Virus record (IMG/VR): IMGVR_UViG_3300035210_000034
Span: 1-39,076 of that record
From: a virus
DNA: 39,076 bases
Direction: 5' to 3' (one strand)
Shown: in pieces, positions 1 through 39,076 of the stretch
How the letters are laid out: each line of letters starts with the position of its first letter
Numbering within the stretch: the stretch's first letter is position 1
Notes under the pieces: generated by a model
What the model was told of the DNA's origin: nothing
Seen by the model: only the letters and a program-made list of their open reading frames with translations
Database searches by the model: none
Position numbers and translations under genes: made by a program

Positions 1-77
1 CATTCACACGCGCGTTACTCACTCGTTCATGGGTATGTGCTTGATTCTTTTATATATTACAAAAAGTAGTACATCAA

Positions 78-275
78 GTGTTGCGTTATAACCAAATGGA
101 ATATTCACCGCGCGCCCTGATTTTTCAGCATATGTTACGTCAAGGAGAACGTGACGCCGCAGGAGGGCAAAGATCCACCCCTATACCCCTCACCGGAAAA
201 ATGATGCTTTCATTGACTGGTATCGTTGTCTTACCTAGAATCACTGAAAACAAAACACCGGAGAACGTTAAGTGA
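78..275 (+). CDS. Doubtful small ORF upstream of terS
   Basis: An open frame of 65 codons starts at a GTG and ends in a TGA that overlaps the GTG start of the small terminase. It has no convincing ribosome binding site and no recognisable domain. Alternative starts inside it are ATG 132 and ATG 201. A second tiny frame, 151-204 (GTG start directly after an AAGGAG), ends by overlapping ATG 201, so translation here could also be a chain of two very short peptides leading into terS. It may simply be the untranslated leader of the terminase gene. Confidence 0.22.
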   Translation: MLRYNQMEYSPRALIFQHMLRQGERDAAGGQRSTPIPLTGKMMLSLTGIVVLPRITENKTPENVK

Positions 276-718
276 CGGTTCGTAAAGGCGGGCAGAAGCC
301 CAACAAACTAGTGGCAAACGCCACTCAAACTGGTGAGTACCTACCCTGTCCTCCGGGGCAGTCGTTGGAGTTCATCGCCGTGTGGAAGAGGGTGGTAAAT
401 GACTTCCCACCCGATTATTTTCGGGAGTCCGACCGCGATGTGATGACTGTTTACTGCCGCACAGTGTGCCAGTACGAGGTCGCCGCGCGGGACCTGGAGG
501 CGGAAGGCTTTGTCATTGAGACACCCACCGGCTCAAAGCAGAACCCCCTCGTGGCAGTGCAGACGCAGCTTTCCGGCACACTGAGCACGTATGCCCGGAT
601 GCTCCGCATCACACCTGTAAGCCGGCACCACAATACGCAGGTGCCCAAGACCCCGGCGCTGAAGCCCGCTGTGGAGGAAGGCCCGCGGAAAGGGCTGCGG
701 TTGGCGGGGGTGGGGTGA
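272..718 (+). CDS. terS: Terminase small subunit, P27 family
   Basis: The small terminase binds the phage DNA end and loads it onto the large terminase for packaging. The 148-residue protein has the P27-type layout: a helical N-terminal half (about 25-85) and then the diagnostic segment with GSKQNPL near residue 88 and LRITPVSR near residue 112, matching the family pattern of a KNP-type motif followed by a leucine-rich helix and LxxTPxSR. A basic Gly/Pro-rich tail ends the protein. The GTG start is chosen because the sequence ACACCGGAGAAC at 255-266 gives a good ribosome binding site. The partner large subunit lies 7.3 kb downstream, which is unusual because the two genes are normally adjacent. 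Confidence 0.85.
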   Translation: MTVRKGGQKPNKLVANATQTGEYLPCPPGQSLEFIAVWKRVVNDFPPDYFRESDRDVMTVYCRTVCQYEVAARDLEAEGFVIETPTGSKQNPLVAVQTQLSGTLSTYARMLRITPVSRHHNTQVPKTPALKPAVEEGPRKGLRLAGVG

Positions 719-942
719 TGGCGGACTACTTGCACGCGGGGTCGGACGGCGCAGAAGAGATTGCTCGTGCGCTCGGACTTCCGGATGACGTTCTAAGCGT
801 AGAATTTACGCTGCGCGCAGGAGAAATGGCCCAGCTTAATCTTGAACGCTTCGTAACTGACGAGTGCGGAAAAGACTTCGCTCGGGTCTTGAAGAAATAT
901 AGGCTGGTAGAGATCACCGCTGAAACAGCAGGAGTATCGTGA
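718..942 (+). CDS. Small conserved phage protein, paralogue of the protein at 26646
   Basis: This 74-residue protein has no function I can name. Its ATG at 718 overlaps the terS stop (ATGA), so it is probably translated by coupling. It aligns along nearly its full length with the 26646-26867 product. Shared blocks are LH near the start, AEEIARALGL against AEQIIKAFGL, VLSVEF against IFSIDF, and LKKYRLVEI against LKKYHLVEV close to the C-terminus. The two are therefore paralogues placed beside different packaging/assembly genes. A small alpha/beta fold is likely; no signal peptide or membrane segment is seen. Confidence 0.72.
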   Translation: MADYLHAGSDGAEEIARALGLPDDVLSVEFTLRAGEMAQLNLERFVTDECGKDFARVLKKYRLVEITAETAGVS

Positions 943-1055
943 TGCACCACGCAAGATCAGATTACGAGGGCATCGTGAAACTCGCGCGGGATCATGCGCG
1001 ATTGACGAAGGCGTGTCAGAATAAGGTTCCTGATGTACCGGATGGGGTATCGTGA
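942..1055 (+). CDS. Very small hypothetical protein (37 aa)
   Basis: A 37-codon gene is coupled to its neighbours at both ends: its ATG overlaps the previous stop and its TGA overlaps the next ATG. The protein starts MHHARSDYEGIVKLARDHAR and is probably one helix followed by a short tail. Its last residues, GVS, and the following bases repeat the end of the previous gene; the 13-mer GTATCGTGATGCA occurs at 934-946 and 1047-1059. This suggests junction duplication. Function unknown. Confidence 0.5.
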   Translation: MHHARSDYEGIVKLARDHARLTKACQNKVPDVPDGVS

Positions 1056-1777
1056 TGCAATGCCCTGTGTGCGGCACAGAGTACCCCGATGGTCGGTTTT
1101 GCCCTTCATGTGGGGTTGATACCGAGTTGACGCGGTGCCATGAGTTGATCGCGCTATACAGAAAAGAGTTCCCCAGTTACGTGAGCACTATGAACGCTTG
1201 GATGGTGCAGCAGGACCCTGCGGGCGTAGTTCTAAAGATGCAGGATTGGCCTAGTGGTCTCGCGAAGTCACCAATCATGCGAGAGCAAATGGAGCGTCAA
1301 GCGGTCGCGGAGGCCATAAGCAGACGCACTATCGGTGAGCACGCGATGGCGTACACGTGGGTACGGGTCGAAGGCAGCGAACACTATGAGATGTACGGCG
1401 AGCGGAACCAACTGGTAGCTGACGTGTGGAGGGAAGACAACCAAGAGCCGATCTGGTGTTGGCAGGTCTACCGGCACGTCGGTGCGCCCATTGAAGGGCG
1501 CGTAAACTCGAAGGCACGCGCATGTCATGATGTGGAAGACTTCCTTGACGCGCACAAGTCTGGTCCTACGTCGCAGACCGAGGCAGCTAAAAGCGATCCG
1601 CCCGTGGCGCAAGAGGACAAGTCGCACGAGCAATGGACGCCGGGTGCAATATTCTCCGAGAAACCGGAGTTCGTGCCACTCGTACTAAGCCCCGGTCGCG
1701 CACGCGCGTTAGTCGCAGACTCGCACGACATTGTGGAGGCGCTTGAACGGTTGGGTGTGTTGCGGCTAACAGAGTAA
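1055..1777 (+). CDS. Hypothetical protein with N-terminal zinc ribbon
   Basis: The 240-residue protein opens with CPVCG (residues 3-7) and FCPSCG (15-20), two CxxC pairs that form a zinc-ribbon knuckle as seen in nucleic-acid-binding or scaffold proteins. The rest (about 25-165) is a mixed alpha/beta region with many aromatic residues, then a Pro/Glu/Lys-rich linker (about 167-195) and a short C-terminal helical domain. The start at 1055 overlaps the previous stop. It resembles no enzyme family I know; a role in binding RNA, DNA or a host protein is inference from the ribbon only. Confidence 0.7.
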   Translation: MQCPVCGTEYPDGRFCPSCGVDTELTRCHELIALYRKEFPSYVSTMNAWMVQQDPAGVVLKMQDWPSGLAKSPIMREQMERQAVAEAISRRTIGEHAMAYTWVRVEGSEHYEMYGERNQLVADVWREDNQEPIWCWQVYRHVGAPIEGRVNSKARACHDVEDFLDAHKSGPTSQTEAAKSDPPVAQEDKSHEQWTPGAIFSEKPEFVPLVLSPGRARALVADSHDIVEALERLGVLRLTE

Positions 1778-1783
1778 CAAACT

Positions 1784-1945
1784 ATGAATGACATTTGCTT
1801 CTCTTGCAAACATCGCGCTGAGTCGATAGCGCGGGTCGAGGAATACCTTGAGCGCAACCCGCTCAAGACAGGGCTATGCTGCGACCCGACTCCGCGGGCT
1901 GAGTGCAAGTACCACGAGGGCTATGGGTACAAGCCCGCGCGGTAG
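1784..1945 (+). CDS. Small cysteine-rich protein (53 aa)
   Basis: This 53-residue protein follows the previous gene by 6 bases. It contains CFSC at residues 5-8, a CC pair at 32-33 and a further Cys at 41, enough to coordinate one zinc ion. The middle is a charged helix (RVEEYLERN). Cys-rich proteins of this size are common in phage accessory regions and often bind host proteins, but no specific function can be given. No strong ribosome binding site is visible, so the start is moderately certain. Confidence 0.55.
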   Translation: MNDICFSCKHRAESIARVEEYLERNPLKTGLCCDPTPRAECKYHEGYGYKPAR

Positions 1946-1964
1946 AAGATTGAGTGTGACGATT

Positions 1965-2072
1965 ATGAGGCCGTGCTGCAAGATGGAGGATGATGCAGTG
2001 GGTACCGAAGCCCGAGGGCTTCCCACCATCGCGGTATCCGAAGATGACTTAGATGCGCCCGATGCCCCGTAA
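1965..2072 (+). CDS. Very small acidic hypothetical protein (35 aa)
   Basis: A short frame, MRPCCKMEDDAVGTEARG at its start, ends in a strongly acidic tail and overlaps the next gene. An earlier GTG at 1956 is possible. There is no clear ribosome binding site, so this could be non-coding. It is listed because it fills the only gap between two otherwise contiguous genes and because its 3' end overlaps the following start. Confidence 0.3.
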   Translation: MRPCCKMEDDAVGTEARGLPTIAVSEDDLDAPDAP

Positions 2073-2640
2073 AATAAAACTTGGTGTCAAGCAACGAGCC
2101 ATCCTAGCCCTGGTCATTGAGCAGGGCGGGACCCTCGTGGTGGGCAACGTAAAGATGCTCGGTGTGAAGTGGGCGACGGAGCACGGGAACATAAATCGTG
2201 CGATCGAAGGGCTTATTCACCGCGGGTATCTGACGTGTGGCGATGAGCACACGACCACGCAGTCTGTAATCTACGCCACACCGGAAGGGCGCAAGCTGAT
2301 TAAGGACCCGGTGAAAGCCGTAGCCGAGTGCGTCACGCACTACACCACAGGGCTGTTCGATGCCGCGTCCATCAGGATGATGGTAGATGTCGAAGCAGCG
2401 TTATCCGCGGGCAGGAAGGTCTGCGTGGTGGTGGAGAACTTAGCGCGGCGCGCTGATGTACGGCGTGCGACGAGGCATAAGCTAGGCCACACAACCCTGC
2501 TGGTGTTAACACCGCTAGACGCAAAGATCGACTGGCTGACGTTGACCGTGCCCGGGGGGTACGAGGCTTTCGTTGAGCCGGCGCTGCTGGAACGCAAGAT
2601 GGAGAAGCCCCTGGCGTATTTGGAGAAGTATCGGTCATGA
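2053..2640 (+). CDS. Hypothetical protein with winged-helix-like N-terminus
   Basis: A protein of about 195 residues (192 if ATG 2062 is used; neither start has a clear ribosome binding site). Residues about 12-80 read like a winged helix: helix KQRAILALVI, a second helix followed by NINRAIEGLIHRGYL as recognition helix and strand, then the wing TTQSVIYATPEGRKLI. The C-terminal half (about 100-190) has a beta-strand VCVVVENLAR and LLVLTP, typical of an alpha/beta domain. A DNA-binding or regulatory role is inferred. No known family is recognised. Confidence 0.65.
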   Translation: MRPMPRKIKLGVKQRAILALVIEQGGTLVVGNVKMLGVKWATEHGNINRAIEGLIHRGYLTCGDEHTTTQSVIYATPEGRKLIKDPVKAVAECVTHYTTGLFDAASIRMMVDVEAALSAGRKVCVVVENLARRADVRRATRHKLGHTTLLVLTPLDAKIDWLTLTVPGGYEAFVEPALLERKMEKPLAYLEKYRS

Positions 2641-2643
2641 AGA

Positions 2644-2841
2644 ATGAACAGAGGCAAAGATTTCCCCGAGTTTGTTCAAGAAGCGGCGAAACATTTCTCC
2701 GTTAGATGGGAAATATTGGAGATGGCACTTGCTGACATGGAGTTCTTTTATGGGCAGCGGTTTACTCCGACGCAGGAAGATGTTGACGCAGCGTTTGAAT
2801 CGTTGGCCAAACACTCGGGACGTACCGTTCGTCGGAAGTAG
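2644..2841 (+). CDS. Small hypothetical protein (65 aa)
   Basis: The protein begins MNRGKDFPEFVQEAAKHF and is predicted mostly helical with a basic C-terminus. The start lies 3 bases after the previous stop. The first eleven bases of the gene (ATGAACAGAGG) recur at 3211 as the start of a stop-terminated seven-codon frame, and its 3' end carries GTACCGTTCGTCGGA (2822-2836), repeated exactly at 3153-3167. Together these suggest that this gene and its neighbour were partly duplicated. Function unknown. Confidence 0.6.
   Translation: MNRGKDFPEFVQEAAKHFSVRWEILEMALADMEFFYGQRFTPTQEDVDAAFESLAKHSGRTVRRK
2822..2836 (+). repeat. 15-mer repeat, copy 1 (core CCGTTCGTCGG)
   Basis: GTACCGTTCGTCGGA is identical at 2822-2836 and 3153-3167. 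The inner 12-mer ACCGTTCGTCGG recurs at 10676-10687, and the 11-mer core occurs inverted (CCGACGAACGG) at 11250-11260. This copy lies in the end of the 2644 gene. An 11-mer is expected far less than once in a window this size. Confidence 0.7.
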
Positions 2842-2905
2842 CGTGACACGGTGCTCCACGTAGAGAATAATACCTTCACATGCTAACACCAGTCAGGGGA
2901 AAACG

Positions 2906-3133
2906 ATGAAAGTGCGGGATAAATGGACAGAGGAAGAAAGCGATCTCGATATACCGAGTCGCGTATCTAACAACGCCGTGAGCTACGGGGACGGGTTGGT
3001 CGAGGGCTTGGATAAACGTGTAGGACGCCTCGACCAAATAGTGGCAATGTTGCTGGAGCGGTCCAGCCTGAGCGGAGAAGACATACTCGTTGCTATCGGT
3101 GAGAACCACAAGTACGTGTCGGTAGACCGCTAA
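2906..3133 (+). CDS. Small helical protein, paralogue of the 3238 gene product
   Basis: A 75-residue protein preceded by a good ribosome binding site (AGGGGAAAAC). Residues about 28-62 contain YGDGLVEGLDKRVGRLDQIV, which aligns with YGRGELEDLNRRVLRLSRVL in the 3238-3462 protein; both have a hydrophobic heptad pattern and probably form a short coiled coil. The N-terminal 25 residues are charged. Function unknown. The pair looks like a tandem gene duplication. Confidence 0.65.
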   Translation: MKVRDKWTEEESDLDIPSRVSNNAVSYGDGLVEGLDKRVGRLDQIVAMLLERSSLSGEDILVAIGENHKYVSVDR

Positions 3134-3152
3134 GCGAAGGGCAGCGCGCTAA

Positions 3153-3167
3153 GTACCGTTCGTCGGA
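3153..3167 (+). repeat. 15-mer repeat, copy 2
   Basis: Exact copy of 2822-2836, here in the 104-base gap between two paralogous genes. The same gap holds a run of nine G (3188-3196). It may be a regulatory site or a leftover of segmental duplication. Confidence 0.7.
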
Positions 3168-3210
3168 TAACGCTTGAGCGTAAGTGTGGGGGGGGGTGTA
3201 AGATGAGCCC

Positions 3211-3234
3211 ATGAACAGAGGATACTGGAGATAG
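3211..3234 (+). pseudogene. Seven-codon remnant resembling the start of the 2644 gene
   Basis: ATGAACAGAGG repeats the first eleven bases of the 2644 gene, but the frame MNRGYWR stops at 3232-3234, four bases before the next start. With the 15-mer repeat upstream and a paralogue downstream, it looks like the truncated 5' end of a duplicated gene. Chance identity is possible. Confidence 0.3.
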
Positions 3235-3237
3235 ATA

Positions 3238-3462
3238 ATGTTGATACGCGAGTTTGGCGGCGGTGATATGGATGTTAGCACTGAGGAACTAGTGCTTCTT
3301 GACGAGTACGGGCGTGGAGAATTGGAGGACTTGAATCGTAGGGTACTCCGATTGTCGAGGGTACTCGCCAATTTGATTGATGCGGGAGGGTTCACGGATC
3401 AGCAAAAGTTGGAGATCACTTGTAACGTGGATATGTACAAAGTAATGGAGAAAGCGTCGTGA
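3238..3462 (+). CDS. Small helical protein, paralogue of the 2906 gene product
   Basis: A 74-residue protein with GGAGATAG as ribosome binding site just before ATG 3238. Residues about 25-60 form the same YGxG-E-L-xRV-RL heptad region found in the 2906 product. An internal ATG at 3268 is a less likely start. The stop overlaps the GTG of the next gene. Function unknown. Confidence 0.65.
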   Translation: MLIREFGGGDMDVSTEELVLLDEYGRGELEDLNRRVLRLSRVLANLIDAGGFTDQQKLEITCNVDMYKVMEKAS

Positions 3463-3608
3463 CGAGAAATACAAAAGATTTGGTCTCAGTGTGCATTGGT
3501 GTCCCGGCCTTGGTGGCAGGTGTGTGGATTGTCGTTGACCACGGAGGATGGTGGCTGCTTCTGGGCATCTTACTGCTGGCCGTCGCGGATCGTGCCGGAC
3601 GATGGTAG
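3459..3608 (+). CDS. Small two-span membrane protein (49 aa)
   Basis: The GTG start overlaps the previous stop (GTGA). The 49-residue protein has a short polar N-terminus, a first hydrophobic stretch (about residues 9-26, VSVCIGVPALVAGVWIVV), a polar turn DHGG and a second stretch (31-43, WWLLLGILLLAVA), ending RAGRW. This is a helical hairpin of the kind seen in small holin-like or superinfection-exclusion proteins, but function cannot be assigned. Confidence 0.5.
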   Translation: MTRNTKDLVSVCIGVPALVAGVWIVVDHGGWWLLLGILLLAVADRAGRW

Positions 3609-3796
3609 TTCCTCCACCATGCCCAGACTGTAACGGAGCCCTTCGTGTAGAGTGGCGCCTTGTAGCGGGTGGCCCGGCGAACGTTGCCGGTATGAGGGTT
3701 AAGTTCAACGCAGTGAACACGCCGCATCTTATTTGTGATGCGTGTGGGTTCGTAAAACGGGGTAAGAAGGATGCTCAACATAGACGAGTTGATTGA
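3602..3796 (+). CDS. Small zinc-ribbon protein (64 aa)
   Basis: The protein has CPDCNGAL at residues 7-14 and ICDACGF at about 44-50, two CxxC pairs about 36 residues apart, forming a zinc ribbon. The ATG at 3602 overlaps the end of the preceding gene. The 3' end overlaps the next start. It may bind nucleic acid or a host protein; the family is not recognised. Confidence 0.6.
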   Translation: MVVPPPCPDCNGALRVEWRLVAGGPANVAGMRVKFNAVNTPHLICDACGFVKRGKKDAQHRRVD

Positions 3797-3962
3797 AAAA
3801 CTTCGGGCCATCAAGGCCGCGGACCCTGCTGCGGTCGTGCTTGCTCGTGGCATAAACGGGTGGCTCGTGGAAGTGCACTCAGTGCAAAGGTCTACATTGA
3901 AAAGGCAAGAGCACGAGTACGCGATTGAGGTCGGTCCCCATATGTTCGGACAATCCGTATGA
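3771..3962 (+). CDS. Small hypothetical protein (63 aa)
   Basis: The start MLNIDELIEKLRAIKAADP is followed by VVLARGINGWLVEV, a pattern common in small phage proteins with one helix and a beta sheet. The ATG overlaps the preceding zinc-ribbon gene by 26 bases and the stop overlaps the next ATG. Function unknown. Confidence 0.6.
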   Translation: MLNIDELIEKLRAIKAADPAAVVLARGINGWLVEVHSVQRSTLKRQEHEYAIEVGPHMFGQSV

Positions 3963-4156
3963 ACGACATGACGCTCAAGGTCGCGTTGCAGCGAGATGCC
4001 GCGAAGCGTGAACTCGATCATGCTGTGCGGGTTCTCATGGGCAAAGACGCGGTACGCATCGGCGGGCCGTTGCGCTCTTCTACTGCCGTTGCGCTACGTC
4101 TTCGCGGGTACACGGTAACGCCATCTGGAGCTATCACGTATGTTAACCGTGTGTAG
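3959..4156 (+). CDS. Small hypothetical protein (65 aa)
   Basis: The ATG overlaps the previous stop. The protein has a helical N-terminal half (ALQRDAAKRELDHAVRVL) and a C-terminal beta-rich part ending GYTVTPSGAITYVNRV. No motif or family is recognised. Confidence 0.55.
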   Translation: MNDMTLKVALQRDAAKRELDHAVRVLMGKDAVRIGGPLRSSTAVALRLRGYTVTPSGAITYVNRV

Positions 4157-4158
4157 CG

Positions 4159-4293
4159 ATGCGCGTTGCCCTGAACGCAGGCTATGCGAACGCTGGCATC
4201 GACGGGATGAACGCGGCCCGGGGGTCAGGCACGAGGGTACGTTGCGAAAAAGGTGGCACCCACACACGGGTGTTTGTGACCGGGTTATATTGA
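4159..4293 (+). CDS. Very small basic hypothetical protein (44 aa)
   Basis: A 44-codon frame starts two bases after the previous stop and ends nine bases before the next gene. The protein begins MRVALNAGYANAGIDGMNAA and is basic and Gly-rich. Tight placement between genes is the main support. Function unknown. Confidence 0.4.
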   Translation: MRVALNAGYANAGIDGMNAARGSGTRVRCEKGGTHTRVFVTGLY

Positions 4294-4302
4294 GAGTACG
4301 AA

Positions 4303-4611
4303 ATGGTTATACCGGGTGACAGTCGGCACGTCTTTGCGTCGTACCTTAACTCGCACGGGAAGCGTCGGTGGATTGTCGGGCAGTACGTCCGGCAGTTTGA
4401 GGTCGAAAGCGAGTCGGATGACACGGAGTTTGAGTATAATGAAGAGAATGACACGTACTACATAAAGGAGGGCTGGTATGAAGCTGTAGATAACTGGGAC
4501 TATGGTGCTTATATCGCCGTTGCCAATGGTACGGTAGATAAATGGATGGAGATACCACGAGAGGATAGACCGCGGACTGACGGTGCACCACCAAACGATC
4601 ACGTAGATTGA
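4303..4611 (+). CDS. Acidic hypothetical protein (102 aa)
   Basis: A strongly acidic, aromatic-rich protein. Residues about 10-40 look like beta strands, followed by an acidic stretch and YYIKEGWYEAVDNWDYGAYI, then a C-terminal segment with KWMEIPREDRPR. GAGAG shortly upstream of ATG 4303 can serve as ribosome binding site. The last codons overlap the left end of the tRNA-like region. A DNA-mimic role could be imagined from the acidity but nothing specific supports it. Confidence 0.65.
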   Translation: MVIPGDSRHVFASYLNSHGKRRWIVGQYVRQFEVESESDDTEFEYNEENDTYYIKEGWYEAVDNWDYGAYIAVANGTVDKWMEIPREDRPRTDGAPPNDHVD

Positions 4612-4723
4612 CGCACTCTTTGATACGCGCTATCGGGGCCACTGGCGCAGATGGTGCGGGGGTTCGATTCCCTCCCGCCCCGATAGCGCGTATCAAAGGG
4701 TAGTTCGACTCTACCTCGTTTGC
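4592..4723 (+). ncRNA. tRNA-like composite RNA element (no normal anticodon arm)
   Basis: This stretch combines several tRNA-like parts. A canonical T-arm, stem GGTAG/CTACC around loop TTCGACT, lies at 4699-4715 and is followed directly by TCGTTTG (4716-4722), exactly complementary to CAAACGA at 4592-4598, as acceptor strands would be. Between them is a perfect 22-bp hairpin (4618-4639 with 4677-4698). Its 37-base loop carries a second T-arm (GGGGG, TTCGATT, CCCTC at 4658-4674) and a D-arm/A-box-like stretch TGGCGCAGATGG (4643-4654). No anticodon arm is present in either unit. The region could be a tRNA remnant, a tRNA mimic, a regulatory RNA or an attachment site derived from a tRNA 3' end. 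It overlaps the end of the preceding gene. Confidence 0.45.
4618..4698 (+). repeat. Perfect 22-bp inverted repeat with 37-base loop
   Basis: The arms are 4618-4639 and 4677-4698, fully complementary over 22 bases. The loop (4640-4676) holds a T-arm-like hairpin with loop TTCGATT. No T-run follows, so it is not a standard terminator. A stem of this length could be an RNase III substrate or a DNA cruciform. Confidence 0.9.
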
Positions 4724-4916
4724 CGAGGCCCGGAGAGACGGGAGCCGGTGGCAGTAACAGGTGATTGAGGCCCTGGATAATAGTCTGGTGGCTAACTCTA
4801 GTGAGCATTGGCACCGGCGACCCGCTGGTTAAACGCGCCCTGTGAACAGGCCGAGGGGCGGCAGTACAGTTCCAAGTCTGCATCGCGTTTTAGGTAATAG
4901 TAACACGGGGTATAAG
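4724..4916 (+). other. Non-coding stretch before the membrane protein gene
   Basis: No convincing gene is seen. CCTCG/CGAGG (4714-4718 with 4724-4728) forms a small hairpin that would compete with the T-arm to its left. GCCGGTG (4744-4750) pairs with CACCGGC (4812-4818), and CCTG/CAGG forms a short hairpin just before the following gene. It may be the 3' part of a longer structured RNA that begins at the 22-bp hairpin. No good promoter was found. Confidence 0.4.
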
Positions 4917-5333
4917 ATGAATAGGTGGTTGGTACGTTTAGCCCTACTGGCTGGTACGCCGTTGGCGTCCATCGCGGGTTTGGTACGTTTAGACCTACTG
5001 GCTGGTATGCCGTTGGCGTCCATCGCGGGTTTCTTCTACTGTGTTGAGGGGGCGCGGTACTTGGTTCTGTTCTTTGTGTGGGTAGTGTGCCTACCTACGG
5101 GGCTGGCGTGCTTGAGTAATACCATGCAGAGGGCTCTTGCGAAGGAGCCTTCCAGTGGACGGGTCTTTAGGGTCGCTTGGTACGCTGTGGCGTGGGGGTG
5201 CTTTGTGACGATGGTGTCGTCTGGCTATGTCGCCACCGCAGCAGCATGGGGGTTTCATATGGTGTGTACTGCTTTTGCGTTGGAAGGCGTAGAGAAGTAT
5301 CGTAAGATTGGAAAGGTGGCGCCGACAGCATAG
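4917..5333 (+). CDS. Small integral membrane protein with internal 17-residue duplication
   Basis: The 138-residue protein is rich in hydrophobic stretches: two consecutive copies of LVR-LLAG-PLASIAG (about residues 5-38), then YLVLFFVWVVCLPTGLACL (about 48-66) and a C-terminal pair of hydrophobic segments (about 88-128). It ends with a short basic tail. The start at ATG 4917 is preferred over the upstream GTG at 4842 because the upstream extension is polar and lies in the structured non-coding stretch. A holin-like or superinfection-exclusion role is possible; no family is recognised. Confidence 0.65.
   Translation: MNRWLVRLALLAGTPLASIAGLVRLDLLAGMPLASIAGFFYCVEGARYLVLFFVWVVCLPTGLACLSNTMQRALAKEPSSGRVFRVAWYAVAWGCFVTMVSSGYVATAAAWGFHMVCTAFALEGVEKYRKIGKVAPTA
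4929..5030 (+). repeat. 51-bp tandem duplication (two copies)
   Basis: Copies 4929-4979 and 4980-5030 differ at only two bases, both changing an amino acid (Ala to Asp and Thr to Met). The unit is 17 codons, so the frame is kept. It duplicates the first membrane segment of the encoded protein. Confidence 0.9.
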
Positions 5334-5508
5334 CAGGGCACGTGATAGTGAGGCAGTGATATGCCTACCTTGAACCGGCGGGGTTCTGCCGAAACGCCGA
5401 GAACAGACAGGAGAAACGCGCGGATACCATGACTCAAATGTGAAGCAACGTCGCAGGCCTAACGGGAGACGGAAACGTCTCCCACCACACAAACTACTGG
5501 AGATAAAG
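5334..5508 (+). other. Leader between membrane protein and Acb2/Tad1-like genes
   Basis: No convincing gene. AACAGACAGGAGAAA (5402-5416) is repeated at 5785-5799, where it serves as the ribosome binding site of the next gene but one. Here it is followed only by very short frames, so it may be the remnant of a lost gene. The 3' part holds the hairpin at 5464-5483. Confidence 0.4.
5464..5483 (+). promoter_or_regulatory. Leader hairpin GGGAGACG-GAAA-CGTCTCCC
   Basis: A perfect 8-bp stem closed by a GAAA tetraloop sits 25 bases before ATG 5509. A near-copy at 6097-6116 (GGGAGGCG-GAAG-CGTCTCCC, one G-U pair) sits 25 bases before ATG 6142, and both are followed by a similar ACCACA/ACCCCACA stretch. 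No T-run follows, so these are more likely RNA-stability, processing or translation-control elements than terminators. Confidence 0.7.
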
Positions 5509-5709
5509 ATGGAAGAAGACCGTATGATGAAGTGGTTCACGTTTGCGCATTTGCCCGAGCACTTGCAGGGTGTGTCATCGAAGTTCTGGGACGCAGCGTG
5601 CTCTATCTGTGCAATGGTTGAACCCGGCCCGGAGCGCACGGTATCATTGCGCAAGCTGCTAGAGGCCAAAGACGCAGCCGTGCGCGCCGCGCTCCACCCC
5701 GGAGGCTAA
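5509..5709 (+). CDS. Acb2/Tad1-like small helical protein, candidate nucleotide-signal sponge
   Basis: The 66-residue protein is chosen from ATG 5509 because CTGGAGATAAAG forms an excellent ribosome binding site; an in-frame GTG at 5440 would run through the hairpin. It has an aromatic/His/Pro start (KWFTFAHLPEHLQGVS), a first helix, then ERTVSLRKLLEAKDAAVRAA as second helix. This layout (aromatic-xHxP, helix, ER-SL-LxEA helix) resembles the small helical-hairpin proteins grouped with Acb2 and Tad1, which bind cyclic oligonucleotide or cADPR-type signals and block CBASS or Thoeris defence. The resemblance is from recalled family patterns; binding is not shown. The neighbour at 5803 belongs to another widespread small phage family. 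Confidence 0.5.
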   Translation: MEEDRMMKWFTFAHLPEHLQGVSSKFWDAACSICAMVEPGPERTVSLRKLLEAKDAAVRAALHPGG

Positions 5710-5802
5710 TAGCGCCCGTATGATAGCTAGGCGTGGCATTTGATGGCCCATTACCAGCGGGTACCGCTAAAAAAGATGGGATTAAACAGACAGGAGAAAA
5801 TC

Positions 5803-5994
5803 ATGCAACCGCATCAACAACGAGTGGTCGACGAAAAGGCCACATTGGATAGCAACATTGAACGCCTGGGAGTGTTTCTGGTGGGTGATATCCTCCCGAC
5901 GCTTGAGGCCGATGAGCAAGCGGACCTGCACTTGCAGTTGGAGCAGATGACCGCCTACAGTGACACTTTGGGCCGGCGCATCGCCCGGTTCTGA
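5803..5994 (+). CDS. crAss001_48-related small protein
   Basis: The 63-residue protein starts at ATG 5803 after AGGAGAAAATC. It begins MQPHQQRVVDEKATLDSNIE and ends LQLEQMTAYSDTLGRRIARF. This two-helix pattern (QQRVVDEKxxLDxxIxxL, then QLxxMxxYSxxLxxRI) is that of the widespread crAss001_48-related phage family, whose function is unknown. An upstream in-frame ATG at 5740 is less likely because it lacks a ribosome binding site. A small hairpin AGCGG/CCGCT (5756-5768) lies upstream. Confidence 0.7.
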   Translation: MQPHQQRVVDEKATLDSNIERLGVFLVGDILPTLEADEQADLHLQLEQMTAYSDTLGRRIARF

Positions 5995-6096
5995 CCGAGT
6001 GTGATGACCAGTAACACTAATTGGCACGCTACGAATAGACCGCACCATCTGGGTTGGTGTATGGAAAGTAAGTAGTAGTAGCTGACAGCAACGCAT

Positions 6097-6116
6097 GGGA
6101 GGCGGAAGCGTCTCCC
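6097..6116 (+). promoter_or_regulatory. Leader hairpin GGGAGGCG-GAAG-CGTCTCCC
   Basis: An 8-bp stem with one G-U pair lies 25 bases before the RNA ligase start. It is a near-copy of the hairpin at 5464-5483 and holds the same position relative to its gene. The AAGGAAAAAC ribosome binding site follows it. The preceding 100 bases (5995-6096) hold only a weak hairpin (CACCA/TGGTG, 6043-6059) and no supported gene. Confidence 0.7.
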
Positions 6117-6141
6117 GTCCACCCCACATAAGGAAAAACAA

Positions 6142-6696
6142 ATGAAGAAGATTATCAGCCTGTTTCAGCGCGACTATGAAGGCGACCGCTTGGTGCGTGA
6201 CGAGGTAGTTCCGGGTGCCGAGTGGGTCACTGATGGAGAAGGCGTTGCAACGCGCAAACTGGACGGGACCTGTTGCATGTGGCGCGACGGCAAGCTGTGG
6301 AAGCGCCACGAACTGAAGGCTGGTAAGGCCATTCCAGAGGGCTTTGAGTCCGCGCAGGAGCCCGACAGCGTGACCGGCAACGTACCGGGCTGGGTACCAG
6401 TGGGTGATGGCCCGGAGGACGCGTGGCACCGCGAGGCTCTGAGCGCCGCTGGCGGCGCGCTGCCAGATGGCACGTACGAACTGTGCGGGCCGAAGGTACA
6501 GAAGAACCCGGAGGGGTGCGGCTCGCATGTGCTGGTGCTCCATGGCTCAGAAACGCTGGCTGAGTGTCCTCGCACGTTCGCTGCGTTGCGCGGGTACCTG
6601 CGTGAGCATGACATTGAAGGCGTGGTGTGGCACCACATGGATGGCCGGATGGTGAAGATCAAGGGTAAAGACTTCGGTCTGCGGCGCGGCGTGTAG
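6142..6696 (+). CDS. RNA ligase / nucleotidyltransferase family protein
   Basis: RNA ligases of this superfamily adenylate an active-site lysine and seal RNA ends. The 184-residue protein shows motif I as RKLDGT (nucleophile Lys39, Asp41, Gly42), WKRHE near 53-57, a motif III-like YELCGPKV (112-119), motif IV EGVV (159-162) and motif V VKIKGKDF (171-178). It is short, a bare nucleotidyltransferase domain like small phage RNA ligases (DUF5565-like). In T4, RNA ligase repairs tRNAs cut by host anticodon nucleases; with tRNA-like loci nearby, an analogous role is plausible but not proven. No polynucleotide kinase partner is seen in the window. The start has the ribosome binding site AAGGAAAAAC. 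Confidence 0.8.
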   Translation: MKKIISLFQRDYEGDRLVRDEVVPGAEWVTDGEGVATRKLDGTCCMWRDGKLWKRHELKAGKAIPEGFESAQEPDSVTGNVPGWVPVGDGPEDAWHREALSAAGGALPDGTYELCGPKVQKNPEGCGSHVLVLHGSETLAECPRTFAALRGYLREHDIEGVVWHHMDGRMVKIKGKDFGLRRGV

Positions 6697-6697
6697 C

Positions 6698-6901
6698 ATG
6701 GCTAGTAAATATCAAATGAAGTGTAGACCAAAGACCGACCGAGAGGAGCGCAGGGACGCGTTAAGGCGTTTAGACGATGGGTGGGCATGTACGTCTTGCG
6801 GCAGGACACGCACGAACTACGACCAAGAGTTTTTGGACCGGTCCAGGCATCTTTCACGGACAAGAAATTGCTCGTGCGGCGGTACGATGCAAAAGTTGTG
6901 A
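6698..6901 (+). CDS. Small basic zinc-ribbon protein (67 aa)
   Basis: The ATG follows the ligase stop by one base. The protein has ACTSCG at residues 30-35 and NCSCGG at about 57-62, two Cys pairs that fit a zinc ribbon, in a strongly basic context. It may bind RNA or DNA. The coupling to the RNA ligase gene suggests co-expression. No named family is recognised. Confidence 0.65.
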   Translation: MASKYQMKCRPKTDREERRDALRRLDDGWACTSCGRTRTNYDQEFLDRSRHLSRTRNCSCGGTMQKL

Positions 6902-6909
6902 GGACGTAA

Positions 6910-7176
6910 ATGCCAAAAGTCTACAATAAAGCGAAAGGCCCCGTGCCCGAAGGCGCAGTAGACATCACGCGCCAAGGAGGCAAGTGGGGCAATCCGTTTA
7001 TAATCGGCGTGCATGGTAATCGTTACGAGGTTATTGCAAAGCATAAGGCTATGCTTGCCACAAGACCAGACCTAGTGGAAGAGGTAAAGAGAGAACTCCG
7101 TGGCAAGGACCTCATGTGTGTCTGCGTCCAGTTGAAGTGCCACGGTGATACATTGCTTGAGATAGCGAATGAGTGA
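6910..7176 (+). CDS. DUF4326 family protein
   Basis: The 88-residue protein matches the DUF4326 pattern well: DITRQGGKWGNPF (18-30), a central helix with the GNRYEVIAKHKAML stretch, RELRGKDLMCVC (62-73) and a C-terminal KCHGDTLLEIAN (76-87). The family is widespread in phages and its biochemical function is unknown; the conserved Cys and His residues suggest metal binding or catalysis. The end overlaps the next start by 8 bases, and the last codons double as the next gene's ribosome binding region. Confidence 0.82.
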   Translation: MPKVYNKAKGPVPEGAVDITRQGGKWGNPFIIGVHGNRYEVIAKHKAMLATRPDLVEEVKRELRGKDLMCVCVQLKCHGDTLLEIANE

Positions 7177-7465
7177 GTCTGACCTTACAGAAGAATGGTG
7201 CGTCGCGCAGGGCGCTACGGCTATGCCAAACGCGGCAGGCCCGTGGTCCTGCGACTTCCCCGAGGGACTGTACATCTACAGGTGGAACGATGGAACGACG
7301 GAGGTAATGATCGGGGAACGTTCAGTCGGGCCACCAACACGAGAGACGATAGAATCGCTGCTGCGGATGGTCAGGTGGGCGTGGGCCGAGACACAGAGGA
7401 AGTGGGAAGAAGAGTATGGCGCTGTGGCCGCAGGCGGTACGTTGCTGGAGGTAGCTAATGATTAA
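7169..7465 (+). CDS. Hypothetical protein (98 aa)
   Basis: A small acidic, Trp-rich protein with beta-rich N-terminal half (GPWSCDFPEGLYIYRWNDG) and a C-terminal helix. Its last residues TLLEVAND echo the TLLEIANE end of the preceding DUF4326 protein, and in both cases the tail encodes the start region of the next gene. Function unknown. Confidence 0.65.
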   Translation: MSESDLTEEWCVAQGATAMPNAAGPWSCDFPEGLYIYRWNDGTTEVMIGERSVGPPTRETIESLLRMVRWAWAETQRKWEEEYGAVAAGGTLLEVAND

Positions 7466-7682
7466 ACAGACGGTAGAATCATCGTTTACCGGAAACGCAG
7501 ATGGTGAATCAGGTGAAGCGGAATTTAGATTTTGCGACAGGGTGGTTTCGTTCCAAGTACCCAATTTTGTAGTATTCTTAAAGTTGGACACTTTGATTAC
7601 CGAAGCCCTAGAGCACGAGCGCAGGGAAGGGGAATGCCGCTTAGCTGCTAAGATAAAGTTACTGTTGTCTGCGTACCAGTAA
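7458..7682 (+). CDS. Small hypothetical protein (74 aa)
   Basis: The ATG overlaps the previous stop by 8 bases, with GGAGGTAGCTA as a strong ribosome binding site. The protein has an acidic beta-rich first half and a helical second half (LDTLITEALEHERREGECRL). No motif is recognised. Confidence 0.65.
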   Translation: MIKQTVESSFTGNADGESGEAEFRFCDRVVSFQVPNFVVFLKLDTLITEALEHERREGECRLAAKIKLLLSAYQ

Positions 7683-7703
7683 ACACTTCATAGAGGGGTT
7701 ATT

Positions 7704-7994
7704 ATGCGAACAGAAATTGTAGAAGGTGGGACGTTAACCCATGGCTACTCTGACGAAACCTGGGTGGCTGTGAAGGATGAGTTGTTGGACTTCGTAAAAG
7801 GAGGTCCGAAACGTCCAGGGGACCTAGAGGACAGGTTTTGCGGGATACCGACCGTGAGAGAGTTGGTGTGCGACCCGCAAGGACGGTGGAGGGCGTCTCC
7901 ATACTACCCGGCTCTCGGGAGGCTGGTGAGTCAGGGCACCGTTAAATGGAAGCAGGATGAAGAAGGCGTTGTGTGGTATTACACGGAATCTTGA
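7704..7994 (+). CDS. Small protein, winged-helix-like
   Basis: The 96-residue protein has AGAGGGGTTATT before its ATG. Residues about 20-95 read as helices WVAVKDELLDFVK, then PTVRELV, then SPYYPALGRLVSQGTV followed by a beta wing KWKQDEEGVVWYY, similar to winged-helix DNA-binding domains. It lies directly upstream of the large terminase, so it might take part in packaging or its regulation; this is inference from position. Confidence 0.65.
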   Translation: MRTEIVEGGTLTHGYSDETWVAVKDELLDFVKGGPKRPGDLEDRFCGIPTVRELVCDPQGRWRASPYYPALGRLVSQGTVKWKQDEEGVVWYYTES

Positions 7995-10292
7995 TTGGAC
8001 GATAACCCGTTAGCACGTGCCGCGAAGGCGTTCGTCCAAGAGCGCCTAAGCGCGTTCACCAAAGCCACGTATAACCCCGACAGTCGCGCTTTCAAGCCTG
8101 AAAGCGTGCTGCTGAAGCGTGTCTCTGGTTTTCCTTTTGAGGCGTACCCGGATTACACCGCGCCCTGGCATCTCCTCCAGTGGCCGCACATGCGCTGGCA
8201 GCACGTGCTGGACGTGGTGACGATCATTGAGTCGCTGAAACACGTAGAAGGAGAGTTGAAAGGCGAGAAGATAGCACTGGAGTCGTTCCAGGTGATGATA
8301 TTGCTTTGTCTCCTCGGACCCGAAGACCCTGATACTAAGTTGAGGTTAGTTACTGAAGGGTTACTAACGATGGCAAGAAAGAACGCCAAAGACCTAAGTC
8401 TGGACACTCCAATACCCACTCCGAGCGGTTGGACCACCATGGGTGAAATCCAGGCTGGTGACTACGTGTTGGGAAGCGACGGGCTTCCTACGCTAGTGAC
8501 CAACGTGTCCGAAGTGTTCCACGGTAACACTTGCTATGATGTGCATTTCTCTGACGGGACAGTGATAACGGCTGGGGGGGGGCACTTGTGGACAACCCTG
8601 CACCGGAACACGCCCGAAGGAGCTACAGGCCGAGTACGGTTGACTAAAGGCAAATATCAAGCGGTGTGCACTACGAAGCAGGTATATGACAGCCTCTATG
8701 TCTACAGGCCGGGCGATGAGGTAGAAAACAATCACGCCATAGGCCCGTTCAGGGGAAAGACGGTCGAGATAGTAGACTGTGTTCCGGTGCAAAGCGTGCC
8801 TACTAAGTGCATCGCTGTAGACGCGTTTGATAACCTATTCTTGGCAGGACGAGGGGGTATACCGACGCACAATACGACGCTTATAGCAGGGATAATGACG
8901 GCGCTCTTGGTACTACATGAGGATAGCTACGGGCTGTCCACCGGCAACGGATACGTCGCAGCATCGGACAGAAAGCAGGCTGGCCTGACTTTCAAGATCG
9001 TCAACAGGTTTATCTCTCAGGACGAAGATTTAGGCATATCCAAGTTATTCCACATCATCGCTAGCAGCAAGCACATGACGCATATTACGTCGCTTGTTGA
9101 GTTTGAAGTGCTGTCTTCTGACGCGTACCGTGCGCACGGGTTGAACCCTGCTGTAGTTATTTTTGACGAGCTTGGTAACGTGCCCGCACCCGCGGCAGAA
9201 GAGTTTTTCTCTGTGCTAACATCCGGTTTCGGCGCTCAGGCTGAACCTCTTACGATAATGATGTCCACGCAGGCGCCAACTAACCTGCACATTTTTTCTC
9301 AGAAAGTAGACCGCTGTAAACGCATAAACACAGGGAACGAAGAGTCTCTGAGCGTAGCAGGCTTCGTGTTCGAGACACCGGAAGAGTTTAACGGAGCGAA
9401 GCTAGACCCGCATGACGAGAAAACGTGGTACTTAGCTAACCCGGGGCTGGGTAGCATTGTATCCCTTAAAGATATGCGCAAAGCTAGCGCGGATGTAGTG
9501 TCTATGCCGTCTGGAGAAGCCCGCTATCGTGGGTTGCGTCTCAACCAACGCGCCAACCCCTATAACCCGCTCATATCAAAGTCAAAGTGGGACCTGTGCT
9601 CAGGCTTTATAGATTACGATGAACTGTACGGTCGCCGATGCTATATGGCGTTAGACTTGTCTGGCACCACGGACTTGACATGCCTAACCGCCGTGTTTGA
9701 TCCGGTGACCGGAGAAGAGGATCAGCGCCGGCCCGTAGTTCCGTACTTCTTTATGCCGAGTCGGCGCATCCTGGAGAGGCAGAACCAGGATAAAGTACCG
9801 TTCGTGCTTTGGTCAGAGCAAGGATTCATTAACACAGAGTCCGATGAGACAATAGACTACGACCTCGTAGCCGCGCAGATAGAGTTCTGCGTGAAAAACT
9901 TCGACGTGCAGGGTATTGGTGCAGATCGGTACCGCATCAAAGACTTGAAGCCGTACTTGCACGAGCGTGGGATGGGGGACTTAGCAGAGGACGAGAAATT
10001 CTTGTTTGCGATAGGGCAGGGGTTCAAGGATGCAAGCCCGTGCGTAGATGCACTGGAGCGCGCGGTATACAACTCCAAGCTAAACCATGGGGACCATCCC
10101 GTGCTGACGTGGTGCATGTCCAACACCATCGCGACAAGCGACCCCGCAGGCGGACGTAAGTTTGATAAAGTGAAGTCTTATGGTAGAATAGATGGTACGG
10201 TAACGCTAGCGATGGCGCTACGTGTTATTGAGCTACTAGGCCACGACGCTGAAGGCACGAGCGCCTTTGAAACAGAGGAGTGCGCGATGTGA
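7995..10292 (+). CDS. terL: Terminase large subunit interrupted by an intein
   Basis: The large terminase is the ATPase motor and nuclease that packages phage DNA. The 765-residue precursor consists of an N-extein (1-132), a 161-residue intein (133-293) and a C-extein (294-765), giving a mature protein of 604 residues. The intein splits the Walker A loop, ARKNAK followed by TTLIAG. Walker B is VVIFDELG (about 387-394, Asp391 Glu392). The C-terminal nuclease has acidic sites in MALDLSG, GIGADRY and GRIDGTVTLAMAL. The order and motifs fit the HK97-type terminase that normally partners P27 small subunits. TTG at 7995, directly after the previous stop, is used as start because no ATG lies near; the ribosome binding site is weak. 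Confidence 0.9.
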   Translation: MDDNPLARAAKAFVQERLSAFTKATYNPDSRAFKPESVLLKRVSGFPFEAYPDYTAPWHLLQWPHMRWQHVLDVVTIIESLKHVEGELKGEKIALESFQVMILLCLLGPEDPDTKLRLVTEGLLTMARKNAKDLSLDTPIPTPSGWTTMGEIQAGDYVLGSDGLPTLVTNVSEVFHGNTCYDVHFSDGTVITAGGGHLWTTLHRNTPEGATGRVRLTKGKYQAVCTTKQVYDSLYVYRPGDEVENNHAIGPFRGKTVEIVDCVPVQSVPTKCIAVDAFDNLFLAGRGGIPTHNTTLIAGIMTALLVLHEDSYGLSTGNGYVAASDRKQAGLTFKIVNRFISQDEDLGISKLFHIIASSKHMTHITSLVEFEVLSSDAYRAHGLNPAVVIFDELGNVPAPAAEEFFSVLTSGFGAQAEPLTIMMSTQAPTNLHIFSQKVDRCKRINTGNEESLSVAGFVFETPEEFNGAKLDPHDEKTWYLANPGLGSIVSLKDMRKASADVVSMPSGEARYRGLRLNQRANPYNPLISKSKWDLCSGFIDYDELYGRRCYMALDLSGTTDLTCLTAVFDPVTGEEDQRRPVVPYFFMPSRRILERQNQDKVPFVLWSEQGFINTESDETIDYDLVAAQIEFCVKNFDVQGIGADRYRIKDLKPYLHERGMGDLAEDEKFLFAIGQGFKDASPCVDALERAVYNSKLNHGDHPVLTWCMSNTIATSDPAGGRKFDKVKSYGRIDGTVTLAMALRVIELLGHDAEGTSAFETEECAM
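8391..8873 (+). other. Class-3-like mini-intein in the terminase P-loop
   Basis: The 161-residue element starts DLSLDTPIPTPSGW (block A) and ends GIPTHN before Thr+1. Block B is TAGGGHLW (His65, Trp67), block F is KCIAVDAFDNLFLAG (Cys140), and block G is IPTHN (Thr159, Asn161). Position 1 is Asp, where class 1 inteins have Cys or Ser. The Trp, Cys and Thr correspond to the WCT set of class 3 inteins, which use the block F Cys as first nucleophile. There is no room for a homing endonuclease domain, so it is a mini-intein. Nine G in a row (8574-8582) encode the GGG in block B. Confidence 0.85.
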
Positions 10293-10341
10293 TACATGAT
10301 TCTAGTAGGATCAACGACGCATATGAGTTGGGGCGCTGAGC

Positions 10342-10521
10342 ATGGGCATCTTAGGGTACAGGCCCACAGACGGGTCAATTGGGCGTCGGGGTCCGGCGCC
10401 TGAGCAGTACCGCATACCGGGTGAGCCACGGGAGAAGGGGCGAGAGGCGTGCCTGAAGGTAGACCGGGCTCGCCGCGCTCTGGAGGACCTGAAGCGAATT
10501 TTTGGCGATGACACGAGTTGA
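10342..10521 (+). CDS. Small basic hypothetical protein (59 aa)
   Basis: An intact 59-codon frame begins MGILGYRPTDGSIGRRGPAP and ends with a charged helix (ACLKVDRARRALEDLKRIFG). The start follows a 16-codon frame (GTG 10289 to 10339) that overlaps the terL stop, so it may be reached by coupled translation. It resembles small phage proteins placed after the large terminase. Function unknown. Confidence 0.55.
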   Translation: MGILGYRPTDGSIGRRGPAPEQYRIPGEPREKGREACLKVDRARRALEDLKRIFGDDTS

Positions 10522-10640
10522 CGGGGTGAGGGTGGCGGCGTACCCTTGTTGTAGCTGCTGACTCGTGCGCCCCGCGCTTTCCGTGTCGCAGGCTCTTCAC
10601 CGTTGACTTCTCTGGTGTGGGCCGTGCAGTGCGGCAGTTA
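10522..10640 (+). other. Non-coding stretch before the terminator
   Basis: No supported gene or clear structure is seen in these 119 bases between the small gene and the terminator. They are presumably the 3' end of the early transcript. Confidence 0.4.
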
Positions 10641-10668
10641 GAAGGCCCCTCCGGGGGCCTTCGTTTTT
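10641..10668 (+). terminator. Rho-independent terminator
   Basis: GAAGGCCCC (10641-10649) pairs with GGGGCCTTC (10654-10662) around a four-base loop TCCG, and GTTTTT follows. The 9-bp GC-rich stem with a T-run is a classic intrinsic terminator on the + strand, ending the transcript from the small genes and large terminase. Confidence 0.92.
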
Positions 10669-10675
10669 CCGGGAC

Positions 10676-10687
10676 ACCGTTCGTCGG
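10676..10687 (+). repeat. Copy 3 of the ACCGTTCGTCGG motif
   Basis: Twelve bases identical to the core at 2824-2835 and 3155-3166. This copy lies between a terminator and a promoter. An inverted 11-base copy is at 11250-11260. Confidence 0.65.
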
Positions 10688-10694
10688 GCAGGAC

Positions 10695-10722
10695 TTGCGT
10701 GGCCGCGGAGCCCGGATATAAT
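10695..10722 (+). promoter_or_regulatory. Sigma70-type promoter for the tRNA-like gene
   Basis: TTGCGT (10695-10700), a 16-base spacer and a perfect TATAAT (10717-10722) precede the tRNA-like gene; the expected start is near 10729, three bases before the acceptor stem. It directly follows a terminator, as expected for an independent transcription unit. Confidence 0.75.
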
Positions 10723-10731
10723 GGTACCTAA

Positions 10732-10824
10732 GGCGTTGTCACGAAACTGGTAGACGTGAGGAGTGCCTTCTAGGTAAGGCGCTTCGGGCCTTGAGCCGTG
10801 CGAGTTCAAACCTCGCCAACGCCG
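10732..10824 (+). tRNA. Class II tRNA-like gene (Leu-like D-arm) with abnormal anticodon arm
   Basis: The acceptor stem GGCGTTG (10732-10738) pairs perfectly with CAACGCC (10817-10823), followed by G; CCA is not encoded. D-stem ACG/CGT surrounds AAACTGGTAGA, close to bacterial tRNA-Leu. The T-arm GCGAG-TTCAAAC-CTCGC (10800-10816) is canonical. The middle is not: 10760-10785 folds into a 10-bp stem (two G-U pairs) with a six-base loop CTAGGT, instead of a 5-bp stem and seven-base loop. A short variable arm GGC/GCC follows. If the inner pairs open, CTA (reading UAG) would sit after TT, but this is only one reading. It has its own promoter and a downstream terminator, so it is probably expressed. 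Confidence 0.65.
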
Positions 10825-10866
10825 CCCTTTTCTTACCTCCGAGGCGCCGCCTCTGAAGCATCACAC

Positions 10867-10901
10867 CCCGCCTCTTATTCCAGTAAGACGCGGGATTTTT
10901 T
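10867..10901 (+). terminator. Terminator 2, first of a near-identical pair
   Basis: CCCGC (10867-10871) pairs with GCGGG (10890-10894); after one C-C mismatch TCTTA (10873-10877) pairs with TAAGA (10884-10888) around TTCCAG. ATTTTTT follows. It ends the tRNA-like transcript. Confidence 0.85.
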
Positions 10902-10968
10902 GGTACGTCACAGTAGGAACCTCTGCCTTCATGCCCTGCTGATTCCAGGCTGAAGGTTTGCGTCACCA
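10902..10968 (+). ncRNA. Candidate structured RNA between two terminators
   Basis: This stretch holds a stable hairpin: CCTTCA (10926-10931) with TGAAGG (10951-10956), plus GCC (10933-10935) with GGC (10948-10950). It lies between two twin terminators and has no promoter of its own, so it would be made only by read-through of the first terminator. It may instead be spacer DNA carried with a duplicated terminator. Confidence 0.35.
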
Positions 10969-11006
10969 CCCCGCCTCTGGTTGCAGCCAGACGCGGGGAT
11001 TTTTTT
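10969..11006 (+). terminator. Terminator 3, twin of terminator 2
   Basis: CCCCGC (10969-10974) pairs with GCGGGG (10993-10998); after the same C-C mismatch TCTGG (10976-10980) pairs with CCAGA (10987-10991) around TTGCAG, then ATTTTTTT. The inner stem differs from terminator 2 at paired positions on both sides, so the structure is conserved by compensating changes. Confidence 0.88.
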
Positions 11007-11007
11007 G

Positions 11008-11036
11008 TTGACGGCATTCATGGCGCGCTCTACACT
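11008..11036 (+). promoter_or_regulatory. Sigma70-type promoter for the head operon
   Basis: TTGACG (11008-11013), a 17-base spacer and TACACT (11031-11036) form a good promoter just after terminator 3, with a start expected near 11043. It is the only clear promoter upstream of the homing endonuclease and capsid genes. Confidence 0.7.
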
Positions 11037-11042
11037 ATCTTC

Positions 11043-11455
11043 ACGCTGTCGGTTCGCCGGTAGCTGAGTGTCACTACCCTTCCGCGGCCCGGAACCAGCC
11101 TCTACGGAAGAACTCGTGTAAAGCCCCTGTACCGTAAGGTCCACGCATCAGCGAGAGTAGCACTCCCCGTCCTCGTGACGGGACCAACCCCGAAAGCCTC
11201 GACATGCCGCAAGCGTGCCGGGGCTTTCGACTGTCTGGGGTTGCGTTTTCCGACGAACGGCACTAGACTTCCTGCAAATGCAATATTCAGCACGAAATCG
11301 TCCAGGAAAACGCGAACGCTCGGAGCGCCCACCGCCCGGCGAGCGCGACGACGACTAGCCTGCTAGGTTTCCCCAAGCCCCTCCGTCGGTGAGACCGGGA
11401 GGGCACGCTATAGGTGTGCCCATGCCCGCGACTCGCAATTCCCGCAAGCCCTGAC
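11043..11455 (+). other. Long structured leader of the head operon
   Basis: About 410 bases without a supported protein gene except a 10-codon frame at its end. It holds several hairpins: GGTAG/CTACC (11059-11078), TTCCG/CGGAA (11080-11094), CGAAAGCC/GGCTTTCG (11191-11198 with 11222-11229, extended by AACCCC/GGGGTT), and CCCTCC/GGAGGG with inner CGGT/ACCG (11379-11403). The last competes with GGGCAC/GTGCCC, which overlaps the start region. An inverted copy of the CCGTTCGTCGG motif is at 11250. This resembles an attenuating leader, but no riboswitch class is recognised. Confidence 0.5.
11422..11454 (+). CDS. Ten-codon leader peptide frame before the homing endonuclease
   Basis: The frame MPATRNSRKP starts at ATG 11422, seven bases after AGGTG, and stops one base before ATG 11456 of the endonuclease. 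The endonuclease start itself has no ribosome binding site, so translation through this short frame and restart is plausible. Confidence 0.3.
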   Translation: MPATRNSRKP

Positions 11456-12424
11456 ATGAAACTCCGGGCAATCAGCGCCAAAAACTTCAAGTACCTTGTT
11501 GGGTTGTACAACCCGACGGTGCTTCGCGTGCTTGATGAGAAGCTGTACGCCGCTTTGCGCGTCCCCCTGTCCCGAGGTCAAGCGACGCACATGCCTATCT
11601 GCATGTTGCATGCGGACGGGTCCCCCGTTGCGTCTTTTGGTGTTCTGTTGAGAGCGGACGGGGCTATCAAGTCCGCCGTTGCCGACTTGCATAAGGCGTG
11701 CGGGTTCCAAGTAAACGGGACGCAGATCGTGGTATCCGCCTATGGGTGGACAGTGGCGGTTCCTTTGAATGCTATCCTGAAAGGCGCCGCGACGGTGGAG
11801 GATAAGCATATAGTCTACAGCCACACCGTAGGTAGCAAAGAGGACGGCGCTAAGACCTACGTCGGCATGACCAAACAAGGATTGCTTAAAAGGTACCAGC
11901 AACACCTGAACAGCGCGTACTCAGGGTCTCCGTACCTATTCCACAAGGCGCTGCTAAAGTACCAAGGCGGGTTCAGCATTCACCAAGTGCTGGCAGCAGG
12001 TTTAACTAAGGACGAAGCAGAAGATTACGAGGAGATGTTCATCGCGGGCCTTTCGTTGCATCCTAAAGGCTTGAATATGGTTCCGGGCGGGAAGTCTGGC
12101 CTGGCGTACTTGCGCTCCATCGGCGCGCTGAACGACGCCAACAAGGATCAGCCAAAGGACAAGGTAATTACAGACTTCTTCTCCCGCTGCGGTCGAGAAG
12201 GCCGGCCAAACCCACTCATCTCTGCACGGTGGAAGGACGACGGTTATGCCGAGTCCATCATCTGCGGCAATCCCCGCAACCTCTCAGTAGAGCAAGTGCA
12301 GCAGGCCAGAACCATGTTGTCGCTCGGCGCATCTGTCGAGGACGTGGTAGCGAGTGTCGGTATCCGAAACATGCGAATCGCTGAATCACTTGCCGCAGGC
12401 AAGACTTATGGCAGGGTCCACTGA
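11456..12424 (+). CDS. GIY-YIG homing endonuclease, free-standing
   Basis: Homing endonucleases cut DNA lacking their gene and promote its spread. The 322-residue protein has an N-terminal region of unknown fold (1-115), a GIY-YIG nuclease core (about 117-212) and a C-terminal helix-turn-helix segment resembling nuclease-associated DNA-binding modules (about 277-320, ending GKTYGRV). In the core GIY is degenerate (VYS, 120-122), YIG is YVG (135-137), the catalytic Arg is Arg146, the Glu is Glu192 or Glu193 and the Asn is Asn207. ATG 11456 is preferred; an in-frame GTG at 11414 would add 14 residues. No intron is visible, so it is free-standing between packaging and capsid genes. Its stop overlaps the capsid gene start. 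Confidence 0.8.
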   Translation: MKLRAISAKNFKYLVGLYNPTVLRVLDEKLYAALRVPLSRGQATHMPICMLHADGSPVASFGVLLRADGAIKSAVADLHKACGFQVNGTQIVVSAYGWTVAVPLNAILKGAATVEDKHIVYSHTVGSKEDGAKTYVGMTKQGLLKRYQQHLNSAYSGSPYLFHKALLKYQGGFSIHQVLAAGLTKDEAEDYEEMFIAGLSLHPKGLNMVPGGKSGLAYLRSIGALNDANKDQPKDKVITDFFSRCGREGRPNPLISARWKDDGYAESIICGNPRNLSVEQVQQARTMLSLGASVEDVVASVGIRNMRIAESLAAGKTYGRVH

Positions 12425-14421
12425 TGAGTCAAATGTTCTTTAAGGTAGGCAAGGTCGCTAACCGTAAGGCCGTCAACGTGGATGAGCCGGTCCCGGTCAT
12501 GCTGACAACCCCCGCTATTGATTCGTATGGGGACTCGGTGAACCCATTGGGCGCTGATGTTGTCACTCGTGCTTTCGACGAGTGCTTCCCACTTTTGATG
12601 AACCACGATAGCCGGGTAAAAAGCATCGTGGGGAAGGTGGGGAATTTGAAGATCACCAAGGACGGTATCGAGGCAATGATTTATATGGCCCCCGCGGGTA
12701 CGTCTGAGGATGTGGACGTGGCGCGGGCGCTGATGGCGGGAGGGTACACCCCTTTCGTGTCCATCGGCTTTTTGGCGGACATGGAAGCCTGCGAGCCGCT
12801 TGATCCTGAAGAACCGTGGGGTGGGTACCGCATCAACAAATGGCAACTGGTGGAAGTCTCCATCACTCCTACGCCAGCCAACCCCGAAGCACGTCTCAAA
12901 GACCTCAACCCTGCGTTCGGTAGGATGCTGTCTGCACTAGCGCACACGTCGAGCGCAGTCATGTGCACCAGAAGCATCCACGACCAGATGATGAGTACCA
13001 AGTTGCAAGCGAGCGACACCCAATCTAAACCAACCCCAAAAGGGAGAACCAATATGTCGCTCGCCGACAAAGTTCAAGCCAAGCAGCAAGAGATCGTCAA
13101 GACCAAAGACCAGATTGCCGCTATCACCAACTCCCTGGATGATACCGGCGCGATGACGGATGAACAGTCTGAGGCGTTGCATGATCTGGCGACCAAGCTC
13201 GACAGCCTGAACGGTCATCTCAAGAACCTCGAACACTTGGAACGCACGTTGGCCGCCACCAGCGGCGGCACCGCCGACCCGGCGCCCGTCCCACGCGTTG
13301 AGGCCCGGTCCCGCACGCCCGGCATGAACAAGGCCGGTATGGCCCTGGCCTGCGTCATCAAGGGCCTGATGACCAACAAGGACCCGCTCTCGCTGGCCCG
13401 CGAGGAGTGCAAAGACATCCCTGAGATGGAGATGCTGGTGCGCGCGGCAACGGCGCCCGCCGTCACCGGGAATCCGACGTGGGCCGGTAATCTGGTCCAG
13501 GAGACGTGGGGTCCGCTCGTGGAGGCCATGTACGCGATGACCGTGTACAACCGCATCCCGGGTATGCGGCTGACGTTTGAGGGCAAGTTCAACCTTCCCG
13601 TGCAAGGCGGTGTCGGCAACTTGGCGGGTGACTTCATCGCCGAAAATGGCGTGATTCCCGTCAAGTCCGGTTCCATCGGTACCGTGAGCCTCCAGCCGCA
13701 TACGTTGGGCGTCATCTCCGCGTTCTCCAAGGAGTTGATGCGCCGGTCTGTCCCGTCGATCCAGGGGATCATTCAGAACCAGATTCTCAAGGACACCGCT
13801 CGCACCATTGACGTGAAGTTCTTGGACGCCATCGCACGCACCGCGGGGACTCGCCCGGCGGGCTTGCAGGACACCACTGAAACCGGCGCTGGGAACATCG
13901 TGGCGCAAGCGAACGTGGCCACTGGCGCGGGCAACAGCACGGTCAAGGAAATCAATGCCAGTACCCGCGCGATGTTGGGCCGGGTGTGGGCTATTGACGC
14001 GGGTGTTGAAGGCGTGTGGGTCATGAACCCCCTTCAGCGCCTTGCGCTAGAAGATAAACAGGACGGCACGACAGGGCAGTTCGTGTTCCGTGATGAAGTC
14101 CAGCGCGGCCGATTCAGGGGGTTTCCGATCCTGGAGAGCACCAACGTCACCAGTGGCGTGACGGCTTTCATCGCGGGTGACTCCATGGCGTTCGCCACTG
14201 AACTGCTGCCGTACTTTGAGCAAAGCGATCAGGCGACCTTGCACTTCGAGGATACGAGCCCGGCCACCATCTCGACCGCAGGTACCCCGCCTGCGCTTGC
14301 GCATCCGGTGATCTCGCTCTTCCAGCAGAACTTGGTCGCGGTAAAGGGTATCTGGACGTTGGACTGGCGTATTCTGCGTCAGGCCGGCGTACAAGTTTTG
14401 ACCGCCACTACCGGCTGGTAA
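12424..14421 (+). CDS. Prohead protease - major capsid protein fusion
   Basis: One 665-residue reading frame joins two head proteins that are usually separate. Residues about 5-175 are an S78-type HK97 prohead protease: His61 in LLMNHD, Ser113 in FVSIGF and Glu144 in LVEVSITPT form the likely catalytic set. Residues about 211-285 are a charged coiled coil like the HK97 delta domain, which is normally removed by the protease. Residues about 300-665 are the HK97-fold capsid protein, with the segments FNLPVQGG, SLQPHTLGVISAFSKEL and FRGFPILES typical of the family. An internal start at 13054 has its own ribosome binding site and would give capsid protein alone. The gene overlaps the endonuclease stop. 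Confidence 0.9.
   Translation: MSQMFFKVGKVANRKAVNVDEPVPVMLTTPAIDSYGDSVNPLGADVVTRAFDECFPLLMNHDSRVKSIVGKVGNLKITKDGIEAMIYMAPAGTSEDVDVARALMAGGYTPFVSIGFLADMEACEPLDPEEPWGGYRINKWQLVEVSITPTPANPEARLKDLNPAFGRMLSALAHTSSAVMCTRSIHDQMMSTKLQASDTQSKPTPKGRTNMSLADKVQAKQQEIVKTKDQIAAITNSLDDTGAMTDEQSEALHDLATKLDSLNGHLKNLEHLERTLAATSGGTADPAPVPRVEARSRTPGMNKAGMALACVIKGLMTNKDPLSLAREECKDIPEMEMLVRAATAPAVTGNPTWAGNLVQETWGPLVEAMYAMTVYNRIPGMRLTFEGKFNLPVQGGVGNLAGDFIAENGVIPVKSGSIGTVSLQPHTLGVISAFSKELMRRSVPSIQGIIQNQILKDTARTIDVKFLDAIARTAGTRPAGLQDTTETGAGNIVAQANVATGAGNSTVKEINASTRAMLGRVWAIDAGVEGVWVMNPLQRLALEDKQDGTTGQFVFRDEVQRGRFRGFPILESTNVTSGVTAFIAGDSMAFATELLPYFEQSDQATLHFEDTSPATISTAGTPPALAHPVISLFQQNLVAVKGIWTLDWRILRQAGVQVLTATTGW
13041..13056 (+). 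promoter_or_regulatory. Internal ribosome binding site and start for the capsid protein
   Basis: AGGGAGAA (13041-13048) lies five bases before an in-frame ATG (13054-13056), exactly at the border between protease and coiled-coil/capsid parts. It is stronger than the site at the start of the whole gene. It probably lets the capsid protein be made in large excess over the protease. Confidence 0.7.
13054..14421 (+). CDS. Major capsid protein from the internal start
   Basis: Starting at ATG 13054 gives a 455-residue HK97-type major capsid precursor with a delta-domain coiled coil (MSLADKVQAKQQEIVKTKDQ at its start). This is the usual length and layout of a separate HK97 capsid gene. It would form the hexamers and pentamers of the head, with the longer fusion built in at low copy number as the protease. 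That the two products coexist is inferred from the ribosome binding site. Confidence 0.65.
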   Translation: MSLADKVQAKQQEIVKTKDQIAAITNSLDDTGAMTDEQSEALHDLATKLDSLNGHLKNLEHLERTLAATSGGTADPAPVPRVEARSRTPGMNKAGMALACVIKGLMTNKDPLSLAREECKDIPEMEMLVRAATAPAVTGNPTWAGNLVQETWGPLVEAMYAMTVYNRIPGMRLTFEGKFNLPVQGGVGNLAGDFIAENGVIPVKSGSIGTVSLQPHTLGVISAFSKELMRRSVPSIQGIIQNQILKDTARTIDVKFLDAIARTAGTRPAGLQDTTETGAGNIVAQANVATGAGNSTVKEINASTRAMLGRVWAIDAGVEGVWVMNPLQRLALEDKQDGTTGQFVFRDEVQRGRFRGFPILESTNVTSGVTAFIAGDSMAFATELLPYFEQSDQATLHFEDTSPATISTAGTPPALAHPVISLFQQNLVAVKGIWTLDWRILRQAGVQVLTATTGW

Positions 14422-14430
14422 TCGCCAATA

Positions 14431-14454
14431 GCAAGGGGCCATGAGGCCCTTTGC
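14431..14454 (+). other. Strong hairpin after the capsid gene
   Basis: GCAAGGGGCC (14431-14440) pairs with GGCCCTTTGC (14445-14454) over 10 bp with one G-U, loop ATGA. Only TCC follows, so it is a weak terminator at best; it may protect the abundant capsid mRNA or limit read-through. Confidence 0.75.
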
Positions 14455-14467
14455 TCCGGAGAACAGT

Positions 14468-14770
14468 ATGGCTAAGAACTGGATGATACGGGCGAGAGAG
14501 CGTGTCGCAGCGATGGACTTCAATGGTGTAAACGTAACGCTGGAGCCAGGGCAACGCGGCCTCATGCCATGTGATGAAGCGTTGCTTGCAGCGCAACACG
14601 ACAGTGTGGAAATGCTATCACCTGATGGCGTTGACGCGCTGTACGCGCATCCTCGACCGGAGAACACTGATGGCGTGCAAACCCAAACCGAAGTCACCGA
14701 CGAAGCCGCCGCCAAAGCGCCCGCCATCCGTGGGCCGCAGTTGAAGCGTCGTCAGCCGACGATGGACTGA
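14468..14770 (+). CDS. Small head-region protein (100 aa)
   Basis: The ATG has the strong ribosome binding site CCGGAGAAC. The N-terminal half has a small beta-rich part (NVTLEPGQRGLMPCDEALL) and the C-terminal half is Pro/Glu/Thr-rich and probably disordered. Small proteins of this type sit between capsid and portal or connector genes and may be head accessory proteins; the function is not known. Confidence 0.65.
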   Translation: MAKNWMIRARERVAAMDFNGVNVTLEPGQRGLMPCDEALLAAQHDSVEMLSPDGVDALYAHPRPENTDGVQTQTEVTDEAAAKAPAIRGPQLKRRQPTMD

Positions 14771-14773
14771 TTG

Positions 14774-16084
14774 ATGTCGCGCCGTAAGCCGCGTGTTGTG
14801 CGTGCATCCGCACCCAGCGTCGACTTCGCGAAGTCGATGACGGTGCAGACGGGCCCGTGGAACTCGTGGCAGATGACTTCTCAACCGAAGCACTGGGAGC
14901 CAGGCTCTTACGGCCCGGTGTACGCGTGCTGGCGAATAATCTCTGACGAAATCTCGCGCATTGCGTTACGGCACGCTGTAACTGCGGCTGATGGCTCTGT
15001 AACGTTTAACACGTCGCAAGCTCCTGCCCGCGTGTTCCGGCGTCCAAATCGTTATCAGACGCAATCGGATTTCCTGTTGTACATCGCGTACTCGTTGCTC
15101 TCTGATGGTAATGCGTACGGACGTATCATCCGGAACGGGCGCTTTGAGATTTCGGAAATCTATCCCGTTAATCCCCGGATGTGCCACCCGCATATCGACA
15201 TGACTACGGGTGATGTGTACTATCAAGTATCAGATAGTAACATGCGCGCACTCGCGCGTGTTGATGATTTCGGGTGGGTGCCAGAGCGGGATATGCTTCA
15301 CGTGCGTCTCTTCACCCCCGTGCATCCGCTAATCGGTGAGACCCCGCTCGTGGCCGCTGCCCTTTCTGTGAATGCAGGAGCGTCAATCAACAGTCAGGTT
15401 GCCGGGTTCTTTAGTAACATGGCACGGCCCTCCGGTATCGTGCGGACACCGAAGACGCTTGAACCCGCGGCGGTAGAACGTATCAAAGAGAGGTTCCGGT
15501 CAGCAACAAGTGATGAGAACATAGGTAAACCAGTCGTGCTCACGGAAGGCATGACGTGGGAAGCTATGACCATGAACGCAGTTGATGCGGAGTTAATCGC
15601 GTCTGCTAAGCTCTCTCAAACACAAGTAGCGCAGATTTATCGTGTCCCCCCATTCATGTTGGGTGACATGGAGGGGTCAAAGTTCTCTACCGTCGAGTCG
15701 ATGACTCGTTGGTTCATTAACTCGTGTTTAGGCTTCTACCTTAACCATATCTCTAACTCGCTGACGCGTTCCTTCGCTCTCCCGATGGGGGAGGAGGTCG
15801 AGTTCGACCAAGAAGGCGCCTCAATGCGGGCGGACTTTAAAGAATTCATGACCGCGTTAGGGGAGGGCACGCGATCCGCGGTACTCTCTCCCAATGAGGC
15901 GCGTGCTAAGTACAGACTGCCGCCCGTTGCGGATGGTGATGTACCGCGTATGCAGCAACAGATGGTGCCGCTATCCTACGGCGCTGCAATGCAGCCTCCG
16001 TCCACCGTTCCAGCGCCCGACCCCACTGCCAAAGCGGTACGAATTGAGTTAATGCGGCGAAGAATGCTCGGGGAGGCCGCGTAA
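14774..16084 (+). CDS. Portal protein, HK97 family
   Basis: The portal forms the ring at the unique head vertex through which DNA enters. The protein (436 residues) shows the HK97 portal features: VYACWRIISDEISRIALR (about 48-65), FLLYIAYSLLSDGNAYGRI (wing/stem region), HVRLFTPVHPLIGETPL, the IYRVPPFMLGD motif (about 290-300) and the FSTVESMTRWFINSCL helix after it. The C-terminus is Pro-rich. ATG 14774 is preferred to the TTG at 14771. Order is capsid then portal, the reverse of HK97. Confidence 0.9.
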   Translation: MSRRKPRVVRASAPSVDFAKSMTVQTGPWNSWQMTSQPKHWEPGSYGPVYACWRIISDEISRIALRHAVTAADGSVTFNTSQAPARVFRRPNRYQTQSDFLLYIAYSLLSDGNAYGRIIRNGRFEISEIYPVNPRMCHPHIDMTTGDVYYQVSDSNMRALARVDDFGWVPERDMLHVRLFTPVHPLIGETPLVAAALSVNAGASINSQVAGFFSNMARPSGIVRTPKTLEPAAVERIKERFRSATSDENIGKPVVLTEGMTWEAMTMNAVDAELIASAKLSQTQVAQIYRVPPFMLGDMEGSKFSTVESMTRWFINSCLGFYLNHISNSLTRSFALPMGEEVEFDQEGASMRADFKEFMTALGEGTRSAVLSPNEARAKYRLPPVADGDVPRMQQQMVPLSYGAAMQPPSTVPAPDPTAKAVRIELMRRRMLGEAA

Positions 16085-18228
16085 TGGATGACTTGAAAGA
16101 CGAAATCCTTGAGGCCGTCGCCTTAGCTATCGCGGGGCTGCGTAAGGAGCACGCCGCAGAGTTGGCCGCGGCGCGCAGCCAGCGGGCTGATGACCTGCTG
16201 ATGACCAGCGCGTTAGTGGTGGAGCTACGCGAAGAACTCGCGGGCTTGCGTGCGCAAAAGGACCAGGCTGAGTGTGAAGTGAAACGTAAGTTTCAGCAAC
16301 TCACTGAAGAAGGCAAGCGTCTCGCTGAAGCTGGAGAGGCAACTATTGAATTGCTGGCAGCGTCTCGTAAAGAGGTCGATGCCGCTGTCGCAGAACTACG
16401 TGAAGAAGTTGCCGCGAAGGCGTTGACCGAAGACCTTACGGCGGCCTGGGACTCGCTCACTGATTACGCACAACATGCTGATGTTAGCAAGGACATCGGT
16501 GCAGTCAATGAACTGGTGCTGGACGTTCGTGCGAATGCCCTAAAGGACTGTGACGCGCTGCGTGAAGAGTTGGGGCAAGTGCGTAGCGCGTGCGTATCGG
16601 TTCAAGAAACCGTGGCCGGGCTTCCTGACGCGGGTGTATTGTTCAACGAGGTACGTGAGCAAGTGGCGTCCCTCCGCAGCGATGCTGAGACCGCGGTTGC
16701 TGACGCACGAAAGCAGACGGAGTTATACCACCGAGCGGCGGTTAAGCACGCGGACGACATCGCGGCGTCCGTCCCGCATTTGGATGTCTACGTGGGCGCT
16801 ATCAAGCCTGAGTTGCAAGCCTTATCGACAGTTTTGCGTGCTGACTTTGACGCGGTGCTAGCCGCTATGCCTGACACAATGACATTGGTCGCTGACGCAG
16901 TGGTGCAAGCACAGGAGTTGCATCGTGTAGTGATGGAACGGGTTGACGATGTATCCGCGTCCGTACCTACGGTTGAGATCGTGAAGACGTGGGTAGAGCC
17001 AGTAGTTGCTCTTGCAGTCGAGCCCCTGACCACTCGTGAGGCACTGGTAGAGGCCCAAGAGACCCTGCGTGCTGCGCACGAACAGATCAAAGAGCAAAGT
17101 ACCGCGTTGGCAGCGGCGTTGAATGATGATTATACCGAGCTACGGGCTGCTATCAATGCACGCGCGGAACAGTTGGAAGAAGTGCGTGCGTCCGTCTCTA
17201 AGCGTGTAGATGAAGAAGAGTTAGCTGAGCGGTTAGCGTCTTGGTCCGCGGAGATGGGTATTCAGATAGACGCGGTTCGTTCAGACCTAACTCCGCTGAT
17301 TGAGTCGATGCCGTCTACTGACCAGATGAAGGAGGTAGTGGCCGATCTATTCCGGTTGGTCGAGGCCCGGGCTACCCCTGAGCAGGTGTCCGCGCTCCGG
17401 GCAGACCTGGAGCCGCTGATCGAGGCCCGGGCTACCCCTGAGCAGGTGTCCGCGCTCCGGGCAGACCTGGAGCCGCTGATCGAGGCCCGGGCTACCCCTG
17501 AGCAGGTGTCCGCGCTCCGGGCAGACCTGGAGCCGCTGATCGAGGCCCGGGCTACCCCTGAGCAGGTGTCCGAACTCCACGTCCATTTGGACCGGCAGAT
17601 TGAAGCGTGTGTCACGCTTGAGCAGGTGGGCGCTCTCCGCGTTGACGTTGAGGCCAAGATCGCGGCTAAGGCCGACCCAGCGCAATACGAAGCCCTCATA
17701 GAGCGTGTTCGTAACGAATTAGTGCAGCGTTACACCGCGGTAGAAGACTGGCTGCGCGGCGGTGCCGGATACCAAGCCTTCTCGCTATGTAAGCACGATG
17801 GCGCGTTATGGCAGTCATTGCGTGCAACGACGGGCACACCAGGGTTGTCTGAGGATTGGGTTCTCTTGGCTGACGGTCTCTCTACCATCACCTTCGAGGC
17901 CAATGGCCCGCAACACGCAAAAATGGTTGCCGCGATGACGAGTGGTCGTGTTGCTGAGCACACGTTCAGGCTTCCTATCCCTAAATTCCGCGGAGTTTAC
18001 GTGGAGGGGGGAGAATACGAGGCATGGGATACCGTCGCCAAAGACAGTCATGTATTCCTCTGCTTACGTGACACACCGACCGGGGCGCCCGGTGAGGTAC
18101 AAGGAGAGTGGCAAGTGTTCAGCGGTCCTCGCGGAAAGCCTGGTAAGCGGGCGGATGATGGTGCGATCAAGACCGCTATCCTCCGTGAACTGGTACCGCA
18201 AATTCAGGCGGCGGTGGACGCGCGATGA
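16084..18228 (+). CDS. Long coiled-coil structural protein with tandem repeats and C-terminal binding-like domains
   Basis: The 714-residue protein overlaps the portal stop by one base. Residues 1-540 are almost entirely charged helix with Ala/Glu/Arg heptads. Residues about 427-497 are a 20-residue unit (EARATPEQVSALRADLEPLI) repeated exactly three times and then partly. The C-terminal 170 residues hold two small domains rich in Trp, Tyr and Gly (AFSLCKHDGALWQSLRATTG and GVYVEGGEYEAWDTVAKDS), the second resembling small carbohydrate-binding modules of phage fibres, and a Lys/Gly stretch GPRGKPGKR. It is likely a fibre or whisker; the position in the head cluster suggests a head fibre. Confidence 0.65.
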   Translation: MDDLKDEILEAVALAIAGLRKEHAAELAAARSQRADDLLMTSALVVELREELAGLRAQKDQAECEVKRKFQQLTEEGKRLAEAGEATIELLAASRKEVDAAVAELREEVAAKALTEDLTAAWDSLTDYAQHADVSKDIGAVNELVLDVRANALKDCDALREELGQVRSACVSVQETVAGLPDAGVLFNEVREQVASLRSDAETAVADARKQTELYHRAAVKHADDIAASVPHLDVYVGAIKPELQALSTVLRADFDAVLAAMPDTMTLVADAVVQAQELHRVVMERVDDVSASVPTVEIVKTWVEPVVALAVEPLTTREALVEAQETLRAAHEQIKEQSTALAAALNDDYTELRAAINARAEQLEEVRASVSKRVDEEELAERLASWSAEMGIQIDAVRSDLTPLIESMPSTDQMKEVVADLFRLVEARATPEQVSALRADLEPLIEARATPEQVSALRADLEPLIEARATPEQVSALRADLEPLIEARATPEQVSELHVHLDRQIEACVTLEQVGALRVDVEAKIAAKADPAQYEALIERVRNELVQRYTAVEDWLRGGAGYQAFSLCKHDGALWQSLRATTGTPGLSEDWVLLADGLSTITFEANGPQHAKMVAAMTSGRVAEHTFRLPIPKFRGVYVEGGEYEAWDTVAKDSHVFLCLRDTPTGAPGEVQGEWQVFSGPRGKPGKRADDGAIKTAILRELVPQIQAAVDAR
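17361..17572 (+). repeat. 60-bp tandem repeat inside the coiled-coil gene
   Basis: Three identical 60-base units (17361-17420, 17421-17480, 17481-17540) and a partial fourth (17541-17572), in frame and coding for 20 residues each. Downstream the pattern continues in degenerate form to about 17690. Identity shows recent expansion. Confidence 0.95.
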
Positions 18229-18545
18229 GTGGCTGGGGTGATCCATGCGGGGCTATCCCAACGAATACTGATGGCGTCTCCATCATCGTCAGTTCGTCCG
18301 AGCCCGAGTCCCCGGTGCTGGATACGCTGTGGTGGGACAAGAACACGAAGATGTGGTTTCAGTGGGACGGCGTTACGTGGCTTCCGCAGAACGTCGTCCC
18401 TGAAGCGCCTTTAAGCGGAGGTCCCTTCGCACGGGAGAATGCGGATTGGTCGCCAATCTTTGCAGGCTTTTTCCGCATAGAAGCCGTAAGCATACTACCG
18501 GCCGTTCAAGTGCCCGGTGTCGTATATTTAACATTGGGTGAATGA
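18225..18545 (+). CDS. Small fibre-associated protein (106 aa)
   Basis: The ATG overlaps the preceding stop. The protein is Trp-rich with LDTLWWDKNTKMWFQWDG (about 32-49), a small beta-sheet motif common in phage fibre-associated proteins, and a C-terminal part with ENADWSPIFAGFFRIEA. It probably decorates or extends the preceding fibre protein. Function inferred from context. Confidence 0.6.
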   Translation: MSGWGDPCGAIPTNTDGVSIIVSSSEPESPVLDTLWWDKNTKMWFQWDGVTWLPQNVVPEAPLSGGPFARENADWSPIFAGFFRIEAVSILPAVQVPGVVYLTLGE

Positions 18546-18546
18546 T

Positions 18547-18987
18547 ATGTCAATGGGTAACACGTTTGAAAACGATGTCCAGAAGTTGTTTTTCAACGGA
18601 ACAGCTATCGCGGGTATCGCTGATAACGCGGCGTCTAGCCCCCTTACTAGCCTATACGTGGCGTTGCATACCGCAGACCCGGGTGAAGCGGGGGACCAGA
18701 CAACCAGTGAGATTGCCTACACTGGCTACGTGCGCGCGGCTGTCGCTCGATCAACTTCGGGTTTTACGGTGACGGCGAACTCAGTGTCACCCGCGGCCAG
18801 CATCACGTTCCCGGCTTGCACTAACGTAGACCCGTTGATTGTGACAACAGCCAAATACTTCAGCTTCGGCACCGCGCCAACGGGCGCGGGAAAGCTGTTG
18901 TACTCCGGTACCATCACACCAAACATCAACGTCTCGACTGGCGTCACGCCGTATTTGACCACAGGCTCAACAGTCACGCAGGACTGA
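18547..18987 (+). CDS. Phage structural protein of the YVALHTADPG type
   Basis: The 146-residue protein (149 from ATG 18538) is beta-rich with LTSLYVALHTADPGEAG near residue 33, YTGYVRAAVARS, FPACTNVDPLIVTTAKYFSFGTA and GKLLYSGTI. I recall this pattern from phage fibre or virion decoration proteins. It lies in the fibre block and is probably a trimeric virion component. The family has no biochemical function that I know. Confidence 0.65.
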   Translation: MSMGNTFENDVQKLFFNGTAIAGIADNAASSPLTSLYVALHTADPGEAGDQTTSEIAYTGYVRAAVARSTSGFTVTANSVSPAASITFPACTNVDPLIVTTAKYFSFGTAPTGAGKLLYSGTITPNINVSTGVTPYLTTGSTVTQD

Positions 18988-18988
18988 T

Positions 18989-20278
18989 ATGTTCCTTCTC
19001 GGCGGCCCGCTTGGACTGGGGTACTGGCCCCCTGTTACCGCTCTTGATAGAGCGGGTGTTGGTGCGTCCGAGTGCGTCTCAGATGTGTCTGCGATCGGCG
19101 TGGCCACCGCTGCGGGGTCCGGTGTATCAAGTAGTGCAGGAGTCACGACTGCCGTAGGCGCCGCGCTCACCACGTCAGTTGGCACCGTGGCAGGCGTGGC
19201 AGTTGTGGAGGCGACCGGAGCAGGTCTTGCGGCGGGCGCGGGCTCGGCGGCGGGCAACGCTGTGGCGCAAGCAACAGGCGCCGCGTTGGTAGGCACCGTC
19301 GGCGCATCGGTAGGCATATCCACGGCGCTTGGGTTGAGTTCCGCGGTTTCATCGGTTTCCGGGGTCGGTGAAGCAGTAGGGTCGTCCACCGTAATGGCTG
19401 TGGGCGCCGCGTGGTCTGCGGCGGTAGGCGCTGCTGCAAGCGGAACGGCGGCGACCGCGCAAGCTGTGGCGCTCGCGGCGGGTGTAGGGTCCGCAGAAAG
19501 CGTTGCCGTCTTACGCGCGGCCGGTGCCGCGCAGATGGGCGCGGTCGGCGCGTCGGCGAGCGTGTCCACGGTGCTCGGGTTGAGTTCCGCGGTTTCATCG
19601 GTTTCCGGGGTCGGTGAAGCAGTAGGAACGTCGGTTACAACATCTATAGGCGCGGCATTAGCTGCGGCGACGGGTATTGTCGTAAGTGGGACAGTAGTGA
19701 TGGCGCAGGCCGCGCCAATCGCGGGTGGCGCGGGTTTGGTGGCGGGTACCACGGCCACCACCGGAGTGGGAGCAGCGGCAGCGGGCGCCGCAGGGACGAT
19801 ATCGGGGGCAACTAGCGTAGCAGGCCACGGTTATGGCGCCGTCGCGGTAGGCGCCGTAGGTACCGTGGAAGCGGTGTCTACAGTAGCAGGGTATGGCGTA
19901 GCACAGACCGCGGGGGTCGCTGAAGGCAACAGCGTAAGTACGTGCGTGGCGGCTGGTACCGGCGCGTCGGTGTTCTCCGCACAAGGGATCATTGAAGGCT
20001 CCACCATCGTGGTAGGGCTCGGCACAGCGGGCGTCTCCGCGACTGGGCACTCGCGGGCGACGTGTAAGGCTCGTGCTCGCGCTTTGATAATGCCTCCGGT
20101 GCTGATGTTAGGGGCAGAGGGTAATGCGACAGCGACATGCGTAGTGGACGGCCGGACGCCGATAGGCGGGGTACCCCTCCCCTTGCACAACGACAGAGGC
20201 GAACAGTTTGGCTCGGCGTGGCTTAACGGTAAGCGTGTAGTCGCTATTCATTATAATTCTCGGCAGGTGTATCCGTAA
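18989..20278 (+). CDS. Ala/Gly/Val-rich low-complexity structural protein
   Basis: The 429-residue protein has a short hydrophobic start (MFLLGGPLGLGYWPP), then about 330 residues made almost only of Ala, Gly, Val, Ser and Thr in short irregular repeats such as VGAA and AGVG, and a more ordinary C-terminal part (about 355-429) ending with a small domain WLNGKRVVAIHYNSRQVYP. The segment GLSSAVSSVSGVGEAVG occurs twice. Such composition suggests a stiff beta-solenoid or polyglycine-like fibre shaft. Its place among fibre genes fits. Confidence 0.65.
   Translation: MFLLGGPLGLGYWPPVTALDRAGVGASECVSDVSAIGVATAAGSGVSSSAGVTTAVGAALTTSVGTVAGVAVVEATGAGLAAGAGSAAGNAVAQATGAALVGTVGASVGISTALGLSSAVSSVSGVGEAVGSSTVMAVGAAWSAAVGAAASGTAATAQAVALAAGVGSAESVAVLRAAGAAQMGAVGASASVSTVLGLSSAVSSVSGVGEAVGTSVTTSIGAALAAATGIVVSGTVVMAQAAPIAGGAGLVAGTTATTGVGAAAAGAAGTISGATSVAGHGYGAVAVGAVGTVEAVSTVAGYGVAQTAGVAEGNSVSTCVAAGTGASVFSAQGIIEGSTIVVGLGTAGVSATGHSRATCKARARALIMPPVLMLGAEGNATATCVVDGRTPIGGVPLPLHNDRGEQFGSAWLNGKRVVAIHYNSRQVYP
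19331..19380 (+). repeat. 50-bp direct repeat, copy 1 (copy 2 at 19577-19626)
   Basis: A 50-base stretch starting GGGTTGAGTTCCGCGG is identical at 19331-19380 and 19577-19626, 246 bases apart and in the same frame. The exact identity at DNA level shows recent duplication or gene conversion. Confidence 0.9.
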
Positions 20279-21396
20279 TGGCTGACGCACTTCCATTTTT
20301 CGCTGCTGAGACCGGCACGTACAGTACGACGGGGCCTACGGTTGCGTTGAGCGGTACCGCAGCGTCTCTTGGTGCGTATCCTGCTCGAACGTTTGCAGCC
20401 GCCGACGCGGACACTACGACTACGTTCGCGTCTACGAATACCTGCACGGTCGTTATCGTTAAGGACGCGACGAACTATAAACGATACACTGGCGCGGTGT
20501 GGACTGGTGCTGGCACGAATACCGTCAGCCTCGCGGCAGCCACGCTAGAAGGCTCTACCGGGACGCTGAACAACGGTGACGCTGTTACGGTATTCGCGTC
20601 ACTACCGGGGGTTGAGCCGCCGCAAATCGTAGCTACACAAGCGGTTGTGGAGGCTGGTGTTGAAACCACCATCAGATCGTTCAGCCCGCTGCGGATATTC
20701 CAGGCGATTGCGGCAAAAGTTCTCGCGATGCTCTCTCCCGGGTATCTCTACGGATTAGAGGTTATCTGGGAATCTGCAACCAGTGTTTCTATCGGGCCGG
20801 GGGCAGCGGTACTTGAGTCTGGGTCATTCGTCACTGTTCCAACGAAAATCACGCTATCCGGATTATCATCGTCCGCGACAACCAAATACTGCATCTATTT
20901 AGTAAATAGCACGACGATTGAGGTAAGCACTACCGTTCCGACGACTGCGTGGACGGGGCAGGCGCGCAGTAAACCAGGTGATTCATCGCGCCGATATGTC
21001 GGGTTTTTCATCACCGATGCTTCTGGAAATATTCGCAAATTCACGCATAGCCCGCTAAATGGTATATACACGTACGTGTATGCTCCTATATCTGTATTCA
21101 GGGTCATGGCAAATTTTGGAAGCATGACCATAACCTCCGCTGACGTAAGCGGCGTGACGCCAGTTGGCACGCGCTTAGTGGGGCTCAGCATATCGAACAC
21201 CAGCACTGTCGATACGCTGTACATAGGGCCGGACTCGTCCGTTGACGTTACCAGCACCTATTTTTTGCCTGTGGGGTCAACCGCCAGAACGGCAATGTAT
21301 TGCCCGGTTGTGGCAGGATCGTTGTATGCCAGGTACGCAACATACGTTAACGGTGCGGCAAACCTTGATCTCAAGGCGTTTGAACTACTGAGGTAA
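20278..21396 (+). CDS. Fibre or spike-like structural protein
   Basis: The 372-residue protein is beta-rich and Thr/Ser/Ala-rich. Residues 1-120 form a first domain (PTVALSGTAASLGAYP, TFASTNTCTVVIV), residues about 125-145 contain VETTIRSFSPLRIFQAI, a motif often seen near the joint of phage fibres, and residues about 155-372 form a distal domain with YLYGLEVIWESATSVSIGPG. It probably trimerises and contacts the host surface. No enzymatic residues are recognised. Confidence 0.65.
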   Translation: MADALPFFAAETGTYSTTGPTVALSGTAASLGAYPARTFAAADADTTTTFASTNTCTVVIVKDATNYKRYTGAVWTGAGTNTVSLAAATLEGSTGTLNNGDAVTVFASLPGVEPPQIVATQAVVEAGVETTIRSFSPLRIFQAIAAKVLAMLSPGYLYGLEVIWESATSVSIGPGAAVLESGSFVTVPTKITLSGLSSSATTKYCIYLVNSTTIEVSTTVPTTAWTGQARSKPGDSSRRYVGFFITDASGNIRKFTHSPLNGIYTYVYAPISVFRVMANFGSMTITSADVSGVTPVGTRLVGLSISNTSTVDTLYIGPDSSVDVTSTYFLPVGSTARTAMYCPVVAGSLYARYATYVNGAANLDLKAFELLR

Positions 21397-21402
21397 CAAA
21401 AT

Positions 21403-21870
21403 ATGGCAACTCTCGTAATAAAAGAAAGCAGTCCCGTGTCTTTCCGGTTCAACGAACCGACTGACTTGAGGGATAATGAGTATGTGTGGGAGCCAGCTTA
21501 TGGGGATAACCCAGTTGAAGAATTTCCTCACGACATTCGCTACACTTGGGATGCTTCGCTTGCCCCCCCGCGTCATCGGCTCATGGACAGCGCCGAGCAG
21601 TTGTCGTTGGCCAGAATAAAGCGAGTTGAGCAACTCAGTACCGAACGGTCTGCATTGTTATTGGCTGCCGGGTGGGACCCGCAGACTATTTCGGACGTAA
21701 CGATAATCCCCGGAGCCGATGCTATTAAGCTAAGGTTGCAGAGTGAGTACCAATCAACGGCTATCGTACTTGATGCGGCACGGACTGCGATCAACGAAGC
21801 CACCACGGCCAGCCAAGTGTACGCTGTTCTGGTATCTTGGCCTACCCTTATTGGCCCCCGCGCGGAGTGA
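21403..21870 (+). CDS. Probable fibre-associated or fibre-assembly protein (155 aa)
   Basis: It follows the fibre gene by six bases. The N-terminal half is beta-rich with YVWEPAYGDN; the C-terminal half is helical (AEQLSLARIKRVEQLSTERS and AARTAINEATTASQVYAVL). This arrangement is like tail-fibre assembly chaperones, which lie just after the fibre gene, but no specific motif proves it. Confidence 0.5.
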   Translation: MATLVIKESSPVSFRFNEPTDLRDNEYVWEPAYGDNPVEEFPHDIRYTWDASLAPPRHRLMDSAEQLSLARIKRVEQLSTERSALLLAAGWDPQTISDVTIIPGADAIKLRLQSEYQSTAIVLDAARTAINEATTASQVYAVLVSWPTLIGPRAE

Positions 21871-21874
21871 TGAC

Positions 21875-22093
21875 ATGATCCAAATTTCCCCTGAGCAGAT
21901 CGCAGTGGCGGCAGCCTCCGCAGATGCGATTCGTCAGCGTGGACCGGCGTTGTTGGCGGCCATTCGTAATGACACCCCGCTTGCCTACGCGCTTTCTGAC
22001 CTATACCGAAGAAGCGCCGAGCAGGGCGAGGCGGTAGCGTTGCTGCTTGACGTGGCTATTCAAGCGGCGGCAACCGTTCCCGCGGTCCCGTGA
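21875..22093 (+). CDS. Small helical protein (72 aa)
   Basis: The ATG follows GCGGAGTGATGAC. The protein is Ala-rich and helical (ISPEQIAVAAASADAIRQRG, LSDLYRRSAEQGEAVALLL). It has no signal peptide or clear membrane helix. It lies at the border between fibre genes and membrane proteins. Function unknown. Confidence 0.55.
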   Translation: MIQISPEQIAVAAASADAIRQRGPALLAAIRNDTPLAYALSDLYRRSAEQGEAVALLLDVAIQAAATVPAVP

Positions 22094-22108
22094 TCTAGGG
22101 TTTTGGGT

Positions 22109-22759
22109 GTGCCTATCTCTGTTGAGAGGGCTATCGAAGAGATAGGCGCAAAACTTCACCGCCAAGATGGTGTTATTGACGCGTTAGGACTTTCCGTTGC
22201 GTCGCTGAGCCGGCGAGTTGACACCGTAGAAACAGCGGATAAGCGAGCGGCGGGAACACGAACAAGGTGTTTTGATAGGATAGAAAAACTTGAGACGGAG
22301 ATGGCGGATAATCGTCATCACAGGGAAGAAATACTTACAGTCATAAGGGCGCAGGGGGAGGAAGCAAAGAGGGATCGGGCCAATAACGTAGCTATATTTG
22401 AACGCTTGGCGGGTGAAATTAAGGACCAGCGAGAAGCCAGTAATGTGCAAGCTGGAACGAGTAACAGGCTACTGCAAGGAATCCTCACGTCTCATTTGGA
22501 ACTTCTTGAGGCTGTGAGAGAAACGCGGGAAGACACCCAAAAGAACGCAAAGTCGCTTGATGAGAAGATTCAAGCCACAGAGAAGGGCCTGGATAAGAAG
22601 ATTCGGGTCACAGGGATAAAAGGACGAACCGCGGAGGTACTAGCAGTAGCAGTTCTGTTCTTATCCGGGGGTTTTTTCACGTCAATGGTTGTGCCTGACT
22701 TTAATACGAAAGCCCACGAAGTGTGGGCTGCCGCTAAACAAATACTCTGGGGGTCGTAA
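22109..22759 (+). CDS. Coiled-coil protein with C-terminal membrane anchor
   Basis: The GTG start follows AGGGTTTTGG. Residues about 5-165 are a long charged coiled coil (heptads such as FDRIEKLETEMADNRHHREE). One membrane helix lies near the C-terminus (about 178-196, AEVLAVAVLFLSGGFFTSMVV), followed by a short tail WAAAKQILWGS. Membrane-anchored coiled coils beside holin-like genes can be lysis accessory proteins. It is not a canonical spanin, because it lacks an N-terminal anchor or lipobox. Confidence 0.6.
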   Translation: MPISVERAIEEIGAKLHRQDGVIDALGLSVASLSRRVDTVETADKRAAGTRTRCFDRIEKLETEMADNRHHREEILTVIRAQGEEAKRDRANNVAIFERLAGEIKDQREASNVQAGTSNRLLQGILTSHLELLEAVRETREDTQKNAKSLDEKIQATEKGLDKKIRVTGIKGRTAEVLAVAVLFLSGGFFTSMVVPDFNTKAHEVWAAAKQILWGS

Positions 22760-23061
22760 TGACTATTGATGAACGAATAAAAGAATTGGCGCGTGACATC
22801 ATCCACCATAAAGATGACGCGAAGCCGCTCGCCCAGTCAAACTCTTTATGGATGTTTGTAGTCATGGCCGCTGGGTGGGCGTCGCACAATCTTGCCGCGT
22901 ACTTCGACATGGGGCAAAGCCTGGAGGTAACGGTTTACGTCGGGCTGCTCGGGGCCACGATGCTTAGCCTCTCAATGGTTATCACAATGGTTCGGCCTGG
23001 CATCAAAGTGCCGCCTTGGATAGTGCGCGCATGTCAGGCTGTTTTGCGTAGCGAATCATGA
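22759..23061 (+). CDS. Holin-like two-span membrane protein (100 aa)
   Basis: The ATG overlaps the previous stop. After a charged N-terminus (MTIDERIKELARDIIHHKDD) come two hydrophobic stretches, LWMFVVMAAGWASHNLAAYF (about 30-49) and VTVYVGLLGATMLSLSMVIT (about 57-76), then a basic tail. The size and layout fit a class II type holin, which makes pores in the inner membrane at lysis. No endolysin gene is seen nearby, so the assignment is tentative. Confidence 0.55.
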   Translation: MTIDERIKELARDIIHHKDDAKPLAQSNSLWMFVVMAAGWASHNLAAYFDMGQSLEVTVYVGLLGATMLSLSMVITMVRPGIKVPPWIVRACQAVLRSES

Positions 23062-23312
23062 CTGACGGCATAATACTATTCGCGCTTATCCTGCACGGGG
23101 TACTTAGCTGGAGGCGGGAAAGTGTGATGTTGGAAATGTTCATTCGTACAGATGCGTTGATGCGGGAGTTTATCACACGCGCGTTTGTTAAGCAGAGCGC
23201 AGAGATGGCGGATACCGAACGACGCGCGCACGATGACCGGGAACGGTTCAGTTACAACAGTGCGCACGTTGACCCTAAGTGGTCTTTTGGCGAGGACCAT
23301 ATAGAGAAATAA
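23058..23312 (+). CDS. Small protein with N-terminal membrane segment (84 aa)
   Basis: The protein starts MTDGIILFALILHGVLSWRR, one hydrophobic helix, and continues with a charged helical body (EMADTERRAHDDRERFSYN). The layout resembles an inner-membrane spanin or a lysis accessory protein, but the coiled coil is short. It overlaps the preceding holin-like gene by 4 bases, which supports a shared job. Confidence 0.5.
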   Translation: MTDGIILFALILHGVLSWRRESVMLEMFIRTDALMREFITRAFVKQSAEMADTERRAHDDRERFSYNSAHVDPKWSFGEDHIEK

Positions 23313-23313
23313 T

Positions 23314-23877
23314 ATGCTCACCGTGCAGCAGTACCGAGAGATAACCGGTATAACGGACGACCCGCCGTCTGATGTTGGTATTCGGCTCGCGTTAAGTCGC
23401 TATACATCGCTGATAGAGGGTTTCACTGGGCGTTCATTTGCGTTAGTGGAGGGCTGCGAGACGCACCATCGCGTTGGAACCGGGCCTATTCAGCTTAACA
23501 GGTACCCTGTGACCCGGGTTGTGTCTATCAACGGGTCTCCCGACTTGTCTCCGTATACTATTCACCGAGCGGCGGGGATCATATACCATGATGGTCTCTT
23601 GGCCGGGAAAGATGTTGAAGTCGTATACCAGGGAGGATACGCAGACGTGCCTTACGATCTAAAGATCGTTCTCTCCACGCTAGTGCAAGCATACCTTGCG
23701 GGCACGCATGGCGGTGTCGAGGCACTAGAGGTAGGTCGTAAAGAGGTCGTGTTCGGCGTCTCATCAATCGACGCGGGTAACTCTGCGCAGCAGTTAGAGC
23801 CTTATGGTGACTTGTACGCTGAGCTTGGCCCCTATGTGTCTGTACTCGGGAGGTATCGTGAGCCGTCTTTGGCATGA
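23314..23877 (+). CDS. Head-tail connector (adaptor) protein, gp6-like
   Basis: Connector proteins of this family form a ring under the portal. The 187-residue protein has the N-terminal helical pattern MLTVQQYREITGI, ALSRYTSLIEGFTGRSF (about 28-44), then beta strands around TGPIQLNRYPVTRVVSING and VVYQGGYADVPYDLKIVLSTLVQAYL (about 105-130), as in the HK97 gp6/SPP1 gp15 group. Its position before the closure and tail terminator genes agrees. Confidence 0.75.
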   Translation: MLTVQQYREITGITDDPPSDVGIRLALSRYTSLIEGFTGRSFALVEGCETHHRVGTGPIQLNRYPVTRVVSINGSPDLSPYTIHRAAGIIYHDGLLAGKDVEVVYQGGYADVPYDLKIVLSTLVQAYLAGTHGGVEALEVGRKEVVFGVSSIDAGNSAQQLEPYGDLYAELGPYVSVLGRYREPSLA

Positions 23878-24205
23878 CATCATCGAGGATGCAGTGGATC
23901 GGAACCCGATAGCCGCGGTGCTCGTTCGCATCGGAGACCCGGACACCGAGGCCCCTCTGAACGTGACTCCGATGCAGTACCAGGAGACCACGGATGCCCG
24001 CGTACCCGGGGTCCCGCAGGGGTCGCGGCAGTGGATGGTGCCGGCTCGCCGGCTCGCCGCCGCGGGTTACCCAATCCCGGTGCAGCCGGGGGACTTGATT
24101 CGAGTGCCTGCTTTGGTGATTGAGGCCCGGATTGGGGTCGTTGGGCTGGGAATTGCGGGTGGTGAAGTGGTACGATGGGATATTACTGAGGAGGGCCTCG
24201 GGTGA
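23858..24205 (+). CDS. Probable head closure protein
   Basis: The GTG at 23858 is chosen because GGGAGG lies seven bases upstream. The 115-residue beta-rich protein (PIAAVLVRIGDPDTEAPLNV, VQPGDLIRVPALVIEARIGV) overlaps the connector gene by 20 bases and the tail terminator gene by 4. Order and size fit the head-closure (stopper) protein of the neck. The sequence itself is not diagnostic. Confidence 0.55.
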   Translation: MSRLWHDIIEDAVDRNPIAAVLVRIGDPDTEAPLNVTPMQYQETTDARVPGVPQGSRQWMVPARRLAAAGYPIPVQPGDLIRVPALVIEARIGVVGLGIAGGEVVRWDITEEGLG

Positions 24206-24630
24206 GTTCGGTCGCCGTCAGAGAAGCCTTTGAGGCCCGCCTGCACGCCATGTACCCGGCAATGGAGTTGGTGCGGGTGGAGAACGAGAATATCGTTCCG
24301 CTGAAGGACGCGCAGGGGAAAGCGAAAGCGTTTCTCGCGTGCCTGTATATCGCAACCGAAGATGCACTTGGTCTAGGTAATAAGAAGTGGCGCGAGCGTG
24401 GCACGATCAACGTGTTGATTTACGCGTTAGCTGGTAGAGGCTCCCCCGCCGCCACTGCCGACGCATTGCGACCCCTGGCGGGAAAGGACCTACATGTCGA
24501 TGCGCCCGGCATTCGGTTGGCGCTGCTTACAGCAGACCCGCTCACGCAATACTTGGGTGGTGCGGGTCCGACAGGCGTTTACAGCGTAGGCATGGTAGCT
24601 ATTGCCTACGAGTTCGATTTCACACGTTGA
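24202..24630 (+). CDS. Tail terminator protein
   Basis: The GTG overlaps the previous stop. The 142-residue protein has an N-terminal helix AVREAFEARLHAM, a middle segment with RERGTINVLIYALAGRG (about 64-80) and a C-terminal strand pair ending VGMVAIAYEFDFTR. This is the layout of gpU/gp17-like tail terminators, which cap the tail tube and join it to the neck. It precedes the tube gene as usual. Confidence 0.68.
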   Translation: MSSVAVREAFEARLHAMYPAMELVRVENENIVPLKDAQGKAKAFLACLYIATEDALGLGNKKWRERGTINVLIYALAGRGSPAATADALRPLAGKDLHVDAPGIRLALLTADPLTQYLGGAGPTGVYSVGMVAIAYEFDFTR

Positions 24631-24640
24631 GGACATCGCA

Positions 24641-26320
24641 ATGGCTTCCACTTCGCGCGGTCGCGTCTCCTACCTCCGGGAAGCCATCGCTGGCGTTCTC
24701 CCGGCGTCCCCCAATTGGCAAATCGTTGGCGTTAACAGTGAGTCGTTGGCGTACGCCAAGACCACGGTTGAGTCAGGCCGTCTCGACTCCACTGGCCAAC
24801 CCGTCGATACGGTGAAGGTCGGTGCGAAGAGCGCAGGATCGCTCATGATTGAATGGGCGCCGGTAACGTTCGACCCGTTCTTGGAGGCCGCGTTCCGCGG
24901 CACATTCGCCAACGTCGTCAACTCCACCGGGGCGGTCGTCATTGCAGCATCAGCGCGCACACTGACGTTGGCGGGCGCCTTCACAGACGCGGTTGCAGGG
25001 CAGTGGGTACTCCTGTCCGCATTCGTCGCGGGTGAGTCGTACCCCGGGGCTGGTGATAGCGCAAACAACGGGTGGTGGAAGATTGAGTCCGTCACCAGTG
25101 ACGAGGTAGTCGTTCTCGCTGATCCGTCTGGCCGTTTGGTCGACGAGACCGCTACGGAGGGCATTGTGAAGTCGCGCCGCCTCCTGAATGGGTTGCGCAA
25201 GATCAGCTACGCCGTTGAGGTCACTTTGACCGATGCGCAGACCTATTTCGCGTATCTCGGACAGCACGTCAGCACTTTGGCGATGACTCTCAGCGCGGGG
25301 GCCATCGTAACTGGTGAGGTCGGCTTCGTGGGCTCTGACGTGCTGGATGAGCAGGGCGTGCAGGAGTTCACGGGCGCCGTGTCCGTTGCCGCGACAAGCC
25401 GCACGATCACCGCCACCGGGGCGTTTGAGCGGGCCGCGGCAGGCCAGTCAATCACTCTCTCCGGGCTCGCTAACACCGGTAACAACGTCACCGGCAAGAT
25501 CGCTACCGTGATCTCCGATGATGCGGTAACTTTGACGGCCGCTACGGCAGCGTTGGTGGATGAGAACCTGGCAGTCTCCTACACAGGGGTTGTCACGGTC
25601 ACGGCTGCCGGTCGGCACGTGACGGCGACGGGCGCGTTCAAAGGCGTTGCCGCGGGCCGCAGCATCACTATCAGCGGCATGACTACAGCGGGCAACAACG
25701 TCATGGGGGTCGTCGCCACGGCGGTCTCGAACGACGAGGTTACGCTGACTTCTGCTACCACCACGCTGGTGAATGAAACCGGCCCCGGCACCGCGCATAT
25801 CGTCTCGGCCAAGGCGGCGAATGGCGCGTCTATCGTCGGCGCGGCGCCATCTTGGTCCGCTACGGGGTCTTACATAGCGGAGACCGAGACCGGCGCTCTG
25901 AATGCCACCAGCAACGTGGGTGACATCTACATCGACGGTGCGCTCAGTAACGCGTGCTTCAAGGCGCTGAACTGGACGCTGACCAACAACCTTCGGGAGG
26001 TCCCGTGCATCGGCGACGAGTTCCCGCGTATTGACTATGGCACGCCTGCGCTGACGGGCTCGTTCGAGCGCCTGTACACCGATATCGACCTGTGGCGCAA
26101 GATGCGTAACCACGAGACCATTGCCGTCGAGTTCGGCGTGGTTGGCGCTGATGTATCCACGGGTATCCACATCAGTGTGCCCGAAGCACGCATCAATACC
26201 AACCCCATCGACCTGAGCGGTGGCAACAATACCGATGTCGTGGACAAGGTGGATTGGTCGGCGTCGAAGCACACCAACGCGGCGAGTGAAACCTACTACG
26301 TGCAGGTGTGCGTGGCATGA
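24641..26320 (+). CDS. Major tail tube protein with repeated beta modules
   Basis: The start ATG 24641 follows TTGAGGACATCGCA. The N-terminal region (MASTSRGRVSYLREAIAGVL to about residue 95) and the C-terminal region (about 415-559, with EVPCIGDEFPRIDYGTP and ALTGSFERLYTDIDLWRKM) match the phage tail tube 2 type of siphoviruses. In between sit related beta modules beginning near residues 98, 245 and 317, each with an AV-V-A-R-T-T-AGAF-A-AG pattern and NTGNNV/TAGNNV. At 559 residues it is about 200 longer than usual, and the modules probably protrude from the tube surface. Confidence 0.82.
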   Translation: MASTSRGRVSYLREAIAGVLPASPNWQIVGVNSESLAYAKTTVESGRLDSTGQPVDTVKVGAKSAGSLMIEWAPVTFDPFLEAAFRGTFANVVNSTGAVVIAASARTLTLAGAFTDAVAGQWVLLSAFVAGESYPGAGDSANNGWWKIESVTSDEVVVLADPSGRLVDETATEGIVKSRRLLNGLRKISYAVEVTLTDAQTYFAYLGQHVSTLAMTLSAGAIVTGEVGFVGSDVLDEQGVQEFTGAVSVAATSRTITATGAFERAAAGQSITLSGLANTGNNVTGKIATVISDDAVTLTAATAALVDENLAVSYTGVVTVTAAGRHVTATGAFKGVAAGRSITISGMTTAGNNVMGVVATAVSNDEVTLTSATTTLVNETGPGTAHIVSAKAANGASIVGAAPSWSATGSYIAETETGALNATSNVGDIYIDGALSNACFKALNWTLTNNLREVPCIGDEFPRIDYGTPALTGSFERLYTDIDLWRKMRNHETIAVEFGVVGADVSTGIHISVPEARINTNPIDLSGGNNTDVVDKVDWSASKHTNAASETYYVQVCVA

Positions 26321-26439
26321 GGGTTGTGCCAAACCTTCTTGCTAGACGAGAAGGAGAGGGCGAACACGGAGCGGCTTTCGAGCGATATACGGGGGCTGCT
26401 GAATACACTTCCGGAACATCACAACGGAGAATAAAGTGA
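26317..26439 (+). CDS. Very small hypothetical protein (40 aa)
   Basis: A 40-codon frame, starting MRVVPNLLARREGEGEHGAA, overlaps the tail tube stop (ATGA) and its own stop overlaps the GTG of the next gene. Overlap at both ends suggests coupled translation. The frame contains the hairpin at 26334-26354. Function unknown. Confidence 0.35.
   Translation: MRVVPNLLARREGEGEHGAAFERYTGAAEYTSGTSQRRIK
26333..26355 (+). other. Hairpin after the tail tube gene
   Basis: CCTTCTTG (26334-26341) pairs with CGAGAAGG (26347-26354) over 8 bp with one G-U; loop CTAGA. No T-run follows. Together with the hairpin after the capsid gene it may shape mRNA levels around the two most abundant proteins. Confidence 0.55.
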
Positions 26440-26618
26440 CTACCACCGTAATAGTGCACGCGCACTGTTCACCAGACAAGGAGGTCCAGGTCGAAGTCTA
26501 TGAGGGCCACAAGAGTGTGCCTTCGTCTACGTCGGTCCTCCAGAACGGGGAGGACAAAGAGTTATACGCATACGACGAGCGCGAGATTCGCGTTCGCGAG
26601 GTCAACAAGAAGGGTTAA
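26436..26618 (+). CDS. Small hypothetical protein (60 aa)
   Basis: The GTG start follows CAACGGAGAATAAA. The protein begins MTTTVIVHAHCSPDKEVQVE and is a small beta-rich acidic protein. Similar short proteins with an HC--KEV pattern occur in phage tail regions, but no function is known to me. Confidence 0.6.
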   Translation: MTTTVIVHAHCSPDKEVQVEVYEGHKSVPSSTSVLQNGEDKELYAYDEREIRVREVNKKG

Positions 26619-26645
26619 GACCCTATAACAGCACCGGAGGAGATT

Positions 26646-26867
26646 ATGAGCGAAGAGAAAAGTGAAACGAAACTCCTGCACGGCCACTGCGATGAAGCCG
26701 AACAGATTATCAAGGCGTTCGGCCTTGAAGGCAACATATTCTCCATAGATTTTCACTTGGACTCCAGAGAGCTTGCCACGCTCACGGTGTTGCAAGAGGT
26801 ACCAGTGAGCATAGCGGAACCGCTTGGTAAGGCGCTCAAGAAGTACCATCTGGTGGAAGTTGAATAG
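26646..26867 (+). CDS. Small conserved phage protein, paralogue of the protein at 718
   Basis: The ATG follows CACCGGAGGAGATT, a very strong ribosome binding site. The 73-residue protein aligns with the 718-942 product: LHGHCDEAEQIIKAFGL against LHAGSDGAEEIARALGL, IFSIDF against VLSVEF, LKKYHLVEV against LKKYRLVEI. Function unknown. Its position between tail tube and the Acb2/Tad1-like fusion suggests a late or accessory role. Confidence 0.72.
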   Translation: MSEEKSETKLLHGHCDEAEQIIKAFGLEGNIFSIDFHLDSRELATLTVLQEVPVSIAEPLGKALKKYHLVEVE

Positions 26868-26888
26868 CGCAACACCGGAGAGCACCAA

Positions 26889-27725
26889 GTGGAAACTATC
26901 ACTCAACTGAAAATCACAGGCTACCGCCAACTCAAGGAGGCGGAAGTCGAGTTGATGAACGACATCAAGGCCGCGGGTGCCCAGTTGGAAACCCTGTGCT
27001 TACGGGTTTCCGGGTACCTGAAAACGGAGCACGAAGTGAAAGCCACTGCGGTAGCAACGTCGAAGGTAGCGCCCGAAGATGAGGCCAGTCCTGAGAGCAT
27101 CGAGTTGCGCCGATTCAACGCCGCGCGACCGGGCCATTGGGCTGCTATCGGCAACACGCGCTTGCAAGAGGGCTTGATGGCTCTGACTCGTGCAGTGGCA
27201 CAACCGACAACGTTCTGGCATACAACAACACCGGAGAAGAGTATGAGCACCACCTTTGATGACAATGCGGAAGAAGCAAAGCCGGCGAAAACGATAATCG
27301 GCAACTTCAAGCTGGACCTTCGGGCCGTTGACGAAGGACAGTGGGTCGGCGACATCCCGGACCTCCCAGGCGTGTCCTTCCGGGTCCGCGGCAGCGAGTA
27401 TGAGCCGTACCAGGCGGCGTTGCGGCGCGCGTCCACCCAAGACGTGGCCTCGTCTAAACGCGAGCGCGTTGACCAGTTGCGCAAGCGAAGCGTCGACCAA
27501 GAAGCGTTCTTGGTGAAGCTCAATCATGCTATTGCCAGGCATCTTTTGATCGGGTGGGACGGTATCTACGCCGACGAGGATACCCTTCAGTCCTTCACCG
27601 AAGAATTGGCGTTGGAGTTCATGACCAACCGCGCGTACAAGGCGTTCCGAGAAGGGGTTCAGTTCGCGCTCACTGTCGTGGACTCCGGTGCCGCAGATCA
27701 CCGGGAGGAAGCAGCGGGAAACTGA
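26889..27725 (+). CDS. Acb2/Tad1-like domain fused to tail assembly chaperone (gpG-like)
   Basis: One continuous frame of 278 codons joins two parts. Residues about 5-105 (LKITGYRQLKEAEVELMNDI, a helical stretch, then GHWAAIGNTRLQEGLMALTR and AVAQPTTF) match my recollection of small phage proteins annotated as Acb2/Tad1 helical-hairpin proteins, which sequester nucleotide immune signals. Residues 119-278 are the first tail assembly chaperone, with KTIIGNFKLDLRAVDEGQW. The linker HTTTPEKS is simply the translated ribosome binding site of the second gene, so a stop codon was probably lost. The GTG start has ACACCGGAGAG upstream. A -1 frameshift site sits at the end. Confidence 0.6.
   Translation: METITQLKITGYRQLKEAEVELMNDIKAAGAQLETLCLRVSGYLKTEHEVKATAVATSKVAPEDEASPESIELRRFNAARPGHWAAIGNTRLQEGLMALTRAVAQPTTFWHTTTPEKSMSTTFDDNAEEAKPAKTIIGNFKLDLRAVDEGQWVGDIPDLPGVSFRVRGSEYEPYQAALRRASTQDVASSKRERVDQLRKRSVDQEAFLVKLNHAIARHLLIGWDGIYADEDTLQSFTEELALEFMTNRAYKAFREGVQFALTVVDSGAADHREEAAGN
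27228..27245 (+). promoter_or_regulatory. Internal ribosome binding site and start of the chaperone
   Basis: ACACCGGAGAAGA (27228-27240) precedes the in-frame ATG 27243. The same cassette precedes the genes at 272, 26646 and 26889, so it is a real initiation signal now lying inside an open frame. Confidence 0.8.
27243..27725 (+). CDS. Tail assembly chaperone G-like, from internal start
   Basis: From ATG 27243 the product is 160 residues (MSTTFDDNAEEAKPAKTIIG at its start), the usual size for the first siphovirus tail chaperone. It has a beta-rich N-terminal half with VSFRVRGSEYEPYQAALRRA and a helical C-terminal half. It would coat the tape measure protein during tail assembly. Position before the frameshift site and the tape measure supports this. 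Confidence 0.7.
   Translation: MSTTFDDNAEEAKPAKTIIGNFKLDLRAVDEGQWVGDIPDLPGVSFRVRGSEYEPYQAALRRASTQDVASSKRERVDQLRKRSVDQEAFLVKLNHAIARHLLIGWDGIYADEDTLQSFTEELALEFMTNRAYKAFREGVQFALTVVDSGAADHREEAAGN
27716..27722 (+). promoter_or_regulatory. -1 programmed ribosomal frameshift site GGGAAAC
   Basis: The heptamer is read as G GGA AAC, followed immediately by TGA (27723-27725). A -1 slip continues in the downstream frame at CTG 27722. This is the lambda G/GT arrangement (GGGAAAG in lambda) and explains why the downstream frame has no ribosome binding site. Confidence 0.85.
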
Positions 27726-28093
27726 CCGAGTTCTTGCGTTGGGCCATGAGCCCCAAAGCCCAGCGCAAGAGCAAACTCAAAGCGAATGAGGCATGGCTAC
27801 AGGCGGCATGGAAGGAGAAAGGGAAGGCCGCGCCCAAGCAGTTTCAGGAAGAGTTGGACGACGCTATGGATGTACCTGAGCTATCTTGGTTAGAGCAACA
27901 GTACCTCCAGGTGTTCAACATGGCTGCGACGTGCCGGCCTTCCGCGTTTGGTGGTGTGGCGCCGTTGCCGTACCTCGTAGTGGCTGAAGTGCTGGACCGC
28001 AACGGGTATGTTGGTGAGGACTTCAGGACTGCAATGTACGTCATCGGCGAACTCGATAAAGTCGTAGTAGAACACTACTCAAAGGAGAAATAG
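27722..28093 (+). CDS. Tail assembly chaperone T-like extension, made by frameshift
   Basis: The frame continues LTEFLRWAMSPKAQRKS for 123 residues to 28093. It is a helical domain (ELSWLEQQYLQVFNM, VVAEVLDRNG) that would be attached to the preceding chaperone to give a 283-residue GT-like protein. The first ATG in the frame (27748) has no ribosome binding site, so independent translation is unlikely. Confidence 0.75.
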   Translation: MTEFLRWAMSPKAQRKSKLKANEAWLQAAWKEKGKAAPKQFQEELDDAMDVPELSWLEQQYLQVFNMAATCRPSAFGGVAPLPYLVVAEVLDRNGYVGEDFRTAMYVIGELDKVVVEHYSKEK

Positions 28094-28795
28094 GTGCCAG
28101 TAATCACGCTTGGGCTTGACCGACTTATCTCACAGGGTCCCATCCCCGATGATGAGTGGGAGAAGTATAAGCGTGATGTGATGCGGGAAGAGCACCAGGA
28201 GGTCATGCGTGCGAATCCCCATGCAGATGAGGACCCGCAGGTGAAGTGGGACTTTCATCGGGATTGGCGTACTGCTAAATTGCCGAAAGGGGAGGTCTTC
28301 GGGTCCGACTACGACTACTGGCACGATGTGGCAAATGACGCGCTTAGGCTATGGAAACAGTATGCACCGAAGATGCCGCAACGCGACTTTGTTGCAGAGA
28401 GGATAGCGCGGAAGCAAGACCTTCCTTATGGCTGGTCCCGTGATGTCTATGCAGTAGGCTTCGGCATTTGGGAGAACGGCGTCAAAACGTCATTCGGCGC
28501 ACGGCTTGAAGGGCCGCGGGTAGACGTGGGACCGACCGCTGACTTCGCAGCGTTCTTGGAGAACTGGCAGTACGGTCGTAAGTTTGGCGCGGGGCCTGTT
28601 GCCATCTATGAACATATCGGCGTGCTGAACGTGATAGCGCGCGAGCTTGCTGTAGCGTATCTCGGCGTCCACTCCATTTTCATGATGCCCGTAAAGACTA
28701 CCAGCACTGACGCTATACCTACACCGGATAGAACGAAGCCCGTCTCCACGTTCCCCATCATCCGTATCGCTCCGCGGCATTACAGAAAGAGATGA
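28094..28795 (+). CDS. Hypothetical protein of the neck/tail region (233 aa)
   Basis: The GTG start follows AAAGGAGAAATAG. The protein has a charged N-terminal half (DDEWEKYKRDVMREEHQEVM), a helix with YWHDVANDALRLWKQYAPKM, and a C-terminal domain with GPVAIYEHIGVLNVIARELA (about 178-197) and TPDRTKPVSTFPIIRIAP. It lies between chaperone and tape measure genes. It may be a virion or tail completion protein; I do not recognise the family. Confidence 0.6.
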   Translation: MPVITLGLDRLISQGPIPDDEWEKYKRDVMREEHQEVMRANPHADEDPQVKWDFHRDWRTAKLPKGEVFGSDYDYWHDVANDALRLWKQYAPKMPQRDFVAERIARKQDLPYGWSRDVYAVGFGIWENGVKTSFGARLEGPRVDVGPTADFAAFLENWQYGRKFGAGPVAIYEHIGVLNVIARELAVAYLGVHSIFMMPVKTTSTDAIPTPDRTKPVSTFPIIRIAPRHYRKR

Positions 28796-31700
28796 GCACT
28801 ACCACTAAGACTGTCATTACTCGGCTTCTCGTCACTGATAAAGAGGCGACGGACGGTATTGAGCGGGTCAAGACCAGTCTCAAGGAATTTAGAGACGAGC
28901 TAGCGTCCGCAGGGAAGAGCGTAGAAAATTTGACGAAGACGGAGGCCGCTCAGTTCCGCGAGCATATTCGGGGGGCGAAGAGTTTCGAGGCTAACGCACT
29001 TTGGGCATTGAAACTTTTTGATGCTACTGAAAGGCTGCGCAAGTCTTTAGCGGCTGGAAATATCACGCAGGCGGCGTATAACACCCGCCTAGATCAAACT
29101 GAAGCCGCGATGGGGCGCGCGTTCGCGGCAGAACAGCGGATGGCATCTGAGCGTCGTAAGTCCGCGGGAGGAGGCTACGGTAGGAGTGATGCCGAGTACA
29201 TCGCGGCCGAGCAGGCGAAAGCAACGGCGGAAGCCGAGCGGCTGTCTGCGTTGCGTGCAAGGTCCTATGCCGCTGAAGTCAACGCTAGGATAGCGAAAGA
29301 GAAAGAGTACAGCGCCTTCTGGAGCGCGGAACTCGCGAAGCGGGAGATGGCTGATCCGTTTAACATGGCGAACGTGGTAGCGCAGGCGCGTGCCGGTGAA
29401 CTTGCGCTCGATCGTATGGCGAAGGCAAATTATCGCCTTCAGCAGTCACAGGCCGCCGCTTCCGCGAAAGCTGATCCGTTTAACATGGCGAACGTGGTAG
29501 CGCAGGCGCGTGCCGGTGAACTTGCGCTCGATCGTATGGCGAAGGCAAATTATCGCCTTCAGCAGTCACAGGCCGCCGCTTCCGCGAAAGCTGATCCGTT
29601 TAACATGCAGAACATCATTGCTTTGCAGCAACGCACTGCGGGGCAAACGGGATCGCTCTACCAGCAGACATCCTCTCAGCTATCCGACAGACCTAAACAG
29701 CAGCCCGTAGACCCCATCCCCGATAGTGCAATAACAAAGTCCAAAGGACTGCTTGATACGATCAACAAGCTGTCCTTCTCCATCTTCGTCCTATCATTCG
29801 GCACGCAGCAGCTTGGCGAAATCTTCTTGCGTGTGTTCGTGCAAGCGGGTGAGAAGATTGAGGCCCTGAAGTTTCGCATGGAAGGGCTTACGAAGTCGCA
29901 GGATACCTTCCGGGGGATATTCAAGGTAGCGCAAGACTTAGGCGTCGGTATCGACGCCGTAGCAGGGTCCTTCAATCGTTTTGCTATCGCGAACACCGCG
30001 ATGGGCTTGACGAATGATAAGCTCATTGAGATGACCCGTAACATCGGTATCCTCGGCCTCGTTGGCGGCGGTACCGCGCAAGAAGTAGCCTCTGGTATGC
30101 AGCAGTTGGGCCAGTCGCTTGCAAGCGGGGTGCTTCAGGGCGACGAGCTACGTTCCATCATGGAGAACATGCCCTTCCTTGCGTTGAAACTGGCCGAGCA
30201 GCTAAAGGTCGGAGTAGGTGAGTTGAAAGGCATGGGCGCCGCTGGCCAACTTACATCAGCGCGAGTATCCGAAGCATTCCTGAAGATGACACAGGAGCTT
30301 AACCGACTGCTGGAGGATGTCCCAGTCACGACGGAGCGCGGCTTGGCGCGCGTAGGCAACGAGTGGGCGATCCTCGTGAACAATATGCTCCAGGTCATCG
30401 GCGTCGATACCGTAGGACAGTGGTTCACGGATATCGCGGAGAGGATAAAGAGGTTCTCGGACTACGTTGCGGAGAATCGCGTTGTCATAGCAGGATGGAT
30501 CGCGGGTATCGCTAGCGCGACTGCGGCTCTCATAAAACTGTTCTTGGCGTTCCAGGTTCTCAGAACTGCGGCTGTCATTAGCGTAGGTATCGTGGCTTTT
30601 ACGACAAGTTTAAACGCGGCGCGGGTCGCGGCCACGTCTTCTGCCTCGGCCAACATGATCTATGGCATGAGTCTAGCGGGCACGGGCCGTGCGGCCACCA
30701 CTGCTACTGCTGCGTCTGGCCTGTACTTTGCTACGCTGACACGAGGGGCCAAGGTGTTCGGTTTAGTGGCTACGGCAGCGTTTCCGATTGTAAGCATCAT
30801 AGCTGCACTCGGCGTCGCGTTTATGTCGTACCGTAAGGCGCAGGACGAGGCTACGCAGTCGGCGTCTGACGCGGTGGAGAAGTTTAAGGAACTGGACGCG
30901 GTGCAGCTTGCTGCCATGAATCGTCGCGAGGCTACCAAGGCTGCTACTGAGTCAGAAAACAAGGTTAGGACTGGCATAGACGCGTTAGTAGAAAATGCAA
31001 AAAAGATAGAAGAAGCACAGGCTGCCGTAAGAGACTTAACTAAAGAACTAGACCGTGCGCAGGCTGCTCCGTCGTGGCAGACTACATTCACTGGAGGCAC
31101 CACTGAACTGTTTTTAGGGGAACTGACGCAGTGGGAAGCTAAACTTGACGCGCTCAAGAAAAAACAGTACGACCTGAATGACGCAGTAGGCGCAAGTAAA
31201 GTCGCTACTGACGGGTATACTTCGCAAGTAATACGTTTGAGTTCAGGCTTTGACGCGCAGGTGGCTGCGATAGACCGCATGTCAAAATCATACAAGGAGA
31301 TGAAGAAGACTTTGGAGGAGTTGCCAGCGTCTAACCGTGTGCTAGAGCAGACCCTTGCGTTAATAGATAAGTACGGAATTGATGAAGGTAAACGCCGTGG
31401 CGCTCGTCAAGCAATACTTAACTCCTATACTGATATAGTTCGCGACCAGATGAAGGATGCTAAGAAGGACGATCCTAAGCAACTCGTTGACATCAGGAAT
31501 GCAGAAATATCCAAGGCGCAAGAGGCACTGAAGCTACAGCTAAGGGAGCTAGACCTGCAAGAAAAGATGAATGATGCCACTTCCACAGGATACCGGGACT
31601 ACGCTAACCGAGTGTCCACAGTTATAGGGCTAAACGAGAAGCAGAAGGACGGCCTGCGGTCCATTCTCCCTGTCATTGAAGAGATGTCTAAGAGGTATAG

Positions 31701-33318
31701 TGTAGCGAAGGAACTCGTAACAGCAATAGCGGTTCGGGAGTCTGGCGGCGATAACTTCTCCATGGGCGCCGTCAGTCCGAGAAGAACTGTAAACGGCGCA
31801 CCATCAGGTGGCGTAGCGGGCACGATGCAGGTGACACGCGATACCGCCGCCGCCGTAGCAAAGAAGTACGGTCTTCCTTACACCGTAGACGAGATGAGGA
31901 CACAACTCCGTCCTCAGATGGAAGTAGCGGTAGCGTATCTCAACCAACTGATGGCGAAGTATAACGGGGATGTGGAGAAAGCTGCGCAAGCGTATAACGG
32001 GTTTGGGCCGTCACGGGACAAGAACTATGGCGTCAAAGTAGCGCAGATGACCAACCAGCTATCCATGCTCGGAAGTGGCGGGATGGCGTCTATGATAAAC
32101 AAACAGCGTGAAGCAGCACAAAAGAGTCAAGAGACCGTTATCGCCGGTACTCGCGACCTTCTTGCTACGTCCACTGACTACTACGCACGTGTTGCGGCGA
32201 TGGAGCAACAACGCGCGCTGGAGCTACAGAAGATAAAGGACACGGAAGGGTTGTCGGATGAGGCCCGCTCAGTAGCAAGCCTAGCTGCCGACGCGCGGTA
32301 CTACGCAGCAAAGCGAGACCTGGAGCAACAGACTCTTTCGTACAGCTTGGAGACGGCGCAAATTGAACGCGATGGCCGCGCTACCGCCACCACGGAGTCA
32401 GAGCGCTTAGCGCAAGAAGAGGCTGATATTCGTACTGCTGCGGACTTGCGTATCGCTGAAGAACGGCGTAAAGCGGGTTTGGGACTTATAACCCCCGCGG
32501 ATGAGGCTCGCCGCGTCAATGCTGAACTCGGCGTCATGCAAAAGAACGTTGATGACCTGAAGCGGACGAACCTAGAGCGGTGGACCGTAAGTGCGAGTCA
32601 AGCCTTCGGTAGTTTCTTCGGGGCGTTGGCTACAGGCGGCGAGGCGTTCAAAGATACGCTCAAGACGCTGGTGTCTGCTCTGCGTGACTTAATGGTTCAG
32701 ATGCTCATTATTACTCCCATCGCTAACGCTATGAAGAATGCGATGAACTACGTTGGCACGAGCACCGGAAGCGGTGGAAGTGGCTTCAGTTGGGGTGGAC
32801 TCGTTAGCGCAGTGGCGGGGGGCGCAGTGTCCGGTGCCCTCGGAGGAGCGGCGGGTGGGGCCGGAGGCGGAGTGGTAAGTGGCGCAGCGGGCGGGATGAC
32901 GCAGGACATGCTGTTCGCGAACGGGGGAGCGTTCAGGTCTTCTCTCATGCCGGGGCTCTACTCGCAGCCGACCTACTTCCCGATGTCCGGTTGGGGCACG
33001 CACCGCTTCGCTGCGGGTGTCGGGCTGCTTGGAGAAGCCGGCCCGGAGGCCGTGCTACCCCTGCGACGCGGGGCCAACGGCACGCTGGGGGTAGAGGCAG
33101 GGGGCGGACGGGCGTCGTCCGTAGTCAACAACGTCTATAACAGCGTGTCCGCGGATATCCGCACCCGACAGAATGACACAGGGGGTGTGGATGTTTATGT
33201 CACGCCTAAACAGCTATCTCAAATAGAGTCGCACTTGGCGAGTCAAACTGTGAACGGACGCGGCCCCTTGTCTGCGGCTCAACAAAATGTATGGGGCGCG
33301 CGCAGGGTTGGGTCATGA
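28792..33318 (+). CDS. Tape measure protein with lytic transglycosylase domain
   Basis: The 1508-residue protein sets tail length and is ejected into the cell with DNA. Residues 1-310 are charged helix, including a perfect 40-residue duplication (about 187-266). Residues about 320-560 carry the tape-measure core (ALKFRMEGLTKSQDTFRGIF, LQGDELRSIMENMPFLALKL). Hydrophobic stretches lie near 565-595 and 650-680. Residues about 960-1090 form an SLT-type domain: AIAVRESGGDN with Glu983 as likely catalytic acid, GTMQVT and AAQAYNGFG. The C-terminus has a Gly/Ala-rich stretch and LLGEAGPEAVLPLRRG. The domain should cut peptidoglycan during infection. Confidence 0.92.
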   Translation: MSTTTKTVITRLLVTDKEATDGIERVKTSLKEFRDELASAGKSVENLTKTEAAQFREHIRGAKSFEANALWALKLFDATERLRKSLAAGNITQAAYNTRLDQTEAAMGRAFAAEQRMASERRKSAGGGYGRSDAEYIAAEQAKATAEAERLSALRARSYAAEVNARIAKEKEYSAFWSAELAKREMADPFNMANVVAQARAGELALDRMAKANYRLQQSQAAASAKADPFNMANVVAQARAGELALDRMAKANYRLQQSQAAASAKADPFNMQNIIALQQRTAGQTGSLYQQTSSQLSDRPKQQPVDPIPDSAITKSKGLLDTINKLSFSIFVLSFGTQQLGEIFLRVFVQAGEKIEALKFRMEGLTKSQDTFRGIFKVAQDLGVGIDAVAGSFNRFAIANTAMGLTNDKLIEMTRNIGILGLVGGGTAQEVASGMQQLGQSLASGVLQGDELRSIMENMPFLALKLAEQLKVGVGELKGMGAAGQLTSARVSEAFLKMTQELNRLLEDVPVTTERGLARVGNEWAILVNNMLQVIGVDTVGQWFTDIAERIKRFSDYVAENRVVIAGWIAGIASATAALIKLFLAFQVLRTAAVISVGIVAFTTSLNAARVAATSSASANMIYGMSLAGTGRAATTATAASGLYFATLTRGAKVFGLVATAAFPIVSIIAALGVAFMSYRKAQDEATQSASDAVEKFKELDAVQLAAMNRREATKAATESENKVRTGIDALVENAKKIEEAQAAVRDLTKELDRAQAAPSWQTTFTGGTTELFLGELTQWEAKLDALKKKQYDLNDAVGASKVATDGYTSQVIRLSSGFDAQVAAIDRMSKSYKEMKKTLEELPASNRVLEQTLALIDKYGIDEGKRRGARQAILNSYTDIVRDQMKDAKKDDPKQLVDIRNAEISKAQEALKLQLRELDLQEKMNDATSTGYRDYANRVSTVIGLNEKQKDGLRSILPVIEEMSKRYSVAKELVTAIAVRESGGDNFSMGAVSPRRTVNGAPSGGVAGTMQVTRDTAAAVAKKYGLPYTVDEMRTQLRPQMEVAVAYLNQLMAKYNGDVEKAAQAYNGFGPSRDKNYGVKVAQMTNQLSMLGSGGMASMINKQREAAQKSQETVIAGTRDLLATSTDYYARVAAMEQQRALELQKIKDTEGLSDEARSVASLAADARYYAAKRDLEQQTLSYSLETAQIERDGRATATTESERLAQEEADIRTAADLRIAEERRKAGLGLITPADEARRVNAELGVMQKNVDDLKRTNLERWTVSASQAFGSFFGALATGGEAFKDTLKTLVSALRDLMVQMLIITPIANAMKNAMNYVGTSTGSGGSGFSWGGLVSAVAGGAVSGALGGAAGGAGGGVVSGAAGGMTQDMLFANGGAFRSSLMPGLYSQPTYFPMSGWGTHRFAAGVGLLGEAGPEAVLPLRRGANGTLGVEAGGGRASSVVNNVYNSVSADIRTRQNDTGGVDVYVTPKQLSQIESHLASQTVNGRGPLSAAQQNVWGARRVGS
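29350..29607 (+). repeat. 120-bp perfect tandem duplication in the tape measure gene
   Basis: Copies 29350-29469 and 29470-29589 are identical, followed by the first 18 bases of a third copy (29590-29607). The unit is 40 codons and keeps the frame. Absence of any difference shows very recent origin or an assembly-sensitive repeat. Confidence 0.95.
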
Positions 33319-33827
33319 TATCAGCGGAGTTAATAGCGCGGTATACGTCTGAAGTAGACGTAGATTTTGTTGGAGTGTTTAGACTTGAACATCCTAACGC
33401 CGCGTCGAGGTATATTATTGACGGGACTACGTACCCGCAGCAGTATGAAGTAAACGTTAATGGCGCTCTGCAATTGTTTGAGCCCGTTCCTACGCAAATA
33501 ACCCCCCCATCACGTGATGATTCCGGAAAGGCCGATATGGCTATCTCGTGGTGCGGGATACAAGGCGAGGCTCTTGCTTTTTTAGAAGAGGCTTTTGCTG
33601 CTAAGTCAGTTGTACTTAAACCCGATCCTATTAAACTGTTTTACTCTGAAATTATCATAGGGAGCCCAGAGCCCCAAATAACACCGTGGTATGAGTTCAC
33701 GTTATCAAATGTCGGCGTTACTGAATCTGTAGTAACGGCCACGGCAACGCGGGCCGATATCCTTAATAGAACCTTCCCCGCGGAAAGGTATCGCGTAAAC
33801 AGGTTCCCGGGGTTGTTACGTCGATGA
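33315..33827 (+). CDS. Tail protein, DUF1833-like
   Basis: The ATG overlaps the tape measure stop. The 170-residue beta-rich protein starts MISAELIARYTSEVDVDFVG and has YIIDGTTYPQQYEVNVNG and WYEFTLSNVGVTESVVTATA, similar to DUF1833 minor tail proteins placed after the tape measure. It probably belongs to the distal tail. Its end overlaps the NlpC/P60 gene. Confidence 0.6.
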   Translation: MISAELIARYTSEVDVDFVGVFRLEHPNAASRYIIDGTTYPQQYEVNVNGALQLFEPVPTQITPPSRDDSGKADMAISWCGIQGEALAFLEEAFAAKSVVLKPDPIKLFYSEIIIGSPEPQITPWYEFTLSNVGVTESVVTATATRADILNRTFPAERYRVNRFPGLLRR

Positions 33828-34216
33828 CATGGGAACAAGTTATTCGGGCATTGGTAGGAACGCCCTACGCTTGGGGCGCGAGGGGTCCGGATTCCTACGA
33901 CTGCTGGGGGTTATTCCTCCGGGCGCGGGAATTGGCCGGGCTTCCGTCTTGCGGAGAGCGGACCCCCTCCAGTCTCAGCGAGTCGTCTGGTATGATGGCG
34001 GCAGAGGCAGAGACGCCGTTATGGCGGTCTGTGGTGGCTCCGCAAGGTGGTGACGCTATCCTGCTAAGAGGGAGAGCTAAGTTGCATCATATCGGCGTCA
34101 TAACGCCTTTTGGCGTTCTTCACACTACGCGTAAGTACGGTGGTGTGGTGATGTCTATTGCGTCCCTTCGTTTATCTGGGTACGAGGTCAGGGGGTTCTA
34201 CCAGTGGGCCGGATAG
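33824..34216 (+). CDS. NlpC/P60 family tail protein (gpK-like peptidase)
   Basis: The 130-residue protein is a compact NlpC/P60 domain: YAWGARGPDSYDCWGLFLRA with catalytic Cys27, HHIGVI with catalytic His88 or His89, and a third polar residue around His100. The family cleaves cell-wall peptides; in siphovirus tails it helps pass the cell wall or process the tip. It overlaps the gpJ-like gene start, the usual K-J order. Confidence 0.85.
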   Translation: MTWEQVIRALVGTPYAWGARGPDSYDCWGLFLRARELAGLPSCGERTPSSLSESSGMMAAEAETPLWRSVVAPQGGDAILLRGRAKLHHIGVITPFGVLHTTRKYGGVVMSIASLRLSGYEVRGFYQWAG

Positions 34217-36471
34217 TCATTTTTGATACGCCGATGAACCCAAAAGCGTCTCATGAGGTAGCTCATACTGGGCCTTTTATTAGTTTTCTATTAAGCCATT
34301 ATCCTAACGGATTTCCCGGTCCCGCCCTCGTTTCATTCAATTTGGCTAAATTGCGGGTAGAAAACTTTGACCGAGAACTCGGAGAGAGTGATGTTGTTAC
34401 GGTTTCTATTCTACCCGGGGTTCCTGCCGCGTTCCTTGTTGCTTACGGGGCCACACCTTTCTGGTCTGGGGTGGCGGCTTTTGCAGCCAACGCAGTTATC
34501 GCAACTGCACTATCTTTCGCGGTCAACAAATTTTTTGGCCCCAAAGGCGCAAGTACGGGTGCGTCTGCTATCGGCTCAGCAGGCTCCGCTGGAACGGGTT
34601 CCCCTACCTACGATTTAAACACCCCCTCGAACGTTGCGCGTCTAGGCGCACGCATACCCGTTCAACATGGAAAGGTGTTATCGGTACCAGACTTGGCGTC
34701 TGCCCCGTACTCTGAATACGAAGGCAATCAACAGTATGTAAGGATGCTTCTGTGCTTGGGCCAGGGGGTGTTCGATGTGCACGACGTACTGGTAGCAGGG
34801 ACTCCGGTAACGTCGTTACCAGGAGTAGTTACCGCCCGTGTATTCTCCCCTGACGATCACAAACAATCGTTTGGTATGATACAGGCGATAAGCGGAGTAC
34901 GCGAGAACGTATACACGTCCCCCGCGGTATCGGATCAGGAGTTGACCGCTGCGCTTGGCGGGGCTTTCAGTTCTACCGGAAGACAGTGGAGTGGTCAGTT
35001 TAACCCCGGTGGCCCCGGAGGCTACTCTATTTTTTGGTTGGATACCCAAGCTCCTGAATACGCCGAGGCGTGGAGGAGTGGAACCCCCATATGGATAGTA
35101 ATAGCGTCAGGGGCCAATGCGGGCACCTACCAAGTGGGGTTCATCGTAAACTCTAGTAACGTGGGTGGAAACACCGCAGCATGGGTGTACCAAAAAGGCC
35201 ACTTGGCGCCTGGCGTAGACTGGGCGTCAGGTTCTCCGACATCTGATGTTATGACGCTAGCTTACAATATTGATGGGGGGTCGGGTAGCGTTATAGGTCC
35301 CTTCGCAGCAAGCCCGGTAGGCAGGCAGACCGAGCAGTTAGAGTATGATGTGGTGTTCCCTTCGGGAGTATTCAAAGCTAATACGACTACGGGCAGGGCG
35401 GAATCGTTCACTATTGCGGCCGAGTTCTTGGCTGAAGAGATAGATGACGACGGTAACACAACTGGCTACGCAGAGAGGTACTACTACAGTGACGCATTTG
35501 CCACTACCACGCGGCAGCGTAAGACACTAATCCACGCGGTAAAGAGGGGGCGGTATCAAGTAACCGCCACCCGCACGTCTAAAAAGTCTGACCGCGTGCA
35601 AGATCAGTCCGCTATGCACTGGACAGGTCTAAAGTCTATACTCGGAAATACTTTCGGCGAGAACGTATACGGGGATACTACAATAATCGCTATCACAGCT
35701 AAGGCTACAGAAGGTTTAGCTAGTGACGCCATTTCCCGTATTTCTGTTGATAGCACGAGGGTACTTAACGGAGCGCCCACTCGCAACCCCGTAAAGGCGT
35801 TTAAGGACGTAATACTCAACCAACGTTATGGCGGACGAAGGTCCGTAGCAGAGTTAGATACAGACGTATTAGACGTGCTAGAAGGAGAGTGTGAATCGAA
35901 CGGAGATTACTTCGATTTTAGATTTGAGACAGAAACTAATGTATGGGAGGCTGCTAGAGCTACGCTACAAGTTCAGCATGTATTTCCTACTATGCAGGGG
36001 CCTGTTATAACGGTAGTAGAGGACAAGAACTACACTGTCTCTTTCATGGACTTTGATGTACACACGATAATAAAAGACAGTATGACGCGTACTTTTATTA
36101 CCCCCAATGAGTCAGATAAAGATGGGGTAGAAGTTTCGTACATAAACGCCGACGACGGGTCAGAACTTTACGCACTCTTCCCAGAGACTTCCGCTGATTC
36201 AGAGCAGGTTGCCCTGCCGGGGTGCCGGTCTTACTCTGTGGCAATAGCGTATGCAGAGCAACGGTGGAGGCAGGTGTGTCTGCGGCGTGAACTCATTTCG
36301 TTTGACACAGAGATGGAGGCGCACGTGATTATGGTCGGGGTGCCAATCAACGTAAGCCACCCGTTACTAGGAGATGATCCAGTAATGTATATCGTAAACG
36401 CTGTGACCCCCAAAGACAAATACACAGCTACAATAGCGGCTCATAAGCACGAGCCCGGAGTGTTCTTATGA
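34204..36471 (+). CDS. Tail tip / central hub protein, gpJ-like
   Basis: The 755-residue protein starts at GTG 34204. Its first 140 residues are separate in character: a beta-rich part like gpI, a hydrophobic helix ATPFWSGVAAFAANAVIATA (about 83-102) and a Gly/Ser linker. The rest matches the gpJ/TipJ hub: PSNVARLGARIPVQHGKVL, QQYVRMLLCLGQGVFDVHDV, NPVKAFKDVILNQRYGGRRS, and CRSYSVAIAYAEQRWRQVCL. The hub closes the tail tube and holds the host-contact proteins. It lacks the long C-terminal fibronectin-rich extension of lambda gpJ, so host binding is probably done by following genes. Confidence 0.82.
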   Translation: MGRIVIFDTPMNPKASHEVAHTGPFISFLLSHYPNGFPGPALVSFNLAKLRVENFDRELGESDVVTVSILPGVPAAFLVAYGATPFWSGVAAFAANAVIATALSFAVNKFFGPKGASTGASAIGSAGSAGTGSPTYDLNTPSNVARLGARIPVQHGKVLSVPDLASAPYSEYEGNQQYVRMLLCLGQGVFDVHDVLVAGTPVTSLPGVVTARVFSPDDHKQSFGMIQAISGVRENVYTSPAVSDQELTAALGGAFSSTGRQWSGQFNPGGPGGYSIFWLDTQAPEYAEAWRSGTPIWIVIASGANAGTYQVGFIVNSSNVGGNTAAWVYQKGHLAPGVDWASGSPTSDVMTLAYNIDGGSGSVIGPFAASPVGRQTEQLEYDVVFPSGVFKANTTTGRAESFTIAAEFLAEEIDDDGNTTGYAERYYYSDAFATTTRQRKTLIHAVKRGRYQVTATRTSKKSDRVQDQSAMHWTGLKSILGNTFGENVYGDTTIIAITAKATEGLASDAISRISVDSTRVLNGAPTRNPVKAFKDVILNQRYGGRRSVAELDTDVLDVLEGECESNGDYFDFRFETETNVWEAARATLQVQHVFPTMQGPVITVVEDKNYTVSFMDFDVHTIIKDSMTRTFITPNESDKDGVEVSYINADDGSELYALFPETSADSEQVALPGCRSYSVAIAYAEQRWRQVCLRRELISFDTEMEAHVIMVGVPINVSHPLLGDDPVMYIVNAVTPKDKYTATIAAHKHEPGVFL

Positions 36472-36848
36472 GCGCGACGTTTCCTCCAGAAGCGTGGGTG
36501 GTAGTGCACACTGCCTACCGTAACGCGATAGACGCAGCGGGCGCCACGGCTGAGATACGAGTGAGGGGAGCAGACGGGGCGCTGCTTTCTACCGTCCCAT
36601 TGTTGTTCCCGTGCGCCACAATTGATCTGGCTACGGGGAGGTTAACGTTCGAGGTAGGCGCCCGAGATGAAGATGCGGCAGCGTCCGGAAGAGCCACGAC
36701 AGTCCAAGTGTGTAGCCACGTGGGGTTCGTGTGGGGCACTTACACGTGCGCTGCCGGAACTACGCCGGTGGTTAATACCGCGGTGTTCCGGTCTCTTGAT
36801 ATCATAGCGGGGCAACCCGTTGAACTGTTGAGCTTTACTATCGGCTAA
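36468..36848 (+). CDS. Small distal tail protein (126 aa)
   Basis: The ATG overlaps the gpJ-like stop. The protein is beta-rich (AEIRVRGADGALLSTVPLLF, GRLTFEVGARDEDAAASGRA) with no hydrophobic segment, probably an immunoglobulin-like or jelly-roll module. It may attach to the tail tip. No family is recognised. Confidence 0.6.
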   Translation: MSATFPPEAWVVVHTAYRNAIDAAGATAEIRVRGADGALLSTVPLLFPCATIDLATGRLTFEVGARDEDAAASGRATTVQVCSHVGFVWGTYTCAAGTTPVVNTAVFRSLDIIAGQPVELLSFTIG

Positions 36849-36863
36849 CATGAGAATGAGCAA

Positions 36864-37253
36864 ATGGCTATATCTTGGACTCTCGTAGATAAGATCGCGG
36901 CCAATATGGGTCGCCTAACACGCCTACAGCAAGGCACGGGGGTAGCCGGATTCGGCCTATACAGTGCCTCTAACGTGCTGCTGGCTACCTTCGCCGTAGA
37001 CACGGCTGCGTCAAGTGTAGTCACCGATACCGGAGATTTGGTGCTAGCCAATGCTTCTGGGGCCGTTGGCGTTGCTGCTGGAGTCGCTGTTACCGCTAAG
37101 CTCCAGGCTCGCGATGGAGGGGTGCTGGTGGATGCTATCCCCGTGGCACAGGGGGTAGTAGCGGTAGCGCAAATGTTAGTGGTGGACAGCACCACCATAA
37201 CGGTAAGCGGCCCCCTGACGTTAGTCTCTGCATACATTGTAGCCTACCCGTAG
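36864..37253 (+). CDS. Small distal tail protein (129 aa)
   Basis: A beta-rich Ala/Val/Thr-rich protein (GFGLYSASNVLLATFAVDTA, LQARDGGVLVDAIPVAQG) starting at ATG 36864. Its composition and size resemble the previous gene product and it probably also belongs to the tail tip. Function unknown. Confidence 0.6.
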   Translation: MAISWTLVDKIAANMGRLTRLQQGTGVAGFGLYSASNVLLATFAVDTAASSVVTDTGDLVLANASGAVGVAAGVAVTAKLQARDGGVLVDAIPVAQGVVAVAQMLVVDSTTITVSGPLTLVSAYIVAYP

Positions 37254-37261
37254 CCACCTTA

Positions 37262-38092
37262 ATGTCCTCCGTGACGTTTTCTTGGAGACTGGCAAGTTCT
37301 GCTATCGTGTCGGGAACCGTCACGATAGACCAGGACAGCCGTCTACTGGTGTACAGTGGACAGGTGGTATGCCGTGAAACGGTGGTGGCTACCATACCTC
37401 CTCTGCGCACAGGGGACACGCTGACTGTCGGTAGTGCGGTACTGTCCGTACAGGAGCACGGCCAAATAGTACAGTATCTAGGCTCGCGTCCGACGTTAGG
37501 CGTGGCACTAGGCTCTAACGAAGTCCCAGACCCTAACCCAGACCCTGATCCTGATCCGCCCCCTCTCACCCCTCCGGACCAGACTTGGGCCTACGGCCCA
37601 GTAAGTTCCAACATCACCGTGTCTTACTTCGGCTCCGAGGTACGCGCTAGCAGCACTGCGCCAGGCGTGGCCTTCTACCGCTGGGCGTTGGCCATTGCCA
37701 ATGTGGTCAGTGCCAAGGCGTACTGGGAGTTCGTTGTTGCCGGGGCCTCTACGACTACCTACGGTGGATTTGGCGTGGGGCCTTGCTCGGTCGACACCGG
37801 GGGCCGGCCAGGAGTCGGCACGAACCCCGGCTGTATGCTGTATTGGGAGGGCGGTGAGGCAGCGGTGTGGTGCGACGGCACCGAGCACGCGGTAGACGCG
37901 CCCGCTGAGCCAACTCGAATCGGGGTTGGTATTGAGGTCATGACTAGCGAGGTCTGTCACGTCGTGTTTTATAGTAGCGGGGTTGCGCTTAATGCCGAGC
38001 CTTTTGCGATGATCCTGGAAGGGTCGATTGTCGTGCCGGTGGTCTGCGCCCTCAACGCCAATGCAGTATTCACACTGGATGACCGGGTATGA
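37262..38092 (+). CDS. Tail protein with SPRY-like C-terminal domain
   Basis: The 276-residue protein has a beta-rich N-terminal module (1-88), a Pro/Asp linker (PDPNPDPDPDPPPLTPP, about 90-106) and a C-terminal domain (about 110-276) with AYWEFVVAG, YGGFGVGPC and HVVFYSSGVALNAEPF, a pattern like SPRY/B30.2 or concanavalin-like folds used for binding. It may be a receptor- or surface-contacting tail protein. The domain name is tentative. Confidence 0.6.
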   Translation: MSSVTFSWRLASSAIVSGTVTIDQDSRLLVYSGQVVCRETVVATIPPLRTGDTLTVGSAVLSVQEHGQIVQYLGSRPTLGVALGSNEVPDPNPDPDPDPPPLTPPDQTWAYGPVSSNITVSYFGSEVRASSTAPGVAFYRWALAIANVVSAKAYWEFVVAGASTTTYGGFGVGPCSVDTGGRPGVGTNPGCMLYWEGGEAAVWCDGTEHAVDAPAEPTRIGVGIEVMTSEVCHVVFYSSGVALNAEPFAMILEGSIVVPVVCALNANAVFTLDDRV

Positions 38093-38874
38093 GCATCCAA
38101 CACCTACCGGACGGCTATACGGCGCTGCGGTCGATTCCGGGTGCGCGCTATGACGCGCAAAATATCTGTATTGCAGACGATAGCATACAAATCGATTGGA
38201 TATGGCCTTCTCCAGGCTACGTCACAAAAGCGCAAACACTCTCCCGCGCGAATGGGGGCAGCGTAGAAGGCGGCAATAGGCCACCTGCGTGGCGGCCGAG
38301 TGGCGCACCCCCACAGCGGGGACCGATAATGACCTGGAACGTCTACGAAAACAGCCCGTCGCGCAACAGTTACTACGATTGGGTGAACAACCAGGGTTAC
38401 GCCTTTAGGCTGGACGCAATAAGGATACAAGGGGCCGGTCCAGTAGGCACCAACGGCAGCGCCACCGGGGCTAACCCGAATACGAATACGATGGGCATAA
38501 CCCCAGGCCAAGGTATTAGCGGTGCCTGGGAGTGGAGTTCGATGGGTACGGATGCGCAGATAGAAGACGCTAGGGTTGAGGTTAGGATCGCGGCGGCTAC
38601 GGGGTCTTTTACATCGCTTGCATTGTCTGACACTAAGCTCATCGACAGTATGACTGGATCATGGGTCACAGAGACATACGACGGACTCCCAGCGCAGACC
38701 CCAGCGCAGACTCCGATCAACAAGACCTTTATTCCTACGCTGGCAGCCGGGTCGCGAATTGTTCCAATCAATGGTCGGGTGCGTATCCAATTTTATCAAC
38801 TCGGGGGGATTACGGAAAGCCCGAGTGCCGTGTTATCCGATCTGACAATTCAGCTTACTGTCACCCCTGTGTGA
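38089..38874 (+). CDS. Distal tail protein (261 aa), unknown family
   Basis: The ATG overlaps the previous stop. The protein is Gly/Asn/Ser-rich and beta-rich, with WPSPGYVTKAQTLSRANGG, a middle Gly/Asn-rich part (GTNGSATGANPNTNTMGITP) and a C-terminal beta domain ending in a run of hydrophobic strands. It could be a baseplate or fibre component. No motif is recognised. Confidence 0.6.
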   Translation: MSIQHLPDGYTALRSIPGARYDAQNICIADDSIQIDWIWPSPGYVTKAQTLSRANGGSVEGGNRPPAWRPSGAPPQRGPIMTWNVYENSPSRNSYYDWVNNQGYAFRLDAIRIQGAGPVGTNGSATGANPNTNTMGITPGQGISGAWEWSSMGTDAQIEDARVEVRIAAATGSFTSLALSDTKLIDSMTGSWVTETYDGLPAQTPAQTPINKTFIPTLAAGSRIVPINGRVRIQFYQLGGITESPSAVLSDLTIQLTVTPV

Positions 38875-38889
38875 CCACGAGACCGTAGC

Positions 38890-39076
38890 GTGGCTTGTCC
38901 CACAACACTCTGTACCATCGCGCGGCCGGCCGAGCAGCAAGGGCTCACCGTCCTCACCGCTCCGGCTCCGTCGCTCCTGGCGCTGGGAACCGTGCCCCCT
39001 GTGGTGGCTGCGCGGGTGCAGTTGAGCGCGCCTGCCCCCGTGCTGTACGCCTTCGGGAGCACGATCCCGCCGGTCG
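38890..39076 (+). CDS. Partial CDS at the right edge of the window
   Basis: A frame starting at GTG 38890 (MACPTTLCTIARPAEQQGLT) stays open to the end of the sequence. The visible 62 residues are Ala/Pro/Val-rich like the preceding tail genes. It is probably another distal tail protein, cut by the window. Confidence 0.5.
   Translation, partial: MACPTTLCTIARPAEQQGLTVLTAPAPSLLALGTVPPVVAARVQLSAPAPVLYAFGSTIPPV

Follow-up and report, generated by a model that had tools for sequence, protein, structure and literature searches.

An Acb2-type sponge and a tail assembly chaperone in one phage reading frame, with signs of a probable stop-codon loss

A virus record of 39,076 bases from an uncultured phage (IMGVR_UViG_3300035210_000034), analysed over its whole length and called the window here, carries a real and so far unrepeated pairing of two known protein families, with clear remnants of its origin. 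A single open frame runs from a GTG start at 26889 through the TGA at 27723-27725 (26889-27725, 278 codons, 278 aa) and joins an Acb2 sponge to a tail assembly chaperone; this ORF and the neighbouring features of the tail region described below lie on the plus strand. The explanation that best accounts for the whole, with a probability slightly better than even (about 0.56), is that the loss of a stop codon joined the sponge to the chaperone and that an internal start still supplies the chaperone products G and GT. At the sequence level, the fusion is unusual when set against its Acb2 relatives. The first-pass annotation had called a sponge domain attached to a tail chaperone undescribed, and the literature searched did indeed yield no described precedent for such a joint gene. 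The two halves were aligned and modelled separately, a joint alignment having put chaperone rows under the sponge.

The sponge half comprises residues 1-109 (26889-27215) and is assigned to the Acb2 family by profile, sequence and fold matches. A profile comparison with the Acb2/Tad1 families, which had been proposed as a check, gave a match of PF24729 (Acb2_Tad1_hairpin) to residues 11-105 with an E-value of 3.8e-13 and 49.9 bits, above the curated cut-off of 27 (Pfam). The PaP2 Acb2 of solved structure (8h2j) aligns with this half at an E-value of 9e-15. The AlphaFold model has a pLDDT of mostly 85-98 across residues 11-100, and residues 1-105 are modelled as helices, with only single-residue strand marks, in the helical hairpin fold of solved Acb2. 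The best structural match of the model is 8h2x (probability 1.00, TM 0.82 by target length), and the fold search is topped by 8h2x, 8h2j and T4 Vs.4. The first 105 residues had been annotated as Acb2/Tad1-like; the match is more precisely to Acb2. Tad1 was considered as the nearer relative but is less favoured, no Tad1 entry being found among the fold matches listed. The Tad1 fold has a beta sheet at the N-terminus and two long helices at the C-terminus (PMC12043709).

The conserved residues Y12, N24, K27, W84, M97, R101 and the QP are all kept in the sponge half. For comparison, 118 loci from named phages, IMG/VR and bacterial genomes were reduced to 102 distinct proteins besides the window, among which Y12 is present in 100 and K27, N24 and R101 in all 102. 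Y12 and K27 correspond to Y11 and K26 of PaP2, which we take to be residues of the dinucleotide pocket, and His83 corresponds to PaP2 R67, which presumably serves trinucleotide binding. Of the 102 relatives, 96 have Arg at position 83 and three, each of them unfused, have His; Arg at PaP2 position 67 is thus a common trait of Acb2 that does not define the family, and it is absent here. If R67 has the role that we assume, the His83 protein may differ in trinucleotide binding. The three relatives with His at this position (L100, L103 and L104) are Acinetobacter Acb2 proteins, and together with the window they could form a subgroup with an altered ligand range. In T4 Acb2, the tyrosine change Y8A has been described as binding-deficient (PMC12657230), and Y8 is probably the same tyrosine as Y12 and PaP2 Y11.

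The clearest departure from the family lies at the C-terminal end of this half. A stop codon follows 1-7 residues past the conserved QP in 101 of the 102 distinct relatives (exactly three residues past it in 77), one distant relative ending 21 residues past it, which indicates that the sponge normally ends at the present codon 110. In the window this codon (27216-27218) reads TGG, one transition from TGA or TAG, and the protein extends 172 residues beyond the QP (P106). The unfused relative L118 reads ACG ACG TTC TGA where the window has ACA ACG TTC TGG. A free C-terminus just after QPxxx, absent here, is typical of Acb2 rather than defining. Loss of one stop codon would be the simplest history of the fusion, as the first-pass annotation had suggested, and the termination of relatives at the same residue bears this out. 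A frameshift error as the origin was ruled out, since neither half is disrupted and the two share one frame. When the search was extended to 760 further genomes, no PF24729 match above the cut-off lay in an open frame longer than 190 aa, measured between stops; no other Acb2 fusion was found either in the 118 loci or among these above-cut-off matches. A sub-threshold Acb2 match inside an 850-aa frame from the same search was set aside.

Codon 110 is followed by 24 nt that are now translated (27219-27242), a former intergenic stretch and leader that holds CACCGGAG at 27229-27236. The same cassette forms the ribosome site of the sponge gene (26873-26880). It occurs five times on the plus strand of the window, and four of the copies, at 256, 26632, 26873 and 27229, stand shortly before the starts at 272, 26646, 26889 and 27243; three of these belong to successive genes of the tail region. 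Since the linker carries this cassette, the internal start at 27243 bears the same ribosome-site signature as the starts around it. The ATG is in frame, GGAG lies 6 nt upstream of it within the cassette, and it is predicted to pair with 16S RNA as well as the sponge gene's own start does. These positions agree with the earlier reading of the linker as the translated ribosome-binding cassette of the second gene, with its internal start retained. The ribosome site of ATG 27243 is good and unexceptional, with some 8% of the window's internal ATGs scoring equally well. The linker frame holds no stop; the two other frames do have stops there. A stop at codon 110 would leave a gap of 24 nt to ATG 27243, comparable with the 27 nt (26619-26645) and 21 nt (26868-26888) that lie ahead of the two preceding genes. 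Residues 118-137 are predicted to be disordered (AlphaFold, pLDDT <50).

From the internal ATG onward (27243-27725, 160 aa), the frame encodes the tail assembly chaperone G. PHROG 313 ("Tail assembly chaperone") matches this part with an E-value of 2e-11 over residues 136-253, the BFVD matches of its model are phage tail assembly chaperones, and the best PDB row is HK97 2ob9 at a moderate Z of 5.7; residues 119-278 had been called a tail chaperone, and that assignment is supported. The nearest relative, present as L125/L208 on one contig, is a free-standing chaperone of 137 aa with 40% identity, which terminates in the same EEAAGN stop with an identical GGGAAACTGA. The eight nearest IMG/VR matches, L208 included, are all unfused, and no Acb2 gene was found near any of these eight chaperones.

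The slippery heptamer GGGAAAC (27716-27722) immediately precedes the TGA, being read G GGA AAC TGA, and is identical in L208 and L209. Either GGGAAAC or AAAAAAC stands at the corresponding place in all eight nearest IMG/VR chaperones, followed by a -1 T-like extension, and about 80 Acinetobacter phage chaperone relatives have GGGAAAG. In the window the heptamer is followed, after a 7-nt spacer, by a 15-bp stem-loop (27730-27772) that is likely to stimulate frameshifting (z -6.4; none of 200 shuffles was equally stable). Neither L208 nor L209 yielded a comparable stem; strong as it is in this phage, the stem may thus not be conserved. An Rfam search gave no match near the fused region. Beyond the predicted -1 shift, the T-like extension (27722-28093, ...GKLTEFLRWAM...) matches PHROG 3817 (tail chaperonin) and was aligned to five relatives. 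The shift site that had been noted is therefore present together with the T frame beyond it. A separate start for the T frame at ATG 27746 was considered, but its ribosome site is weak and the slippery site is common to relatives, and frameshifting is preferred for this reason.

The genes around the fusion are those of a tail region. Upstream lies a tail protein (24602-26320, PHROG 290 minor tail protein), and after one 233-aa ORF the chaperone region is followed by the gene of a 1508-aa tape measure protein (28792-33318), similar to an annotated tape measure protein in L010. The locations of Acb2 genes in other phages vary and include late structural operons. In the Vibrio myophage vB_VpaM_R20L, a separate Acb2-like gene lies 20 nt before the tail assembly chaperone gene (L002 2983-3629). 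The tape measure gene of the window contains a direct repeat of about 120 bases at 29361-29607, and the contig of a second assembly of the same phage, L005 (IMGVR_UViG_3300034160_000027), starts at this repeat and matches exactly over 127 bases, as expected of an assembly break. The end of the window (39003-39076) is a unit repeated in tandem several times in L005, about 69 bases apart, and the record thus probably stops at a tandem repeat.

Several features elsewhere in the window also deserve mention. The terminase large subunit (7995-10292) has profile matches at residues 74-207 and 293-756, and the approximately 85 unmatched residues between them suggest a possible insertion. An ORF at 6142-6696 resembles RNA ligase 1 in its residues 107-181, which match the C-terminal part of that family (PF17720, E 7e-12); the family's N-terminal part was not seen in this ORF. 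A homing-endonuclease-like ORF (11414-12424, PHROG 314) directly precedes the gene of the major head protein (12424-14421). The first part of the latter also matches head maturation protease families, and judging from these matches, a single protein may combine protease and capsid.

From the arrangement of the fused gene we infer a history, the expression of four products, ligand binding and a division of labour. At first, a free-standing Acb2-type sponge gene would have come to lie in the late operon immediately ahead of the chaperone gene, the two genes having separate ribosome sites, and a single substitution in the sponge stop (TGA or TAG to TGG at codon 110) would then have merged the frames. 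The long frame now consists of the sponge, a 9-residue linker from the old leader and the chaperone G. Ribosomes starting at 26889 would make the sponge-chaperone, those starting at ATG 27243 the normal short G alone, and a minority of both forms would shift -1 at GGGAAAC and gain the T-like part. In the long form the Acb2 hairpin most likely still forms, and this form may sequester cyclic dinucleotides used in CBASS-type immunity. The short G and GT are probably what tail assembly relies on, and the sponge, if still active, would act from the long form. It is a distinctly improbable further step that the product is a functional moonlighting protein, in which an anti-immune sponge is tied covalently to a chaperone, two starts and one frameshift give four products, and one message, perhaps also one complex, serves both counter-defence and tail assembly.

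The case for the fusion hangs on a single base of a single assembled record, and the window could contain an error of assembly or sequencing, or else a rare variant, with the real phage stopping at codon 110 and having two ordinary adjacent genes. One substitution would be enough, a stop near codon 110 is kept in 102/102 relatives, and a stop at 27216 would leave before ATG 27243 a gap like those of the neighbouring genes. A second record of the fused region was not found by protein searches or by DNA-pattern searches of IMG/VR with a pattern across the linker. The same phage is represented by two further records, L005 and L217 (IMGVR_UViG_3300034160_000021, which matches the window's capsid protein at 100%); they hold different parts of it, and neither was found to cover the fusion. 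However, there is no sign of a frame error, and the 9,596 bases that L005 shares with the window show zero mismatches, so the consensus quality looks high in that overlap. We consider an error or rare variant unlikely.

It is also conceivable that the stop loss is real and the sponge dispensable or impaired, the fusion being a tolerated step of decay in which only the short chaperone matters. The otherwise fixed C-terminal end of Acb2 and the His83 in place of the usual Arg are consistent with this, and the chaperone would be rescued by the internal start. Yet the sponge frame is intact with its start and ribosome site kept, all of the conserved residues listed above are in place, and His83 is shared with three unfused relatives, which makes decay rather unlikely in our view. 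Selection for the fusion itself is very improbable. Sponge oligomers would then be tied to the chaperone, which would either set a constant ratio of sponge to tail assembly or alter the oligomeric state of the chaperone on the tape measure protein. With both halves intact and the linker predicted to be disordered, both domains could work, and the Vibrio phage likewise has its Acb2 gene directly before the chaperone; nevertheless, the fusion was found once, is not conserved across relatives, and the internal start would loosen any linked ratio. Should the fused protein be produced and functional, it would follow that a large partner can be attached to the otherwise fixed C-terminus of Acb2 and that anti-defence genes are able to merge with essential genes of structural assembly. 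The locus would then also capture a gene fusion just as it begins, its former leader, ribosome site and start codon still recognisable. If the window holds an error or rare variant, this is the ordinary case of two neighbouring late genes.

Comparison with known systems places both halves on familiar ground. The sponge half has the hairpin fold and conserved core residues in common with Acb2 of the Pseudomonas phages PaP2, PaMx33 and JBD67 and with T4 Vs.4, and in JBD67-like phages Acb2 is a small late-operon gene, as here. Known Acb2 proteins are free-standing, all but one ending within those few residues of the QP, whereas the window protein continues far beyond it; PaP2 has Arg67 where the window protein has His83. 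The chaperone half resembles the lambda-type G/GT pair (PHROG 313/3817; HK97 2ob9) in its place, flanked by a tail protein gene on one side and the tape measure gene on the other, and in that G ends in a slippery heptamer followed by a -1 T extension. Unlike that type, the G frame of the window is open upstream into the sponge gene, and a 233-aa ORF separates T from the tape measure gene. The closest parallel to the stop loss is PaMx41 gp24, in which the no-stop change X37Q restores full-length Acb2 (PMC10419184). Both Acb2 genes are lengthened through the loss of a stop codon, but gp24 loses an internal premature stop, whereas the sponge gene of the window has lost its natural terminal stop and is joined to the next gene.
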